Positions 1-64,000 of a DNA stretch of 64,000 nucleotides are shown piece after piece; position 1 is the first letter of the stretch, and each line of letters opens with the position of its first letter. The stretch covers positions 186,001 through 250,000 of the forward strand of contig NZ_JAJEQG010000001.1 in NCBI RefSeq assembly GCF_020687245.1, given 5' to 3'. The notes below the pieces were generated by a model. That model was not told the origin of the DNA and made no database searches. It saw nothing but the letters and a program-made list of their open reading frames with translations. This DNA is from Faecalibacterium longum CLA-AA-H243 (GTDB lineage Bacteria > Bacillota > Clostridia > Oscillospirales > Ruminococcaceae). The translations under genes were made by a program, and so were the position numbers.

Positions 1-101
1 CCTCAAAGCTTTTGCAGAACGGCGACGCACTTTTCGACGATGAGGAGCTGGATGTTTTCACTCCCCACCGGCCCAAAAAGTTCCTGAATTTCTGGATGTG
101 A
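1..101 (+). CDS. C-terminal end of an unidentified protein (partial)
   Basis: An open frame enters from the left edge (codons in phase with base 3) and stops at TGA 99-101. The 32 visible residues are acidic then basic and end in KKFLNFWM. They are too short to assign a family. The reading is supported by uninterrupted codons and by a promoter for the next gene only about 70 bases downstream. It could be a chance frame, so confidence is moderate. Confidence 0.45.
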   Translation, partial: SKLLQNGDALFDDEELDVFTPHRPKKFLNFWM

Positions 102-173
102 CAGGCCTGTGAGTCCTCTATCCAGCTGAGCTTCCTCTCTATGCTGGTTTTTGTGAAAAGTCATACTTTTTCC

Positions 174-202
174 TTGACAATCCACCCGTTTCGTGGTATC
201 CT
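174..202 (+). promoter_or_regulatory. sigma-A promoter for the MATE gene
   Basis: TTGACA (174-179) and TATCCT (197-202) are separated by 17 bases. Transcription from about 209 would give a leader of roughly 240 nt before the MATE start at 447. Confidence 0.65.
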
Positions 203-366
203 ATCGCAGGCCGGTCAGAAAGGCTCTTCCCGTACTGCCCTTTCCGGCCCGCATCCCGGTGCTGTCCGGCGACGTCCCGTAACGCCGCTTTTGCGATGCA
301 CCGTATTTCTCAGCACTTCAATAAAACCCGTGTGGATTTTTACAGCATAGATGTTTGCTACTTTTC

Positions 367-411
367 GCCACACAATGGCCCGCTTCAAGCCGCCGTTGTG
401 TGGCTTTTCTT
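367..411 (+). terminator. terminator-like hairpin in the MATE leader
   Basis: GCCACACAA (367-375) pairs with TTGTGTGGC (396-404) and is followed by TTTTCTT. It lies between the promoter at 174-202 and the start codon at 447, so it could act as an attenuator of the MATE gene. It could also simply end an upstream transcript. I do not recognise a known riboswitch class in 209-366. Confidence 0.6.
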
Positions 412-446
412 GTGCGGAAATTTCAGGAAAGGAAGCTTTTGCCCCC

Positions 447-1778
447 ATGAACGATACTTTTATGAAGACGAAGCCGGTGTTCCCGCTGCTGGTGTCGATG
501 GCTCTGCCCAACGTCATCTCCATGCTGGTGAACTCGCTGTACAACATCGTGGACAGCCTCTTTGTGGCCCAGATCAACGAGCAGGCCATGACGGCCCTCT
601 CTCTCGTGTTCCCCATCCAGAACTTCGTGAACGCCGTTGCCATCGGCTTCGGCGTGGGCATCAACGCCCTCGTGGCCCTTTACCGGGGCGCAGGCGACCA
701 CGACAGGGCGGACGCCGCCGCCACCCATGGCATGGCCCTCTCGGTGCTCCACGGCATCCTCTGCACGCTGACAGCTACCGCCATCATGCCCGGCTTCCTG
801 GCCCGGTTCACCGCCGACGGCACCATCGTCTCTATGGGCGTGACCTACTCCACCATCGTCTTCCTGTTCGCTACCGTGAACATGGCCAGCCTCGCCTTTG
901 AGAAGCTCTTCCAGGCCGTGGGCCGGATGAAGCTCACCATGATCTCCCTCATCTCGGGCTGTGTCTGCAACATCCTGCTGGACCCCGTTCTCATCTTCGG
1001 CCTCGGCCCGGTGCCTGCCATGGGCATTGCAGGCGCGGCGCTGGCTACCGGCATCGGACAGGCCGCCACTCTCGTCATCTACCTCGTGGTCTACAGCACC
1101 ACCGAGTCGCCCGTCCATCTGCGCCGGAAGGCCCTGCGGCCTGACCTCTCTCTCGAAGGCCGTCTCTACGCCATCGGTGTGCCTGCCATCCTGAATCTGG
1201 CCCTGCCCTCCCTGCTGGTCACCTTCCTCAACGGCCTGCTGGCGGCCTTCTCCGAAAGCTATGTGGTGGTGCTGGGCATCTACTATAAGCTCCAGACTTT
1301 CCTCTATCTGCCCGCCAGCGGCATCGTGCAGGGAATGCGCCCCCTCGTCGGCTACAACTACGGTGCAAAAGAACACGCCCGCGTGGCAAAGCTCTACCAG
1401 CTCACCCTCGGCATGAGCGCCGTCATCATGGCGGCAGGCACCGTCATCTGTATGGCCGCTTCCGCGCCCCTCATCGGCCTGTTCTCCTCCAACCCCGAGA
1501 CCATCGCCATCGGCCAGACCGCCCTGCGCATCATCTGCCTCGGCTTTGTGGTGTCGGCGGTGTCCACCACCTCTTCCGGCGCGCTGGAAGGTCTGGGCAA
1601 GGGTGCGGCCTCGCTGGTCATCTCCCTCTGCCGGTACGTCATCTTCATCATGCCGCTGGCGTGGCTGCTCTGCCGCCAGCTCGGCCCCACCGGCGTCTGG
1701 CACGCCTTCTGGGTCACGGAAGTGCTGTCGGCTGTCATCGCCTTTGCGGTGTATCGGAAGAGCGTAATTAAGAAGTAA
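447..1778 (+). CDS. MATE family multidrug/cation antiporter
   Basis: This 443-residue inner-membrane protein has about twelve hydrophobic segments in two homologous halves. The N-terminal region has the MATE signature (NVISMLVNSLYNIVDSLFVA), and the second half contains GMRPLVGYNYGA, typical of the DinF/NorM/MepA group. Such proteins export cationic drugs or metabolites using Na+ or H+ gradients. The ATG at 447 is chosen because AGGAAAGGAAG lies about 11 bases upstream; an in-frame reading from 351 has no ribosome site. It is preceded by its own promoter and a leader hairpin, and followed by a bidirectional hairpin. The substrate cannot be told from sequence. Confidence 0.93.
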   Translation: MNDTFMKTKPVFPLLVSMALPNVISMLVNSLYNIVDSLFVAQINEQAMTALSLVFPIQNFVNAVAIGFGVGINALVALYRGAGDHDRADAAATHGMALSVLHGILCTLTATAIMPGFLARFTADGTIVSMGVTYSTIVFLFATVNMASLAFEKLFQAVGRMKLTMISLISGCVCNILLDPVLIFGLGPVPAMGIAGAALATGIGQAATLVIYLVVYSTTESPVHLRRKALRPDLSLEGRLYAIGVPAILNLALPSLLVTFLNGLLAAFSESYVVVLGIYYKLQTFLYLPASGIVQGMRPLVGYNYGAKEHARVAKLYQLTLGMSAVIMAAGTVICMAASAPLIGLFSSNPETIAIGQTALRIICLGFVVSAVSTTSSGALEGLGKGAASLVISLCRYVIFIMPLAWLLCRQLGPTGVWHAFWVTEVLSAVIAFAVYRKSVIKK

Positions 1779-1812
1779 GAGAAAGCCCGATGCATCGCAT
1801 CGGGCTTTCTCT
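1779..1812. terminator. bidirectional hairpin between MATE and Na/Pi genes
   Basis: GAGAAAGCCCGATGC (1779-1793) pairs with GCATCGGGCTTTCTC (1797-1811) between two converging genes. T-rich sequence follows in both directions. Confidence 0.8.
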
Positions 1813-1813
1813 G

Positions 1814-2794
1814 TTATCTATCTTCCGGCACCAGCGCACACACCAGCCGCACCATCCACGGCAAAAAAGGCAGCCAGAGCAGGGCGCAGCAGACGTTGAA
1901 GGCGGTGTGGGCGTTGGCGATTTGCCGGGAAATGACTTCCAGCTCCGGACCTTTGGGGGAGATAAGCTCCACCAGCCGGACAAACCAGGGCAGCAGCACC
2001 GCCGCCAGCAGACTCCCGCTGAGGTTGAAGCAGCTGTGGGCCAGTGCGGCGCGGGCGGCGTCCTTCCCCTGCCCGATGCAGGCCAGCAGGGCCGTGACCG
2101 TCGTGCCGATGTTGTCGCCCAGAAGGACCGGCACCGCCCCGGCAAGGCCCAGCATGCTGTGGATGCCGTCCGGCCCAGCCTGCCGGGCCACGTTCTGCAG
2201 CAGCGCGATGGTGGCCGAACTGCTCTGCACCACCATGGTCATGGAGAGGCCCAGCAGGATGCCCAGAAGCGGCGACTCCTTCACCCGGGTCATCCAGTCG
2301 AGAAAGACCGCCTGCCCGGCCAGCGGCTGCAAAGCCCGGCCCAAAATGTCGATGCCCTCGAAGAGCAGCCCGAAGGAGAACACCGCCTCGCCCACGGCCT
2401 GCCAGCGGGGCCTGCGGGCCGCGAAGTCGAGGAGGAAGCCCAGAAACAGCACCGGGTACACCAGCGTCTGGACATCGAAGGCGATGAGCTGTGCCGTCAT
2501 GGTGGTGCCGATGTTGATGCCGTAGATGACGGCCACCGCCCGGGGCAGTTCCAGCAGCCCGGCGCTGACGAAGCCGATGACCATCACCGTCGCCGCCGAG
2601 CTGCTTTGGAGCACTGCCGTCACGGCCAGCCCGGTGAGGACACCCAGCAGCGGCGTGGCCGTCAGCCGGGCCATAAGCCGCTTCATGGCGTCGCCCGCCG
2701 CCCGCTGCAAGGCGCGGCTCATCCTGTCCATCCCGTAGAGGAACATCGCCAGCCCGCCGAACAGTGCAAAGAGCATCTCCATCCCCTGCTCCAT
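1814..2794 (-). CDS. Na/Pi cotransporter family protein (NptA-like)
   Basis: This 326-residue membrane protein has the two inverted Na/Pi-cotransporter repeats, each marked by a QSSSA motif (LQSSSAATVMVIG in the first half, VQSSSATIALL in the second). GDNIGTT and YGINIGTT motifs follow these repeats. It probably imports phosphate with sodium. It lacks the C-terminal PhoU-like domain found in many longer YjbB-type relatives. The ATG at 2794 follows a GGGGGTG ribosome site. Its leader (2795-3040) is unusual, with a promoter, two long palindromes and an intrinsic terminator, which suggests control by attenuation or by a DNA-binding repressor. The effector is unknown. Confidence 0.88.
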   Translation of the reverse strand: MEQGMEMLFALFGGLAMFLYGMDRMSRALQRAAGDAMKRLMARLTATPLLGVLTGLAVTAVLQSSSAATVMVIGFVSAGLLELPRAVAVIYGINIGTTMTAQLIAFDVQTLVYPVLFLGFLLDFAARRPRWQAVGEAVFSFGLLFEGIDILGRALQPLAGQAVFLDWMTRVKESPLLGILLGLSMTMVVQSSSATIALLQNVARQAGPDGIHSMLGLAGAVPVLLGDNIGTTVTALLACIGQGKDAARAALAHSCFNLSGSLLAAVLLPWFVRLVELISPKGPELEVISRQIANAHTAFNVCCALLWLPFLPWMVRLVCALVPEDR

Positions 2795-2844
2795 CCGCAC
2801 ACCCCCTTGTCCGTCAGTGTATGAGGGGGCTGTCCCGGAAATGC

Positions 2845-2880
2845 AAAAAGAGGACATCCCAAAAAGTTGAGATGTCCTCC
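2845..2880 (-). terminator. intrinsic terminator in the Na/Pi leader
   Basis: Read on the minus strand, GAGGACATC pairs with GATGTCCTC (plus coordinates 2850-2858 and 2871-2879) and is followed by TTTTT (2845-2849). It lies about 50 bases before the Na/Pi start codon and after its promoter. It may attenuate that gene, or end the upstream ftsH operon. Confidence 0.7.
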
Positions 2881-2895
2881 GAGACCCGCGCGTTA

Positions 2896-3069
2896 TCTGA
2901 TAAAGTGACATTTTTCTAACGCAGCATCGTCCAAAATCTCACTTTCTCAAGGTGATAAACTGAGGCTTGCTGATAAAGTGGGTCACTTTATCAGTCAGGG
3001 TCACTTTATCAAATTGATAAAGTGACGTTTTATAATTATAGTACGTTATTTTTTGGTCACTTTCTCACA
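2896..3069. repeat. cluster of TGATAAAGTGAC repeats in direct and inverted order
   Basis: Exact or near-exact copies lie at 2898-2909, 2971-2981, 2983-2993 (inverted), 3000-3011 (inverted) and 3015-3026. Diverged copies are near 2938-2950, 2953-2964 and 3055-3069. Two pairs form back-to-back palindromes (2970-2994 and 3000-3026). The array lies just downstream of the TATAAT of the Na/Pi promoter. It could be an operator array or fold as two stable RNA hairpins. Confidence 0.8.
3035..3040 (-). promoter_or_regulatory. -10 element of a putative Na/Pi gene promoter
   Basis: TATAAT on the minus strand in an AT-rich stretch. The region 16-17 bases upstream has no good TTGACA match, so the promoter may be weak or activator-dependent. 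Confidence 0.45.
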
Positions 3070-3091
3070 TAATCTACCTCAGTAGAGCGTG

Positions 3092-3904
3092 TTACTTCAT
3101 CAGCCCCATCGTCCATGCTCGAACCAGCAGGCCCAGCAGGACGACGGCCAGCAGCACCACGGTGAGAGCGCGGCTCTGGGTGCGCTGACGCTTCTTGCGG
3201 CGGGCCGTGGTCTGCATATTTTGGCGGCTGCGGCTGTTCCGGCCAGAGGTATTCCGGCTGCGGCTGGATGTCCCCCGGCCCGAAGCGGCACGATTCCCGC
3301 CGCTCTGGCGCTTGCGGGATGTGCTGCCGCTTTTCTGGGACTTCTGACGGCGGGGCGCTTCGTCCTCAGCCTTCTTCTGAGGCTCGATGGTCTCCGACGC
3401 GCCGCAGCGAGACAGAAAGTCCTCCGCCATCCGGTAATACTTCTCGAGGTCGCCGGTAGTCAGGGCCGTTCCCTCATAGCCCGCTTCCAGCTCCTCCACG
3501 GCCTCGTTGAACCGGATCGCCGCCTGTGCGGCTGCGGTCCTGTCGGAGGCGTGGGCGGCCTCGTTGCGGGCCATCCGCACCGCGTTGCAAGCGCGGCGGG
3601 CCGCTGCCGGGTGGGGCGTATTGCCCAGCAGGTCCAGAGGCCGGGCGGCGTCCTTTTCCGGGTCCAGCAGGATGCGCATACAGAGGGTGGTATCCAGCTG
3701 CTGCCAGCCGGTGCGGCCATTCAGCTCCGGCAGGCGCTCGTAGTAGTCGGGGCTCTCCTTCTGGCGCTGGGCCAGATGCTTCATCAGGGCGTCCACGCTG
3801 TGAGCGCCGGGCTTTTCCTCCCAGTGCCAGCGCAGCAGTTTCCGGCTGATGTCGTCGCAGGCCGCTTTGATCTCGAACGCGGCCTGCAAAGCTTCGTCAG
3901 GCAT
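3092..3904 (-). CDS. HEPN-like, C-terminally membrane-anchored protein of unknown function
   Basis: This 270-residue protein has three visible parts. Residues 1-150 are mostly helical and include WQQLDTTLCMRILL and then RMARNEAAH, which fits the R-N-x3-H motif of HEPN ribonuclease-fold domains (Swt1-type). Residues 175-240 form a very basic Ser/Arg/Lys-rich linker. Residues 245-265 form one transmembrane helix close to the C-terminus, with the bulk of the protein probably cytosolic. The ATG at 3904 is preferred over 3910 because AAGGAG sits 8 bases before it. It is the last gene after tilS-hpt-ftsH, separated from its neighbour by a terminator and a short repeat. The HEPN assignment is a motif-level inference. 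Confidence 0.7.
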   Translation of the reverse strand: MPDEALQAAFEIKAACDDISRKLLRWHWEEKPGAHSVDALMKHLAQRQKESPDYYERLPELNGRTGWQQLDTTLCMRILLDPEKDAARPLDLLGNTPHPAAARRACNAVRMARNEAAHASDRTAAAQAAIRFNEAVEELEAGYEGTALTTGDLEKYYRMAEDFLSRCGASETIEPQKKAEDEAPRRQKSQKSGSTSRKRQSGGNRAASGRGTSSRSRNTSGRNSRSRQNMQTTARRKKRQRTQSRALTVVLLAVVLLGLLVRAWTMGLMK

Positions 3905-3922
3905 AATCATCTCTCCTTGTTA

Positions 3923-3987
3923 AACCTCTCCGTCACGCCTACGGCGTGCCACCTCCCGGCCATGTCTGCGAAGCAGACTGAGAGGTT
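3923..3987. repeat. short MITE-like repeat, family A (65 bp)
   Basis: The ends are AACCTCTCCGTC (3923-3934) and GACTGAGAGGTT (3976-3987), inverted repeats matching at 11 of 12 positions. The interior contains CTGCGAAGCAGACTGAG, shared with the copy ending at 23943. The 242-bp element at 29706-29947 has the same ends. Confidence 0.75.
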
Positions 3988-3991
3988 ATTC

Positions 3992-4029
3992 CTTAAATTA
4001 AAAGCGGAGGAAGCCTCTGCCTCCTCCGC
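3992..4029 (-). terminator. terminator of the zinc-ribbon protein gene
   Basis: On the minus strand GCGGAGGA pairs with TCCTCCGC (plus 4004-4011 and 4022-4029) and is followed by TTTTAATTT. It lies just past the stop of the gene at 4043-5131. Confidence 0.75.
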
Positions 4030-4042
4030 CGTACATCCTATT

Positions 4043-5131
4043 TTACATCATGAACTGAGAATACACGAAGCCGCACAGGGCGATGCCCGCACACACGATG
4101 GCGGTGATGGGCGGCACCCAGCGGATGAGCGTCTCAGCGATGCTGTCGCGGGGGTCTTCCTCTTCGCAGTCGTCCTCCTCGTCCAGCGGCTTTGCCTGCA
4201 GGCGGGACGGCGCGGCGGCGGGAGTCGAGGGTACCACACGGGTGCCGTACTTTTCCACCTCTTCGTCCGGCGCAAAGGACTTGGCCGGGCGCACCGGCTC
4301 CGGCTGGCGGGGCAGAACGCGGGTCGCCTCCTGCTCCGGGGCGCGGGTCACCACGCGGGTCGCGTCCATCTCAGCGACAGGCGCATAGCCGGGCGCAGGC
4401 TCCGCCGCCCGGGGCGGGATGATACGGGTGGCTTCCTCCTGCGCCGCCCCCACGATGCGGGTAGGCTCCTCCGCAGGCGCAGCCGGGCGTACCGGCTGGG
4501 CCGCAGGCTGCGGCTCTGGCTGGCGCACCGGGGCTTCCGGCTGCAACAGGGTGTTCAGCGCGTTCTGCAAAAGGATGCGGTCACTGCCGCACTCGGAGCA
4601 GTAGACGGTGTCCTCTTCCTTCGGGTGGAAGGCACCGCAGGCGCAGTACCAGCCGTTCTCGAAGACCTGGGGCATGAACTTCATGCCGGTGCGGTTCATC
4701 CGGGCTTCGAGGGCCTTCTGCATCTCGACGCTCAGGCGGCGGGGGGCCGGCAGGCGCACCCGCTTGATGCTCTCGAGGTGGACGACCTTATTGCCGCTGT
4801 AGACATTGCGCAGGGTAACGTCCACGCTGGTGATGGCCTTCTGGGTGACAAAGACGGCATCGTCCATGCCGAAGCTCTCGCCGGGCTTTGCGGTAAGGTC
4901 ACGGTACTCGAACTCGTCCTCACAGAGGATGACGCCGTCCACGCCCTTGCACTTGAAGTGGATCTCCAGTGCCGTCAGGGTCACGCGGGAAATGTTCTTA
5001 AAGGTCAGACAGACCGCGTGTTCGCCGCTGACTTCGCCCTTGAGCAGCTCCACGCAGACGAACTGCACCGGGCTGCCCGGGGTGTAATAGTTGGCCCGTG
5101 TCCGCGCGACCGGTTCAAAATTTTCCTCCAC
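4043..5131 (-). CDS. zinc-ribbon, C-terminally anchored protein with repeated TR[IV] motifs
   Basis: This 362-residue protein is not recognised as a named family. Residues 1-135 look like a beta-rich domain. A four-cysteine zinc ribbon follows around 164-185 (CACG ... CSECG). A Pro/Ala/Glu-rich linker carries five spaced motifs: EEPTRIV, EEATRII, MDATRVV, QEATRVL and YGTRVV. An acidic stretch (DEEDDCEEEDPRD) precedes a C-terminal transmembrane helix. The start is GTG 5131 with GGGGAG 7 bases upstream. It follows ftsH by 23 bases and is probably co-transcribed with it. The threonine repeats could be phosphorylation sites for a Ser/Thr kinase, read by FHA domains. That idea is inference only. 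Confidence 0.78.
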   Translation of the reverse strand: MEENFEPVARTRANYYTPGSPVQFVCVELLKGEVSGEHAVCLTFKNISRVTLTALEIHFKCKGVDGVILCEDEFEYRDLTAKPGESFGMDDAVFVTQKAITSVDVTLRNVYSGNKVVHLESIKRVRLPAPRRLSVEMQKALEARMNRTGMKFMPQVFENGWYCACGAFHPKEEDTVYCSECGSDRILLQNALNTLLQPEAPVRQPEPQPAAQPVRPAAPAEEPTRIVGAAQEEATRIIPPRAAEPAPGYAPVAEMDATRVVTRAPEQEATRVLPRQPEPVRPAKSFAPDEEVEKYGTRVVPSTPAAAPSRLQAKPLDEEDDCEEEDPRDSIAETLIRWVPPITAIVCAGIALCGFVYSQFMM

Positions 5132-5154
5132 AACACTCTCCCCTTTCTCTTGGT

Positions 5155-7296
5155 TTACTGGTTGGCTTCGCCTTCATCCGGCGTTTCGGGGGCCGGGGCT
5201 TCCTGCGGGGCGGCATCCACTGCCTCAGCAGGTTCGGCAGGCTCCGCAGCCTCTGCGGTCTCGGCCTGTTCCACAGGCTGGACAGCGGGCTGAGCCTCGG
5301 CGGGCTTTGCATCGGGGTCCTCACGCGGGGTCAGGGGCTCGCCTGCCATCACGGCATTGAACTCCTTCTCGTTCAGCTTCTCGCGCTCCATCAGGGCCTG
5401 TGCCAGCGCATGGAGCTGGTCGATATGCTCCGTCAGGGTGCGGCGGCAGGTCTCGTAGGCCTCGTCGATGATGTCCCGCATCTCGCTGTCGATCTCAGCA
5501 GCAGTAGTCTCGCTGTAGCCCTTGCCCTGACCGAGGTCGCGGCCCAGGAAGGTCTCCTCCTGAGAGGTGCCGTAGACCACAGGGCCAAGGCGCTCGGAGA
5601 AGCCGTACTTGGTGATCATCTGGCGGGCGATGTTCGTCGCCTGCTGCAGGTCGTTGGACGCACCGGTGGAGATGTCGTCCAGGATAAGCTGCTCGGCTAC
5701 GCGGCCGCCCAGACTGGACACGATGTCCTCGAACATCTCGCCCTTGGTGACGTAGCTGCGGTCTTTCTCGGGCAGATACATGGTGTAGCCGCCGGCCTGA
5801 CCGCGGGGGATGATGGTGATCTCATGCACACGGGGGTGGTGCTTGCAGTAGAAGCCCGCCACAGCGTGGCCTGCCTCGTGGTAGGCGGTGAGCTTTTTCT
5901 CTTCGGGGGTGACGACCCGGCTCTTCTTCTCGGGGCCGGCCATGACCTTCATGGAAGCCTCTTCGATGTCCTCCATCGTAATGGCCTTGCGGCTGCGGCG
6001 TGCAGCCAGCAGAGCGGCCTCGTTGACGAGGTTCTCGAGGTCAGCGCCCGCAAAGCCTGCGGTGCGCTGTGCGATGACCTTGAGGGAGACATCCGGGGCG
6101 AGGGGCTTGTTCTTGGTGTGGACTTTCAGGATTTCCTCGCGGCCCTTGACGTCGGGCAGGCCGACGTAGACCTGACGGTCGAAGCGGCCCGGGCGGAGCA
6201 GGGCCTTATCGAGGATGTCGGCACGGTTGGTGGCCGCCATGACGATGACGCCATCGTTGGCCTCGAAGCCGTCCATCTCGACCAGCAGCTGGTTCAGAGT
6301 CTGCTCGCGCTCGTCGTGACCGCCGCCGAGACCGGCACCGCGCTGACGGCCCACAGCATCGATCTCATCAATGAAGATGATGCAGGGCATGGTCTTTTTT
6401 GCCTTGTCGAAGAGGTCGCGCACACGGGATGCGCCGACGCCGACGTACATCTCGACGAAGTCAGAGCCGGAGATGGAGTAGAACGGCACGCCGGCCTCAC
6501 CGGCGCAGGCGCGGGCCAGCAGGGTCTTGCCGGTACCCGGAGGGCCGACGAGCAGCACGCCGTGAGGGATGCGTGCGCCCAGAGAGTTGAACTTGTCGGG
6601 GCTCTTGAGGAACTCCACGACCTCTTTCAGCTCTTCCTTCTCTTCGTCTTCACCGGCCACATCGGCAAAGGTGGCGGTCTTCTTGTTCTCGTGCTCGTCC
6701 TTGACCTTGGCTTTGCCGACATTCATGATGCCGCCGCCACCGCCGACGCCGCCCCGCATCATTGAGAACAGCAAAAAGCCGGTGCAGCCCAGCATCCCCA
6801 GATAGAAGATGATCTCCATCCAGGGGATGGTCTCCTTGAGGGAGGTGTAGTCGTAGGTCATGGGCGCGTCGGGATTCGCCGCGTCGTAGGACTCGATATA
6901 CTTGTCCACGTTCTCGATGAAAACGTAGGCATAGGGCAGTTTATAGCGGACGGTGACGGTGCCGTCGTCCTCCTGCACTGCGCCGGTGGACCCCGACGAG
7001 GAGGAGAACATCCCGCTCAGCAGACCGCCGGTAGACTGCACCGTGCTCTGGGTGGAGGAGACGTCCGGCAGGGGCAGGTCGCCTTCTTTCAGGTTCAGGG
7101 TGATGACGCTGGTGTTGCGGTCCAGCGTGAAGGCCGTGACCTGATTGTGCTCAAAGTAATGGACGACGGTGGAGTAGCTCATGGTCGAGCCGCTGGTGCT
7201 GCCCGACCCGCTGCCCATCACCGACCAGACCATCAGCACGGCGGCCAGCGCCAGTGCGAGGATGAGCGGATTGATACGAGGTCTCTTAGGTTGCAA
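5155..7296 (-). CDS. ftsH: ATP-dependent zinc metalloprotease FtsH
   Basis: This is a membrane-bound AAA+ protease that extracts and degrades misfolded membrane proteins and regulators. About 713 residues contain an N-terminal transmembrane helix, an extracytoplasmic segment, a second helix near residue 165 and a Gly-rich linker. The ATPase follows with Walker A GPPGTGKT (near 250), Walker [12 protein letters not shown] and second region of homology LLRPGRFDR. The M41 protease has the zinc site HEAGH near 473. The tail is a long Ala/Pro/Glu-rich extension. The start is a TTG: 7296 gives 9 bases after GGAG, while the TTG at 7305 abuts the ribosome site. Position after tilS and hpt is the usual Firmicutes order. 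Confidence 0.97.
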
Positions 7297-7326
7297 AAGG
7301 ATCAACTCCAGTTCTGGTTTTATTTC

Positions 7327-7875
7327 TTACTTTTCGTAGACGCTGGGTTTGAGTACGCCGATGTAGGGCAGGTTGCGGTACTTCTCGTCGTAGTCGAGGC
7401 CGTAGCCCACCACGAACTCGTCCGGCACCGCGAAGCCCTCGTAGTCCGGGGCGATGTCGGCCTTGCGGCGGCTGGGCTTGTCGAGGATGGTGCAGATCTT
7501 CACCGAGTTCGGGTTGCGCATCTTGAGCATCGGCACGAGGTTCGACAGGGTGATGCCGGTGTCGAGGATATCCTCCACGATGAGCACGTCCTTGCCGGAG
7601 AGGTCGCCGTCCAGGTCCTTGATGATCTTGACGAGGCCGGTGCTGGTGGTGTTGCCGCCGCCGTAGCTGGACACCACCATGAAGTCGATGCTGCACGGGA
7701 TGCTCACAGCGCGCATCAGGTCGGCCATAAAGACCACCGAGCCCTTGAGGATGGAGACGAGAACGAGGTTTCTGCCCTCATAGTCTTTGCTGATCTGAGC
7801 GCCCAGCTCAGCCACTTTCGCTTTCAGCTCCTCTTCCGAAACGAGGACCTTCAAAATATCGTCATTCATGCTCAT
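7327..7875 (-). CDS. hpt: hypoxanthine-guanine phosphoribosyltransferase
   Basis: This salvage enzyme makes IMP or GMP from hypoxanthine or guanine and PRPP. The 182 residues are the usual size for the family, with the PRPP-binding loop [11 protein letters not shown] and the upstream LKGSVVF and SSYGGG segments. The ATG at 7875 follows GGAGG by 9 bases and overlaps the tilS stop as ATGA, so the two genes are translationally coupled. Confidence 0.96.
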
Positions 7876-9338
7876 GATTCGATTCCTCCAAAATTTTCTA
7901 GTTTCACCTGCAGCAGCTGCCCGGTGTCCGGCCCGGGGGCCAGCCCATCGGCAAAGCCCTCTCCGCAGACCCACAGCACCTGTCTGCCTGCCGCCAGCAG
8001 CGGCAGCGTGTCCCGTTCCCGGGGCGGGATGCCCGCCTCGTTCATCCATTTGCGCAGCTCCCGGTCTATCCCCCGCCCGGCCGGACGGAAGCGGTCGCCG
8101 GGCTGACGGCAGCGCAGCCGCAGAACAGGACATATCGAGTTTATTTTAGCATAATCTGCCTGATTTTTTAAGTCTTTTTTATGAACGCCCTGTGTTTTTT
8201 CTTCAAAACAGGCCGAAACCACCCGGATATGCAGCTTTCTGCCGCCGGGCAGCGGATAATCGCCGCCCTCCGGCAGGGATACTTCAAATTTCGGACCGTC
8301 CGCTTTTTCGCCCTGCTGGCGGGTGTTTTTATCGGCTTTCTCCCGCCAGAGCACGCCGTCCCGGGCGCAGAAGCGGACGGCGTCGGTGAGCTGCACCGCG
8401 CCGCTGCCCTTTTCCACAAGGTCGGCCAGCAGGCGGATATATTTTTCCTCCGCGTCCCGCACCGGCTCCACAAGGCTGTGGAGGGCCATGTCGAGGATGA
8501 GCGGGTCGGCCTGCCGCAAAGGCTCTGACATCCACACGGGCTGGCCGCTGCGCAGGGCGTATCCCGCCCCGCCGGGCAGGCTTTTTGCGTCCGCTGCCCG
8601 GGCCGAAGCCAGCAGCGCATCCGCCTGCCGGGCGAAGTATTCGTCCGCCTTGGCGGCTTTCTCACAGAAGCGGGCCAGATTGCGCTCGGCGGCGCTGTTG
8701 ACCCCGCAGAGGGCGGGCAGTGCGCCGTGGCGCAGACGGTTGCGGGCGTAGTCGTCAGCGTCGTTGGTCTCGTCGGTGACCCAGCGTTCGCCGCAGGCGC
8801 GGCAGACAGCCTCGGTGTCGGCCCTCGTCAGGCAGAGCAGAGGCCGCAGATAGCCCGGGCGGCTGGGCCGGATGCCCGCCGCGCCGTGGAGGCCGGTGCC
8901 TCTGGCCAGCCGGAACAGCAGCGTCTCGGCCTGGTCACTCCCAGTATGGGCAGTTGCGACGGCATCTATCCCGTCGGCCAGCACCCGCTCAAAGCAGGCA
9001 TACCGCAGGCGGCGCGCCCAGTCCTCCCCCGCCCGGGGCTTTCCTGCCTCGGCTTCCAGCTCAGCGGCATGGAACACCTGCAGCGGCAGGCCCAGCCGGG
9101 CGCAGACCTCCCGGACGAAGGCTTCGTCCCGGTCCGCCGTCTCCCCCCGCAGGCCGTGGTTGACGTGGCAGACCGTGAGGGCGATGCCCCTTTCCTCGGC
9201 CAGCGGGCGCATGAGGCAGAGCAGGGCCATGCTGTCGGCCCCGCCCGAAACAGCCAGCGCGAGATGCTTTTTGCCGTCCAGCAGCTTTTCCCGGGCGCAG
9301 AAGCCGCGCACCGTCTGTAAGATCTCTTCGTAGTTCAT
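7872..9338 (-). CDS. tilS: tRNA(Ile)-lysidine synthase
   Basis: The enzyme modifies the CAU anticodon wobble cytidine of tRNA-Ile to lysidine using ATP and lysine. The 488-residue protein has the PP-loop SGGADSM near residue 35 and the HVNHGLRG and ARNRLRH motifs of the N-terminal domain. The C-terminal TilS domain includes [13 protein letters not shown] and [19 protein letters not shown]. It starts at ATG 9338, overlapping the dnaB stop (ATGA), and ends overlapping hpt. Both overlaps point to one transcript. Confidence 0.96.
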
Positions 9339-10735
9339 CAGCGTTTGAAGTCCACATCCATAAAGCGGGTGTGGGCGCCGTCCCAGCCCAGCGGCACCGT
9401 GCTGGTCTCGCCGTGACGGTTCTTTGCCACGATGCACTCGGCGGTGTCGGCGTCCACCTCCGCGCCGTCGGGGTTCTGGCTGGCGTAGTAGGAGTCGCGG
9501 TACAGGAAGAGGACGCAGTCGGCGTCCTGCTCGATGGAGCCGGAGTCGCGCAGGTCAGACAGCTGGGGGCGGTGGCTGGAATTGTTGCCCTGCTTTTCCA
9601 CCGCACGGGACAGCTGGCTCAGAGCGATGATCGGCACGTTCATCTCTTTAGCCATGATTTTGAGGTTTCGGGTGATGGAGCTGATCTCCTGCACGCGGTT
9701 CTCGCTGCGCTGGCCGCTGGTCATCAGCTGCAGATAATCGATGACGATGAGGCCCACGTTGGGGCGGGCGGGGTCCTGATTGACCCGGCGGATCTTCGCC
9801 TTCATCTCGGTGATGGTGATGCCCGAGGTGTCGTCCATATAAATCGGTGCGTCGTGCAGTTTTTCGGTGGCGAGGGCCAGATACTCCCAGTCCTCGGCTC
9901 GGAGCGCACCGGTGCGGAACGCCTGACTGTCGATGCCCGCTTCAGCGGAGAGGATGCGGTTGGTCAGCTGCTCCTTCGTCATTTCGAGGCTGAAGATGGC
10001 CACCGGCACCTTCTGCTGCATGGCCACGCGGGTAGCGATGTTCAGCGCGAAACTGGTCTTGCCCATACCGGGGCGGGCAGCGAGGATGATGAGGTCGCCG
10101 CGGCCAAGGCCGGTGAGGACGGTGTCCAGCAGCCGGAAGCCGGTGGGGATGCCCTTATACTTGTCGGCGTCGGGGCCGCTGATCTTTTGCAGATTTGTCA
10201 GAGTCTCCACCATGCTGGAAGAAAGGGGCGTCAGGGCGCTGGAATCGCGGCCGGAGCGGATCTCATAGATGCGCTGCTCGGCGTTTTCCAGCAGCAGGTC
10301 GGCGTCGGGCTCGTCGCCCGCGTCCTGCAAAATGTCCTTTGCGACACCCATCAGCTGGCGCACCAGATACTTTTCCTGCACGATCTGCGCATACGCCTTG
10401 ACGTTGGAGATGCTGGGAACCGTCTCGGCGAGGCCGGTCAGGTAGACTTTCGCCTCGTCGGCGCTGGGGAACACGCCGTCCGAAATGACGGCGTCCAGCA
10501 GGGTGACGAAGTCGATGGTCTGGTCGCTGGTAAAGAGGCGGAGCATCTCGGAGTAGATCTGAGCGTTCTGCCGGGTGTAGAACATCTCGGGCCGGATGAT
10601 CTCGACGAGGTCGGTCAGGGTCTCGGGTTTCAGCAGCACCGCGCCCAGCACGCTCTGCTCTGCCTGCATATTGTAGGGCAGGTTGATGCCCACGCTCTCG
10701 AGGTTGAGTTCGTTATAATGTCGTTCGTTCGGCAT
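9338..10735 (-). CDS. dnaB: replicative DNA helicase DnaB
   Basis: This hexameric helicase unwinds DNA at the replication fork. Its 465 residues contain the N-terminal DnaB domain (NMQAEQSVLGAVLL), a linker, and a RecA-like C-terminal domain with Walker A ARPGMGKTS near 222. Walker B is in LIVIDYLQLM, and SLEMTKEQL and SQLSRAVE motifs follow. The start at 10735 has AGAAGG 8 bases upstream. It follows rplI, but a terminator between them (10781-10809) may reduce read-through. Confidence 0.97.
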   Translation of the reverse strand: MPNERHYNELNLESVGINLPYNMQAEQSVLGAVLLKPETLTDLVEIIRPEMFYTRQNAQIYSEMLRLFTSDQTIDFVTLLDAVISDGVFPSADEAKVYLTGLAETVPSISNVKAYAQIVQEKYLVRQLMGVAKDILQDAGDEPDADLLLENAEQRIYEIRSGRDSSALTPLSSSMVETLTNLQKISGPDADKYKGIPTGFRLLDTVLTGLGRGDLIILAARPGMGKTSFALNIATRVAMQQKVPVAIFSLEMTKEQLTNRILSAEAGIDSQAFRTGALRAEDWEYLALATEKLHDAPIYMDDTSGITITEMKAKIRRVNQDPARPNVGLIVIDYLQLMTSGQRSENRVQEISSITRNLKIMAKEMNVPIIALSQLSRAVEKQGNNSSHRPQLSDLRDSGSIEQDADCVLFLYRDSYYASQNPDGAEVDADTAECIVAKNRHGETSTVPLGWDGAHTRFMDVDFKR

Positions 10736-10780
10736 GGTCGTTATCCTTCTGCTTTATTTATATATAAATGCCGTAAAGCC

Positions 10781-10809
10781 AAAAAGCGCCCCCTGCCGAG
10801 AGGGGGCGC
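10781..10809 (-). terminator. terminator between rplI and dnaB
   Basis: On the minus strand GCGCCCCCT pairs with AGGGGGCGC (plus 10786-10794 and 10801-10809) and is followed by TTTTT (10781-10785). It lies 14 bases after the rplI stop. Confidence 0.85.
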
Positions 10810-10823
10810 AGATAGCGGTCAAA

Positions 10824-11279
10824 TCAGGCCTGCTCCACTTCTACCTGGACCTTGAAGGAAGCCACGACACCGACATGGAGGCGGACTTTGCCGTTAAAGA
10901 CGCCCGCGTCCTTGATGTCCTTGGTCTCCAGCTCGATCTTCTTCTTGTCGATGGGAGAACCGGCCAGCTGGGCCAGAGCCTCAGCGACTTCCTTGCCGGT
11001 GACCTTGCCGTGCAGACGGCCGGAGGCACCGCCCTTGGCCTTGATGACCACGGTCTTGCCCTCGAGCTTCGCGGCCACAGCCTGAGCGGCGGCCACGTTC
11101 TCAGCCTCGTGGAAGTCGGCAGCGGCCTCCTTGCCCCGGGCGATATTCACCGCGCTGGCGTCGGCCACAGCGGCCAGCTTGCGCGGGAACAGAAAGTTGC
11201 GGGCGTAGCCGTCGGAGACCTCGTGGATCTCGTCCTTCTTGCCGATGCCCTTGACGTCCTGCTTCAGAATCACTTTCAT
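10824..11279 (-). CDS. rplI: 50S ribosomal protein L9
   Basis: This large-subunit protein binds 23S rRNA. The 151 residues show the N-terminal L9 signature [15 protein letters not shown] ... [10 protein letters not shown], a connecting helix and a C-terminal domain ([18 protein letters not shown]). The ATG at 11279 follows GAGGGA. In many Firmicutes it sits directly after gdpP; here glf intervenes. Confidence 0.97.
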
Positions 11280-11359
11280 GATAGTATCCCTCACTTCTCA
11301 CCGGGAAACCGGTGGATTTCTATGGTTAGTATACAGCAATCGGGCTGTTACGTCAACGC

Positions 11360-12463
11360 TTACGCCAGCTCCCTGCCCACGACGTCCAGCGCCACCTCGA
11401 TGACCTTATCCATGTCGTAGTACTTGTACTCGCCCAGACGTCCGCCGAAGATGACCCCCGGCTCGGCGTCGGCCAGCTTCTTGTACTCGGCGTAGAGTGC
11501 GCCGTTCTTCTCGTCGTTCACCGGGTAGTAGGGTTCATCGCCGGGCTTCCACTCGGCGCTGTACTCGCGGCTGATGACGGTCTTGGGCTGGGTGCCGAAC
11601 TCAAAGTGCTTGTGCTCGATGATGCGGGTGTAGGGCGTCTCGGCGTCGGTGTAGTTGACGACGGCGTTGCCCTGATAATTGTCGGTGTCCAGCGTCTCCG
11701 TCTCAAAGCGGACGCTGCGGTACTGCAATGCGCCCAGCTTGTAGCCGAAGTAGGCGTCCACCGGGCCGGTGTAGACGACCCTGTCGGCCAGCTTGTCCAG
11801 CTCTGCCTTCTCGGCCAGATAGTCCACGCCCAGGCGCACTTCCACGCCGTCCAGCATCTTCTCCACCATGGCGGTATAGCCGCCGTTGGGGATGCCCTGA
11901 TACAGGGCGTTGAAGTAGTTGTCGTCGTAGGTAAAACGGACGGGCAGGCGCTTGATGATGAAAGCGGGCAGCTCGGTGCAGGGGCGGCCCCACTGCTTGC
12001 CGGTGTAGCCCTTGATGAGCTTTTCGTAGATGTCGGTGCCGACCAGGCTGATGGCCTGCTCCTCGAGGTTCTTCGGCTCCGTGATGCCGGCCTCGGCGCG
12101 CTGCTGCTCGATCTTCGCCTTCGCCTCGGCGGGGGTCACGACGCCCCACATCCTGTTGAAGGTGTTCATATTGAAGGGCAGGTTGTAGATCTCGCCGTGA
12201 TAGTTGGCGACAGGGCTGTTGGTGTAGCGGTTGAACTCCGCGAACTGGTTGACGTACTGCCACACAGCCTTGTTGTTGGTGTGGAAGATGTGGGCGCCGT
12301 AGCGGTGGACGTTGATGCCCTCCACCTCTTCGGTGTAGATGTTGCCTGCGATATGAGCGCGCTTATCGATGACGAGGCAGCGCTTGCCGGCCTTCTTGGC
12401 CTCATGGGCAAATACCGCGCCGTACAGGCCAGCGCCAACGATAAGATAATCGTACTGTTTCAT
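11360..12463 (-). CDS. glf: UDP-galactopyranose mutase
   Basis: This flavoenzyme interconverts UDP-galactopyranose and UDP-galactofuranose, the donor for galactofuranose in cell-surface polysaccharides. The 367 residues include the FAD-binding loop YLIVGAGLYGAV, the substrate-region motifs RYGAHIFHT and YTGKQWG, and a C-terminal FGGRLGEYKYYDMD. The start ATG overlaps the stop of the gdpP-like gene (TAATG), so translation is coupled. Its location between gdpP and rplI is not the usual order and suggests insertion into a housekeeping operon. Confidence 0.96.
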   Translation of the reverse strand: MKQYDYLIVGAGLYGAVFAHEAKKAGKRCLVIDKRAHIAGNIYTEEVEGINVHRYGAHIFHTNNKAVWQYVNQFAEFNRYTNSPVANYHGEIYNLPFNMNTFNRMWGVVTPAEAKAKIEQQRAEAGITEPKNLEEQAISLVGTDIYEKLIKGYTGKQWGRPCTELPAFIIKRLPVRFTYDDNYFNALYQGIPNGGYTAMVEKMLDGVEVRLGVDYLAEKAELDKLADRVVYTGPVDAYFGYKLGALQYRSVRFETETLDTDNYQGNAVVNYTDAETPYTRIIEHKHFEFGTQPKTVISREYSAEWKPGDEPYYPVNDEKNGALYAEYKKLADAEPGVIFGGRLGEYKYYDMDKVIEVALDVVGRELA

Positions 12464-14469
12464 TACTGTTTATCCTTTTTCTTCTGTTCGGATTCCGACT
12501 CGAGGCCGCTCTTTTTCTGGGCCTCCCGGTACTGGTCGATGGCCGTCTGGATGCGGCTGTGGGCCGCCTCCGGGGTGATATGCTTGAGCTGGGCCGCTGC
12601 CATGGTCTGATGACCGCCGCCGCCCAGAGACTCCATGATGACCTGCACATTCACCGCGCCGAGGCTGCGGGCCGAGATGTTGACGCCGCCGCCCACCTGC
12701 ACGGCCACGAAGCTGGCCTCCACGTTCTGGATGGTCAGCAGGTCGTTGGCCGCCTGAGCGATGGCCACCCGGGCCTCGGGGGCCACCTCGCCGCTGACGG
12801 TGATGGCGCAGCCCCGGTACATCTGGGCTTCCGATACCAGTCTGGCCTTGGTGGTGTACTCCACCATGCTCACATCAAAGAGCTGACGCACATGCTCCGT
12901 CTCCGCGCCGTAGCGGCGGAGGGCCGCAGCGGCCTCGAAGGTGCGCACGCCGGTGTGGAGGGTAAAGTCACGGGTGTCCAGCATGATGCCGGAGAGCAGT
13001 CCCTCGGCCTCGATGCGGTTGGGCTTGTCGTCCCGGTCGCCCACATACTGCAAGAACTCCGTGACCAGCTCACTGGCCGAGGATGCATAGGGCTCGTGGC
13101 AGACGAGGTCGGCCTTCTCGATGAAGCCGACGCCCTTGCGGTGGTGGTCGATGACGGCCACCTTGCCGCATTTTTCCAGTATCTCGCGGCTCTCCACCAG
13201 ACCCAGCTGGTATGTATCCACGACGATACAGAGCGTTCTCTGGGAAATAATGGGCAGAGCGCCCTTGGGGTCGATGAAGTCGTCCTCCTGCCCTGCCGCG
13301 ATGAGGGCGTTGATGAGGCTGCCCGCCAAAGTGGCGTCACGGCGCACGGCGATGACTGCCGGCACATCGCAGATCTTGCAGATGCGCAGCACGCCCTCGG
13401 CAGAGCCGATGGCGTCCAAGTCGCTCATCCGGTGGCCCATGATGACCACATGGTCAGCCTCTTTGATGAGCTTGACCAGCTGGTCGGCCACGATGCGGCT
13501 GCGCACCTTGCTGCGCTTTTCCACGCCGTGGCTGACACCACCGTAGAAGGTAAAGCCGTCCGGGGTCATCTCGGCGGCCTGGTCGCCGCCGCGCCCCTGC
13601 GCCATATCCAGCGCCTGAACGGCCATGTCCTGAGCCTCCCGCAGGGTCTTGGCCCCGCGTCCGACGCCGATGGAGATGGAGAGGTTCACGCTGGGGTCGA
13701 GGGCGCGGATCTTGTCCAGCACGTCGTAGCCGCGCTTGGCGAACTGCTCCAGCTGGCGCTCTTCCACCACAGCGATGTAGCGGCCACTGGCCACGCGGCG
13801 CAGAAAGCCCGTGCCGCGGCCTATCATATCTTCCAGCACCCGGTTGATGCCTTCCAGCAGGCGGGCGCGCTCGCTGTCCAGCATATCGCTGAACACGTCG
13901 TCGTAGCCGTCCACGAGGAAGACCAGATAGCCCGGGCGGCTGGCCTTATATTCGGCCTCCACTTTGCGGAGGGCCGTTTCCTCATTCAGGACAAGAAGGG
14001 TCATGCTCTCAGCCTCGCCGGGGACGGTGGAGCTGTGAGCGCTCCACACGCCGTCGGCCAGATTGAGCAGCTGGCCGCTGACCTTGCGTGCCTCCTGCAG
14101 GTCGAGGCCGGGCAGCACTTTCTGCACCCGGGGGACCAGAAGGGCTTCGCCTTTCATCAGACGGGTGCGGAACTCGGTGTTGTACCACAGCACCGTCTCC
14201 CCCGAAAGGAGGGCGGCAGGCTGGCTCAGCGGCTCGAGGCTGAACTGCGTCTTCGATTTTTCGAAGCTGCCGCCGCAGACCCAGCGGGCCACCCAGCTGC
14301 GCACCCGGTAGCGGAACACTCCAAACAGGGCGAACCACAGCACCGCCAGCACCACCAGCACTGGCCAGATGGCCGGGCGCTGCACCAGAAGCACCAGCAC
14401 CAGCAGGGCGCAGAGCACCGCCAGCGCAGCGGTCAGCATTTCAAGAGTCCATCTTGGTTTTTGTTTCAT
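12463..14469 (-). CDS. gdpP: GdpP-like DHH family cyclic-dinucleotide phosphodiesterase
   Basis: Proteins of this family hydrolyse cyclic-di-AMP to pApA. The 668 residues show two N-terminal transmembrane helices (15-55), a PAS-like region and a degenerate GGDEF domain (SGRYIAVV where the active motif would be). A DHH domain follows with HRMSDLDAIGS, VVDTYQL and VIDHHRKG. The DHHA1 domain has ESLGGGGHQT. This matches GdpP from end to end. The ATG at 14469 follows AGGAGG by about 10 bases. It starts 28 bases after the rnj stop, so the two are likely in one operon. Confidence 0.94.
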   Translation of the reverse strand: MKQKPRWTLEMLTAALAVLCALLVLVLLVQRPAIWPVLVVLAVLWFALFGVFRYRVRSWVARWVCGGSFEKSKTQFSLEPLSQPAALLSGETVLWYNTEFRTRLMKGEALLVPRVQKVLPGLDLQEARKVSGQLLNLADGVWSAHSSTVPGEAESMTLLVLNEETALRKVEAEYKASRPGYLVFLVDGYDDVFSDMLDSERARLLEGINRVLEDMIGRGTGFLRRVASGRYIAVVEERQLEQFAKRGYDVLDKIRALDPSVNLSISIGVGRGAKTLREAQDMAVQALDMAQGRGGDQAAEMTPDGFTFYGGVSHGVEKRSKVRSRIVADQLVKLIKEADHVVIMGHRMSDLDAIGSAEGVLRICKICDVPAVIAVRRDATLAGSLINALIAAGQEDDFIDPKGALPIISQRTLCIVVDTYQLGLVESREILEKCGKVAVIDHHRKGVGFIEKADLVCHEPYASSASELVTEFLQYVGDRDDKPNRIEAEGLLSGIMLDTRDFTLHTGVRTFEAAAALRRYGAETEHVRQLFDVSMVEYTTKARLVSEAQMYRGCAITVSGEVAPEARVAIAQAANDLLTIQNVEASFVAVQVGGGVNISARSLGAVNVQVIMESLGGGGHQTMAAAQLKHITPEAAHSRIQTAIDQYREAQKKSGLESESEQKKKDKQ

Positions 14470-14496
14470 GAAGTGTTATGCCTCCTGCGGGCAGAC

Positions 14497-16284
14497 TCAG
14501 ACCTCCATCAGGATGGGGAGGATCATGGGGCTGCGCTTGGTGCGGCGGTAGATATAGCTGCTCAGGGCCTCGCGCACCCGGGTCTTGACGCTGTTCCAGT
14601 CGCGGACGTGCTCGTCCACGCAGCGGTCAAGAGCCGTCTCCACGATGCTCTGGGCGCCGTCCATCAGGCTCTCGTTCTCCCGCACATAGACGAAGCCGCG
14701 GCTCACGAGGTCGGGGCCGGCCAGAACTTTGCCGGTCTTGCTGTCCACGGTGGCCACGATGATGACGAGGCCGTCCTCAGACAGATGCTTGCGGTCGCGC
14801 AGGACGACGTTGCCCACATCGCCCACGCCGAGGCCGTCCACCATGACAGCGCCCGCCGTCACCGGCTCGCCCAGCTTCATCTCGTCCTGACTGAGGATGA
14901 TGTTGGAGCCGTTCTCGGCAATGAGGATGTTGCTGGTGGGGATGCCGAGGCTTGCCGCCGTGATGGCGTGCTTTTTCAGCTGCTTATATTCGCCGTGGAC
15001 AGGCAGGAAATACTTGGGTCTGGTCAGGGTGAGCATCAGCTTCTGCTCTTCCTGACAGGCGTGGCCGGAGACGTGGACGTCGTACATGCCCTCATAGATG
15101 ACCTCTGCGCCCAGCAGGAGCAGACCGTTGACGATCTTGGTCACGCTCTTCTCATTGCCGGGGATGGGCTTGGCCGAGATGATGATGAAGTCGCCGGGGC
15201 CGACGCGCACCTGACGGTGGCTGCAGGAAGCCATGCGGCTCAGGGCGCTCAGAGGCTCGCCCTGACTGCCGGTGGTCACCAGCACCACCTGTTCCGGCGG
15301 ATACTGGTTTATCTCATCGATGCTGATGAGGGTGCCTTCCGGGATGTGCATATAGCCCAGCTCCTGAGCCATGGCGGTATTGTTGACCATGCTGCGGCCG
15401 CTGAAGGCCACCTTGCGGCCATCCTCCACGGCGAGGTCGATGATCTGCTGGACGCGGTAGATGTTGGACGCGAAGGTCGCAATGATGATGCGCTTGTTCT
15501 GCGCCCGGGCAAACAGGCTGCGGACACCGGCGGCCACCTTCTGCTCGGTGGCGGTGAAGCCGGGACGCTCCGCGTTGGTGGAGTCGCTCAGCAGAGCCAG
15601 CACGCCCTTCTGGCCGTACTCAGACAGAGTAGCAAGGTCGGTGGGGCCGCAGGCCAGCGGGGTGTAGTCGATCTTGAAGTCGCCGGTCTGGATGATGGTG
15701 CCGGCCGGGCTGTCGATGGCGAAAGCCACCGCGTCCGGGATGGAGTGGTTCACATGGATGGGCTCCACGGTGAAGCAGCCCAGCTTGAGCTTCTGGCGGG
15801 GGGTGATCTCCACGAACTTGGTCTTGCCTGCAAGGCCGAACTCCTCCAGCTTATTGCGGATGAGGCCGCAGGTCAGGCGGGTGCCGTAGATGGGCAGATC
15901 GAACTTCTGCAGCAGGTAGGGGATGCTGCCGATGTGGTCCTCATGGCCGTGGGTGATGAGCAGACCCTTGATCTTATCCTTATTCTGCACCACAAAGGTG
16001 AAGTCCGGGATGACCATATCGACGCCGAACATATCGTTATCCGGGAAGACGAGGCCGCAGTCCACGATGATCATATCGCCGCAGCACTCATAGACCGTCA
16101 TATTCTTGCCCACTTCGCCGAGGCCGCCCAGCGGATAGATATGGATGGGCGTTGCAGCCTCTTTGGGCTGCTGGGGGCGGCGGGGCCGGCGGGTGTAGTG
16201 GGGGCGGCGGGAAGTGCGGGGGCGCTTTTCGCCGGACGCATTGGCCGCAGCGGGAGCCTGGTTCTGTTCTTTTGTCTGTGCCAT
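14497..16284 (-). CDS. rnj: ribonuclease J
   Basis: This metallo-beta-lactamase/beta-CASP enzyme has endo- and 5'-exonuclease activity in mRNA decay and rRNA maturation. The 595 residues have a Arg/Lys-rich, disordered N-terminal extension of about 45 residues, the metal-binding HGHEDHIG motif, HVNHSIPD, the beta-CASP DSTNAERPG and SAKPIPGNE segments, and an intact C-terminal domain. The basic extension is longer than in Bacillus RNase J1 and may help bind RNA. The ATG at 16284 lies 6 bases after GGAGG. Its mRNA starts far upstream (promoter 16552-16580), giving a leader of about 260 nt. Confidence 0.95.
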   Translation of the reverse strand: MAQTKEQNQAPAAANASGEKRPRTSRRPHYTRRPRRPQQPKEAATPIHIYPLGGLGEVGKNMTVYECCGDMIIVDCGLVFPDNDMFGVDMVIPDFTFVVQNKDKIKGLLITHGHEDHIGSIPYLLQKFDLPIYGTRLTCGLIRNKLEEFGLAGKTKFVEITPRQKLKLGCFTVEPIHVNHSIPDAVAFAIDSPAGTIIQTGDFKIDYTPLACGPTDLATLSEYGQKGVLALLSDSTNAERPGFTATEQKVAAGVRSLFARAQNKRIIIATFASNIYRVQQIIDLAVEDGRKVAFSGRSMVNNTAMAQELGYMHIPEGTLISIDEINQYPPEQVVLVTTGSQGEPLSALSRMASCSHRQVRVGPGDFIIISAKPIPGNEKSVTKIVNGLLLLGAEVIYEGMYDVHVSGHACQEEQKLMLTLTRPKYFLPVHGEYKQLKKHAITAASLGIPTSNILIAENGSNIILSQDEMKLGEPVTAGAVMVDGLGVGDVGNVVLRDRKHLSEDGLVIIVATVDSKTGKVLAGPDLVSRGFVYVRENESLMDGAQSIVETALDRCVDEHVRDWNSVKTRVREALSSYIYRRTKRSPMILPILMEV

Positions 16285-16545
16285 CGAAAACCTCCAAAAA
16301 TTCAATCAGCAAAGCACAGGTCTGCCCTGGAAGACAGCCTGCCCTGCATTAAGGGAAGCATAAAAACGCATCTGCTTCCGTCGGATGCATCGTATAGAAA
16401 TCATTTTATCAGCGTTGTTTTATACCACGCTGCTGGTTCCGCAGGAAGCCTTTTGCCCATCCAGTCCATCTGTTCGATGCGACCGCGGCGCTTCGGCAGG
16501 AACGCTGTGAGCGCACCCACGGCGCGCCCCTATACGCATTTCGTT
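16285..16545 (-). promoter_or_regulatory. long 5' leader of rnj
   Basis: There is no gene in this stretch. The promoter at 16552-16580 implies about 260 untranslated bases. A short hairpin (GGAAGCA / TGCTTCC near 16354-16380) and several GC-rich segments are visible. I recognise no riboswitch. Autoregulation through cleavage of this leader is a possibility, not shown. Confidence 0.4.
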
Positions 16546-16551
16546 GCAACA

Positions 16552-16580
16552 AGTATAGTATTTCTCGCCTCTTTTGTCAA
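16552..16580 (-). promoter_or_regulatory. sigma-A promoter of rnj
   Basis: On the minus strand TTGACA (plus 16575-16580) and TATACT (plus 16552-16557) are separated by exactly 17 bases, a near-consensus promoter. Confidence 0.8.
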
Positions 16581-16622
16581 TTCCAAGCTTGGGCCGGGCG
16601 GTGGCAAATTATGCCCTGCCCC

Positions 16623-16652
16623 TTGACAGACGGGCCAAAATGGCTCTAAATA
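16623..16652 (+). promoter_or_regulatory. sigma-A promoter of rnhA
   Basis: TTGACA at 16623-16628 and TAAATA at 16647-16652, with an 18-base spacer. It is back-to-back with the rnj promoter, about 40 bases apart. Confidence 0.65.
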
Positions 16653-16685
16653 ATAGGTACTACAAACATGATGCAGGAGAGACGC

Positions 16686-17150
16686 ATGAAACAAGTCGAA
16701 GTTTACACCGACGGCGCGTGCAGCGGCAACCCCGGTCCCGGCGGCTGGGGCGCGGTGCTGCGCTACCGCTTTAACGGCAAGGTCTACGAAAAGGAGCTCA
16801 GCGGCGGCGACGCCTCCACCACCAACAACCGGATGGAGCTGACGGCCTTCATCGAGGCGCTGCGCCAGCTCAAGGAGCCCTGCGAGGTGCGGCTGTGCTC
16901 CGACAGCCAGTACGTCATCAACGGGCTGGAAAAAGGCTGGGCCAGGGGCTGGAAGCGCCGGGGCTGGAAAAAGTCCGACGGCTCCCCTGCCCTGAATCCC
17001 GACCTCTGGGAGCAGGCCCTGGAGCAGGAAGCCCGCCACAAGCTCACCTACGTCTGGGTCAAAGGCCACGCAGGCCACCCGGAGAACGAACGCTGCGACC
17101 AGCTTGCGGTCGCCCAGAGCCAGGCACATGGCGGGAGACAGGGACGATGA
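16686..17150 (+). CDS. rnhA: ribonuclease HI
   Basis: The enzyme cleaves the RNA strand of RNA-DNA hybrids. The 154 residues carry all four acidic catalytic positions in context: [33 protein letters not shown] and NERCDQLA, plus the basic handle ([13 protein letters not shown]) seen in E. coli RNase HI. The ATG at 16686 follows AGGAGA. The stop overlaps the start of the next gene as ATGA. Confidence 0.96.
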
Positions 17151-17665
17151 ACGATGCTTTTCTGCCCGGGAACGGGTTTGACACCTACGAAGAACAGGAC
17201 CGGGTCCTGATGGGTCTGAGCGGCAGTGTGCGCAGCGGCGTGGCCGTCCGCATCCTGCAGCAGCAGGGCTTTGCCGTGGCGGCAGCGGTCGTCCGGCTGG
17301 CTGACACCCCCGAAGAACACGCCGCCGTGGACGCAGCCAGGGCTCTGGCAAAGAAGCTGGACGTGGAGTGCGTCACCCTCAACGCCGAGGCTCTGGCCGG
17401 ACAGGATGCCGAAGCCGCCCGCTTCGCGGCCCTGCTCACTGCCGCCGACAAACTGGGCATCCAGTATATTGCCTCCGGCCGCTACGCCCGCATCGAGACA
17501 GACGCACAGGGCATGAGCCACCTGTTCGCCCCCGAGAGCGGCGCACCGGACGAGAGCGGAAAGCTTGCCGCCCTCCCACCCGAGGTCCTGAGCCGCCTCA
17601 TCCTGCCGCTGGGCGATTTCGCCCCGGAGGACGTGGCAGAGATGGCGGAGGATTTTAAGCTGTAG
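17147..17665 (+). CDS. truncated, degenerate MnmA-like (tRNA 2-thiouridylase fold) protein
   Basis: At 172 residues this is less than half of MnmA, but it follows the MnmA N-terminal domain. [21 protein letters not shown] aligns with the MnmA PP-loop region, yet the expected SGGVDSS is SGSVRSG, so the ATP-binding motif is damaged. [12 protein letters not shown] matches the ATGHYARI segment. [17 protein letters not shown] matches the following strand. The tRNA-binding and catalytic-cysteine regions are absent. It overlaps rnhA by ATGA, so it is translated with it. It is probably non-catalytic or repurposed, and a true mnmA should exist elsewhere. Confidence 0.72.
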
Positions 17666-17685
17666 GATCTTTCGCTTCCGGTCAG

Positions 17686-17703
17686 CGCCTGAGAGGGCAA
17701 GCC
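17686..17703. repeat. solo end of a short repeat, family B
   Basis: The sequence CCTGAGAGGGCAAGCC is shared with the right end of the repeat at 39838-39902. No matching left end is seen nearby. Confidence 0.4.
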
Positions 17704-17716
17704 CGTTGAAGCAAAA

Positions 17717-17752
17717 ATCCCCCGTGCAGTTCAGCTGCACGGGGGATTCGTT
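17717..17752. terminator. bidirectional terminator between the MnmA-like gene and mgsA
   Basis: ATCCCCCGTGCAG (17717-17729) pairs with CTGCACGGGGGAT (17735-17747). AAAAA precedes it and TCGTTTT follows, so it can stop both converging transcripts. Confidence 0.85.
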
Positions 17753-17759
17753 TTCTGGA

Positions 17760-18164
17760 TTAGTTCTGGGGATGCACGATGTCGCGCCAGTCGAGGTCGC
17801 CGCGCTCGAGGCCGTGGATAAGGACCTCAGCGGTGGCGATGTTGGTGGCCATCGGGATGTTGTGGACATCGCACAGGCGCAGCAGAGTCATCTCATTCGG
17901 CTCGCTGGGCTTTGCGTTGATGGGGTCGCGGAAGAACAGCAGCAGATCTACTTCGTTGCAGGCGATGCGGGACGCGATCTGCTGGTCGCCGCCCTGTACG
18001 CCCGCCAGAAAGCGCTGCACCTGCAGACCGGTGGCTTCGGCGATCATCTTGCCGGTCGTACCGGTTGCCACCAATTTATGCTGGCTCAAAATCCGGCAGT
18101 ACGCCGTACAGAACTGTACCATCAGCTCTTTTTTGGAGTCATGCGCAATCAGTGCAATCGTCAT
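17760..18164 (-). CDS. mgsA: methylglyoxal synthase
   Basis: The enzyme converts dihydroxyacetone phosphate to methylglyoxal plus phosphate, an overflow branch of glycolysis. The 134 residues are full length, with TGTTGKMI (phosphate binding), the catalytic-region GGDQQIA and FFRDP motifs, and a NIATAEVLI end. A 17-spaced promoter lies at 18221-18249. It is a common companion of the mre/min cluster in Clostridia. Confidence 0.96.
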
Positions 18165-18220
18165 CGGTCAACCTCTCCTTTTCCCACGCCCCTGTCCGGG
18201 GCAATCATCTTACACATATC

Positions 18221-18249
18221 ATAGTATCACAGTTTCCGTCTTTTTACAA
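18221..18249 (-). promoter_or_regulatory. sigma-A promoter of mgsA
   Basis: On the minus strand TTGTAA (plus 18244-18249) and TACTAT (plus 18221-18226) are 17 bases apart. Confidence 0.65.
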
Positions 18250-18310
18250 CTGTTTTTCGGGCAAAAGTTCTAATTTTTCATAGATTTCTGCCAAATCCAC
18301 GCACCATCGC

Positions 18311-20497
18311 TCAGGCGGCGGGCTGTTCTGCGGGAGCGGTGTCGTCTGCAAGGGCGTCGTTGTTTTCCACAGTCTCCGGCACAGCATCCTGCCCGTCGGC
18401 TGTCGTGTCAGCCGTCTCGCCTGCTCCTGTCTCGTCCAGCGTCAGGCTGCCGTCCTTCATGGCGTAGTAGGCGTCGAAGATGTCGGCCACGAGGTTGCCC
18501 GCGCGGGCACCGCCGCCGCCGTACTCGATGACGATGCCGAGGGCGATCTCAGCGTCCTCTGCCGGGCCGTAGGCCACCATCATGGTGTTGGTGTAGTGCT
18601 TGCGGGTGCTGCCGACGTAGTACGTCTCGCTGCGCTGAGGGGTGCCGGTCTTGCAGGCGATGGTGACGGGGTAGTTCTTCAGGCCCGACATCGTCTCCGA
18701 CACGCCGATCATACCCTGCCGCACGAGGTCGAAGGTGTCGCCCCGGTCCTCGATGACGTCCATCACCTCGGGCTGGGTCTCCTGCAGGACTTTGCCGGTG
18801 TTGGTGTCGAGGATGGCCTTGACGAAGTGGGTGCGGTAGCGCACGCCCCGATTGGCCAGCGTGCCGGCGTAAGTCGCCAGCTGGACGGGGGTGACGACGG
18901 TATTGCCCTGACCGATAGCGGCCTGGATGTCCAGAGAAGCGATGTAGTTGGAGTCGTTCTTTGTGGTCAGGCGGCCGGTAGCTTCATTGACCTCCACGCC
19001 GGTGCGAGTACCAAGGCCCATCTTGTAGGCGTAGGCGTCGTAGACATCGCTGGTGGTGCGGCGGCCCACATCGTAGAAGAAAATGTTGCAGCTCCACTTG
19101 ATGGCTGTGATGACGTCGATGTTGCCGCTGTGGCCGTGGCGGGTACACTTGGGGCGGTAGTCGTCATAATAGGTATAGACACCGTTGCAGTAGACGGTGG
19201 AAAAGCGGTTGATGACGCCGGAGTCCAGCGCCGCCACCGCCACCGCAGGCTTGAAGGTGGAGCCGGGGGTGTACAGGCCCTGCAACGCGCGGTTGAGCAG
19301 GGGCAGGCCCGGGTCCGAGCTGTACTGGCTGTACTGGGTGGCGAAGAGGTTCTGGTCGTAGCTGGGGTAGTTGGAGGCGGCCAGCACACTGCCGTCCTTC
19401 GTGCTGATGACCACCACCGCACCGGCGGCAGCCTTGGCAGAACTGCCGCTGTTGTAGGTGCTGTTTATCATCTCGATGTTCTTGGCCAGCGCCCTGTCCA
19501 CCGCCTGCTGGAAGGCGCTGTCGATGGTGAGCTGGACAGTACGGCCCGGCTCCGGCACGGTGGTCATCGCAGTCCCCACGATGACGCCGTCCGAGCTGCG
19601 GGTGATGGTCTCAACGCCGTCCTTGCCCCGCAGCTCGTCTTCGTAGACGGCTTCGAGGCCCGACACGCCGATCATGTCGTTCATGTTATAGCCCTTTTCC
19701 CTCAGAGGGTAAGTGGTCTGGCCGTTCTCGTCGGTCACCTTCCACTTTTCGGCGGTGATCTTGCCCACACGGCCCAGCACATGAGGGATGATGTCGCCCT
19801 CATCGTAGCTGCGGGTGCTGGTCTCTACGATCTCCACACCGGGCATGGTCAGGCTGTTCTCCTTGATGGTCGCCACGGTCACTTCGCTGACATTCTCGGC
19901 CATGACGAAGTTGTTGACGTTGGAGAACGCCTGCTGCTGCATCTCGTAGTGGATGCCGCCCAGCACCCTCTGCCAGTGGAGGGGATAGCTTTCCAGCTTG
20001 TAGTCCTCCACCAGCTTTTCCATCACGTCATCGGCGGTGGCGTACTGCTGCAAGCCCAGCGAGTCCTTCATGGCCGCGAGAGCCTTCTGGTCGCTGGTGC
20101 TGTCGGCCTGCGCAGTAAAGCTGTAGTGGCCCGCCGCGTCCGGCTCGCCGATGAGCAGCGAGTCGTTCCATTTTTCGCCGTGGGCTTCCAGCAGCTCCAC
20201 GATGCGCTGCAGCATGGCGTCAAGGTCTTCGTCCCCCATCAGCAGCTTGCTGAGCACCACATTGTAGCTGGTGGTGCTGGCCGCGATGCGGCGTCCGGCG
20301 CTGTCCACGATGTCGCCGCGGGCAGCGGTGACGGTAAAGTTATAATCGGTGGTGTTGGTCGCCTGCGCCTTGAAGCTGTCGCTGTTGACGAGCTGCAAAA
20401 ATATCAGCCGCAGCACATACACGGCGATGAGCACCGAAGCGGCAGCGATGAGTCCAGCCATCCGGCGCACCACGATCTTGTGTTCGTCTTGATTCAT
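18311..20497 (-). CDS. mrdA: penicillin-binding protein 2 (class B, elongation type)
   Basis: This cell-wall transpeptidase cross-links peptidoglycan during elongation. The 728 residues contain one N-terminal transmembrane helix (about 12-35), a PBP dimerisation/pedestal domain and a transpeptidase domain. Motifs are STFK near 411, SCN in IKWSCNIFF, and KTG in ACKTGTPQR near 615. A low-complexity Ala/Asp/Thr-rich tail of about 50 residues ends the protein. The ATG at 20497 lies 7-8 bases after GGAGG. It follows mreD and belongs to the mre operon. Confidence 0.94.
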   Translation of the reverse strand: MNQDEHKIVVRRMAGLIAAASVLIAVYVLRLIFLQLVNSDSFKAQATNTTDYNFTVTAARGDIVDSAGRRIAASTTSYNVVLSKLLMGDEDLDAMLQRIVELLEAHGEKWNDSLLIGEPDAAGHYSFTAQADSTSDQKALAAMKDSLGLQQYATADDVMEKLVEDYKLESYPLHWQRVLGGIHYEMQQQAFSNVNNFVMAENVSEVTVATIKENSLTMPGVEIVETSTRSYDEGDIIPHVLGRVGKITAEKWKVTDENGQTTYPLREKGYNMNDMIGVSGLEAVYEDELRGKDGVETITRSSDGVIVGTAMTTVPEPGRTVQLTIDSAFQQAVDRALAKNIEMINSTYNSGSSAKAAAGAVVVISTKDGSVLAASNYPSYDQNLFATQYSQYSSDPGLPLLNRALQGLYTPGSTFKPAVAVAALDSGVINRFSTVYCNGVYTYYDDYRPKCTRHGHSGNIDVITAIKWSCNIFFYDVGRRTTSDVYDAYAYKMGLGTRTGVEVNEATGRLTTKNDSNYIASLDIQAAIGQGNTVVTPVQLATYAGTLANRGVRYRTHFVKAILDTNTGKVLQETQPEVMDVIEDRGDTFDLVRQGMIGVSETMSGLKNYPVTIACKTGTPQRSETYYVGSTRKHYTNTMMVAYGPAEDAEIALGIVIEYGGGGARAGNLVADIFDAYYAMKDGSLTLDETGAGETADTTADGQDAVPETVENNDALADDTAPAEQPAA

Positions 20498-20524
20498 CCG
20501 TTTTCCTCCCGGCAGGGTCTGGCA

Positions 20525-21058
20525 TCACACCACGCCGTTGTCTATCTTGAATTCCGTGCTGATGCGCCGCACTGCACAGTGAAGCAGCCAGCTCCCCGGG
20601 GCCGTCATCAGGGCCGACGGCAGCACGACCCAGAGAAAACGCTCCCCTGCGCCCGCATAGCCCGGCATATAGTAGAAAAACAGCCAGTCCGCCGACAGCA
20701 CCAGCAGGGCGCAGACCACGGCCAGCAGCACGAAGTTGGAGGGGGTGTCCTTCAGATAAAGCTGCACGACCACCGACACGCCGAAGCAGAGGATCATCAG
20801 CTCCAGCGCCAGCATCCCCACGGTGCGGCCGGCGGTGTAGTCCCACATCAGGCCGCACACCGCGCCAAAGACGGCCCCGGCGAACTCGCCCTCTGCGGCA
20901 GACACCGCCAGACAGAGCGGCAGCAGCCAGAGCGGCTTCGCAGCCCCGAACTGGAACAGCCCCGGCATGGTCTGCAAAACCGTACACGCCACCAGCAGAA
21001 GGATATAGCAGCCCCATTTCAGCCTCTGGCTGCGGCTGCGCTTGCGGCGAGATTCCAT
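20525..21058 (-). CDS. mreD: rod shape-determining protein MreD
   Basis: This 177-residue protein has about five transmembrane segments, the MreD size and pattern, with a very basic N-terminus (MESRRKRSRSQRLKWG). The conserved GxVFGxxxGLxWDY region is present. It works with MreC and PBP2 in the elongasome. It begins 12 bases after mreC. The family diverges fast, so the assignment leans on position. Confidence 0.88.
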   Translation of the reverse strand: MESRRKRSRSQRLKWGCYILLLVACTVLQTMPGLFQFGAAKPLWLLPLCLAVSAAEGEFAGAVFGAVCGLMWDYTAGRTVGMLALELMILCFGVSVVVQLYLKDTPSNFVLLAVVCALLVLSADWLFFYYMPGYAGAGERFLWVVLPSALMTAPGSWLLHCAVRRISTEFKIDNGVV

Positions 21059-21070
21059 CTCCGGCCCTCC

Positions 21071-21901
21071 TCAGTAGTTGGTGATGATGAACACATGGCG
21101 CACCGTGCGGGGGTCTGCGCCCGGCTGGATGACGGCCAGCGTCGATTTGCCGCTGGCCTCGGGGGTCAGCTCCTTGATGACGCCCACCAGCACATCCGGC
21201 GGGAACACCCCGCCCAGACCTGTGGTGATGACCTGATCCCCCTCTCTGCTCAGGGTGCTGCGGGCGAGGTTCGAGAGGATGCACAGGCCGTCGGCGGCGT
21301 AGTCGGCGCTGCCGGTGATGATGCCGTTGTCCCGGGTGCGGGACACGACGCCCGCCGCATTGAAGCTGGGATGCAGGACGGTCATGACCTTGCAGCTGGT
21401 GAGGTCGGCTTCCCGCACCACGCCCAGCAGATAGCCCTCGTCGCTGATGACGGCGTCGTTGACGGCCACACCGTCCAGTGTGCCTCTGTCCAGCGTGAAG
21501 CCCCAGAAGGAGTCCAGCGGGTCGCGGCCAATGACGAAAGAGGACGTGTAGCTCATCTCAGGGTGCTGCTCCTGGATGTTGGCCAGCGCCTTGTAGGCCT
21601 CGTTCTCGGCCTTGAGCTTGTCGTAGTCCACCATCTGGGAGCGCAGAGAGGCGTTTTCCTCGCTGAGCTGCTGGTTTTCTTCCAGAATGGCGTCGATGTT
21701 GGCGTAGTTCTCCCACAGGGAGGCCACGCCGCTGCTCACCGCCGCTGCTGCCCGCTGGAACGGGGCTACGGCCACGCTCAGCAGCTCCTGCGGGGCGGCG
21801 GTCAGGCGTCCGTTCGCACCTGCATAGGCCATGATGCCCACGAGGAAGACCGCGATGGCAATGAGTATCTTAAATTTCCATGTGTCAAAAAAATCCTTCA
21901 A
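21071..21901 (-). CDS. mreC: rod shape-determining protein MreC
   Basis: This 276-residue protein links the MreB filament to cell-wall synthesis outside the membrane. It has an N-terminal transmembrane helix, a coiled coil (about 85-125, ENQQLSEENASLRSQ) and the beta-rich MreC domain with RDPLDSFWGFTLDRG and VISDEGYLLGVV. The start is TTG 21901, 8 bases after GGAGG. No ATG fits without reading through the terminator stem. Confidence 0.93.
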   Translation of the reverse strand: MKDFFDTWKFKILIAIAVFLVGIMAYAGANGRLTAAPQELLSVAVAPFQRAAAAVSSGVASLWENYANIDAILEENQQLSEENASLRSQMVDYDKLKAENEAYKALANIQEQHPEMSYTSSFVIGRDPLDSFWGFTLDRGTLDGVAVNDAVISDEGYLLGVVREADLTSCKVMTVLHPSFNAAGVVSRTRDNGIITGSADYAADGLCILSNLARSTLSREGDQVITTGLGGVFPPDVLVGVIKELTPEASGKSTLAVIQPGADPRTVRHVFIITNY

Positions 21902-21924
21902 GGCGGGTTCCTCCCGAATCTGCA

Positions 21925-21954
21925 AAAAAGCGCGGACAGCCGTGCCATCCGCGC
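21925..21954 (-). terminator. terminator between mreB and mreC
   Basis: On the minus strand GCGCGGA pairs with TCCGCGC (plus 21930-21936 and 21948-21954) and is followed by TTTTTT. It would make mreB more abundant than mreC, mreD and mrdA by partial termination. Confidence 0.75.
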
Positions 21955-22030
21955 TCAAAACTCATCTTCTGCGGCGCAGCAGCGCAAAGGTCCTCCCTCA
22001 GCGTACCGCCGCAAATGGCACAGCCGAGGC

Positions 22031-23053
22031 TTACATATGACCGCCGTCGGTATCCAGAACGTCGTGCAGGACATCCACATGGTCCAGCACAGCACCGGCA
22101 CCCTTGGCCACGCAGTCCAGCGGATCCTCAGCCACATGGACATCGATGCCGGTCTCACTCTCAATGAGCTTGTCGAGGCCGCGCAGCAGTGCGCCGCCGC
22201 CGGTCAGGGTGATGCCGTGGTCGATGATGTCGGCGCTCAGCTCGGGCGGGGTGCGCTCCAGAGTCTCCTTGATGGCGCTGGTGATCTTGACCAGGCACTC
22301 CAGCAGAGCCTCACGGACATCCTCCGAGTGGACGACGACGTTCTTGGGCAGGCCGTCCACGAGGTTGCGGCCCTTGATCTCGAGGGTCATCTCGGGGTCC
22401 ATCGGGTAGGCAGAGCCGATCTCGATCTTGATCTGCTCGGCGGTGCGCTCACCGATGAGGAGATTATACTTGCGCTTGATGAAGGCAATGATGGCCTGGT
22501 CGAACATATCGCCGGCCATGCGGACGCTGCGGGAGGCCACGATGCCGCCCAGAGAAATGACAGCGATCTCGGCCGTGCCGCCGCCGATGTCCACGATCAT
22601 GCTGCCGGTGGGCTCGCTGATGGGCAGGCCCGCACCGATGGCAGCGGCCATGGGCTCCTCGATGACCGACACCTGACGGGCGCCGGCCTTCAGCGCAGCC
22701 TCACGCACAGCGCGGCGCTCCACCTCGGTGACGCCCGACGGGATGCAGATGACCACGCGGGGGCGGGAGAACATGCTGTTGCCGCAGGCTTTTTTGAGGA
22801 AGGTCTCCAGCATATTGGCGGTGATGTCGAAGTCGGCGATGACGCCGTCCTTCAGGGGGCGGACAGCCACGATGCTGCCGGGGGTGCGGCCGATGACGGC
22901 CTTTGCCTCAGCGCCCACGCAGCGCACTTCGTCGCTCTTGGTGTCCACGGCCACAACAGAGGGCTCACGCATGATGATGCCCTTGCCCTTCATGTAAACG
23001 AGGGTATTGGCAGTACCGAGATCGATACCAACATCCTTTGAAAACAAACTCAT
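22031..23053 (-). CDS. mreB: rod shape-determining actin homologue MreB
   Basis: This cytoskeletal ATPase guides lateral wall synthesis. The 340 residues show the actin-fold phosphate loops DLGTANTLVYMKGKG at the N-terminus, DIGGGTAEIAVISLGGIV near 160, and TGGGALLRGLD near 285. AAAIGAGLP is typical of MreB. The ATG at 23053 follows AAGGAGAG. It has its own strong promoter (23151-23179), and a terminator separates it from mreC. Confidence 0.97.
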   Translation of the reverse strand: MSLFSKDVGIDLGTANTLVYMKGKGIIMREPSVVAVDTKSDEVRCVGAEAKAVIGRTPGSIVAVRPLKDGVIADFDITANMLETFLKKACGNSMFSRPRVVICIPSGVTEVERRAVREAALKAGARQVSVIEEPMAAAIGAGLPISEPTGSMIVDIGGGTAEIAVISLGGIVASRSVRMAGDMFDQAIIAFIKRKYNLLIGERTAEQIKIEIGSAYPMDPEMTLEIKGRNLVDGLPKNVVVHSEDVREALLECLVKITSAIKETLERTPPELSADIIDHGITLTGGGALLRGLDKLIESETGIDVHVAEDPLDCVAKGAGAVLDHVDVLHDVLDTDGGHM

Positions 23054-23150
23054 ATAGTCTTCTCTCCTTACGATTTTCCAGGGTCTATTCCAAAACGCAG
23101 AGCCGCCCGCTCAGACCAACGGGCAGCTCATCGCAGAATAACACGTTTTT

Positions 23151-23179
23151 ATTATAGCCGCAAGGCGCGCTTTTCTCAA
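23151..23179 (-). promoter_or_regulatory. sigma-A promoter of mreB
   Basis: On the minus strand TTGAGA (plus 23174-23179) and a perfect TATAAT (plus 23151-23156) are 17 bases apart. Confidence 0.8.
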
Positions 23180-23246
23180 GCATTTCCGTAAACTTTTTCG
23201 AGTTTTTTCATTTTTGACCGCCGGAGCCGCTTTTCTGTGTCCTGCA

Positions 23247-23798
23247 TCAGAATCTGTTCAGCAGACGGGCCGTCCGGCTGACGGGCAGGCCCATGATGGT
23301 GTAGTAGTCCCCTTCCAGCCGGTCGAGCCAGAGGGCTGCGCGGCCCTGGATGGCGTAGGCACCGGCCTTGTCGTAGGGCTCTTTGGTGGCCGTGTAGGCG
23401 TCTATCTCCCCTTCCGAAATCGGGAAGAAGGTCACCTTGCAGCTGTCCACGAAGCTCTCGGTGCGTACGCCATCCGATACGCAGACGCCGGTATGCACCT
23501 CGTGGGTCGCGCCGGACAGGGCGCGGAGCATCCGCTTTGCGTCCTCCACGCTGTGGGGCTTGCCGAAGACTTCGCCGCCCACATCCACGACGGTGTCACA
23601 TCCCAGCACCACCGCACCGGGATGGTCTTTTGCCACGGCGAGGCATTTGCCCCGGGCCAGCTTTTCCACCAGCTGGGCCGGAGTGGGTGCAGTGACTCCG
23701 TTCTCGTCGAAATCGCTGACGCAGATGGTGAAATCCGTCGTGTATAAGCTCAGAAGCTCCTTCCGGCGCGGACTGCCGGAGGCTAATATCAGGTTCAT
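23247..23798 (-). CDS. maf: Maf family nucleoside triphosphate pyrophosphatase
   Basis: Maf proteins hydrolyse non-canonical or modified nucleotides and are linked to septum control. The 183 residues carry the Maf signature LASGSPRRKELL at the N-terminus, the catalytic-base region VLGCDTVVDVGGEVFGKP, and a C-terminal YAIQGRAALWLDRLEGDYYTIMG... segment. The gene sits between dut and the mre cluster, as is common in Firmicutes. Confidence 0.95.
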   Translation of the reverse strand: MNLILASGSPRRKELLSLYTTDFTICVSDFDENGVTAPTPAQLVEKLARGKCLAVAKDHPGAVVLGCDTVVDVGGEVFGKPHSVEDAKRMLRALSGATHEVHTGVCVSDGVRTESFVDSCKVTFFPISEGEIDAYTATKEPYDKAGAYAIQGRAALWLDRLEGDYYTIMGLPVSRTARLLNRF

Positions 23799-23890
23799 GC
23801 TGTTTTCCTCTTTTTCATTCTGTCCTTGGCCGCAGGGCCCGGAATTTTACGACAGCGCAGGCTTTTTCGTCCTGCGTGGGCCTGCCCGAC

Positions 23891-23943
23891 ATGCCAAGGG
23901 CTCCCCTATTAGGGGAGCTGGCTGCGAAGCAGACTGAGAGGTT
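23891..23943. repeat. partial copy of repeat family A
   Basis: The block contains the hairpin CTCCCCTATTAGGGGAG (23901-23917) and the right end GCAGACTGAGAGGTT. The left AACCTCTC end is missing. The last base is the first base of the dut stop codon, so the element abuts the gene. Confidence 0.65.
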
Positions 23944-24389
23944 CATTTCCCCGTCGAGCCGAAGCCGCCCTCGCCGCGGGCGGTCTCATCCAGTGCGTCG
24001 GCCTGCACGAATGCCGCCGTGTACACCGGCGCGATGCAGAGCTGGGCCACTCGCTCACCGGGCTGGATGGTATAAGCCTCCGCGCCCAGATTGACCATCG
24101 GGACTTTCAGCTCACCGCGGTAGTCGCTGTCCACGACGCCGACGCCGTTGGCCATGCAGAGGCCGTGCTTGATGGACAGGCCGCTGCGGGCGTAGACCAG
24201 CGCCACAGCGTGTGCGCCGGGCAGCTCGATGGCAAGGCCGGTAGGCACCAGCACCCGCTGCATGGGCTGGACCGTCAGCGGCTCATCCAGCACGGCGCAC
24301 AGGTCGGCAGCGGCAGAGCCGGGGGTGGCGTAGGCGGGCGTCCTGGCGCGGGAGTCTAACACTTTGTATTTTACAGTGATGGGTTCCAT
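23943..24389 (-). CDS. dut: deoxyuridine triphosphatase (dUTPase)
   Basis: The enzyme hydrolyses dUTP to dUMP, keeping uracil out of DNA. The 148 residues contain the trimeric dUTPase motifs AAADLCA, ARSGLSIKHG, NGVGVVDSDYRG, GERVAQL and the C-terminal GEGGFGSTG. Its stop codon touches a repeat element. Confidence 0.97.
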   Translation of the reverse strand: MEPITVKYKVLDSRARTPAYATPGSAAADLCAVLDEPLTVQPMQRVLVPTGLAIELPGAHAVALVYARSGLSIKHGLCMANGVGVVDSDYRGELKVPMVNLGAEAYTIQPGERVAQLCIAPVYTAAFVQADALDETARGEGGFGSTGK

Positions 24390-24407
24390 AGTATACCTCT
24401 TTTATTT

Positions 24408-26474
24408 TCAGTTCGTTCCCTTAAAGTACAATCCTCTCGTGAACTCTCCCTCAAACGGTGCGTGCTGGCGGATGCTGTCGAGGATGGCGGCGGCCTCTTC
24501 CCTGCTTTCCAGCGTGAAGTAAGCCACGCCGTAGTCCACGGTCAGTGCGCCGGGCTTGTCGCCCATATAGATGGGGACGGGATTATAAATAGTACGGACA
24601 CCCAGCCCGCACCGCACCGGGAACTTCTTCGCCTTGCGGTCGGTGAGCAGGCCGGTCTTGTCGCAGTGGGCACAGTCGTGGATGTTCTGCAGCGGGCAGG
24701 CACGGGTGACCATCAGCGGCATATGGCCGTAGGTGATGACGCCGGTCGGCACAGGCTTGCCGTCACGAGTCGGCGCGATGGTGCTGATGTCGCTGTCCTT
24801 CACCTCGGGCAGGATGAGTACCGAGCGGAGGCCAAGGTCCGCATAATACTGGGCCGCGAGGTTATTGGTGACGTTGAGGCCGAAGCCGCCGGTCATGGGC
24901 AGGCCGCGGCAGAGCCGCAGGTGGGCGATGTTGCTCACCTCATAGCCCGCAAAGCCCGCGTCCTGGGTGGCCGCGATGCGGCGGGCGGTGTCCTCTTCCA
25001 GTGCGCCGAACATGACGCGGGGCAGTTCGAGAAGCGTCTTCTCCCGCCACTCGCGGGGGACGCGGTCGGCCTGCGCGATGGGCAGGATGAGGTATTCCAC
25101 CCCGCTCAGCGCCTGCTCCGGCACCTGCTCCCAGCGCTCGAACCGGGCGCGGAGGGTGCGGTGGGGCGGCAGAGTGCGCAGCGGCAGAGGCGGAAGCTCC
25201 ACCTCATTCACCGGCCACGGGCGCAGGGTCTCCCGCTTTTTCAGCAGGGCGTCCAGTGCCTCACGGCGCAGCTCGTTGATGGCACTGCCCGGCACGAACC
25301 AGGGGCCGCCATCCATCTCCACGTCGATTTTTTCGGCAGAGAAAGGCGTGCCGCCGGTCTTGCTCAGGCTGCGACTCAGGCTCTCGGTGGGGTCGGTGCG
25401 GGCGGGCTGAGGTTCGGCGTCGCCGTAGGCGAAGGCTTTGTTGGTGCCGTCAGTGACGGTCAGCTTCTCGCCGCCCTCTTCAATTTCAATTTTCATCTCC
25501 ACCGGCACGCGGGAACGCTCCCGGCGGTACAGCTCCCGCAGGGCAGGCAGGGTCTTCCTGGTCAGCTCGGCGTCGGCCTCGCTGCGGACGCCGAACATCG
25601 TGCCGTCGATCTTTCCGTCCAGATAACCGGAGGTGAAGCCGGAGCGGCTGAACGCATTCTTCAGCAGGTCGCGGTCATAGGCGCGGCCCTCGCGGCCCGC
25701 CAGACAGGCGCTGACGGCAGCAGCAACATACTCCGGCGTCCGCAGACGGCCTTCGATTTTCGCTGATGCTACGCCGATGGCCTGCAGCTTGTCCAGCTTG
25801 TCGATGACGGAGTTGTCCTTGAGGGACAGGTGGTGCAGACGGCCCGGCTTGCCCTCGGGCAGAGCGTTGGCCTCGAAGGGCAGGCGGCAGGGGCCGGCGC
25901 AGGAGCCGCGGTTGCCGCTCCGTCCGCCCAGGAAAGCCGACATATAGCACTGGCCGCTGACGCACATGCAGAGTGCGCCGTGGACGAAGCACTCCGTCTC
26001 GATGCCGCAGTGCTTGGTGATGTGCTCCACCTCGGGCAGGCTCAGCTCACGGGCCAGCACGACCCGGGCAAAGCCCAGCTCTTTCAGTTCCAGTGCGCCC
26101 TGCAGGGTGTGGACGCTCATCTGGGTGGAACCGTGGCGGGGCAGCTGGGGCGCGATGTCCCCGATGAGCTTCGCCACCGCGAGGTCCTGACAGATGACGG
26201 CGTCGGCCCCGCTGGCGGCGACGGCCCGCACGGCGTCGGCCAGACCCGCCAGCTCGCCGCCGTAGACGGTGGTATTCAGCGCCACATGAACGGCCACGCC
26301 CCGGGCATGGCAGAACCGGACGGCTTCTTTCAGGCTGTCAGCATCAAAATTGCCCGCACCGGTGCGGGCGTTGAAGCCGGAAAAACCCAGATATACTGCG
26401 TCCGCGCCGCTGAATACTGCTGCGCGGAGCATTTCTTCACTGCCCACAGGGGCAAGAATCTCAATTTTTGACAT
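24408..26474 (-). CDS. peptidase U32 family protein (long form)
   Basis: U32-family proteins are now linked mainly to RNA hydroxylation (RlhA, TrhP) rather than proteolysis. The 688 residues have an N-terminal TIM-barrel-like part starting EILAPVGSEEMLRAAVFSGADAVY (split here for length) and the U32 signature around ECFVHGALCMCVSGQCYMS, then RSGNRGSCAGPCR. These cysteines probably bind an iron-sulfur cluster. A second, C-terminal U32-like half follows, also with a cysteine pair (CPLQNIHDCAHC). The ATG at 26474 follows GGGAGAG. It lies between zapA and dut, a position shared with other Clostridia. Confidence 0.9.
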   Translation of the reverse strand: MSKIEILAPVGSEEMLRAAVFSGADAVYLGFSGFNARTGAGNFDADSLKEAVRFCHARGVAVHVALNTTVYGGELAGLADAVRAVAASGADAVICQDLAVAKLIGDIAPQLPRHGSTQMSVHTLQGALELKELGFARVVLARELSLPEVEHITKHCGIETECFVHGALCMCVSGQCYMSAFLGGRSGNRGSCAGPCRLPFEANALPEGKPGRLHHLSLKDNSVIDKLDKLQAIGVASAKIEGRLRTPEYVAAAVSACLAGREGRAYDRDLLKNAFSRSGFTSGYLDGKIDGTMFGVRSEADAELTRKTLPALRELYRRERSRVPVEMKIEIEEGGEKLTVTDGTNKAFAYGDAEPQPARTDPTESLSRSLSKTGGTPFSAEKIDVEMDGGPWFVPGSAINELRREALDALLKKRETLRPWPVNEVELPPLPLRTLPPHRTLRARFERWEQVPEQALSGVEYLILPIAQADRVPREWREKTLLELPRVMFGALEEDTARRIAATQDAGFAGYEVSNIAHLRLCRGLPMTGGFGLNVTNNLAAQYYADLGLRSVLILPEVKDSDISTIAPTRDGKPVPTGVITYGHMPLMVTRACPLQNIHDCAHCDKTGLLTDRKAKKFPVRCGLGVRTIYNPVPIYMGDKPGALTVDYGVAYFTLESREEAAAILDSIRQHAPFEGEFTRGLYFKGTN

Positions 26475-26505
26475 AGCTCTCCCTTTGACATTTATATAAT
26501 GTAAA

Positions 26506-26862
26506 TCACTTCTGCTGCAGCTTGGCCAGCTGTTCCCGCAGAGCGGCATTTTCCCGCTTGAGGGTCTCGTTCTCCGCCTTGACCTTATCCGCTGCCAGCT
26601 TCGCCTTGGCTGCATCGGAAATGTAGTCCTGTATCTGGCTGCGCATATTCTCGGCGCTGCCCGCGCTCTTGCGGTACTCGTCCAGATAGTCCATCGCGCA
26701 GAACACCGCCGCCTTGGTCACAGAGAGGTTGCCGTTGTTGTCCAGCAGCTTCGTGATGTCATCGTCCAGCTTCTTGGCCAGTGTGGTGATGTAGTTCTCG
26801 GTATCGGTCGTTGCAATGGCGTAGGGTGCGCCTGCAATGGTCACTCTCACTTTATTTACCAT
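26506..26862 (-). CDS. zapA: cell division protein ZapA
   Basis: ZapA binds FtsZ and bundles its filaments at the division ring. The 118 residues have the ZapA globular head (VRVTIAGAPYAIATTD) followed by a long coiled coil with heptads in the C-terminal half (AKLAADKVKAENETLKREN). The ATG at 26862 follows GAGGACGAT; the frame stays open upstream but has no good ribosome site there. Confidence 0.9.
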   Translation of the reverse strand: MVNKVRVTIAGAPYAIATTDTENYITTLAKKLDDDITKLLDNNGNLSVTKAAVFCAMDYLDEYRKSAGSAENMRSQIQDYISDAAKAKLAADKVKAENETLKRENAALREQLAKLQQK

Positions 26863-27309
26863 ATCGTCCTCACTTTGCGCGGCGCACGCCCTGCCGGGCT
26901 GGTTATTTCCGGTCGTTTCCCCACTATCTCCGGGATTTTCGGAAACCATTTCAGCCCTGACAGGAGCGTTTAGCTGCGGCTTTTTCATGTTCAGCCGAGT
27001 TTGTCCCCGAATTACCCGCCCGAACCGATGCATTTCGGGGGCAAACACGGCCCTTGTCACCCTTTATTATAATATAAATAGTGCGCGAGAAAAAGTGCTA
27101 TTTTTGAATTTTTGGCATATTTGTCAGAAACATTGCCATAAAAATGTCAGATACGGCAAAAATGGTTCCTTTTTCTTGCAATCCCCATCCGGAGTGATTA
27201 TAATACTATTGTTATGTGTTATGCGAGGGGCGAGGGAATTAGAGGAGAAATGCCCTGTCACCGTACTAATTCAAAAAATTTAAGCATTCGTGCGGATAGG
27301 AGTTCATTT
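26863..27309. promoter_or_regulatory. divergent promoter region between zapA and glgP
   Basis: On the minus side a TATAAT (plus 27066-27071) with a poor -35 implies a zapA leader of about 195 nt. On the plus side the glgP promoter is near consensus. The zapA leader is GC-rich and I see no known RNA motif in it. Confidence 0.5.
27176..27204 (+). promoter_or_regulatory. sigma-A promoter of glgP
   Basis: TTGCAA (27176-27181) and TATAAT (27199-27204) are 17 bases apart, about 100 bases before the coding start. Confidence 0.75.
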
Positions 27310-29706
27310 ATGACTACAAAAGAATTTGCAAAAATTCTTCAGGACAAGCTCACCAGCGAATATGGTGTTGACCTGAGCGTTGCATCTCATCAGCAGATCT
27401 ACCGCGCTCTGGCCCTCATCTGCCGCCAGATGATGAGCGAGAACCATCAGAAGTTCCAGTCCAAGGCCATCGGCACCGGCTCCAAGCAGGTGTACTACCT
27501 GTGCATGGAGTTCCTGATGGGCCGCAGCCTCAAGATGAGCCTGTTCAATCTGGGCCTGAATGACGCTGCCCAGAAGGCTCTGGCCGAGGCTGACATCAGC
27601 CTGGACAGCATCTACGAGGAAGAGCCGGACGCAGGTCTGGGCAACGGCGGCCTGGGCCGTCTGGCCGCCTGCTACCTGGACGGCATGGCCACCACCAGCA
27701 TCTGCGGCACCGGCTACTCCATCCTGTACGAATATGGCATCTTCAAGCAGAAGATCGTGGACGGCTGGCAGCAGGAGCGCGCCGACAACTGGCTGCCCGG
27801 CGGTCAGGTCTGGCTCAAGAGCCACCCCGATCAGGCTGTGGAAGTCCGCTTCGACGGCGAGATCCACGAGAACTGGGACCATGGCTTCCACTATATCCAG
27901 CACACCAACTACAACAGCGTCATGGCCATCCCCTCTGATATGTACGTTCAGGGTTACGACGGAAAGGGCGTTGCAAAGCTGCGTCTGTGGCAGGCCAAGG
28001 CTCCCGACTTTGATATGTCCAGCTTCTCTCTGGGCAACTACAACACCGCAATGAGCAAGAACGCCAGCGCTGAGCTCATCTCCAAGGTGCTGTACCCCAA
28101 CGACAACCACGTTGAGGGCAAGATCCTCCGCCTGCGCCAGCAGTACTTCCTGTCTGCTGCCTCCATCGGCGACATCGTCCAGAACCACCTGTCCACCTAC
28201 GGCACCCTCGAGAACCTGCCCGACAAGGTGGCTATCCAGCTGAACGATACCCATCCGACCCTCGCCATCCCCGAGATGATGCGCATCCTGCTGGATGAGT
28301 GCGGCTTCGGCTGGGACAAGAGCTTCGACATCTGCCAGAAGGTCTTCTCCTACACCAACCACACCGTCATGGCTGAGGCTCTGGAGAAGTGGAACGTGGA
28401 CATCTTCAAGATGACCCTGCCCCGCATCTACCAGATCGTGGTCGAGATGGACCGCCGCGCCCGCGAGAAGCTGGAAGCAGCCTTCCCCGGCGACCAGGGC
28501 AAGATCAATTATATGGCCCTCATCGGCGACAATCAGGTGCGCATGGCCAACATCTGCGCCTACACCGCCAACAGCATCAACGGCGTCTCCAAGCTCCACA
28601 GTGAGATTATCAAGGAGAGCGTCTTCCACGACTACTACCTGTTCAAGCCTCAGGCTTTCAAGAACGTGACCAACGGCATCGCTTACCGCCGCTGGCTGCT
28701 GGCCTCCAACCCCGAGCTGTGCAAGCTGCTGGACGAGACCATCGGCACCGGCTACAAGCACGACGCCGCCGACCTGTCCAAGCTGAACAAGTTCGCTGAG
28801 GACAAGACCGTCCTGAAGCGCCTGAATGAGATCAAGCTGGACAACAAGAAGAACTTTGCCGCTTACCTCGAGAAGAGCACCGGTCAGGTCATCGACCCCA
28901 ACTCCATCTTCGACTGCCAGGTCAAGCGTATGCACGAGTACAAGCGCCAGCACCTGAATGCGCTGAACATCGCTGCTCAGTACCTGTACCTGAAGGAGAA
29001 CCCCAACGCCGACTTCATCCCCAAGACCTATATCTTCGGCGCAAAGGCTGCTCCCGGCTACTATATGGCCAAGCAGATGATCCGCATGATCTGCAAGCTG
29101 GGCGACCTCATCAACAACGACCCCGCTGTCCGCGAGAAGCTGCGCGTGGTCTATCTGGAAGAGTACTGTGTCTCCCTGAGCGAGCACCTGATGCCCGCAG
29201 CCGAGGTCTCTGAGCAGATCTCTCTGGCAGGCACCGAGGCTTCCGGTACCGGCAACATGAAGTTCATGCTGAACGGTGCCATCACGCTGGGTACTCTGGA
29301 CGGCGCAAACGTCGAGATCGCCGACGCCGCCGGCAAGGAGAATGAGCTCATCTTCGGTATGCTGACCCCCGAGGTCAACAACCTCAAGCAGGTGGGCTAT
29401 CACCCCAACGCCTTCATCACGGGCGACGACGTTGCAAATGCTGCTCTGAACTTCCTGGAGCGCGGCTGGAACGGCGAGAACTTCCACGAAGTCACCGAGA
29501 ACCTGCGCAGCAGCGACCCCTATATGGTCATGGCCGACTTCAAGGACTACCGCCGTGCTCAGGCCGACCTGCAGCGCCTGTACGCTGACCGTGAGCATTG
29601 GGCTAAGATGAGCCTGAAGAACATCGCCAACAGCGGCATCTTCAGCGCTGACCGTGCCGTTCTGGACTACGCACGCGACATCTGGCACGCTTCTGCTGTG
29701 AAATAA
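27310..29706 (+). CDS. glgP: glycogen/maltodextrin phosphorylase
   Basis: The enzyme releases glucose-1-phosphate from alpha-1,4-glucans using pyridoxal phosphate. The 798 residues cover the whole family, with EEEPDAGLGNGGLGRLAAC near residue 110, CQVKRMHEYKRQ near 540 and the PLP-lysine region ASGTGNMKFMLNGA near 651. The ATG at 27310 follows AGGAG. An in-frame ATG at 27250, with a stronger AGAGGAG site 8 bases upstream, would add 20 residues. Codon usage is strikingly biased, consistent with high expression. A GH13 amylase follows beyond a terminator. Confidence 0.97.
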   Translation: MTTKEFAKILQDKLTSEYGVDLSVASHQQIYRALALICRQMMSENHQKFQSKAIGTGSKQVYYLCMEFLMGRSLKMSLFNLGLNDAAQKALAEADISLDSIYEEEPDAGLGNGGLGRLAACYLDGMATTSICGTGYSILYEYGIFKQKIVDGWQQERADNWLPGGQVWLKSHPDQAVEVRFDGEIHENWDHGFHYIQHTNYNSVMAIPSDMYVQGYDGKGVAKLRLWQAKAPDFDMSSFSLGNYNTAMSKNASAELISKVLYPNDNHVEGKILRLRQQYFLSAASIGDIVQNHLSTYGTLENLPDKVAIQLNDTHPTLAIPEMMRILLDECGFGWDKSFDICQKVFSYTNHTVMAEALEKWNVDIFKMTLPRIYQIVVEMDRRAREKLEAAFPGDQGKINYMALIGDNQVRMANICAYTANSINGVSKLHSEIIKESVFHDYYLFKPQAFKNVTNGIAYRRWLLASNPELCKLLDETIGTGYKHDAADLSKLNKFAEDKTVLKRLNEIKLDNKKNFAAYLEKSTGQVIDPNSIFDCQVKRMHEYKRQHLNALNIAAQYLYLKENPNADFIPKTYIFGAKAAPGYYMAKQMIRMICKLGDLINNDPAVREKLRVVYLEEYCVSLSEHLMPAAEVSEQISLAGTEASGTGNMKFMLNGAITLGTLDGANVEIADAAGKENELIFGMLTPEVNNLKQVGYHPNAFITGDDVANAALNFLERGWNGENFHEVTENLRSSDPYMVMADFKDYRRAQADLQRLYADREHWAKMSLKNIANSGIFSADRAVLDYARDIWHASAVK

Positions 29707-29947
29707 ACCTCTCCGTCAGCGCTGACGCGCTGCCACTGCCCGGGTTGCGGCTCCCAGCGTCTGCTTCGCTGTCGCTCGCATTCTGCTGGCCGCGGCCCCA
29801 ACAGCGACTCCCTGTTTCCGCCACTGGCGGCGGTCGTCGTTGTTGCTCCTATCAAGGGGATGCCTTGGCATATCGGAAAGCCTCACCTCTTCGCCAGAGG
29901 CTCCCCTCGGTAGGGGAGCTGTCGAGCGAATGCGAGACTGAGAGGTT
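29706..29947. repeat. MITE-like repeat, family A, long form (242 bp)
   Basis: Ends are AACCTCTCCGTC (29706-29717) and GACTGAGAGGTT (29936-29947), imperfect inverted repeats. The interior has several GC-rich hairpins (for example CTCCCCTCGGTAGGGGAG) and no convincing gene. Its first base is the last base of the glgP stop codon. Confidence 0.75.
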
Positions 29948-29969
29948 ATCCCTTTAATAATAACGCAAC

Positions 29970-30001
29970 GCCCCGTGGCATCGCTGCCCGGGGCTTTTTT
30001 T
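29970..30001 (+). terminator. terminator after glgP
   Basis: GCCCCG (29970-29975) pairs with CGGGGC (29989-29994) and is followed by seven Ts. It lies only about 20 bases before the start of the next gene. Confidence 0.8.
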
Positions 30002-30019
30002 GAGAAAGGACGATCCTTT

Positions 30020-31876
30020 TTGCCTTGTCTGTTCAATAGTTTCGACCCCTACTTCAAGCAGCCCTTCGGTGCGGTGCGCGCCGGTCAGAGTGTGCATTTG
30101 TCCCTCTGCATCCCGGAGGAGCTGGGCTATGTAGACCCTCATCTCGTCCTCCAGAAAGAGGGCAGGTACGATGTCCCCGTCCACTACCGGATGAAGTTCG
30201 ACGGTCAGACGCCCCATCAGAACCACTTCTCGGTGGACGTCACCCTCAACGATGTGGGCCTCTACTTTTACTATTTCGACCTCTACACCGACTTCCGCCG
30301 CATCGTGCGCGGGCCGGACAACTGCGGCGTTGTGAGCTGGCAGGAGGGCGAGAGCTGGCAGATCACCGTGTATGAGGCCGATTTTGAGACGCCCGCCCCC
30401 ATCAAGGGCAAGGTGTTCTACCAGATCTTCCCCGACCGCTTCTGCGAGGGCGTGGAGAACAAGCCCATGCCTTTCCCCGACCGGCTTTATCAAGCCGACA
30501 AACACGCCGAGCCCTTCTGGCAGCCCAATGAGGTGGGCGGCCACCTGAACGAGGACTATTTCGGCGGCGACCTCAAGGGCATCCAGATGAAGCTGCCCTA
30601 CCTCCGCAAAATGGGCGTGGATTACCTTTACCTGAACCCCATCTTTGAGGCCCACTCCAACCACCGCTACAACACCGCCGACTACCTCAACGTAGACCCC
30701 CTGCTGGGTACCAACGAGGATTTCGAGACCCTCTGCGCTGAGGCCAGGAAGTACGGCATCGGCATCGTGCTGGACGGCGTGTTCAGCCACACCGGCTCCG
30801 ACAGCCGCTATTTCAACCGCGAGGGCCGCTACGGCGAGGGCGGTGCCTATCGTGACCCCAACTCCCCCTACCGCAGCTGGTACGATTTCGATTCCAAGTA
30901 TAAGGGCGGCTACCGCAGCTGGTGGGGCTTCGAGACCCTGCCCGAAGTCAACGAAGAAACGCCATCCTACGTCGAATTTATCACCGGCGAGGGCGGTGTC
31001 ATCGACACCTGGCTCCGCCGGGGCGCTGCAGGCTTCCGTCTGGACGTGGCCGACGAACTGCCCGACGAATTTATTGAAAAAGTGCGTACCGCCGTCAAGC
31101 GGGTCGGCCCGGATAAGTTCCTTCTGGGCGAAGTGTGGGAGGACGCCACCACCAAGTTCGGCTTCGACAAGCGCCGCACCTACCTGCTGGGCAAGGGCCT
31201 CGACAGCGTGATGAACTACCCCTTCAAGAACGCCGTTCTGGGCTTTGTCTGCGGACGGGACGCCGGCCAGACCATGACCGACATCCTCTCCATCTGCGAG
31301 CACTACCCCGCTCCGGCCCTCGATACGGCCCTGAACTTCCTCTCCACCCACGACACCGAGCGCGCACTGACCGTCATTGCCGACGAGCCTGCCAATGGCC
31401 GGGGCCGCGAGTGGCAGAGCGGCCGCTGTGTCACCGGCGACGCCTACGAGGAAGGAATGCTCAAGCTGCGGATGGCTTACGCCATCATCTACACTCTGCC
31501 CGGCGTCCCCTGCCTCTACTACGGCGACGAGATCGGGATGCAGGGCTATCGCGACCCCTTCAACCGCGGCTTCTACTGCTGGGACAGCCACGAAGAGCGG
31601 CTGAAGCCTGTTCTGGCACAGCTGGCACAGCTCCGCCACACCTGCGAAGCCTTCCGCACCGGAGAGCTTCGTGTCCTGCGGGCGGAAGGCGGCGTCCTCC
31701 ACTACCAGCGCATCGGCGAGTTTGAGGCGGCAGAGATCATCGTCAACCGCACCGAGCATATCATCGTGGAGCCGCTGGCCTCCGGCAAGCACACCGAGGT
31801 AAACCCCATGGGCTTTACCATCGTGGTGGAAGAGGTCGGCCACAACCCGAACCACAGCTACTACGACTATAAGTGA
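30020..31876 (+). CDS. GH13 alpha-amylase / neopullulanase-type glycosidase
   Basis: This 618-residue cytosolic glycosidase has no signal peptide, so it should act on imported or stored maltodextrins. An N-terminal beta-domain (about 1-125) precedes the barrel, as in neopullulanase/cyclomaltodextrinase. Catalytic regions are DGVFSHTG, GFRLDVADE (nucleophile Asp near 341), LGEVWED (acid Glu near 369) and STHDTER (third Asp near 444). The start is TTG 30020, 9 bases after AAAGGA. It starts directly after the glgP terminator with no obvious promoter of its own, so its expression may rely on read-through. It would supply glgP with linear chains. Confidence 0.9.
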   Translation: MPCLFNSFDPYFKQPFGAVRAGQSVHLSLCIPEELGYVDPHLVLQKEGRYDVPVHYRMKFDGQTPHQNHFSVDVTLNDVGLYFYYFDLYTDFRRIVRGPDNCGVVSWQEGESWQITVYEADFETPAPIKGKVFYQIFPDRFCEGVENKPMPFPDRLYQADKHAEPFWQPNEVGGHLNEDYFGGDLKGIQMKLPYLRKMGVDYLYLNPIFEAHSNHRYNTADYLNVDPLLGTNEDFETLCAEARKYGIGIVLDGVFSHTGSDSRYFNREGRYGEGGAYRDPNSPYRSWYDFDSKYKGGYRSWWGFETLPEVNEETPSYVEFITGEGGVIDTWLRRGAAGFRLDVADELPDEFIEKVRTAVKRVGPDKFLLGEVWEDATTKFGFDKRRTYLLGKGLDSVMNYPFKNAVLGFVCGRDAGQTMTDILSICEHYPAPALDTALNFLSTHDTERALTVIADEPANGRGREWQSGRCVTGDAYEEGMLKLRMAYAIIYTLPGVPCLYYGDEIGMQGYRDPFNRGFYCWDSHEERLKPVLAQLAQLRHTCEAFRTGELRVLRAEGGVLHYQRIGEFEAAEIIVNRTEHIIVEPLASGKHTEVNPMGFTIVVEEVGHNPNHSYYDYK

Positions 31877-31996
31877 CCCCCACCCCCTGCCCTGCCTGCG
31901 GCATCCCGCCCGGCGTGAGCAGGAGGCTTATTCATAATCTGTCTCTGTACTTTTCAGACGTTTTGCTCTATAATGGGGAAAAAGGAGGGAGAACTC

Positions 31997-32455
31997 ATGT
32001 CTGTTGACCCCATTTTCTGGCTTCTGGCCGCCATCGGCTTCGTCGTTCTCGAGGCCATGACCCTGAATCTCGTCTCCATCTGGTTCGCCGTGGGCAGCGC
32101 CGCAGCCCTGCTGAGCTGTCTGGTCACCGGCTCCTTCCGGGTGCAGGCGGTGGTGTTCATCGCCGTCAGCACCCTCTGCCTGCTGGCCCTCAAGCCCCTG
32201 TGCAGCCGGCTGCGCAAGCCGCCCACGGCAACGAACGGCGACCGCGCCCTTGGCCGGGAGGCCATCGCGCTTACCTCCGTCTCCGCCGAGGCCACCGGCC
32301 GCGTCCGGCTGGACGGTGTAGACTGGAACGCCCGCTGTGCCACCCCCGGCGACACCCTCGCCCCGGGCCAGAGCTGCCGGGTGGCAGAGATCCACAGCAC
32401 CCTGCTCATCGTGGAGCCTGTCCTGACCGAGACCGCCCGCCGGGCGGCTCACTGA
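31997..32455 (+). CDS. NfeD family membrane protein
   Basis: This 152-residue protein has two to three N-terminal hydrophobic segments and a C-terminal OB-fold domain (about 85-145: REAIALTSVSAEATGRVRL, PGQSCRVAEI). It is the short NfeD form without a ClpP-like protease domain. NfeD partners SPFH/stomatin proteins in membrane microdomains, and the SPFH gene follows 18 bases downstream. The ATG at 31997 follows GGAGGG. A TATAAT (31969-31974) lies just upstream. Confidence 0.9.
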   Translation: MSVDPIFWLLAAIGFVVLEAMTLNLVSIWFAVGSAAALLSCLVTGSFRVQAVVFIAVSTLCLLALKPLCSRLRKPPTATNGDRALGREAIALTSVSAEATGRVRLDGVDWNARCATPGDTLAPGQSCRVAEIHSTLLIVEPVLTETARRAAH

Positions 32456-32473
32456 TATGAAAGGAGCGTCCCT

Positions 32474-33382
32474 ATGCCTATCATGCTGTTCCTTATCCTC
32501 ATCCTCATCTTTGTCATCCTGCTGGTGGTTGTCACCAACATCGTCATCGTGCCGCAGTCCATGGTCTACGTCGTGGAGCGTCTGGGCAGCTACTCCGAGA
32601 CATGGAGCGCCGGCCTCCACGTCAAGATCCCGTTCCTCGAGCGGGTGGCGAAGAAAGTCAGCCTGAAAGAGCAGGTCGCCGACTTTCCCCCTCAGCCGGT
32701 CATCACCCGCGATAACGTCACCATGCAGATCGATACCGTGGTGTTCTTTCAGGTGATGGATGCCAAGCTCTACACTTACGGCGTCAACCAGCCCATCGCG
32801 GCCATCGAGAGCCTGTCGGCCACCACCCTGCGCAACATCATCGGCGAGATGGAGCTGGACCACACCCTCACCAGCCGCGACACCATCAACAGCAAGATCA
32901 CGGCCATCCTTGATGAAGCCACCGACAAGTGGGGCATCAAGGTCAACCGTGTTGAGGTCAAGAACATCATCCCGCCGCGCGAGATCCAGGAGGCCATGGA
33001 AAAGCAGATGAAGGCAGAGCGCGAGAAGCGCGCCGTCATCCTGAAAGCAGACGGCGAGAAGCAGGCCGCCATTACTGCCGCCGAGGGCGAAAAGGAATCC
33101 GCCATCCTCCGTGCTGACGCCGTCAAACAGCAGCGCATCCTTGAGGCCGAGGGCGAGGCGCAGGCCATCCTCGCCGTCCAGAAGGCCAACGCCGACGCCA
33201 TCCGCCTGCTGAACGAAGCCATGCCCACCGATAAGGTCCTTGCCCTGCGCAGTCTGGAAGCGCTGGCCAAGGTCGCCAACGGCAAGGCCACCAAGATCAT
33301 CATTCCTTCCGATTTGCAGAATCTAGGCGGCGTCGTCCCCAGCATCAAAGAGCTGATGACCGACCCCAAAGATGCAGAATAA
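32474..33382 (+). CDS. SPFH/Band 7 (stomatin/QmcA-like) membrane protein
   Basis: This membrane scaffold protein organises microdomains and can modulate FtsH. The 302 residues have an N-terminal transmembrane helix (4-25), the Band 7 domain (VPQSMVYVVERLGSY ... TRDNVTMQIDTVVFFQV) and a long coiled coil rich in Lys, Glu and Ala (about 170-240). A short conserved tail ends it. It pairs with the upstream NfeD gene, a classic arrangement. Confidence 0.95.
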   Translation: MPIMLFLILILIFVILLVVVTNIVIVPQSMVYVVERLGSYSETWSAGLHVKIPFLERVAKKVSLKEQVADFPPQPVITRDNVTMQIDTVVFFQVMDAKLYTYGVNQPIAAIESLSATTLRNIIGEMELDHTLTSRDTINSKITAILDEATDKWGIKVNRVEVKNIIPPREIQEAMEKQMKAEREKRAVILKADGEKQAAITAAEGEKESAILRADAVKQQRILEAEGEAQAILAVQKANADAIRLLNEAMPTDKVLALRSLEALAKVANGKATKIIIPSDLQNLGGVVPSIKELMTDPKDAE

Positions 33383-33394
33383 GAGGTTTCTCCT

Positions 33395-33865
33395 ATGATT
33401 TACGATACCCTGAACAATCTCCCCAACTATCTCGGCATGAGCGACAACCTCGACGCTGTCATCGAGTTCGTCATGGCCCGGGACATCAACAATCTGCCCG
33501 CCGGCAAGACCCGCATCAGCGGCGACAAGGCCGTGGTCACGGTGTGTACCGTCACGCCGCAGACCTCGGACAAAGCGTTCTTCCAGCGCCGGGACGATCA
33601 CCTGACCCTCGAGACCGACCTTGAGGGCAGCGAGCTGTTCGAAGTCTCACTTGGCGAGCTGACTCCCACCAGGCCCACCGACAAGGCTGCCGACCTGACC
33701 GTCGGCACCGCCGGCACCAGCATCGCCGGGATGCTCTGCGAGGGGCGCTTTGCCCTCTATCTGGCCGGTGAACCCTACAAGTCCGGCCTGAAAGCTCAGG
33801 GCTGCGGCAAACTGAAAAAGGCCGTGTTCAGCATCGAGCTGGACGAGGACGAAGAAGCCGAGTAA
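33395..33865 (+). CDS. YhcH/YjgK/YiaL family protein
   Basis: This is a cupin-like protein of 156 residues. Characterised relatives (NanQ/YhcH) speed the opening or anomerisation of sugars such as sialic acid. Visible family features are the N-terminal MIYDTLNNLPNYLG and the RISGDKAVVTV strand. In most relatives a metal site lies in the middle (HxxxxD/E); here DDHLTLETDLEG occupies that area. It follows the SPFH gene by 12 bases and ends at a strong terminator. No sialic-acid genes are nearby, so its substrate is open. Confidence 0.82.
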   Translation: MIYDTLNNLPNYLGMSDNLDAVIEFVMARDINNLPAGKTRISGDKAVVTVCTVTPQTSDKAFFQRRDDHLTLETDLEGSELFEVSLGELTPTRPTDKAADLTVGTAGTSIAGMLCEGRFALYLAGEPYKSGLKAQGCGKLKKAVFSIELDEDEEAE

Positions 33866-33876
33866 TTTCAAAAAGC

Positions 33877-33913
33877 AAAGCTCCACGCAGCGTAGGTTGT
33901 GTGGAGCTTTTTG
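33877..33913 (+). terminator. terminator of the NfeD-SPFH-YhcH operon
   Basis: AAAGCTCCAC (33877-33886) pairs with GTGGAGCTTT (33901-33910), with a following TTTTTGTT. Confidence 0.85.
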
Positions 33914-33925
33914 TTATGGTATCCT
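33897..33925 (+). promoter_or_regulatory. possible promoter of the HTH-SOR-GNAT gene
   Basis: TTGTGT (33897-33902) and TATCCT (33920-33925) are 17 bases apart and overlap the preceding terminator. Confidence 0.45.
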
Positions 33926-33961
33926 TTGGACAGAGAGAAACAATCACAAAGGAGAGTTTAT

Positions 33962-35107
33962 ATGGATTCTTACGTCACCGGCACTGCCATCCGGCAGCTG
34001 CGGGAAGCCAAACACCTGACGCAGGCAGAGCTGGCCGAAAAGCTGGCCGTCAGCGCAAAGGCCATCTCCAAGTGGGAGACAGCCCGCGGCCTGCCCGATA
34101 TTTCCCTGCTGGAGCCGCTGGCGGCGGCTCTGGGCGTCAGCGTGCTCGAGTTGATGCAGGGCGAACCCGTCGTCAACCGGAACCGTTCTGCCAACCTGCT
34201 TCGCTCCAAGCTCTATGTCTGCCCCCTGTGCGGCAATGTGCTCCACGCCACCGGGCAGGCTGTCGTGAGCTGCTGCGGCATCACCCTGCCGCCGCTGGAC
34301 ATCTCTGAGGCGGACGACGCCGACGAACACCATCAGCTGACGCTCGAGCGGGTGGAAGATGAGCTTTTCGTCACCATCCACCACCCCATGACCAAAGACC
34401 ACTACATTTCCTTCATTGCCTGCCTCACCGGCGACAAATTGCAGCTGGTCAAACTTTACCCTGAGGGAGACGCCAGCTGCCGTTTCAAAATCACCGGTGC
34501 GGGCGTACTCTACTTCTACTGCAACCGCCACGGCCTGATGAAAGCACCGGACTTCCGCGCCGCAGCTCGCCATACGCCGTCCCAGAAACTCCATCTGCGG
34601 GAGCCGGACGAGGGCGACCGGGAGCAGGTCATGGCCTACCGGGAAGAGTTTCTTGCCATCAGTTCCCGGCTCGACGGCACTTCGGCGCTGGACAAATACG
34701 ATGACTTTGGCCAGTGGCTGGCTAACATCCGCAAGCTGAAAGACCCCGCCACCACGCCTGCCGGGTTCGTACCGGCCACCCAGTATCTGGCTCTGGACGA
34801 GCAGGAACATCTTGTCGGCATGACCAACCTGCGCCACCACCTCAACGACTATCTGCTGGCCTACGGCGGTCATATCGGCTACAGTGTCCGCCCCTCGGAG
34901 CGGAAGAACGGTTACGCCAGCCAGATGCTCTGCATGACCCTCGAAAAGGCCAAGGAGCGCGGCATCTCCAAGGTGCGCATCTGCTGTGACCACTATAACA
35001 TCGCCTCAGCAAAGACGATTCAGTCTAATGGCGGCGTACTGGAAGATGAGATGTTTGACTCCTCGGATGGGATGCTGACCCAGCGGTACTGGATAGAGAA
35101 TCGATAA
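33962..35107 (+). CDS. HTH-XRE / desulfoferrodoxin / GNAT three-domain fusion protein
   Basis: Three domains are visible in 381 residues. Residues 8-62 are a Cro/CI helix-turn-helix (LTQAELAEKLAVSAKAISKWE). Residues 85-192 match class I superoxide reductase: YVCPLCGN and SCCG give the four-cysteine rubredoxin-like centre, and EHHQ, IHHPMTKDHY and YCNRHG provide the four His and one Cys of the catalytic iron. Residues 200-380 are a GNAT acetyltransferase with the acetyl-CoA loop RPSERKNGYAS. All metal ligands appear kept. A plausible role is a redox- or superoxide-responsive regulator with an effector domain. Start ATG 33962 follows AAAGGAG. Function is inference. Confidence 0.88.
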   Translation: MDSYVTGTAIRQLREAKHLTQAELAEKLAVSAKAISKWETARGLPDISLLEPLAAALGVSVLELMQGEPVVNRNRSANLLRSKLYVCPLCGNVLHATGQAVVSCCGITLPPLDISEADDADEHHQLTLERVEDELFVTIHHPMTKDHYISFIACLTGDKLQLVKLYPEGDASCRFKITGAGVLYFYCNRHGLMKAPDFRAAARHTPSQKLHLREPDEGDREQVMAYREEFLAISSRLDGTSALDKYDDFGQWLANIRKLKDPATTPAGFVPATQYLALDEQEHLVGMTNLRHHLNDYLLAYGGHIGYSVRPSERKNGYASQMLCMTLEKAKERGISKVRICCDHYNIASAKTIQSNGGVLEDEMFDSSDGMLTQRYWIENR

Positions 35108-35113
35108 GACACA

Positions 35114-35140
35114 AAAAGGCTCCGGCAGTGCCGGAGCCTT
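35114..35140. terminator. bidirectional terminator between the fusion gene and mgtE
   Basis: AAAGGCTCCGGC (35114-35125) pairs with GCCGGAGCCTTT (35129-35140) between converging genes. Confidence 0.85.
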
Positions 35141-35156
35141 TGCTCTTATTCAAAAA

Positions 35157-36536
35157 TCAGCCCAGATGGAACATATCAATGAGCACGATCATGGCCAGAC
35201 CGTAGTACACCACAACGGCCACGAGGTCATTGATGGTGGTGATGAGCGGGCCGGACGCCACGGCGGGGTCGATATGGATCTTATGGAACAGCATGGGGAT
35301 GACCGTACCCACCAGGCTGGAAATGACCATCGCCACGATGAGGGAAACACCGACGCAGCCGGAGAGCAGGAACGCCTGTCCCCACGCATAGGCTTTGAAG
35401 AAGTGGATATAGCAGCCGAGGAAGCCCAGCGCCATGACGGCCAGAAGCGCACCGTTGACCAGACCCACCCGCATCTCCTTCCAGAGCAGATGCAGCTTTT
35501 TGGAGGTGGTCAGGTTCTCGTCCACCAGCACGCGGATGGTGACGGCCAGCGACTGGGTGCCGACATTGCCCGCCATATCCAGCACCATGGACTGGAAGCA
35601 GATGACGATGGGCAGGACAGCCACCACCGACTCAAAGGCACCCACCACCGAGGACACCAGCATCCCGAGGAAGAGCAGAGCGATCAGCCAGGGCAGGCGC
35701 TTCTTGACACTCTCGAAGACGCCCTCGTTCAAATCTTCTTCGCTGGTCAAGCCGCCCAGCTTTGCGTAATCGTCGCCCATCTCGTCATCGACCAGTTCGA
35801 CGACATCTGCCGAGGTGATGATGCCCACCAGCTCGCCGGCATCGTTCAGGACAGGCAGAGAGCGCTCGGCGTAGTCTACGATGCGGTCGATGCAGTCGCT
35901 GATCTTTTCGTGGTCGGTCACATAGGGGTAGGACCGGGCAATGAGCTTTTCGAGGCGGTCCTCCGCACGGGCGATGATGAGGTCTTTCAGGTCGATGGCG
36001 CCGTAGAACTTGTCGTTCTCGTCCACGACGTAGAGGGTAGAGATGTTGTCGTTCTCGCCCGCCTGCTTCACCAGCTCACTCATGGCCTGCCGGATGGTCA
36101 TGTCCTTCCGGATGCAGATGTAGTTGGTGGTCATGCTGCTGCCGATCTCGTCCTCGCCGTAGGAGAGCAGCATCTTCACATCTTCGGCGGAGTCTTTGTC
36201 CAGCTGGCCGACGATCTTGGCTTTATCCTCTTCCTCGAGGTCGTCCAGAGCGTCCACGGCGTCGTCCGAGTCCATGTGGGAAACGACATTGGCGGCCTTC
36301 TCGCTGGGCAGTTCTTTCAGGTAAGGTTCTGCGTCGTCCAGGTAGGAGAAGATCTCGGCCACGGTATCCACGCCCAGAACGGCATAGAGCTTCTGGCGCT
36401 CGTCGGGCGTCAGGGCTGCGAGGGCGTCGGCAAGGTCGTTCTCGTGGTAATCAGAGAGCTTTTCGGCCAGCTCTGCCTGCGGCAGGCCGCTGTGGATGAG
36501 GGCGAGTATTTCCTGCTGGTAGTTCTTCTGCTGCAT
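35157..36536 (-). CDS. mgtE: magnesium transporter MgtE
   Basis: This Mg2+ channel is gated by cytosolic Mg2+. The 459 residues contain the MgtE N domain (about 15-130; repeats around LPSEKAANVVSHMDSDDAVDAL), two CBS domains (about 140-260) with acidic residues for Mg2+ sensing, and five transmembrane helices. The pore region has conserved FQSMVLDMAGNVGTQ. The ATG at 36536 follows GGGGAGGAG. A 210-nt leader with a terminator and an alternative stem precedes it. Confidence 0.96.
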   Translation of the reverse strand: MQQKNYQQEILALIHSGLPQAELAEKLSDYHENDLADALAALTPDERQKLYAVLGVDTVAEIFSYLDDAEPYLKELPSEKAANVVSHMDSDDAVDALDDLEEEDKAKIVGQLDKDSAEDVKMLLSYGEDEIGSSMTTNYICIRKDMTIRQAMSELVKQAGENDNISTLYVVDENDKFYGAIDLKDLIIARAEDRLEKLIARSYPYVTDHEKISDCIDRIVDYAERSLPVLNDAGELVGIITSADVVELVDDEMGDDYAKLGGLTSEEDLNEGVFESVKKRLPWLIALLFLGMLVSSVVGAFESVVAVLPIVICFQSMVLDMAGNVGTQSLAVTIRVLVDENLTTSKKLHLLWKEMRVGLVNGALLAVMALGFLGCYIHFFKAYAWGQAFLLSGCVGVSLIVAMVISSLVGTVIPMLFHKIHIDPAVASGPLITTINDLVAVVVYYGLAMIVLIDMFHLG

Positions 36537-36565
36537 CTTGGGTTTCTCCTCCCCTTTTGGGGCAT

Positions 36566-36746
36566 AAAAATACACCGCGTCGTCTTTTGGTCAGACTCCT
36601 GCGGTGTATCATGGGCAGATGCATTCAGGACGCGGCAGATTCAATCCATACTGCCCGCATCGCAGGAGGAGCGTTGTTTGGGGTTGTCTAAATGGTCGCC
36701 GGACATCGTATTCGCTTCCTCCTGTAAAGTATTTGCCTTTTTCAGC
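36566..36746 (-). promoter_or_regulatory. mgtE leader with mutually exclusive terminator and antiterminator
   Basis: Reading on the minus strand, an outer stem CTCCTGC/GCAGGAG (plus 36662-36668 with 36596-36602) encloses GGGCAG/CTGCCC (plus 36651-36656 with 36613-36618). Downstream, ATACACCGC pairs with GCGGTGTAT (plus 36601-36609 with 36570-36578) followed by TTTTAT, an intrinsic terminator. The terminator 5' arm overlaps the last bases of the outer stem, so both cannot form fully. This is the layout of a transcriptional riboswitch or attenuator. The M-box (ykoK) consensus as I recall it does not fit. Confidence 0.65.
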
Positions 36747-36752
36747 CCCGTC

Positions 36753-36781
36753 ATCATACTACGGCTGGACGATTTTTTCAA
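36753..36781 (-). promoter_or_regulatory. sigma-A promoter of mgtE
   Basis: On the minus strand TTGAAA (plus 36776-36781) and TATGAT (plus 36753-36758) are 17 bases apart. Confidence 0.75.
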
Positions 36782-36823
36782 CCCCTTTTACAAAATTTTT
36801 ACCAGATTATTGCCAGATCGCAC

Positions 36824-36863
36824 AAAAGAGCAGCCGCTCTCCCGTGAGGAAAGCGGCTGCTCT
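36824..36863 (-). terminator. terminator of proS
   Basis: AGAGCAGCCGCT (36827-36838) pairs with AGCGGCTGCTCT (36852-36863), and the minus strand continues with TTTTGTG. Confidence 0.8.
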
Positions 36864-36886
36864 CAGTTGTCTTGCAAAAGTTTCGC

Positions 36887-38326
36887 TTAGTATGCGATGC
36901 CCCAGTAGACCATGGTCTTGGCGGGCTTGCCACAGCAGGGGCAGACATCGCTCAGGTGCTCCTGCTCGAAGGGCATGCAGCGGCTGGACAGGCCGACTTC
37001 TTCCTTCATCTTCATCTCGCAGGCCAGGTCGCCGCACCACATGGTCTTGATGTAGCCGGTGTTGGCCTTGGCCAGCTCCTTGACCTCGTCCATGGTGGTG
37101 GCAGCCCAGGTGCGCTTCTCACGGTTGGCAAGAGCGCGCTCGTACAGGTCCTTGCGCAGAGCCTCCAGCTGGGCCGGGATCGCGGTCTCCAGCTCGTCCA
37201 GAGAGACGAACACCTTCTCGCGGGTGTCGCGGCGGACGAGGACGCACTGGTTCTTCTCCAGGTCCTTGGGGCCGATCTCGAGGCGCAGAGGCACGCCCTT
37301 CATCTCCCACTGAGAGAACTTCCAGCCGGGAGCGTTGTCGCTGTCGTCCAGCTTGACGCGGGCGTACTTGGAGATCTTCTCGGCCAGCTCAGCAGCCTTC
37401 TCGGAGACGCCGGGCTTGTGGGCAGCGATAGGCACCACCACGACCTGGATGGGGGCGACAGCCGGGGGCAGGATGAGACCGTCGTCGTCGCCGTGGGTCA
37501 TGATGATAGCGCCCACCAGACGGGTGGAAACGCCCCAGCTGGTCTGGAACGGATGATGCAGCTGGTTGTCGCGGCCGGTAAAGGTCACGTCGTAAGCCTT
37601 GCTGAACTTATCGCCGAAGTAGTGGCTGGTGCCGCTCTGCAGGGCCTTGCCGTCCTTCATCATGGCTTCGATGGTATAGGTAGCCTCAGCACCGGCGAAC
37701 TTCTCCTTATCGGTCTTGCGGCCCTTGACAACAGGGATAGCCAGGTCCTGCTCACAGACGTCTGCGTAGCAGTTCAGCTGCTGCTGGGTCTCAGCCTCAG
37801 CCTCGGCGGCAGTCTCGTGGATGGTGTGGCCCTCCTGCCACCAGAACTCGCGGCTGCGCAGGAAGGGACGGGTGGTCTTCTCCCAGCGCACGACGCTGCA
37901 CCACTGGTTGTACTTCATGGGCAGCTCGCGGTAGCTGTGCAGCACGCGGGACCAGTGGTCGCAGAACATGGTCTCGCTGGTGGGGCGGACAGCCAGACGC
38001 TCTTCCAGCTTGTCGGAGCCGCCCATCGTGACCCACGCCACCTCCGGCGCGAAGCCATTGACCAGCTCGCCTTCCTTCTGCAGCAGGCTCTCAGGGATCA
38101 GCACGGGCATTGCCACGTTCTCATGGCCGGTAGCCTTGAAGCGGGCATCCATATCCTTCTGGATGAGCTCCCAAATCGCCTGACCATAGGGGCGCAGGAT
38201 GATGAAGCCCTTCACGCTGGAATACTCGACCAGCTCTGCCTTGACGCAGATGTCGGTATACCACTGTGCGAAGTTCTCCTCCTGACTGGTGATCGCCTGT
38301 ACGAGCTTTTTGTTGTCTTTTGCCAT
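36887..38326 (-). CDS. proS: prolyl-tRNA synthetase, archaeal/eukaryotic-like type
   Basis: The enzyme charges tRNA-Pro. The 479 residues lack the bacterial INS editing insertion and end with a zinc-binding-like C-terminal domain ([27 protein letters not shown]..., split by family comparison) and a terminal Tyr, as in archaeal ProRS. Class II motifs are seen at [31 protein letters not shown] and [17 protein letters not shown]. It uses AGGATAAG as ribosome site at 38326. It follows acpP behind a terminator. Confidence 0.96.
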
Positions 38327-38389
38327 TTTAATCTTATCCTCCCAAGGCCGTGCGCCAAACGCTCATCGTTCCGCACGAACCCATATATA

Positions 38390-38443
38390 AAGCCCCGCCG
38401 CCTACTCTGCCGTGTGCAGAGGCGCGGATGCGGGGCTTTTTTG
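38390..38443. terminator. terminator of acpP
   Basis: AAGCCCCGC (38390-38398) pairs with GCGGGGCTT (38430-38438), with an inner CTCTGC/GCAGAG stem. Minus-strand sequence after the stem is T-poor but plus-strand sequence continues TTTTTT, so direction is ambiguous. Confidence 0.6.
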
Positions 38444-38455
38444 CTTGTTGGTCGC

Positions 38456-38689
38456 TCAGCCCTTGTGGCTGTCCACAAACTTCACCACATCACCCACCGT
38501 GCGCAGGTTCTCGATGGCGTCGTCCGGCACCTCGATGCCAAACTCATCCTCCAGCGTCATCACCATATCCACGATGTCGAGGCTGTCGGCCTCAAAATCG
38601 CCCATAATGTCACTGTCCATCGTGATCTTAGCGGGGTCGATGTCCAGCTGTTCTGCCAGCAGTGCGCGGATCTTCTCAAACGTATCCAT
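38456..38689 (-). CDS. acpP: acyl carrier protein
   Basis: This carrier of growing acyl chains in fatty-acid synthesis has 77 residues and the phosphopantetheine attachment serine in FEADSLDIVDM. The rest of the four-helix fold is clear (EDEFGIEVPDDAIENLRTVGD, split in the family alignment). The ATG at 38689 follows AAAGGAG. No other fatty-acid genes are adjacent. Confidence 0.95.
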   Translation of the reverse strand: MDTFEKIRALLAEQLDIDPAKITMDSDIMGDFEADSLDIVDMVMTLEDEFGIEVPDDAIENLRTVGDVVKFVDSHKG

Positions 38690-38804
38690 GATAGCGGTCT
38701 CCTTTTGCTTTAATTTCGCATCTTCACGCTGCGCAGACCATGGCAGCCTTTCCCTCCTCCCCTTTGGCGGGCAGACTGTCTCCCTGCGCAGAACGCTCTC
38801 TTTC

Positions 38805-38833
38805 TTTATATCCCATGATATGCTTATTGTCAA
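38805..38833 (-). promoter_or_regulatory. sigma-A promoter of acpP
   Basis: On the minus strand TTGACA (plus 38828-38833) and TATAAA (plus 38805-38810) are 17 bases apart. Confidence 0.8.
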
Positions 38834-38906
38834 GCCCCGTTTTGCATCCGGCATGGTTTTCCGGGCAAAAATTCCGCTCAAAATCTCTCTGCCAGCCCTT
38901 TTCTGC

Positions 38907-38935
38907 TTGACAGACGGGGGCTATTTTCTTATCAT
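38907..38935 (+). promoter_or_regulatory. sigma-A promoter of dapF
   Basis: TTGACA (38907-38912) and TATCAT (38930-38935) are 17 bases apart. It diverges from the acpP promoter about 75 bases away. Confidence 0.7.
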
Positions 38936-38989
38936 TATAGAGTGGCAAGTTTATGGGGACTGACCAGCAGCCCCAAAGGAGTTTTCAAC

Positions 38990-39829
38990 ATGAAGCTTTC
39001 ATTTACCAAAATGCAGGGCTGCGCCAACGATTATATCTATCTCGACTGCCGCGAAAGCGGTGTGCCGGAGAACATCGCAGCCCTTTCGCAGGACCTCTCC
39101 CGCCGCCACTTTTCCATCGGCGCGGACGGCATCATCTGCATCTGCGCCCCGGTGACGGCCGGCGCAGACGGACGGATGCGCATCTTCAACGCCGACGGCA
39201 GCGAGGCCCAGATGTGCGGCAACGGCGTACGCTGCGTGGCCGAGTGGCTCTACACCCACGGCGTCGCCAAAGAGACGCTCGTCGTGGACACCAACAGCGG
39301 CACCAAGACCATCACCCGCAAGGGCCGCCAGCTCTGGCAGGTGGAGATGGGCGGATACTCCGCCATGGCGGCGGCTCTGCCCGCCGTGAATATGGGCGAA
39401 GGCCCGCTGGTGGACTGCCCCCTCACCGTGGAGGACAGGACCTGGCGCGTCACCTGCATCAGCGTGGGCAACCCCCACTGCGTCACCGTCGTGGACGATG
39501 TGGACAGCCTGAAGCTCGAGGACATCGGCCCGGCGTTCGAGAAGCACCCGAACTTCCCGGAGCGGGTCAACACCGAGTTCGTGCAGGTGGTGGACTCCAC
39601 CCACCTGAAAATGCGGGTGTGGGAGCGGGGCAGCGGCGAGACCTGGGCCTGCGGCACCGGCACCTGTGCCACCGTGGCGGCGCTGACCGAGCTGGGCGTC
39701 TGCCCCGCCGGGGAGGACGTCCACGTCCAGCTGCGCGGCGGTGAGCTCATCATCCGGGTGCTGCCGGGCAAAAAACTGCTGATGACCGGCAGCGCGGTCA
39801 CCGTATGCGAAGGCGTCACTGAAGTTTAA
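38990..39829 (+). CDS. dapF: diaminopimelate epimerase
   Basis: The enzyme converts LL- to meso-diaminopimelate for lysine and peptidoglycan. The 279 residues carry both catalytic cysteines, in MCGNGVRC (near 74) and ACGTGTCA (near 219), plus QGCANDYIYLDC at the N-terminus. The ATG at 38990 follows AAAGGAG. The gene for the enzyme making its substrate, dapL, follows. Confidence 0.97.
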   Translation: MKLSFTKMQGCANDYIYLDCRESGVPENIAALSQDLSRRHFSIGADGIICICAPVTAGADGRMRIFNADGSEAQMCGNGVRCVAEWLYTHGVAKETLVVDTNSGTKTITRKGRQLWQVEMGGYSAMAAALPAVNMGEGPLVDCPLTVEDRTWRVTCISVGNPHCVTVVDDVDSLKLEDIGPAFEKHPNFPERVNTEFVQVVDSTHLKMRVWERGSGETWACGTGTCATVAALTELGVCPAGEDVHVQLRGGELIIRVLPGKKLLMTGSAVTVCEGVTEV

Positions 39830-39837
39830 GCATCCCT

Positions 39838-39902
39838 GCCCTCTCCGTTATGTTTTTGGCTTTCCCTCTGAGGGAGCCGGACGCGGAGCGGCCTGAGAGG
39901 GC
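39838..39902. repeat. short repeat, family B (65 bp)
   Basis: The left end GCCCTCTCCG and right end CCTGAGAGGGC are imperfect inverted repeats. An inner hairpin CCCTCTGAGGG lies at 39864-39874. The right end recurs alone near 17688. Confidence 0.6.
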
Positions 39903-39938
39903 AAGCCACTTATAAAGAAAGAATTGAGGGAAAGTATC

Positions 39939-41126
39939 ATGAAAATGAACAAACATTACAATGAGCTGAAGGCCAGCTACCTCTTTGTGGACATTGCCCA
40001 CAAGGTCGCCGCCTATCAGGAGGCACACCCTGAGAAGGAGATCATCCGTCTGGGCATCGGCGATGTGACCCAGCCGCTGGCCAAGTGCGTCGTGGACGCC
40101 ATGCATGACGCCGTCACCGAGATGGGTACCAAGGAAGGCTTCCACGGCTACGGCCCCGAGCAGGGCTACCCCTTCCTCAAGCAGGCCATTCAGGGCTACT
40201 ACGCAGGCCGCGGCACCAAGCTGGACGAGGACGAGATCTTCATCTCCGACGGTGCAAAGAGCGACCTTGCCAATGTGCTGGGCCTGTTCGACGTGGACAA
40301 CACCGTCCTCGTTCCGGACCCCGTCTACCCCACCTATGTGGACGACAATGTCACCGATGGCCGCAAGATCATCTATGGCCGCACCAGTCAGGAGAACGGT
40401 TTCCTCGGGATGCCCGACGACAGCGTGAAGGCTGACATCATCTACATCTGCAGCCCCAACAACCCCACCGGCGCTGCCTACACCCGCGACCAGCTCAAGG
40501 CATGGGTGGAGTACGCCAGAAAGAACAACGCCATCATCCTCTACGACGCCGCTTACGAGTGCTTCATCTCCGACGGCGAGCTGGCCCGCAGCATCTTCGA
40601 GATTGATGGCGCCCGCGAGTGCGCCATCGAGATCTGCTCCTTCTCCAAGATCGCAGGCTTCACCGGCACCCGCTGCGGCTACACCGTCGTGCCGAAAGAT
40701 CTGGAACGTGACGGCATGAACATCAACAAGCTCTGGCTGCGCCGCCAGACCACCAAGTTCAACGGTGTGCCTTATGTCGTGCAGCGCGGCGCTGCCGCCG
40801 TCTTTACTGAGAGCGGCATGGCTGAGATCCAGCACAACCTCGACTACTACCGCAAGAACGCCAAGGTCATCGCCGACGCTCTGGACGAGTGCGGCGTGTG
40901 GTACTGCGGCGGCAAGAACAGCCCCTACATCTGGCTGCGCTGCCCCGGTAGCATGAAGAGCTGGGAGTTCTTCGACTGGCTGCTGGAGAACTGCGGCGTC
41001 GTCGGCACCCCGGGCGTGGGCTTCGGCGAGTGCGGCGAGGGCTACTTCCGCCTGACCGCTTTCGGTGACGCCGAAAAGACCAGGGTGGCTGCCGAGCGCA
41101 TCAAGACCGCCATCAAGGCTCTGTAA
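39939..41126 (+). CDS. dapL: LL-diaminopimelate aminotransferase
   Basis: This PLP enzyme makes LL-diaminopimelate directly from tetrahydrodipicolinate, bypassing the succinyl or acetyl branches. The 395 residues start MKMNKHYNELKASYLFVDI. Substrate-region GIGDVTQPL and GYGPEQGYPFL are typical of DapL, and the PLP lysine is in SFSKIAGFTGTRCG near 236. The ATG at 39939 follows GAGGG. With dapF upstream it forms the last two steps to meso-DAP. Confidence 0.97.
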   Translation: MKMNKHYNELKASYLFVDIAHKVAAYQEAHPEKEIIRLGIGDVTQPLAKCVVDAMHDAVTEMGTKEGFHGYGPEQGYPFLKQAIQGYYAGRGTKLDEDEIFISDGAKSDLANVLGLFDVDNTVLVPDPVYPTYVDDNVTDGRKIIYGRTSQENGFLGMPDDSVKADIIYICSPNNPTGAAYTRDQLKAWVEYARKNNAIILYDAAYECFISDGELARSIFEIDGARECAIEICSFSKIAGFTGTRCGYTVVPKDLERDGMNINKLWLRRQTTKFNGVPYVVQRGAAAVFTESGMAEIQHNLDYYRKNAKVIADALDECGVWYCGGKNSPYIWLRCPGSMKSWEFFDWLLENCGVVGTPGVGFGECGEGYFRLTAFGDAEKTRVAAERIKTAIKAL

Positions 41127-41140
41127 ATTTTATCGCACAA

Positions 41141-41177
41141 AAAGAGGGAGGCACCCCGCCGGGGCGCCTCCCTTTTT
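41141..41177. terminator. bidirectional terminator between dapL and the epimerase gene
   Basis: AAAGAGGGAGGCACCCCG and CGGGGCGCCTCCCTTTTT form a long stem between converging genes. Confidence 0.85.
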
Positions 41178-41186
41178 GCTTGCAGT

Positions 41187-42068
41187 TTAGCGGTTGAAGG
41201 TCGTGCTGAGGGTCGTGCTCCACTCCTCACCGGGGGCGAGGCAGGCCGCAGCGGCACGCTGCTCCCACTCCTGCGGATCGTCCACCGAGGCGGGCAGCGA
41301 GTTCCACGGCTCGATGCAGACGAAGCGCACCGGCTTGGACAGGGCCGACCAGATGAGGGTGTAGGGGAAGCCGGCCACATCGCAGACGATGCTGCGGCCC
41401 GTGTCCTTCTCGTAGATACCCAGCGTCCTGGTGCGCAGGCCTGCCATGCAGAAGCTGTCGTTGTCGAAGAGGTCGTTGGTCAGCTGGATGGCCTGCTGGT
41501 TCTTCCACTGGTAGTAGCATTTGCCCGTCAGCAGGCCGCCCCCGCTGGCGTCGAGGATGACCGGGCTCTCAGGCTGGTCAAAGCGGAACTCGTAGTCCTC
41601 GACGGTGTGGCTGTCATCGAACGGCACCTGAAAGGCCGGGTGGTAGCCGATGCCGAACCGCAGCTCTTCGGCGCCGGGGTTCGAGACGGTGAGGGTGTGG
41701 TGAAGGGTCTTTCCGTCCAGCCGGAAGGTGCTGGTGAGCACGAAGTCGAAGGGGAACTTCTCCGCCTTCATGGCCTCATCCGGACGCAGCTCGAGCTGGA
41801 TGGTGTCGCCCTCCGCTTTCAGCAGGGTGTGCTCCACGTCCCGGGCAAAACCGTGCTGGCCGCCCTTGTAGGTCTTGCCGCCATGGGTGAAGCTGCCGTC
41901 CTTAAGCTTGCCAGTCCACGGGAAGAGGATGGGCGCGTGGCGCTTCCAGACTGCCGGGTCGGCCTGCCAGAGCAGCTCCTCCCCCGCCGCGTTCTTCAGG
42001 CTGACGGCCTCGGCACCGTGAGTGTCCACCGTAAGGCTCAGAAATTCGTTTTGAATGGTCGCCTGCAT
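41187..42068 (-). CDS. aldose 1-epimerase family protein (LacX-like)
   Basis: The family interconverts alpha and beta anomers of free sugars; LacX-type members have uncertain substrates. The 293 residues show a beta-sandwich pattern with HAPILFPWTGKL, KGGQHGFARD (His, first catalytic region), GIGYHPAFQVPF (second His) and FVCIEPWNSLP (Glu base). The ATG at 42068 follows AAGGAG. It stands alone between two terminators or repeats. Confidence 0.9.
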   Translation of the reverse strand: MQATIQNEFLSLTVDTHGAEAVSLKNAAGEELLWQADPAVWKRHAPILFPWTGKLKDGSFTHGGKTYKGGQHGFARDVEHTLLKAEGDTIQLELRPDEAMKAEKFPFDFVLTSTFRLDGKTLHHTLTVSNPGAEELRFGIGYHPAFQVPFDDSHTVEDYEFRFDQPESPVILDASGGGLLTGKCYYQWKNQQAIQLTNDLFDNDSFCMAGLRTRTLGIYEKDTGRSIVCDVAGFPYTLIWSALSKPVRFVCIEPWNSLPASVDDPQEWEQRAAAACLAPGEEWSTTLSTTFNR

Positions 42069-42192
42069 TTTCAGTATCTCCTTTGTCCTTCTTATTTTCC
42101 GGGGCCTGCTGTTTCCAGTATACTCCCCCGTGTGCCAAAAATAAAGCCCCCTTCCCATGCTTGCACAAATCGTCACTGGGCAAAAGCCTTCA

Positions 42193-42232
42193 CCCCTTGG
42201 GGACAGATTTCCCCCGACCGGGGGAAGCCTTT
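42193..42232. repeat. short palindromic repeat, family C
   Basis: CCCCTTGGGGACAG is followed by TTTCCCCCGACCGGGGGAAGCCTTTA. The second hairpin and the tail AAGCCTTTA recur at 46276-46302. Confidence 0.6.
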
Positions 42233-42265
42233 ATTCGGAAGCACGATTTCCATGCTCTGCTTGCT

Positions 42266-43414
42266 TCAACAGGGCTGTGCCAGCGGCAGGGTGACGACAA
42301 AGGTAGTGCCGTTTTCGCTGCTGCTCTCCACAGTCACACTGCCGCCGTGCAGTACGGCGATCTCCCGCACAAGGGCAAGGCCAAGCCCCACGCCGCCCAT
42401 CTCCCGGCTGCGGGACTTATCCACCCGGAAAAAGGGCTGGAAGATGCTCTCCCGGCAGTCTGCGGGGATGCCCGGGCCGGTATCCGCAACGCGCAGCACG
42501 GCAGTTTGCTTTTCCCGCCGCAGAGTGACGCGCACCGCACCGTCGAGGCGGTTATACTTGATACCGTTTTCCACCAGATTGAACACCAGTCGGTAGATCA
42601 GCGCATCACTGCCCACCATGCCCAGTTCCGCGCAGTCCTGCTGCAAGGAGATATTGTTTTTCTGGGCAAGGGGGGTCAGGTCGGTCAAAATTTCCTCCAC
42701 CAGCGGTGCAAGGGCGATCTGGTCAGTACGGGAGATCGATTGCAGATTGCTCATCTCTAATAAAGTGCGCACAAGGGCGGTCAGGCGATCCAGTTGCTCC
42801 CGCAGAGAGCTGACCAGCCCGGCAGTCTCGGCATCCATGGCTGGGTGCTCCTCTGCAAACAGTTCCAGCTTCGTCTGCAAAATAGCCAGCGGGGTGCGCA
42901 GCTCGTGGGCTGCGTTGCCCGCAAACTGCCGTTGTAATTCAAAGGACTGTGCCAGGCCATCCAGCATCCGGTTTACCGACCGGCTCAACTGCCCGAATTC
43001 CTGCACGGTATCTTCGTCCAGACGGACGGTAGCAATGCTGTCCTGATCGACCCGCTGCGCCTGCCGCGCAAGCTGCTGCAACGGTTTCAGAGCTCTGCCG
43101 CTGACAAAATAAGCGATGGCCGCGCTGAGGATGGTGACCACAGCAGTAATGCACCAGCCCTTGCGGCCAAAAACCACCTTTGCATCGTAGACTTCCTGTG
43201 AAAAATGCGCCAGCAGGCTGGACATTTCCTCCTGCGGGATCTCGATGGTCAAGGAATCCTCACTGCCGGGCTGATACTGCATCATAAAGCCGTTGAGGGC
43301 ATCCATGCCGGTTGCACCGGTGCGGTATAAAAGCAGGTTCATGCACACGCAGGCACAGGCGATGAGCAGCGCCGTCAGCAGGGTGATGCGCCATTGCAGG
43401 GACAACCGTTTCAT
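42266..43414 (-). CDS. sensor histidine kinase, OmpR-type partner
   Basis: This 382-residue membrane kinase has two transmembrane helices (about 10-30 and 88-108) flanking a small extracytoplasmic sensor of about 55 residues. A HAMP domain follows. The dimerisation box AAHELRTPLAIL has its His near 170, and the ATPase carries NLVENGIKYN, DTGPGIP and GVGLGLALV. The start overlaps the response-regulator stop (ATGA). The ligand is unknown, but the divergent operon encodes thiol and iron-sulfur proteins, so a redox or metal signal is plausible. Confidence 0.94.
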   Translation of the reverse strand: MKRLSLQWRITLLTALLIACACVCMNLLLYRTGATGMDALNGFMMQYQPGSEDSLTIEIPQEEMSSLLAHFSQEVYDAKVVFGRKGWCITAVVTILSAAIAYFVSGRALKPLQQLARQAQRVDQDSIATVRLDEDTVQEFGQLSRSVNRMLDGLAQSFELQRQFAGNAAHELRTPLAILQTKLELFAEEHPAMDAETAGLVSSLREQLDRLTALVRTLLEMSNLQSISRTDQIALAPLVEEILTDLTPLAQKNNISLQQDCAELGMVGSDALIYRLVFNLVENGIKYNRLDGAVRVTLRREKQTAVLRVADTGPGIPADCRESIFQPFFRVDKSRSREMGGVGLGLALVREIAVLHGGSVTVESSSENGTTFVVTLPLAQPC

Positions 43415-44088
43415 TGTACCTCTCCTCCGATCTCGTAGCCTTCCCCGATGCGGTTGCGGATGGGGTCGTAGCCCAGCACCGCCCGCAGCTTTTTGCGCAG
43501 GGCAGAGATATGTACCCGGATGGAGTTGCTGAAGCTGTCCACGCTTCCGTCCCAGACGTGCTCAATCAGCTCTTCCTGACTGACCGGGCGTCCCTGATGC
43601 AGCAGCAGATATTCCAGTACGCCGCTCTCCTTCCGCGTCAGGGCAAGGGTCTGACCATCCACCGTGGCAACGCGGCTGCGGGTGTTGAAGCTGAGCCGCC
43701 CGCAGCACAGGCAGACGTCCTGCTGGATGAACTTGCGCCGGGTCAGGCTGCGCACCCGGGCTTCCAATTCTGCAAGGTGGAATGGCTTGGAAAGATAATC
43801 GTTCGCCCCGGCATCCAGCCCCTCCACCTTATCTGAAATTTCACTGCGCGCTGATAAGATCAGCACACAGGTCTCAAGGTCGTGCTGCCGTAAGCTGCGC
43901 AACACCTGCATCCCGTCCACCTTGGGCAGATTGAGGTCCAGCAGCACAAGGTCGTACCGCTCTGCCGTCAGCGCTTCCAATGCGGCTTCGCCGTCTGCAC
44001 AGGCGTCCACCTCGTACCCGGACAGCCGCAGCTTCCGGGCAATGTCCTCCCGCAGGGAGTGCTCGTCCTCTACCACCAAAAGGCGCAT
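43411..44088 (-). CDS. OmpR-family response regulator
   Basis: The 225 residues comprise a receiver (VVEDE acidic pocket, phosphoacceptor Asp in LLDLNLPKVDG near 51, Lys in LSKPF) and a C-terminal winged helix (LTRKESGVLEYLLLHQG, FSNSIRVHISALRKKL). The ATG at 44088 follows GGAAGGG. It is the first gene of an operon with the kinase and is divergent from the CXXC-ferredoxin-TlpA operon. A direct repeat in the shared promoter region (44162-44183) is a likely binding site. Confidence 0.95.
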   Translation of the reverse strand: MRLLVVEDEHSLREDIARKLRLSGYEVDACADGEAALEALTAERYDLVLLDLNLPKVDGMQVLRSLRQHDLETCVLILSARSEISDKVEGLDAGANDYLSKPFHLAELEARVRSLTRRKFIQQDVCLCCGRLSFNTRSRVATVDGQTLALTRKESGVLEYLLLHQGRPVSQEELIEHVWDGSVDSFSNSIRVHISALRKKLRAVLGYDPIRNRIGEGYEIGGEVQ

Positions 44089-44137
44089 TTTGTTTTCCAC
44101 CCTTCCCGTAAAAAATCCATTTCTTGCGTTTTTCTTC

Positions 44138-44219
44138 ATTATAACAGATTATAGCAGACGGTGTTAAGATTCGTGTTAAGATTTTCTTCGCAGAAATTTT
44201 ATCCCGGATAGTGTATACT
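44138..44219. promoter_or_regulatory. divergent promoters with a response-regulator direct repeat
   Basis: TGTTAAGATT occurs twice, at 44162-44171 and 44174-44183. On the minus strand TTAACA (plus 44162-44167), within the first repeat, is 18 bases from TATAAT (plus 44138-44143) and would drive the regulator gene. On the plus strand TATACT (44214-44219) has no good -35, as in activator-dependent promoters, and the repeats end about 8 bases before that -35 position. Shared control of both units is inferred. Confidence 0.65.
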
Positions 44220-44243
44220 GGTGCCATCAAACAGCAGGAGGCT

Positions 44244-44390
44244 ATGATGTTCATGACAAAAAAACAGGCGCAGCTGCTTTTGCTTGCTGCCGGGGTACTG
44301 ATGCTGCTGTTCGGCGTATGGCGGGGCGAGGCAGACACCGTATTTTCAAAAGCCATCCGGCTGTGTATGGAGTGTGTGGGCATTGGATAA
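44244..44390 (+). CDS. CD1871A-type small CXXC-motif membrane protein
   Basis: This 48-residue protein is one hydrophobic helix (about 9-25) followed by a C-terminal LCMECVGIG. The C-x2-C tail and size fit the CD1871A family of small proteins found beside ferredoxin and thioredoxin-like genes in Clostridia. The ATG at 44244 follows CAGGAG. Its stop lies inside the beginning of the next gene, an 8-base overlap, so translation is coupled. The role is probably thiol or electron transfer at the membrane. Confidence 0.82.
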   Translation: MMFMTKKQAQLLLLAAGVLMLLFGVWRGEADTVFSKAIRLCMECVGIG

Positions 44391-45267
44391 GAAAAAATTA
44401 AATCCCCTTGCCCGGTTCCGGGGCTTTATACAGGCCGGAGCGACCCTTTTAACCAACATCCACCTGCCCAACTTTGCTAAAGGAACGCTGTATCAGGGCA
44501 ATGGAAAATACGTCTGCGTCCCGGGGCTGAACTGCTATTCCTGCCCGGGCGCTGCCGGTGCCTGCCCGGTGGGGGCGTTTCAGGCGGTAGTGGGCTCTTC
44601 CAAATTCCGCTTTTCCTACTACATCACCGGCATTCTCATCCTTTTCGGGGTGCTGCTGGGACGGTTCATCTGCGGTTTCCTCTGCCCGTTCGGGTGGTTT
44701 CAGGAGCTTTTGCACAAGATTCCCTCTCCCAAGCTTTCCACCAAAAAGCTAAAGCCGCTGCGCTATTTAAAGTATGCGGTGCTGCTGGTCATGGTGGTGC
44801 TGCTGCCATTGCTGGCGGTCAACGAGCTGGGCATGGGCGACCCCTTCTTCTGCAAATATCTCTGCCCACAGGGCGTGCTGGAAGGCGCCCTTCCCCTCTC
44901 CCTGACCAATGCTGGCATCCGCGCCGCGCTGGGCAAGCTGTTCACATGGAAAGCCTGCATTCTGCTGGCAGTCATTATGGGCAGCGTGGTGTTCTACCGC
45001 CCCTTCTGCAAGTGGCTGTGCCCGCTGGGCGCGTTTTATGCGCTGCTGAACAAGGTCTCGCTGTTCCAGATGCGTGTAGACACCCACAAATGCGTCTCCT
45101 GCGGCGCCTGCGCAAGGGCCTGTAAGATGGACGTAGACATTACCAAGACCCCCAACCACGCCGAATGTATCCGCTGTGGGATGTGTATGAAAGCCTGCCC
45201 CACGGACGCCATCCAGTACAAGTTCGGGCTGGGAGACCAATCAAACACCGAAACAACAAAGGAGTAA
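44383..45267 (+). CDS. 4Fe-4S binding membrane protein (NapH/polyferredoxin type)
   Basis: This 294-residue integral membrane protein has four to five hydrophobic segments. Cysteine motifs run through it: CYSCPGAAGACPVGA, CGFLCPFGW, CKYLCPQG and CKWLCPLG, and then two ferredoxin clusters CVSCGACARAC and CIRCGMCMKAC near the C-terminus. It resembles NapH/NosR electron conduits. The start is TTG 44383, 10 bases after GGAG in the previous gene; GTG 44374 is possible but too close. It probably passes electrons to or from the partner thioredoxin-like lipoprotein. Confidence 0.92.
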   Translation: MDKKKLNPLARFRGFIQAGATLLTNIHLPNFAKGTLYQGNGKYVCVPGLNCYSCPGAAGACPVGAFQAVVGSSKFRFSYYITGILILFGVLLGRFICGFLCPFGWFQELLHKIPSPKLSTKKLKPLRYLKYAVLLVMVVLLPLLAVNELGMGDPFFCKYLCPQGVLEGALPLSLTNAGIRAALGKLFTWKACILLAVIMGSVVFYRPFCKWLCPLGAFYALLNKVSLFQMRVDTHKCVSCGACARACKMDVDITKTPNHAECIRCGMCMKACPTDAIQYKFGLGDQSNTETTKE

Positions 45268-45271
45268 AACC

Positions 45272-46156
45272 ATGAAATTCAGCCGTGTAACCGCACTTTT
45301 GCTCAGCCTTACGCTGGCTTTCAGCCTTGCCGCCTGCGGGCAGGGCGCGTCCTCTGCATCTTCTGCATCCTCTTCTTCTGCCGCTTCCTCTGCGGCAGCG
45401 GAAACCAAGACCGAGGAGCAGCTGCTGGCCGAGGAAAACGAGATCCTTTCCGCAAACGATGCCCTGTGGGAGAAGGTGTTCGCTTCCATGGACAAAAACA
45501 TGACTGAGACCACCCTCAGCACGAACTACGGCGATTTTCTGCGCAGCTCCGTGGAAAAGACAAAGGACCAATTCTCGGATGAGGAGTACAAGACCCTGAC
45601 CGCCGATGCAGAAAAAATCCGTGCCATCGAGGAGCAGATTGCCACCCTTGCCCTCGCGGACGCGGCCGCTTCCGGCGCTGCCGCACAGGGCACTGCCTTC
45701 CCCCAGTTTGAGGGCAGCGATTTAGAGGGCAACCCGGTGGACAACAGTCTGTTTGCGGGCAACGCCTTTACGGTGGTGAACTTCTGGTTCAACGGCTGCA
45801 AGCCCTGCGTAGAGGAACTGGACGACCTGAACGCCTTGAACGAGAAGGTCAAGGCACAGGGCGGCGAGGTTGTCGGCATCAACACCGAGACGCTAGACGG
45901 CAACCAGCAGGGCATTGATGCCGCCAAAAAACTGCTGGCTGCAACGGGCGCAAGCTACCGCAACATCTACTTTGCCTCCGGCAGCGACGCCGGCAAGTTT
46001 GCGCTGAACATCATGGCCTTCCCCACCACCTACGTTTTTGACCGGGACGGCAACGTTGTGGGCCAGCCCCTGCTGGGCGGCATCGACAAGGAAGAAAACC
46101 TTGCCGCCCTGCAAAAAAATATTGACGCTGCCCTTGCCAAGGACAACGCCAAATAA
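45272..46156 (+). CDS. TlpA-like thioredoxin-fold lipoprotein
   Basis: The 294 residues have a lipoprotein signal peptide with lipobox LAACG, a Ser/Ala linker, a helical insert and a thioredoxin domain (about 150-290). The active site is GCKPC near 178, and the cis-proline context MAFPTTYVFD is present. It sits on the outer face of the membrane and would reduce or isomerise thiols there. It begins 4 bases after the ferredoxin gene, with AAAGGAG upstream, as third gene of the operon. Confidence 0.93.
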   Translation: MKFSRVTALLLSLTLAFSLAACGQGASSASSASSSSAASSAAAETKTEEQLLAEENEILSANDALWEKVFASMDKNMTETTLSTNYGDFLRSSVEKTKDQFSDEEYKTLTADAEKIRAIEEQIATLALADAAASGAAAQGTAFPQFEGSDLEGNPVDNSLFAGNAFTVVNFWFNGCKPCVEELDDLNALNEKVKAQGGEVVGINTETLDGNQQGIDAAKKLLAATGASYRNIYFASGSDAGKFALNIMAFPTTYVFDRDGNVVGQPLLGGIDKEENLAALQKNIDAALAKDNAK

Positions 46157-46200
46157 GCTATTCTCCCCTGCCACGGAAATCAACTTTTAGAGTTCGTCCC

Positions 46201-46303
46201 AGAGCAGCCGGATGAGGGGCAATTTCCCGTAAGCTGCTGCTCGTTTGCGCCCTCATCAGTCACCTGCGGTGACAGCTTCCCCCCAACCGGGGGAAGCCTT
46301 TAG
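46201..46303. repeat. palindromic repeat block, family C
   Basis: GGATGAGGGGC (46210-46220) is mirrored by GCCCTCATC (46249-46257). It is followed by CACCTGCGGTG and the CTTCCCCCCAACCGGGGGAAG hairpin ending AAGCCTTTA. The last part matches the block at 42193-42232. Confidence 0.65.
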
Positions 46304-46329
46304 AGAAAATTTGATTTCTGTAATTTCCT

Positions 46330-46352
46330 GCCGCCTACGGGCGGCTTTTTTT
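46330..46352 (+). terminator. terminator after the TlpA operon
   Basis: GCCGCC and GGCGGC stems (46330-46345) followed by seven Ts. Confidence 0.8.
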
Positions 46353-46443
46353 GTTTGCACCGGGCATTGTCATGCACGCCCGGGCGCCGGACGGAATACG
46401 CTGGGGCAAAAGCATACTTTTACCAGCAAAGGAGCGTATCTCC

Positions 46444-47004
46444 ATGAAGAACACCGGAACTCTCCGCATTCAGGCCTTTGCGGCCCGTCAGTCCAGCCCT
46501 GTCGAGGGTGTGACCGTCACCGTCAGCGGCGACGGCTTCACCGCCACCCGCCTGACCGACGCCGAAGGCAACGCCGACGACGTCACCCTTACCACCCCCG
46601 CCTGTGCTCTCTCGCTGGACGAGGACAACACCACGCAGCCCCCCTACGCGGTCTGTGACCTCGTGGCCTCCAAGACCGGCTACCGCACCGTCCGCATCCA
46701 GGGCGTGCAGGTCTTTCCCGGGCAGGTGACGCTGGCCCAGCCCGAGATGATACCCGACACCGAGGAGATGCGGGACACGCCCAACACCCCCATCGTCATC
46801 CCACCCCACAGCCTCTTCACCGGCGACGGCGGCAGCGGCCCGACCCCGTCCCTCGCCTGTGTGCCGCGGGTGCTGGACCGGGTCATCATCCCGAAAAATA
46901 TCACCGTCCATCTCGGCAGGCCCGCCGCCTCGGCCCGGAACGTCACCGTCTCGTTCCGCAGCTATATCGCCAACGTGGCGTCCAGTGAGGTGTATCCGAC
47001 CTGG
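46444..47004 (+). pseudogene. 5' part of a conserved cell-wall/spore-type protein, cut off next to a recombinase
   Basis: The preserved 187 residues start MKNTGTLRIQAFAARQ with a carboxypeptidase-regulatory-like beta domain. A Pro-rich linker follows, and then VPRVLDRVIIPKNITVHLGRP and FRSYIANVASSEVYPTW. This last part matches, from memory, a Clostridia family that continues with several hundred residues after YPTW and often has peptidoglycan-binding repeats. Here similarity ends sharply at base 47004. The remaining open frame to 47307 runs antisense through the recombinase and is unrelated. The ATG at 46444 follows AAAGGAG, so the fragment may still be translated. Confidence 0.65.
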
Positions 47005-47048
47005 GCTGACGAAAATAGCCCAGCGGGGCAGTCGAGCTGTCTGCCGAC

Positions 47049-48614
47049 TCAGAAATTCCATTCGATCGTTATTTTTTGTTCTCCGGTAAGCGTATCTTTT
47101 GGGCTGACAATAACACGATGGACCAACAGTACAGCAAGTTCGCGGGTCAGGTACGAAACCTGTGCCAGTTCACGGACACGCTGCATCTGTGTCTGGACTC
47201 CACCGGTTTCTTCCTGCTGTTGTTCCAGTTCCGTTTCCAATGTATCGATCCGGGTCTCTGCCTTTTTCACTTCTTCCAGAAAGGTCTGGTTCATTTCAGA
47301 AAACTGAACGGCATCAATTAAACCTGACACCTTATCCAGATAAAGCTCCTGCATGGCCTTGCGCCGCCGGGCTGCTTCGCTCTTCAACCGTTTCAGCTCG
47401 TCACGCCTGGCCTGCTCTCGCTGCCGGATGGGGTCATCCTGTTCTGGAAGGGTAACTTTTTCAGGGTCAAAATAGTCTGCCGCATACGCCCGGATACGTT
47501 CCAGTACAGCATTCTCCAACGCGTCCATATCGGTACAGGTCCTGTTGCCGCACACTTCCGGTGCGCGCTGGTGCATCCGGCAGCGAACATAGCGTCTTTG
47601 TGTTCCATCCGCTCTCGGCTGACGGCCCGTTTGCTCCATGCAGCTGCCACAGCATCCACAAACCACTTTTTTTGCCAGCGGATGGATCGTTCCCTTCTCG
47701 CCGCTCCGGGTGCGCTCCTGCATCATCCTCTGGACCGTTTCAAACATTTCTCGCTCAATAATAGCTTCATGCGTATTTTCTACAACGATCCACTGCGATT
47801 TTGGAAGCCAAATCGTCTTTTCAGACTTGTAACTTATCTTTTTATGCTTTCCCTGCACCATATTTCCGATATAAAGCTGATCATGTAATATTTGATATAC
47901 GGTGGGACTGCTCCAAAGAGCCGCATTTGTATTCTTTAATGCACTGCGGTAATGGATGCCATGCAGCTGCTTATAGGCTGTTGGGCTTGGAATTTTTTCG
48001 TCATTCAGGATGCGTGCGATCTTGTGTGCGCCGATCCCGTTAAGAGCCATGGAAAAGATCCGCCTTACCACTTCGGCTGCTTCCGGGTCGATGATGAGTT
48101 TTCCTTTTGCATTTGGGTCTTTGCAGTATCCATACCGTGCAAAAGAGCCGATGAACAGCCCCTCTTTCCGCTTGTGGTCAAGCACCGAGCGGACATTGGT
48201 GGACAGATCTTCCAGATACCACTCGTTGATCAGGCCGTTGATCTGGCGGGATTTTTTGTTCGCGGTATCGTTGGTATCCACATGGTCTACCACCGCAATG
48301 AAGCGGATGCCCCACTCCATGAACTTTCCGTGCAGATATTTTTCCACGAGTTCCATGTCACGGGTGAAACGGGATTGCGTTTTGGCCAGTACCACATCAA
48401 ACTGATGTTCGCTTGCGGCTTGTATCATCGAATTGAATGCCGGACGGTTCCGGTCGATGCCGGAATAGTCCTCATCCGAATAGATCTGGTAAATATCAAA
48501 TCCTTTCTCCAGGGCGTACTGGAGCAGCATCGACTTTTGATTCTGAATGCTCTCCGATTCACCAATTTTATCTTCATCTTCTTTGCTCAGGCGGCAATAA
48601 ATGGCTGCTTTCAT
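47049..48614 (-). CDS. large serine recombinase
   Basis: This 521-residue site-specific recombinase has an N-terminal resolvase domain (catalytic Ser in YCRLSKED, then SRFTRDM). A recombinase domain (about 155-260, GYCKDPNAKGKLIIDPEAA) precedes a zinc ribbon (CGCCGSCMEQ ... RCRMHQRAPEVCGN). A long coiled coil (about 380-460) leads to the C-terminus. It resembles transposon and phage integrases such as TndX. The ATG at 48614 follows AAGAAGGGGG. Base composition is more AT-rich than its surroundings, consistent with transfer. Its 3' end lies 45 bases from the point where the neighbouring gene is truncated. Confidence 0.93.
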   Translation of the reverse strand: MKAAIYCRLSKEDEDKIGESESIQNQKSMLLQYALEKGFDIYQIYSDEDYSGIDRNRPAFNSMIQAASEHQFDVVLAKTQSRFTRDMELVEKYLHGKFMEWGIRFIAVVDHVDTNDTANKKSRQINGLINEWYLEDLSTNVRSVLDHKRKEGLFIGSFARYGYCKDPNAKGKLIIDPEAAEVVRRIFSMALNGIGAHKIARILNDEKIPSPTAYKQLHGIHYRSALKNTNAALWSSPTVYQILHDQLYIGNMVQGKHKKISYKSEKTIWLPKSQWIVVENTHEAIIEREMFETVQRMMQERTRSGEKGTIHPLAKKVVCGCCGSCMEQTGRQPRADGTQRRYVRCRMHQRAPEVCGNRTCTDMDALENAVLERIRAYAADYFDPEKVTLPEQDDPIRQREQARRDELKRLKSEAARRRKAMQELYLDKVSGLIDAVQFSEMNQTFLEEVKKAETRIDTLETELEQQQEETGGVQTQMQRVRELAQVSYLTRELAVLLVHRVIVSPKDTLTGEQKITIEWNF

Positions 48615-48692
48615 GATCTGCCCCCTTCTTTTTGTACACGAGCATCCATGCGCAGCATAACGCATCCCTCCTTCAAATTCAGGGATGCCACA

Positions 48693-48833
48693 TCAGGCAC
48701 AGGATCTTGAAGGAACAGCATTGAGTAATCCATCGATGATGTATCGCTCAAATTCCTTTTGAAACCGTTCTTTGCGCTGTTCGTTGTTGTCTGAACGAAA
48801 TTTTTCGTGCAGAATAAAAGGAGTTTTTTTCAT
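48693..48833 (-). CDS. small protein upstream of the recombinase, unknown function
   Basis: This 46-residue basic protein (MKKTPFILHEKFRS ... ERFQKEFERYIIDGLLNA) is preceded by AAAGGGGG 4-5 bases before ATG 48833. It lies about 80 bases upstream of the recombinase in the same direction. Short proteins of this kind often accompany serine recombinases. No function can be given. Confidence 0.5.
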   Translation of the reverse strand: MKKTPFILHEKFRSDNNEQRKERFQKEFERYIIDGLLNAVPSRSCA

Positions 48834-48954
48834 CGAATCCCCCTTTTCGGTCCATCTGGTCGTGATATGTGTCACTTCAGTCTATTTCCAGTCAGCGAAA
48901 TTCAGAACTTTCCATATTTTTCATGCAAAATATTGCAAGACGTTCAAAATCAAC

Positions 48955-48983
48955 TTGAAACGCCTTTGCCGCAATGGTACAAT
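48955..48983 (+). promoter_or_regulatory. sigma-A promoter of the first sensory operon
   Basis: TTGAAA (48955-48960) and TACAAT (48978-48983) are 17 bases apart. The leader of about 150 nt to 49139 shows no clear gene. Confidence 0.75.
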
Positions 48984-49138
48984 TATATTGTCATTTTATG
49001 GAAACTCGGCGCAAAGCCCCGTGCGGACAGGCCGCAAGCGTCGGAGTTCCTGTGGGATGTGTAAGAATAGCTAAGGCAGCACTTCGCTACTGCACCTGCG
49101 TAGTATTGCTTTCCGAAAATGTGAGAAAGTATATTTAT

Positions 49139-50926
49139 ATGATGAAAAAGATCTCCCGCCGCTCGTTTTTGCAGGTCTGCGGTATTACTGCGGCAACGGC
49201 AGCACTGACCGCCTGCGGCGGCACTAAGACCGAAACAGCTAAAAAAGACGCTGCTCACGAAGCCATCACCTTTATGGCACCTTATAAGGAGATAGAAGCC
49301 TTTATTGAGCAGGTACACAGCGTTTACCCGGAAGTGAACATCGAGGTCGTGCCCTACAGCGGCGATAACACCACCACCTGTCTGCAGAATATGTTTGCGG
49401 CGGGCGACCTGCCGGACGTCTGCACCTTGACCCACTACGACCCCCGGATCGATCTGGTCTCCAACAAACTGCTGGACCTTTCCGGCTACGATTTTACGGA
49501 TAACTATGTGGAGTCCCGTCTGCAAGACGTGTTCGACAACGGTGCCATCTACCTGCTGCCCTCGACCTACAACTGCTACGGCATCACCTACAACAAGACC
49601 CTGCTGAAGAAATACGGCTGGGAGCTGCCCAATTCTTTCGCTGAGCTGGAAGAACTGGCTGCAAAGGCAAAGGAAGCCGGGGTCAATCTCTGTCTGCCGC
49701 AGATCCAGTATCCGGGCTACGGTTTCCAGTATCTGTGCAACATTGCAGACGCCGATTTCCTCGGCACACTGGACGGCAGGCTGTGGCAGCGGGATTATCT
49801 GTCCGGTAAGGCGAATGTCAGCAATACCCCCGGCATGATGCAGGCCATGGCCTATGTCCAGAAGTGGAAGGACATCGGGATGCTGAACGACACCGGCGAC
49901 GCTCTTGACGACAATGTGACCCGGCAGAGGATGGCTGAGGGGAACACCCTGTTTTTGATTGGAAACACCAACGGCATTGTGGAGGCAGACGGCAATGCCG
50001 ATAAATTCGGCCTGATGCCGTATCTTTCCGAGGACGGCACCCAGAATGTTTTTGTGCTGAATGTGAACCGCTTCTACGGTCTGAATAAAAAGCTGGAGCA
50101 GGATCCCCAGAAGCTGGAAGATGCGCTCAAGGTGATGCGTGTGCTTTCCACCGTTGCAGGCACCAGCGCTCTGCAGCCCGCAACGGTGCTGAAAAGCAGC
50201 CTGCTGCCCTTCAAGGACGCAAAAGCGGACGGCACCTACTATGCCGACATCGCCGATGCCCTGAACGCAGGCAACACCGCGCCCTTTATCTATTCCGGCT
50301 GGGAAAACACCATCGTGACCACCGGCCTTAAAATGCTGGACTTTATCAAGGGCGATGCTACCATGGAGGATGTGATCCGTCAGATGGACGAGGATCAGGA
50401 TAGCGTGGTGCACAACACCCCGGATGTTATCACTACCGTTACGGAGGAGCTTTCGCAGGAGGACTGCGCCATGCTGGTGGGTCGCTGCTTTGCACAGGCT
50501 ACCGGCAGCGACCTTGCGCTGGTCTCGCTGAGCACATGGATCCCCGGCAACCCCACCGATCAGAACCACCACGGCGTAGCGGCCAAACTGTACGCCAAGG
50601 ATATTACGGATTACGACCTTTCGGTCATTCTGCCCACCGGCTGGAACCGCACCATCCAGACCGTTTCCCTGACCGGGCAGCAGATCAGCGACCTGCTTGC
50701 TTCTGGTTACGATGCCTACGGCAACGGCAAGGGCTACCCCTATGTGCTGGTAAGCCCGGTGCAGCCGGAGGCGGGCAAGACCTATCAGGTTGCAATCTGC
50801 GGTGTGAGCGACCAGTTGGCTGCGGAGACCACGGTCACAGACAGCGGTGTGGTGGGCATGGATGCCGCAAAAGCCTTCTTTGGCGCATACACCACCATCA
50901 GCCGGGCAGATACCGCATGGAGCTAG
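49139..50926 (+). CDS. solute-binding lipoprotein with a 5'-nucleotidase-like C-terminal domain
   Basis: The signal peptide has a twin-arginine motif (SRRSFLQV) followed by the lipobox LTACGG, so it should be a surface lipoprotein of 595 residues. About residues 45-420 match family 1 extracellular sugar-binding proteins (ITFMAPYKEIEAFIEQV, AAGDLPDVCTL, VSNTPGMMQAMAYVQKW). The C-terminal part, about 440-590, resembles the substrate-specificity domain of 5'-nucleotidases (LPTGWNRTIQTVSLTGQQIS). No ABC permease or ATPase is nearby; a hybrid kinase starts 37 bases downstream. A sensing role for that kinase is likely. The start at 49139 has only a weak ribosome site. Confidence 0.88.
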   Translation: MMKKISRRSFLQVCGITAATAALTACGGTKTETAKKDAAHEAITFMAPYKEIEAFIEQVHSVYPEVNIEVVPYSGDNTTTCLQNMFAAGDLPDVCTLTHYDPRIDLVSNKLLDLSGYDFTDNYVESRLQDVFDNGAIYLLPSTYNCYGITYNKTLLKKYGWELPNSFAELEELAAKAKEAGVNLCLPQIQYPGYGFQYLCNIADADFLGTLDGRLWQRDYLSGKANVSNTPGMMQAMAYVQKWKDIGMLNDTGDALDDNVTRQRMAEGNTLFLIGNTNGIVEADGNADKFGLMPYLSEDGTQNVFVLNVNRFYGLNKKLEQDPQKLEDALKVMRVLSTVAGTSALQPATVLKSSLLPFKDAKADGTYYADIADALNAGNTAPFIYSGWENTIVTTGLKMLDFIKGDATMEDVIRQMDEDQDSVVHNTPDVITTVTEELSQEDCAMLVGRCFAQATGSDLALVSLSTWIPGNPTDQNHHGVAAKLYAKDITDYDLSVILPTGWNRTIQTVSLTGQQISDLLASGYDAYGNGKGYPYVLVSPVQPEAGKTYQVAICGVSDQLAAETTVTDSGVVGMDAAKAFFGAYTTISRADTAWS

Positions 50927-50963
50927 GGTACACCTTAAACAAAACGGACAGGAGATACTGGAT

Positions 50964-53255
50964 GTGAACAACAAAATCTATAAAAAGCTGTTTGGTGGCT
51001 TCGGCTTTGTCATCATCGTGTCGCTCCTGACCCTTTTTGTCATGAGCCAGACCTACATCCAGAACCTTGTCTACCATGAGCGGCTGAGCCAGATGGAAGA
51101 GGTCACCCACCAGATGTTCCGCAATCTGGAGGATGTCATCGACACCCACTGGGACGAGGTGGATGTGCAGTGCAATTATTTGTACTACACCCCGCTAAAG
51201 ACCGATACCGATCTCTACCGCTATCTGAAAAAGCTGCCCGAGCTTTCCAATTACCATGAAAAACAGGTCGAATTGATTGCCGTGGATACTGCCGGATATT
51301 ATTATACCGAGTATGGCCGCATGGGGCTGCTGCGGGGAATGAACTATCTGGAAAGCGCACCGGAGCGGGTCAGCTATATTTCCAACTCGCTGACCAAGGA
51401 CGACTCCTGGATGGTGTTTCTGGAACAGCTCTCCACCCCCATCACACTGCAAAGCGGAGAAAAAGAGATCACCCTGCGCTACTTTGGCATCTCCCAGAGC
51501 ATGACCCAGCTGAACGATTATTTCCGCTGTGACGCCTACGAAAACAGCAACAGTGTCTATGTGCTGGACAACAACGGCTTTAAGCTGTTCAACGCCAATG
51601 ACACCGAGCTGCTGAAGGGACACAACGTATACACCGTCCTCTCCCGGATGTCCTATCTGCACGGCTCTTCCTTTGCGGGGGCAAAGGAGCGGCTTACCCG
51701 CACAGGCTCCTGCTATTCCAACGCCGTGCTGGATGGGACTGAGTATTTCTACGCCCTGAAGCAGATGGAAAACGCCCAGTGGACACTGGCGTTCCTTGTT
51801 CCGGCAGAATATGTGGCCGTGAATACGCAGAAGCTGGTCAACATCGTCATGGTCATCATCATCGTCATTGCGATGATGTTCTCGGTCATAACAGTTTTCG
51901 TTGGCTGGTTTCTCCTGCGGCAAAAGCAGCAGCAGGAGCTGCGGACTGAAAAAGAAGCGAACCTCCGTCTGGAACAATACAACATCCATCTGACGCAGGT
52001 AAATGATGAGCTGCGGCAGGCGCAGGTCGTTGCAGCAGAGGCTTTGCAATCCGCAGAGCGCGCCAGCAAGGCCAAGACGGACTTCCTTTCCAACATGAGC
52101 CACGACATCCGTACCCCCATGAACGCCATCATCGGCATTACCACCCTGATGAAAAACGAGCTGCACCAGCCGGAAAAGCTGGCCGAACATCTGGGCAAGC
52201 TGGAAACTTCCGGTCAGCTGCTGCTGGGCATCATCAACAATATTCTGGATATGAGCCGCATCGAGAGCGGCAAGACCACCCTGAATGTGGAAAAAATGAA
52301 CCTGCCCCAGCAGGTCAGCCAGCTGGACAGCATCATCCGTCAGCAGGCAGGCCAGCGCCGCCAGACCTTTACGGTAAACACCCATCTGCAGCACGAAAAC
52401 GTACTGGCAGACCCCAACCGCCTGAATCAGGTGCTGATGAACATCCTCTCCAACGCGGTCAAATATACGCCCAAGGGCGGGCATATCCGGTTGGAGGTGG
52501 AAGAGCTGCCCCGGAACGAGCACTTCGCCCGGTACCGCTTTGTGGTGCAGGATGACGGCATCGGCATGAGCGAGGAGTTCCAAAAGACCCTTTTTGACCC
52601 CTTTACCCGTGAGGAAAAATCCGGCACCAATAAGGTGCAGGGCACCGGCCTTGGCATGGCCATCACCAAGAGCATCGTAGACCTGATGGGCGGCACCATC
52701 CACGTGGAGAGCACCCCCGGCAAGGGCACCCGCTTTGAGGTCGTGCTGGAATTTCCCATTGATGCCGAAGCAGATACGGTGCAAGAGGCACAGGTGCTCC
52801 CGGAGGAAGAAGAGACCGCTTCTCCTCTGTCCGGCATGAAGTTCCTCTGCGCCGAGGATAACGCCATCAACGCCGAAATTCTGGAAATGCTGCTGGAATC
52901 CAAGGGCGCACACTGCAAAATTTACCCCAACGGTCAGGAGATCGTGGATGCCTTTGCCAGCGTCAAGCCCGGCGAGTACGACATGATTTTGATGGACATT
53001 CAGATGCCGGTGATGGACGGCCTGGAGGCCACCCGCCGCATTCGCAATGGCGAAAATCCACTGGGCAGGATCATCCCCATCCTTGCCATGACTGCCAACG
53101 CCTTTTTGGAAGATATGCAGAAGAGCAAGGAAGCTGGGATGGATGTACATCTCTCCAAACCCGTGGACATTGCAGCGCTAGAACAGACCGTAAAACGCTT
53201 CCGCGTTACCCCCCCCCCATTAAAAAATAGCGGAAAAGCGCGTTTCCGCAGATGA
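50964..53255 (+). CDS. hybrid sensor histidine kinase with one receiver
   Basis: The 763 residues have two transmembrane helices (about 12-32 and 293-320) around a large cache-like extracytoplasmic domain. A coiled linker leads to the dimerisation box [16 protein letters not shown] (His near 379) and the ATPase ([25 protein letters not shown]). A receiver has its Asp in LMDIQMPVMDG near 677. The start is GTG 50964, 9 bases after GGAG. A run of ten Cs (53209-53218) lies at the 3' end and sets the last dozen residues. The stop overlaps the next start (ATGA). Confidence 0.93.
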   Translation: MNNKIYKKLFGGFGFVIIVSLLTLFVMSQTYIQNLVYHERLSQMEEVTHQMFRNLEDVIDTHWDEVDVQCNYLYYTPLKTDTDLYRYLKKLPELSNYHEKQVELIAVDTAGYYYTEYGRMGLLRGMNYLESAPERVSYISNSLTKDDSWMVFLEQLSTPITLQSGEKEITLRYFGISQSMTQLNDYFRCDAYENSNSVYVLDNNGFKLFNANDTELLKGHNVYTVLSRMSYLHGSSFAGAKERLTRTGSCYSNAVLDGTEYFYALKQMENAQWTLAFLVPAEYVAVNTQKLVNIVMVIIIVIAMMFSVITVFVGWFLLRQKQQQELRTEKEANLRLEQYNIHLTQVNDELRQAQVVAAEALQSAERASKAKTDFLSNMSHDIRTPMNAIIGITTLMKNELHQPEKLAEHLGKLETSGQLLLGIINNILDMSRIESGKTTLNVEKMNLPQQVSQLDSIIRQQAGQRRQTFTVNTHLQHENVLADPNRLNQVLMNILSNAVKYTPKGGHIRLEVEELPRNEHFARYRFVVQDDGIGMSEEFQKTLFDPFTREEKSGTNKVQGTGLGMAITKSIVDLMGGTIHVESTPGKGTRFEVVLEFPIDAEADTVQEAQVLPEEEETASPLSGMKFLCAEDNAINAEILEMLLESKGAHCKIYPNGQEIVDAFASVKPGEYDMILMDIQMPVMDGLEATRRIRNGENPLGRIIPILAMTANAFLEDMQKSKEAGMDVHLSKPVDIAALEQTVKRFRVTPPPLKNSGKARFRR

Positions 53256-55033
53256 AACACACAAATGATGTAAATAATGTAGAAGAAGGTCAGAACGTGA
53301 ATACACTTTCCGAGATTGAGAAATATTACAAAGCGCGTGAGCAGCAGCTGTTGAAAAAGCTTCATCGACAGGAAGCTGCTCTTGCCGCAGCGGAGCAAAC
53401 GCTGAAGCGATTGAACGAAAATCAGAAAGCACCGATGGACGAAACCACCGAGCAGCGTACTGCACAGGAGCAGGCATTCAAAGAAAAACTCTATCGAGAT
53501 CCGCTGACAGGAATTTACAACCGCCGCTATTACGAAGAAGTTGTCCGTAAATCCATCGGCCCCGCAGGGATCGCGCTGATAGATGTGGACGATTTCAAGA
53601 TCTGCAACGATACCTATGGGCATTACGCCGGAGATATGGCACTGAAAACGGTGGCAAACACCATCCAGTCCTGCATCCGGGCGTCGGACCTGCTCATCCG
53701 CTATGGCGGAGACGAATTTCTGCTGGTGTTATCCTGCATTCCGGGAGACTTTTTGCAGACCAAACTGGAACAGATCCGCACCGCCGCGCAGATGGCATCT
53801 GTACCCGGCTATTCGCATTTCCGTATCTCGCTGAGCATTGGCGGAACGATACAGTCCCTCGCCGACCCTATGGAAAACATCGTTCGCCGGGCGGATTGGC
53901 TGATGTATCAGGCAAAGTGCCGCAAGAATGCCGTCACGGTGGAACTCCCCGAAAACGCGCTGACCGCGCAGGAAGAACTGGTGGAGGAGAAGCCGCAGAT
54001 TCTTCTTGTGGATGACTCTGAAATGAACCGCATGATGCTGACAGAGATCCTGGGGGATAGTTACCACATTCTGGAAGCAGAAAACGGACGGGAATGCATG
54101 GAAAAATTGCAGGCAGAAGCCGGAAACATTGCACTGGTGCTGCTGGACATCAATATGCCCGTTATGGATGGCTTTGAAGTGCTGAAAGCCATGAATGCCA
54201 ACCACACCATCGAGGATATCCCGGTCATTATGATCTCCAGCGAGGACTCCGATGCGACGATCCGGCGTTCCTATGAGCTGGGCGCAAGTGATTATGTCAA
54301 TCGCCCCTTCGATGCTCGTATCGTGTACCGCCGTGTAACCAACACCATCAAGCTGTACGCCAAGCAGCGGCGGCTGGTGCAGATGGTCTCTGAGCAGATC
54401 CGCGCCCGTGAAAATAATACGGATATGCTGGTGGGTGTACTGAGTCATATCGTAGAATTCCGCAACGGCGAAAGCGGCGCCCATGTGCGGCACATCCGTA
54501 TCATCACCGAGCTGCTGCTCCACCGTCTGTTGGAGATCAGCAGCAAATACTCTATCACTGCGGAACAGCAGGATATGATTCCGCTGGCTTCTGCCCTGCA
54601 CGACATCGGAAAAATCGGCATTGACGAAAAGGTCCTTAATAAGCCCGGCAGGCTGACCCCGGAGGAATTCGAGGTCATGAAGACCCACAGTATGCTGGGA
54701 GCCAAGATGCTGCATGATCTGGATAATTTTGCAGAGCAGCCGCTGCTGCAAACGGCCTACGAGATCGCCCGCTGGCACCACGAACGCTGGGATGGGCGCG
54801 GCTACCCGGATGGGCTGAAGGGCGATGAGATCCCCATCAGCGCACAACTGGTTTCGCTGGCTGATGTGTACGATGCACTGACCAGCGAACGCTGCTACAA
54901 AAAAGCCTTCTCCCACGAAAAAGCCGTGCAGATGATCCTGAACAGCGAGTGCGGAGCGTTCAACCCGCTGCTGCTGCAGTGCCTGACGGATATTCAGGCT
55001 GACCTGAAAGAAGAATTACAGCAGCACAACTGA
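53252..55033 (+). CDS. GGDEF - receiver - HD-GYP cyclic-di-GMP signalling protein
   Basis: This 593-residue soluble protein opens with a coiled coil (about 20-80). A diguanylate cyclase domain follows with intact RYGGDEF near 151, and then a receiver with Asp in LLDINMPVMDG near 298. An HD-GYP phosphodiesterase domain ends it, with ALHDIGKIGI near 449 and GRGYPDGL near 516. It may both make and break cyclic-di-GMP under control of phosphorylation. It overlaps the upstream hybrid kinase by ATGA, which makes that kinase the obvious phosphodonor. No I-site was confirmed. Confidence 0.94.
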   Translation: MKHTNDVNNVEEGQNVNTLSEIEKYYKAREQQLLKKLHRQEAALAAAEQTLKRLNENQKAPMDETTEQRTAQEQAFKEKLYRDPLTGIYNRRYYEEVVRKSIGPAGIALIDVDDFKICNDTYGHYAGDMALKTVANTIQSCIRASDLLIRYGGDEFLLVLSCIPGDFLQTKLEQIRTAAQMASVPGYSHFRISLSIGGTIQSLADPMENIVRRADWLMYQAKCRKNAVTVELPENALTAQEELVEEKPQILLVDDSEMNRMMLTEILGDSYHILEAENGRECMEKLQAEAGNIALVLLDINMPVMDGFEVLKAMNANHTIEDIPVIMISSEDSDATIRRSYELGASDYVNRPFDARIVYRRVTNTIKLYAKQRRLVQMVSEQIRARENNTDMLVGVLSHIVEFRNGESGAHVRHIRIITELLLHRLLEISSKYSITAEQQDMIPLASALHDIGKIGIDEKVLNKPGRLTPEEFEVMKTHSMLGAKMLHDLDNFAEQPLLQTAYEIARWHHERWDGRGYPDGLKGDEIPISAQLVSLADVYDALTSERCYKKAFSHEKAVQMILNSECGAFNPLLLQCLTDIQADLKEELQQHN

Positions 55034-55071
55034 GCAATGGATGCAATAAAACAGGAGAACAAAACGCCCAA

Positions 55072-55899
55072 ATGAAACACAGAATCTCACGCCGTGCATT
55101 TCTGCGCGGCTGCACGCTGCTGGCGGCATCTGCTGCCGTCGGCAGTCTGACTTCCTGCGGCGGAACGAACGCGAAGGACAGCGGTCTTCCGCAGATCATT
55201 GTGGGAAGCGATACCTATCCACCCTATATTTATCTGAACAATGACGGCGTTCCCGCCGGGATCGACGTGGAGATCGCCACCGAAGCGTTCCGCCGCATGG
55301 GGTATGCTGCCCGGTTTGAAACGATCGACTGGGAGCAGAAAACAAATCTTGTGGAAAGCGGCGCCATCGACTGCATCTGGGGCTGCTTTTCCATGCAGGG
55401 ACGCGAAGAAATGTACCGCTGGGCGGGGCCTTACATGGTGAGCCGTCAGGTGGCTGCGGTGGATGCCGACAGCAGCATCCGATCCCTCAGCGACCTTGCC
55501 GACAAGACCGTCGCCGTGCAGAGCACCGGCAAGCCGGAGGAAATCTTTCTCAGCGGCTCCGACCCGCGCATCCCGCAGACGGTGGAGGTGCTCAGCATCG
55601 AAAACCGCAGCGTGCAGTACGCGCTGCTGTCCTGCGGCTATGTGGATGCCATCGCCGCCCACGAGACAGGCATTCTGCAATACATGAAGGACAATTCCGT
55701 GGAGTTCCGCATTTTGGAGGAACCGCTGCTGGTCACCGGGCTGGGCGCCGCCTTTGCCAAGAACGACACCCGCGGTCTGGACAGCCAGTTGACCGACACC
55801 CTTGCGCAGATGCGCACAGACGGCACACTGGAGCAGATCCTTGGCAAGTATCTTGAACATGCTTCGCAGTATCTGGAGGTGGACACCATTGGCACGTAA
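55072..55899 (+). CDS. family 3 solute-binding lipoprotein (amino-acid type)
   Basis: The 275 residues start with a twin-arginine-like signal (SRRAFLRG) and lipobox LTSCGG. The rest is a family 3 periplasmic binding fold: IIVGSDTYPPYIYLN, GIDVEIATEAFRRMG, SLSDLADKTVAVQ and DAIAAHE. These usually bind amino acids or related small acids. There is no transporter gene next to it. It overlaps the following hybrid kinase by 11 bases, suggesting that it presents a ligand to that kinase. Confidence 0.92.
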   Translation: MKHRISRRAFLRGCTLLAASAAVGSLTSCGGTNAKDSGLPQIIVGSDTYPPYIYLNNDGVPAGIDVEIATEAFRRMGYAARFETIDWEQKTNLVESGAIDCIWGCFSMQGREEMYRWAGPYMVSRQVAAVDADSSIRSLSDLADKTVAVQSTGKPEEIFLSGSDPRIPQTVEVLSIENRSVQYALLSCGYVDAIAAHETGILQYMKDNSVEFRILEEPLLVTGLGAAFAKNDTRGLDSQLTDTLAQMRTDGTLEQILGKYLEHASQYLEVDTIGT

Positions 55900-58468
55900 A
55901 AACAGAACCACCCCGGATACATGGAGATGGGGGATCTATCTGGTCATCGGCGTGCTTTTTATGGCCGTCGTCGTTTTTTTCTCAGGTTGGCGGGCGCTGC
56001 GCACAACGGAGGCTCGTTTCTGTCAGATTCTTGATTTTGTCAAATCGCAGTCCACCAGCTTTGAAAAGTACAACGATACGGTTGTGGCCAAAACGCTCCG
56101 CCGCACGGCGGTATCGGTGCATCAGCTGGCACAGGACCCTGCGCTCGACCTTTCCGACCCGCAGTGCCTGAACAGGCAGGCAGAGCTGCTCTGGCTCACA
56201 GGTATTTCAGTTCTGTCTCCGGACGGTACGCTCCTGTGCGAATCCACAACGAACGGCATCGGCTATGCCCGGTTTGGAGAGCAGATCAAGAATGATACGG
56301 TTCTGGACGTTTTCTCTTACCCGCAAAAGACCTACCTGAAGCGTGTCCTGCTGGAGGATGGGTCTGCCGTGGATGTTGCGGCACACCGGGCAGAAAGCAA
56401 AGAGGCTATCCTGCTTGCCTACCGCTATACCCCGGCAGAATTTATAGAGGGAACGGCCTTGTCCATCCAGAGCGTACTGGACGGCTACTCGGTTGAGACC
56501 AGCGGCACATTGTTCATCGTGCAGAACAATCAGGTCATCGCCTCTAACCGCCCGGAGCTCATCGGGCAGGATGCTGCGGACAGTCCGCTGGTGCGGGAGA
56601 TCCGCAAAGCCGGGGCTGCCAAAACGCTGACCCATACCCACGATTGGAACGGCTCCGGCTGCTATTTTGGAATGTACTGCCACGGAAGGTCTTTCGATCT
56701 CTACGCGTATACGGATGAAAAATCCGTCTTCCGTGAATCGTTTCCGCTGATTTTGATGGCGCTGGCCGGTTACATCCTGCTTGTAATGGTCCTTTGGGTG
56801 CTGCGCAGACGCTCCGTGCAGGAGATGGAGCAGCAGAAGAAAGAGCAGGAGAAGAAGTATCAGGCTCAGCTGGAGGAACAGAACCGCAAACTGGAGATCG
56901 CACTCCAGCACGAGGGTGCGGCAAACCGTGCCAAGCGGGAGTTCCTGTTCAATATGAGCCACGATATTCGCACCCCCATGAACGCCATCATCGGCTTCAC
57001 CTCGCTGGCTGCGACCCATATTGATAATAAGGAACAGGTGCTGGACTACCTGAAAAAGATCTCTACCTCCAGCCAGCATCTGCTTTCCCTCATCAATGAT
57101 GTGCTGGATATGAGCCGCATCGAGAGCGGAAAAGTAAAAATTGAAGAAAAAGCGGTGCATCTGCCGGACCTCGTCCACGATGTGCGCTCCATCATCCAAC
57201 CCGATGTTTCGGCAAAGCGGCTGTCGCTTTTCATCGATACCATGGACGTGGAGAACGAGGACATCATCACCGACCCGATGCGGCTGAACCAGATCTTGCT
57301 GAACATTTTGTCCAACGCCATCAAGTTCACTCCCACAGGCGGTACGATCAGCATCCGCATTGCCCAGAAGAACGGTGCGCCCAAGGGCCGTGGCTGCTAT
57401 GAGTTCCGCATCAAGGACAATGGCATTGGTATGAGCGAAGAGTTCCAGAAGCACATCTTTGAGGCGTTCAGCCGGGAGGAAAGCTCCACCGTCAGCGGCA
57501 TTCAGGGTACCGGCCTGGGCATGTCCATCACCAAGAACATTGTGGATATGATGGGCGGCACCATTGCGATTGAAAGTGAACCGGGCAAGGGCAGCGAATT
57601 CATCGTAGATCTCTGCTTCGCACTCAGCGGACAAAGGGTGGAGCCCAAGCAGCTCCCGCAGTTGGAAGGGCTGCGCGCATTGGTAGCAGACGACGATACC
57701 GACACCTGCCTGAGCGTCAGCACCATGCTGTCCAAGATCGGGATGCGGCCGGAGTGGACGATCTCCGGCCGGGAAGCGGTGATCCGCACCCGATACGCCA
57801 TGGAGCAGGGCGACGAATTCAGCGTCTACATCATCGACTGGCTCATCCCCGATATGAACGGCATCGAGGTCGTGCGGCAGATCCGCAAGGTGATCGGGAA
57901 AAGCTGCCCTATCATCATTCTGACGGCCTACGATTGGACGGATATTGAAGAGGAAGCCCGCGCTGCCGGAGTGACCGCCTTCTGCGAAAAGCCGCTGTTC
58001 CTTTCCGAACTGCGCAGAGTGCTGGCGGAACCGTACGGTGCAGAGCCTGCCTGTAAGCCAGCGCAGCCAGCTGCCGCCGAGCTCAGGGGAAAGAATCTTT
58101 TGCTGGTGGAGGACAATGCCTTGAACCGCGAGCTCGCACTGGAGATCCTGAAGGAAGCGGGCTTTGCGGTAGACACTGCTGAGGATGGCGAGATCGCTGT
58201 CCAGAAGATGAAGCAGGCGGCCCCCGGGCAGTACGATTTGATCTTAATGGACATCCAGATGCCCAAGATGGACGGTTACGAGGCAACGCGGCAGATCCGT
58301 GCCCTGCCGGATGCTGCAAAGGCAGACATTCCCATCTTTGCAATGACGGCAAATGCCTTTGAAGAAGACCGTCAGAATGCATTGAAGGCCGGTATGGACG
58401 GCCACATTGCAAAGCCGCTGGATATTCCGCATCTGCTGCAGGTCCTCGCAGATGTACTGAAATCATAA
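55889..58468 (+). CDS. hybrid sensor histidine kinase with two receivers
   Basis: The 859 residues have two transmembrane helices (about 15-35 and 287-310) around a cache-like sensor and a coiled linker. The kinase core has [16 protein letters not shown] (His near 358), [10 protein letters not shown] and GTGLGMSI. Two receivers follow: the first with IIDWLIPDMNG near 650 and the second with LMDIQMPKMDG near 787. The start is TTG 55889, about 10 bases after GGAGG inside the binding-protein gene. It is clearly paralogous to the kinase at 58584-61520 on the opposite strand. Confidence 0.93.
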   Translation: MARKNRTTPDTWRWGIYLVIGVLFMAVVVFFSGWRALRTTEARFCQILDFVKSQSTSFEKYNDTVVAKTLRRTAVSVHQLAQDPALDLSDPQCLNRQAELLWLTGISVLSPDGTLLCESTTNGIGYARFGEQIKNDTVLDVFSYPQKTYLKRVLLEDGSAVDVAAHRAESKEAILLAYRYTPAEFIEGTALSIQSVLDGYSVETSGTLFIVQNNQVIASNRPELIGQDAADSPLVREIRKAGAAKTLTHTHDWNGSGCYFGMYCHGRSFDLYAYTDEKSVFRESFPLILMALAGYILLVMVLWVLRRRSVQEMEQQKKEQEKKYQAQLEEQNRKLEIALQHEGAANRAKREFLFNMSHDIRTPMNAIIGFTSLAATHIDNKEQVLDYLKKISTSSQHLLSLINDVLDMSRIESGKVKIEEKAVHLPDLVHDVRSIIQPDVSAKRLSLFIDTMDVENEDIITDPMRLNQILLNILSNAIKFTPTGGTISIRIAQKNGAPKGRGCYEFRIKDNGIGMSEEFQKHIFEAFSREESSTVSGIQGTGLGMSITKNIVDMMGGTIAIESEPGKGSEFIVDLCFALSGQRVEPKQLPQLEGLRALVADDDTDTCLSVSTMLSKIGMRPEWTISGREAVIRTRYAMEQGDEFSVYIIDWLIPDMNGIEVVRQIRKVIGKSCPIIILTAYDWTDIEEEARAAGVTAFCEKPLFLSELRRVLAEPYGAEPACKPAQPAAAELRGKNLLLVEDNALNRELALEILKEAGFAVDTAEDGEIAVQKMKQAAPGQYDLILMDIQMPKMDGYEATRQIRALPDAAKADIPIFAMTANAFEEDRQNALKAGMDGHIAKPLDIPHLLQVLADVLKS

Positions 58469-58490
58469 CGGCTGCCAGCCGACAAAAGCA

Positions 58491-58557
58491 AAAGCACCCG
58501 CAGCAGGCTTCGCAGAGGCTCTTGACCTCTGGAAGCGAATGCTGCGGGTGCTTTATT
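58491..58557. terminator. bidirectional terminator between converging hybrid kinases
   Basis: AAAGCACCCGCAGCA (58491-58505) pairs with TGCTGCGGGTGCTTT (58540-58554), with an inner stem of GCTTC/GAAGC. Confidence 0.85.
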
Positions 58558-58583
58558 TATTTTTTGTCTGACAGGCGTTTGGC

Positions 58584-61520
58584 TTACAGGATCTTGCGCA
58601 GCTCCTGCACAAGGTCACCGATCACGATGGGCTTGGACAAAAAGCCGTTCATGCCGCTTTCCAATGCGTTGCGGCGATCCTCGTCGAAGGCGTTGGCGGT
58701 CATGGCAAGGATTGGGAGCTTTGCCCGGGCAGGGTCATCCAGTGCGCGGATCTTCCGGGTGGCGGTGTAGCCATCCATCACCGGCATCTGCACATCCATC
58801 AGCACCAGATCATAGCTGCCCGGCGCTGCGGTGCTCACCTTTTCCACCGCCACTTCACCGTTTTCCGCTGTATCGACCTGGAAGCCGTACTCGCGCAGGA
58901 TCTCCTGCGCGATCTCGCGGTTCAGCTCGTTGTCCTCTACCAGCAGGATGTGTCTGTCCTTAAAGTCGGCGTTCTTTTCCGGCAAAAGCTCCTGCGACGC
59001 ATCTGTCAGTTTCTGGCCGAGGGCGCTCATCAGAGTCTCGCGCAGGTCAGACAAGAACATGGGCTTGGAGCAGAAGGCGGTCACACCGGCGGCCTTTGCC
59101 TCTACCTCAATGTCAGACCAGTCATAGGCCGTCAGGATGATGATGGGGGTATCGTCGTTCAGGCTGCGTATCTGGCGGGTGACCTCGATGCCGTTCATAT
59201 CCGGCAGCCGCCAGTCGATGATATAGGCGTGGTAGACATCGCTCATCTCGATGGACTGCCGCGCGCGCAGCACCGCTTCCTTGCCGGAAAGGGTCCACTC
59301 CGCGCGCATTCCCACCTTGACCAGCATCTTTGTCACGCTGTCGCAGGTGTTGAAATCGTCGTCCACCACCAGAGCCTTCAGGCCTTCCAGCTCGGTGATC
59401 TTTTCCACCGGGCGGTGCTCTGTCTGCACCCGCAGCGGCACACGAATGATAAACTCGCTGCCTTTGCCCTGCGCTGTCTGCACCTCGATGCTGCCGCCCA
59501 TCATATCCACGATGTTTTTGGTAATAGCCATGCCAAGGCCGGTGCCTTGGATACGGCTGACCGTGGAGGTGCGCTCCCGCTCAAACGGCTCAAAGATTTT
59601 TTTGGCAAATTCCGGGCTCATGCCGATGCCGTTGTCCTTGATGCGGAACTCGTACTGCCCGCAGCCGCGCACCTGCCCGGCAAGCTGGCGCACCCGCACC
59701 GAGACCGTGCCGCCCGCCGGGGTAAACTTGATGGCGTTGGACAGCAGGTTCAGCAGGATCTGGTTCAGCCGGGTCTTATCGCAGTAGACATCCTCGTCGG
59801 TCACATCCATCGCGTCCATATAAAGCTCCAGCTGTTTTGCGTAAATCTGCCCACTGACAATGGTTTTCAAATCGTGCAGCACATCCGAAAGGTTGACTTC
59901 CACCTCTTCCAGATGGATCTTTCCACTTTCGATGCGGCTCATATCCAGCACATCGTTGATGAGCGAGAGCAGATGGTTGCTGGAAGCAAGGGTCTTGGCC
60001 AGATAATCCTTCACCCGCTCCTTGTCGTCGATATTGCTGATCGCCAGTGTGGTAAAGCCGATGATGGCGTTCATGGGGGTGCGGATGTCGTGGGACATAT
60101 TGGAAAGGAAAGTGCTCTTGGCGCGGTTGGCAGTCTCGGCGGCGGCAACGGCATCCGAAAGCGCCTGATTTACCTGTTTGTCGGCGGTGCGGTCGGACAT
60201 GACAAGGATGTATTTGGTCCTGCCCTCCACCTCGCTGCCTATGGCGATGTTATGGAACCAGCGGCGCTCTTTGGTTTCCAGATGCTCAAACTCGAAATCC
60301 CATTCCCGCTGCTGTCCGCTGAGAAGCCCATCCAGAAAGTTTTTGCCCTGCTCCGGGGCGCCCAGCTTGTCCAGAGCAAAGGCATTTTGCCGGACTTCTT
60401 TCCACGGGATGCCCAGCAGACGCTCAATGTTCGGGCTGACATAATCCACCTTGGAGGTCTCTGCGTCCAACATCAGGAAAACGTCGTCCACGTTCAGCGA
60501 GAGCTTCTGGAACAATTCATCCCGGTACAGGAGCTTGGTGTTCTTCTGGCGCAGTGCAGTATGGCCTCTGCGCACAACGAGCAGAATGGCCAGCGCGGCA
60601 AAGCCAAGGACAATGCCCGCCACGATCTGCACCGTATGGAACCACAGCTTATCCAGATTGGCATTGACGATGCTGACCGGGACAAGTCCCAGCATCGTCC
60701 AGCTCTGGACCGCCGTGCCCTCGTAGACCAGATAATAACTGGTATCGCCCAGCTTTAACTTCATGTTTCCGCTGTCGCCCTGTGCAAAGGCATTGGACAG
60801 ATCAAGGATCTGCGCCTCGGAAAGGTCGGAATGGTCGCGCAGCATCGCAACGAAGTTGTAGATCGTTTCCGTGCGGTTTACGGAATTGTCGATGACCACC
60901 CGCCCATCCGGGTAGATGACATAGTTGCTGGCATTGCCCTGAAAGGCAGAGTTGTCCAGTAATCTCAGCACCTCATCATTGTAATAGGTGATGGCAACGG
61001 CATCGTAGGCAAAGCCCCGGTAGCTGCCCTGCGTTTCGGGACAGATGAACGCCAGCATCTGGGGCTTGCCGGGCAGAGCCGTATTCATCACAATATCGTT
61101 ACCGTCGGCAAGCTCTTCGTCCAGATTTGTCTGCAGGCCAAGGTAGCCCGTTTTCCCGGTCACGGTCATGTAGTTGCCGTCATAGGTAAGAAAGTAGAAT
61201 TCGGCAAACCCAGCCTCCTGCTGTGCCGCCCTGATATACGCCTGTATTTCGGCCTCATCCGAGGTACTTTCCAGAAAGCCGTTGTACAGATGCAGATAGG
61301 TCAGGTTCTTGCGTACCATCTCTTTCAGCATATTATTGGATTTATGCAGCACCTCTTCCAGATGCGAGGTGCTTTCCTGATAGATGGTCTGGGACACAAA
61401 CGAGATGTACTGGACACTGAAACCGACTGCCAGAAAGATCAGAAGAAGGATGGCAGCAACAGGGAGCCATTTTTGCCGGGGATGGCAGTTTCGTTTGGAT
61501 TCGTGCTTTTCGTCTACCAT
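58584..61520 (-). CDS. hybrid sensor histidine kinase with PAS and two receivers
   Basis: The 978 residues comprise a transmembrane helix (about 20-42), a large double-cache-like sensor and a second helix near 300. A PAS domain ([21 protein letters not shown]) precedes the kinase core ([16 protein letters not shown], His near 476; GTGLGMAI). Receivers carry their Asp in [11 protein letters not shown] (near 768) and [11 protein letters not shown] (near 908). The ATG at 61520 is preferred over GTG 61529 because GAGGTG lies 8 bases upstream. The gene overlaps the end of the binding-protein gene that precedes it. Confidence 0.93.
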
Positions 61521-61525
61521 CCCGC

Positions 61526-63392
61526 TCACCTCAACGTAATGTAGTTTTCAGGCTCTGCAAGCGCTGCGCCGCCGCCGGAGACATAATCGCGCCATCTGTT
61601 TTTTACCCATGTATCTCCGTCCAAAGACGTGCCGCTCTCGCTCGCAAGCAGCGCTTCCATCTGTTTTTCCGCTGCCAGACAGGTCACGGTAACGGTGTCG
61701 TCGTCCTTCAGCGGCTGTCCATTCCGGGTGATGCCGGTCAGGGTATAGCTGCCGCTTGCCTCTTTGACCTCCACGGCAATGCCGCTGACCACCGGCAGAG
61801 AGCCGCGGTTGAAGGGTACAAACCCACCCTTGCAGCCCTCCACAAAGGCGCGGACGGTCTCCTTCAGCTCTGCGCCGGTCATGGTGCGCTGGCGGGACAT
61901 CAGACCGTTGGGCATGATCATGGAAGCGGCCATTTTCTTGTTATAATCTGCCTGCAGCACACTGCCGGTAAAGCTGTTTGCGGTGGCAAGCAGCACATCG
62001 GTGCCATAAACGCCCCGCAGCGTGTTCGCCATAACGGAGAAGGAGGCGCTGCCGCCGTTTGCGTGGAAGACATTGGAATAGCTCTTCCCGGAGGTCAGCA
62101 CGATCTCGTCATCGTCAGGCGTTTCTTCGGCAAGAAGCCTGGCATTGAACGCACGATAAGCCTGCCGTGCCGTGTACTCGCCCGCGATCATTTTGGAGAC
62201 AACGTCCTTGGAGACGGCAAAGAAATCGTTGGAGGCGATGCGGATATACATGTGGTTTTCTTCCACCACATCGCGCACGTCCTTCATGTACTCGGTCAGG
62301 CGCAGAGGGACATTCTGGCTGTAGCTCAGCACATCCTGCCCGTCGGCAACGATGCGGCTCTGCGCCTCCTCGGAGAGCATGACGTTCAGCACCTTTATGG
62401 CTTTTTCGCGGCGCGCGGTGTCCTGCTCGAGGTCACGGTTCAGAGCGATCTGGAAATACGGGGTGGTCATGATCCACTTTTCGCCGTTCTGGCTGAAGAA
62501 GGGCAGGAAGATCGTGTCGATGCCCTCATCCTGAAACATCTTGACACCGGCAGAGCTGCCAAAGTACATGGCAACTTCTCCGTTCCGGAACATCCCGGTC
62601 ACATCGTCGTAATTCAACGCAAGATCGTCTGCCGTGAGGTGGGTATCCTGAATGAACTGCGCCATCCGCTCAAACGCCCCCGGCCACACGGTGTCGTCCA
62701 GACCCACCCGTGCGGTGCTGGCAGGGTCGCTGTAAGCAGTGCGCCACTTGCGCCCATCAGTCGTGGTAAGCTCGGCAGCGGAAAGCCCCTGCAGCGTTTC
62801 CATGCAGGTATAGTCGTAGGTATAATCGGCGGTAAAGCCGCGGATGCCCACTTTTTCAAACGCCTGACAGGCCGAAACGAAGCTCTCGTAATCGGGTGGG
62901 CAGAGGAATATCGTACTGCTCAAAAAGGCTGCGGTTGACCACAAAGCCGTGGGCATCGGCGCAGACCGGCAGCCAGTTCACGCTGCCGTCCTCGTTTTTG
63001 AAGCTGTTGAGGTAGGTGTTGTACACAGCGCCCGCCTCGTTGGTCAAGGCAAGGTTCATCAGGCTGTCCTTCAAGGGGGCCGCATCGTGCAGCGAGAAGC
63101 GGCAGCTGGTGATGATATCCGGCAGACCGCCGTTCTCCTGCAAAAACTTGTAAAAATCCAAATCGTTGTTGCCCACGATGAATTCAATATTTACATCCGG
63201 CAGCTGGGACTGGATATAGGGCGCATAGGTTTCGTACAGGCTGGTACTCCACAGATACACCTGAATGGTCTGGGCATCCTCCTGCTTTTCCACATTTTCG
63301 GCGGTTTTTGTTCCGCAGCCGGTCAGCAGGGAGACCGCCATCACCAGTGCCACAAGCACGGAAAACAGGCGGTGCAATGTTCTTTTGTTCAT
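61526..63392 (-). pseudogene. solute-binding lipoprotein with 5'-nucleotidase-like C-terminus, frameshifted
   Basis: The reading frame starts at ATG 63392 (GAGGAG 10 bases upstream) with a lipoprotein signal (VSLLTGCG). It runs as a family 1 binding protein to FEQYDIPLPT, then shifts frame near 62894-62900. From DYESFVSACQAF onward it continues in another frame to the TGA at 61526. The joined length is 1867 bases, one more than a multiple of three, so a single extra base in GGGTGGG (plus strand) explains it. The C-terminal domain resembles that of the gene at 49139. It could be a true mutation, a slippage event or a sequencing error. Confidence 0.82.
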
Positions 63393-63487
63393 TAAATTGT
63401 TCTCCTCACAACTCTTGGGCAGCTGCCGTTCTGCACTCCCGAATACCACAAAAGGGCATCGATACAGCATGACAGAACTATAGGATT

Positions 63488-63516
63488 ATTTTACCACCGC
63501 CATGATGGATTTTCAA
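63488..63516 (-). promoter_or_regulatory. sigma-A promoter of the second sensory operon
   Basis: On the minus strand TTGAAA (plus 63511-63516) and TAAAAT (plus 63488-63493) are 17 bases apart. The spacing and -35 match the promoter at 48955-48983. Confidence 0.75.
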
Positions 63517-63648
63517 TAAAATTTCATATATTGATTCATAAAAGCAGCGCGTCCGATTTCTTTGCGCCAGTCGATGCAGCTTTTTGTATCAACGCACAGG
63601 GTGAGGCGGTCTGCCAGTATTCTTATGTGCTGCAGCCTTCTGTCCGCA

Positions 63649-64000
63649 TCAGAGATATTTCTGGATGGTCGGCACAAGGACATTCATATTGATCGGTTTT
63701 GCAACATGGTCGTTCATCCCGGCATCCAATGCCGCCTGCTTATCTTCGGAGAAGGCATTTGCAGTCATAGCGATGATGGGGATGCCTGCCTTTTGGGGGT
63801 CATCCATCCTCCGTATCTTTTTTGCCGCATCGTAGCCGTTCATCACCGGCATCTGGATGTCCATAAGGATCAGCCGGTACGTTCCGTTCGCAGCTTTTTC
63901 CAGCATATCCACACATTCCACGCCGTCTTTCGCGCGGTCTACCGTGCAGCCCTCTTCCTGCAACAGCTCGGTGGCGATCTCCGCATTCAGGTCGTTGTCC
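63649..64000 (-). CDS. C-terminal receiver of another hybrid kinase (partial)
   Basis: The frame enters from the right edge (DNDLNAEIATELLQEEG) and ends at TGA 63649-63651. The visible 116 residues are a receiver with Asp in LMDIQMPVMNG and Lys in VAKPIN. The sequence MTANAFSEDKQAALDAG is shared with the receivers of the other hybrid kinases in this window. Most of the gene lies outside. It is a fourth member of the kinase cluster. Confidence 0.85.
   Translation of the reverse strand, partial: DNDLNAEIATELLQEEGCTVDRAKDGVECVDMLEKAANGTYRLILMDIQMPVMNGYDAAKKIRRMDDPQKAGIPIIAMTANAFSEDKQAALDAGMNDHVAKPINMNVLVPTIQKYL

What the first reader, a model, noticed from the sequence alone, without database searches (positions are those of the whole stretch)
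49139..64000. Signalling island: solute-binding lipoproteins without transporters, each tied to a hybrid kinase
Three solute-binding lipoprotein genes (49139, 55072, 61526-63392) have no ABC permease or ATPase beside them. Each is followed by, or overlaps, a hybrid histidine kinase with a cache-like outer domain, and the start of a fourth kinase is at the right edge. Overlapping starts and stops (11 bases at 55889, ATGA at 53252) show tight coupling. The binding proteins probably work as ligand receptors for the kinases, like periplasmic binding partners known in other systems. A repeated unit of this kind in one locus seems unusual.
Basis: partly seen in the sequence, partly recalled or inferred. 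Interest (0 to 1): 0.72.

Follow-up and report, generated by a model that had tools for sequence, protein, structure and literature searches.

The report
Kinase-coupled binding lipoproteins with swappable sensors
In Faecalibacterium, several surface nutrient-binding proteins probably serve not for import but as the ligand-catching halves of neighbouring sensor kinases, and in some strains the binding protein and its sensor have been exchanged as one block while the kinase part stayed the same.

Summary
The window is Faecalibacterium-like. Three solute-binding lipoproteins (SBPs) lie beside hybrid histidine kinases and no ABC permease was found in the 64 kb. The fourth kinase at the right edge is seen by its end, not its start; it has two SBP domains fused in front. 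SBP3 is frame-broken here; nine other genus copies are intact.

Pairing is kept in 31 genus genomes: SBP2-family 17 of 17 matches, SBP3/SBP3-like 14 of 14, SBP1 8 of 8. (1) SBP1 and SBP3 carry an extra C-terminal domain related to the 5'-nucleotidase C-terminal domain (clear in relatives and in a predicted structure, weak or absent in Pfam for the window proteins), without a nucleotidase catalytic domain. In 27 named loci, 16 of 20 SBPs with it sit by a hybrid kinase, 0 of 20 by a permease; 7 of 7 without it sit by sugar permeases. (2) At the kinase 1 locus a ~2.8 kb block, from just after the lipoprotein signal peptide to just before the phospho-acceptor helix, was replaced as a unit while both flanks stayed 75-97% identical.

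Best reading: ligand-receptor subunits of hybrid kinases, a known kind in a new variant. Binding and ligands are untested.

The parts
49139..50926 (+). SBP1: Tat-like lipoprotein, SBP_bac_1 domain plus C-terminal 5'-nucleotidase C-type domain (about 50372-50923)
50372..50923 (+). C-terminal domain of SBP1, 5'-nucleotidase C-terminal fold (not the catalytic domain)
   Evidence: AF2 model pLDDT 90; best Foldseek PDB hits are 5'-nucleotidases, E 3e-9, TM 0.6; Pfam PF02872 E 0.0013, below cut-off
50964..53255 (+). Kinase 1: dCache ectodomain, HisKA, HATPase, REC (GTG start)
51045..51836 (+). Kinase 1 extracytoplasmic dCache sensor domain
   Evidence: AF2 model pLDDT 87; Foldseek hits are Cache sensor domains, TM 0.4-0.6
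53252..55033 (+). GGDEF-REC-HD-GYP protein, probable c-di-GMP output
55072..55899 (+). SBP2: Tat-like lipoprotein, SBP_bac_3
55889..58468 (+). Kinase 2: unassigned ectodomain, HisKA, HATPase, REC-REC (TTG start, overlaps SBP2 by 11 bases)
58584..61529 (-). Kinase 3: ectodomain homologous to kinase 1's, HisKA, HATPase, REC-REC
61526..63392 (-). SBP3: lipoprotein, SBP_bac_1/8 plus C-terminal 5'-nucleotidase C-type domain; reading frame broken in this assembly (ORFs 61526-62956 and 62856-63470)
   Evidence: C-domain by profile comparison only, no Pfam match of its own
63649..64000 (-). 3' end of kinase 4; full gene 951 aa runs out of the window (L006:4649-7504): tandem SBP_bac_3 domains fused to HisKA-HATPase-REC

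Best explanation
Each SBP lipoprotein is the dedicated ligand-catching subunit of the hybrid kinase encoded next to it. The SBP is anchored on the outer face of the membrane, closes on its ligand and acts on the kinase's extracytoplasmic sensor (dCache in kinases 1 and 3); this alters autophosphorylation, and phosphate passes to the REC domains, then probably through one of the genome's two stand-alone HPt proteins to response regulators such as the GGDEF-REC-HD-GYP protein in the cluster, so that the output includes c-di-GMP turnover. In SBP1 and SBP3 the extra 5'-nucleotidase C-type domain is most likely part of the receptor side: a docking surface for the dCache domain or a second small-molecule site. 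SBP plus sensor form one exchangeable input cassette on a constant kinase. Shown from sequence: gene pairing, domain make-up, no permease found, C-domain kinship, block exchange, one natural SBP-kinase fusion. Inferred: physical contact, ligand control, the phosphorelay route and the C-domain's role.
For: Pairing kept 17 of 17 (SBP2 family at E 1e-25, 13 of 31 genus genomes), 14 of 14 (SBP3 and SBP3-like at E 1e-15, 11 of 31), 8 of 8 full-length SBP1 (for matches; 32, 40, 42 for neighbours). In the regions read, permeases appear only beside the two short SBP1 homologues L110 and L113 and in the Opp control L002. Named loci: 16 of 20 SBPs with the C-domain have an adjacent hybrid kinase (two after a second such SBP), 0 of 20 an adjacent permease (in L128 permeases lie 5.8 kb away); 7 of 7 without it have sugar-type permeases and no kinase match. 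C-domain alone over 393 class genomes: of the 29 best loci other than the window's, 10 are SBP fusions, 9 of them beside a kinase (the tenth on a 5.4 kb contig); 19 are not SBP fusions and show no kinase in the fetched stretch, short for most; 4 of those 19 were tested with Pfam and are true 5'-nucleotidases. Block exchange: kinase core 75-97% and leader (first 100 bases of the gene) 75-84% identical to the window in DNA, 33-58% between; homology resumes at window 52062 in 4 of 4 loci (protein view of 3 of the 4). SBP3 and full-length kinase 3 occur in the same 10 genomes. Kinase 4 fuses SBPs to a kinase. Two HPt proteins in the genome, one beside a paralogue of the GGDEF-REC-HD-GYP gene.
Against: No binding or ligand data. 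4 of 20 C-domain SBPs in named loci have no kinase beside them: L137 and L139 no partner seen, L140 a chemoreceptor upstream instead, L144 cut at the contig start. Adjacent SBP and kinase did not bind in Pseudomonas (PMC11113362). The C-domain/kinase link is largely one lineage (2 label changes on a tree of 42 rows), several named loci are genomes also counted in the genus, and three come from one Blautia strain, so the counts are not independent. SBP3's C-domain has no Pfam match of its own. Co-divergence of SBP2 with its sensor (r 0.98) is barely above that with the kinase core (0.94) and does not discriminate.
Confidence: 0.8

Rival explanations
1. The SBPs are orphan uptake proteins that feed permeases encoded elsewhere (with a shared ATPase), and the kinases sense ligands directly through their own ectodomains; adjacency only reflects co-regulation.
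For: Shared ABC ATPases are common in Firmicutes (recalled) and G000 has 32 permease matches; several of the nearest folds to kinase 1's sensor are receptors with bound small ligands (titles); adjacency without binding is documented (PMC11113362).
Against: SBP with sensor, not SBP with permease, is what is exchanged and lost together; SBP1 homologues that do sit by permeases lack the C-domain.
Confidence: 0.12
2. SBP1 and SBP3 are degenerate surface 5'-nucleotidases: the C-domain marks an enzyme acting on nucleotides and the kinases respond to the product.
For: The C-domain is kin to the 5'-nucleotidase C-terminal domain.
Against: No metallophosphatase match; the N-terminal part of SBP1 and of intact SBP3 matches SBP_bac_1/8. 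Non-SBP proteins found with the same profile have Metallophos in 4 of 4 tested and no kinase in the fetched stretch.
Confidence: 0.03
3. The apparent cassette exchange is two old paralogous kinase loci whose cores and leaders were homogenised by gene conversion, rather than movement of the input cassette.
For: Four loci share one joint, so they may descend from a single event; two genomes carry both versions (G209: L058 and L102; G222: L109 and L045), which would allow conversion.
Against: Both ends of a continuous block are conserved: the first part of the gene in four of four loci and about 200 bases upstream in two of four. Either way SBP and sensor stayed together as the variable unit.
Confidence: 0.25

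Closest known systems
CuaD-CuaSR (Ruminiclostridium cellulolyticum), three-component system; PMC10384115, passages read
   Same: Clostridial SBP lipoprotein, separate from the transporter's own SBP, encoded next to a kinase; it binds the sensor ectodomain in a bacterial two-hybrid test.
   Different: CuaD is a 410-aa SBP; CuaS is a classical kinase with HAMP and a separate YesN/AraC-type regulator. Here kinases are hybrids and SBP1/3 carry a 5'-nucleotidase C-type domain.
XylFII-LytS (xylose sensing; known here only as cited; kinase type recalled)
   Same: SBP docks on the extracellular part of a kinase; a solved complex with two SBPs and two sensors is described in PMC10384115.
   Different: LytS-type kinase and xylose-type SBP; not hybrid, no added domain (recalled).
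LuxP-LuxQ and TorT-TorS (recalled; LuxQ and TorS models are also among the best NCBIfam kinase-core matches)
   Same: Binding protein plus hybrid kinase with phosphorelay (recalled).
   Different: Scores are far below the equivalog cut-offs and the best stretches cover the kinase core only.
BvgS/EvgS Venus-flytrap kinases
   Same: Kinase 4 has tandem SBP_bac_3 domains in front of a hybrid kinase.
   Different: No PAS domain and no HPt domain found in kinase 4.
AgtS/AgtB and AruS/PA4985 (Pseudomonas aeruginosa; PMC11113362, passages read)
   Same: SBP and kinase genes close together.
   Different: No binding could be shown there; a warning against inferring function from adjacency.

Membership tests
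SBP-coupled sensor kinase (three-component) systems | SBP gene adjacent to a kinase and kept together in relatives | tested here: met
   17 of 17, 14 of 14, 8 of 8
SBP-coupled sensor kinase (three-component) systems | no cognate permease beside the SBP | tested here: met
SBP-coupled sensor kinase (three-component) systems | kinase with a folded extracytoplasmic sensor domain | tested here: met
   kinase 1 dCache by structure, kinase 3 by profile; kinase 2 inconclusive
SBP-coupled sensor kinase (three-component) systems | SBP binds the sensor domain | not testable with these tools
   needs biochemistry
SBP-coupled sensor kinase (three-component) systems | ligand changes kinase output through the SBP | not testable with these tools
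   needs genetics
5'-nucleotidase family (SBP1) | C-terminal 5_nucleotid_C domain | tested here: met
   structure and relatives (7 of 12 above the Pfam cut-off, 3 below, 2 no match); SBP1 itself below cut-off
5'-nucleotidase family (SBP3) | C-terminal 5_nucleotid_C domain | tested here: inconclusive
   no Pfam match of its own; profile match of SBP3-type to SBP1-type C-domains 96%; relatives L183 and L055 above cut-off
5'-nucleotidase family (SBP1, SBP3) | N-terminal metallophosphatase catalytic domain | tested here: not met
   N-terminal part matches SBP_bac_1/8
BvgS/EvgS family (kinase 4) | tandem SBP_bac_3 domains N-terminal to a hybrid kinase | tested here: met
BvgS/EvgS family (kinase 4) | PAS domain and C-terminal HPt | tested here: not met
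   no PAS or Hpt match
LuxQ / TorS equivalogs | score above NCBIfam equivalog cut-off | tested here: not met
   best of four kinases: LuxQ 322 of 1200 bits, TorS 351 of 676.5 bits

The most novel reading that the evidence does not exclude
A class of receptor lipoproteins, SBP fused to a 5'-nucleotidase C-terminal domain, has become a dedicated partner of dCache hybrid kinases across Clostridia, the borrowed domain serving as kinase-docking or second ligand-sensing module; and Faecalibacterium changes what a kinase senses by exchanging the whole input cassette (mature SBP plus membrane sensor) between a constant signal peptide and a constant kinase core.
Probability: 0.45. Interest if true: 0.78.

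Novelty: new variant of a known kind. Interest (0 to 1): 0.62.

Why it matters
Hybrid kinases whose signals are unknown are common in gut Clostridia (recalled). If SBPs with this C-domain are kinase receptors, the domain becomes a simple genome marker that separates sensing SBPs from importing SBPs, which automatic annotation tends to name alike. The natural cassette exchange marks a joint, just before the phospho-acceptor helix, at which input and output have been recombined in nature, so signal specificity becomes directly testable with chimeras in laboratory strains.

Tried and rejected
Co-divergence of SBP2, sensor and core by pairwise identity: r 0.98 (SBP2-sensor), 0.94 (SBP2-core), 0.94 (sensor-core) over 45 pairs of 10 genomes, dominated by species relatedness, so not used as evidence (G222 and G212, whose kinase 2 frames are split, were left out). 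Homology of kinase 2's sensor to kinase 1's: not found (hhalign probability 0.3%); one of 14 members gives a weak Cache_WalK match. Idea that the serine recombinase next to SBP1 drives the exchange: among the 37 loci searched a 78% relative lies beside SBP1 only in G205 (L100 and L126 are the same locus); L048 and L051/L128 have 24% relatives and the rest (the window's own copy in L060 aside) no match, so not supported. Idea that the C-domain/kinase association arose many times: the tree of 42 SBP N-domains needs only 2 changes, and long branches make it unsure. Pfam for the C-domain: besides seven whole proteins above cut-off, three were below (L138, L186, L131) and two had no match (L043 = SBP3 of G223, and L111); 10 of 27 members of alignment A3 had no match at E 0.01. 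Nucleotide-binding residues of the C-domain were not mapped. My kinase profile was built from HisKA hybrid kinases, so LytS-type kinases near permease-linked or partnerless SBPs could have been missed; in L150 the SBP itself was seen only. Literature: nine searches were answered; in the listings I saw no paper on SBP-5'-nucleotidase-C fusions with kinases or on exchange of an SBP-sensor cassette. Listings only, apart from passages of PMC10384115, PMC11113362 and PMC11237719; subscription journals are mostly missing.

Full report
What is there. The window is bases 186001-250000 of contig 11 of a 2.96 Mb genome; its nearest named relatives in the SBP1 search are Faecalibacterium (90-94% identity). 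Reading left to right: SBP1 (49139-50926), kinase 1 (50964-53255), a GGDEF-REC-HD-GYP protein (53252-55033), SBP2 (55072-55899) and kinase 2 (55889-58468) on the plus strand; kinase 3 (58584-61529), SBP3 (61526-63392, frame broken) and kinase 4 (from 63649 out of the window) on the minus strand. All four kinases are hybrids. Kinase 4 has tandem SBP_bac_3 domains fused in front of HisKA-HATPase-REC. SBP1 and SBP2 have twin-arginine-like lipoprotein leaders (NCBIfam TAT model just above cut-off; the Pfam one is below it for SBP1), and TatC is found in 30 of 31 genus genomes.

Permeases. A tblastn search with ORFs from 10 permease regions of the same genome finds none in the window or in the kinase-linked genus regions L041-L060 and L100-L109, while it finds the Opp permeases 15.3 kb to the right of kinase 4. 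That operon has three SBP_bac_5 genes of its own. In G171 the longer named stretch L128 shows sugar permeases 5.8 kb from SBP1.

Conservation of pairing. In 31 genus genomes, SBP2-family proteins (E 1e-25 or better) occur 17 times in 13 genomes; I read the neighbourhood of all 17 and each is followed by a kinase (two of these kinases, in L045 and L047, are split into two frames). SBP3 (10) and SBP3-like (4) proteins in 11 genomes are all followed by a kinase (in G222 both of its kinases here are split). SBP1 is full-length in 8 genomes, 8 of 8 followed by kinase 1; a ninth genome (G221) holds relics of both. SBP3 and the full-length kinase 3 occur in the same ten genomes (SBP3 is broken in G000 and kinase 3 has a stop in G222). 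In G224 both are reduced to fragments, and in G209 the SBP3 ortholog and the kinase 3 sensor are gone while the kinase 3 core remains.

An extra domain that goes with kinases. The kinase-linked SBP1/SBP3 proteins have open frames of about 600-700 residues, whereas the permease-linked homologues measured have 440-486. The extra part is kin to the 5'-nucleotidase C-terminal domain. The AlphaFold model of SBP1's domain (pLDDT 90) has 5'-nucleotidases as its best PDB matches (E 3e-9, TM about 0.6), and a profile of the domain finds 5'-nucleotidase chains by sequence (3ivd, E 1e-9). Of twelve related SBPs scanned whole, seven are above the Pfam cut-off for PF02872, three below and two without a match. 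SBP1 itself is below cut-off. SBP3 has no Pfam match; for it the case rests on a profile-profile match of SBP3-type to SBP1-type domains (96% probability, E 6e-9) and on relatives such as L183 and the SBP3-like L055, which are above cut-off. The N-terminal part is an SBP, not a phosphatase.

Does the domain predict a kinase? Of 27 named loci found with an SBP1 alignment, 20 have the domain: 16 are beside a hybrid kinase and none beside a permease. The four others are L137 and L139 (no partner seen), L140 (chemoreceptor upstream) and L144 (contig begins at the SBP). The seven without the domain all have sugar-type permeases and no kinase match; three of these stretches are only about 6 kb. A search with the domain alone in 393 class genomes matched 86 genomes; of the 29 best loci besides the window's, 10 are SBP fusions (9 beside a kinase, one on a 5.4 kb contig) and 19 are not, with no kinase in the stretches fetched, which are short for most. 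Most of the weaker matches were not looked at. The tree of SBP domains needs two label changes, so this is mainly one old lineage whose partnership has been kept, not many independent gains; several named loci are the same genomes as in the genus counts.

Sensors. The kinase 1 ectodomain is predicted as a double Cache domain (pLDDT 87); its best PDB matches are ligand-binding domains of chemoreceptors and kinases, tandem CACHE of PscC among the first four. Kinase 3's ectodomain is related to it (99% probability over 248 columns). Kinase 2's is not, and its fold is open. So the SBPs with the extra domain go with one related set of sensors.

Cassette exchange. At the kinase 1 locus four genomes (G198, G210, G209, G222) have an SBP3-like protein and a kinase-3-like sensor on a kinase core that is 84-90% identical to kinase 1. 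In three of these (G222 not included) 40-residue windows along the kinase are 7-32% identical up to the window starting at residue 321 and 57-97% from 361 on; the phospho-acceptor histidine is residue 380. In DNA, against the window, the first 100 bases of the gene are 75-84% identical in four of four loci, about 200 bases upstream are homologous in two of four, the 2.8 kb after that are at background (33-58%), and the core is 75-97% identical. Homology resumes at window 52062 in four of four; because an 80-base patch there is conserved among other kinases too, the true joint may lie inside it. The exchanged block is thus the mature SBP, the gene junction and the sensor. The common joint suggests one event inherited by four genomes; gene conversion between two old paralogues is the rival reading. 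A second case is G209, where the kinase 4 sensor (95%) sits on the kinase 3 core (93%) with the joint at the same motif; that genome is a draft, so an assembly error is not excluded.

Output. The genome has two HPt matches; one is directly downstream of a paralogue (49%) of the GGDEF-REC-HD-GYP gene. This fits hybrid kinase to HPt to a c-di-GMP enzyme, but the route is inferred.

Ligands. SBP1 is nearest to sugar-binding proteins and SBP2 to polar amino acid binders. In SBP2 the arginine of the binding motif is kept in 17 of 17 family members, but the position of the ammonium-binding aspartate is histidine in 17 of 17 (the roles of these residues are recalled), so a plain alpha-amino acid is doubtful.

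Comparison with what is known. SBP-kinase partnerships exist: CuaD binds the CuaS ectodomain in a two-hybrid test, and its complex was modelled after XylFII-LytS (PMC10384115, passages); LuxPQ and TorTS are recalled. Neighbourhood alone can mislead (PMC11113362, passages). The island is a new variant of this kind. What I did not see in the listings of nine literature searches is the 5'-nucleotidase-C fusion or exchange of SBP plus sensor as one block.

Noticed in passing
window 61526-63392: SBP3 is frame-broken in this assembly; nine other SBP3 copies read in the genus are single ORFs. Real mutation or sequencing error not decided.
   Followed up: partly
window 47049-48665: Large serine recombinase (Resolvase, Recombinase, Zn ribbon) directly upstream of the island; a 78% relative lies at the same place only in G205 among the loci searched.
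   Followed up: partly
L056:7490-10786: G209 has a chimeric kinase: kinase 4 tandem-SBP sensor on the kinase 3 core, with the SBP3 ortholog not found in that genome.
   Followed up: partly
L140:5814-11555: A methyl-accepting chemotaxis protein lies upstream of two tandem SBP-5'-nucleotidase-C proteins, hinting that these SBPs may also serve chemoreceptors.
   Followed up: no
L195:58-1731 (G000 contig 2): Stand-alone HPt gene directly after a GGDEF-REC-HD-GYP paralogue, a likely phosphorelay partner of orphan hybrid kinases.
   Followed up: partly
L002:10678-20000 and L003:1-1705: Opp transporter with three SBP_bac_5 genes, all with Tat-type leaders above the Pfam cut-off.
   Followed up: no
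L045 and L109 (G222): Kinases 2 and 3, the SBP3-like gene and its kinase are split into partial reading frames, and the GGDEF gene beside kinase 1 is a 45-residue remnant, although the genome is one contig; decay or sequencing error.
   Followed up: no
L137 and L139: A MAG labelled Muribaculum (Bacteroidota) carries an SBP very close to one in a Lachnoclostridium MAG, suggesting a misbinned contig.
   Followed up: no
L130:5078-12210: Brotaphodocola catenula has SBP1 (66%) and its kinase followed by a second hybrid kinase whose sensor is 28% identical to kinase 2's, so the cluster order may extend beyond the genus.
   Followed up: partly
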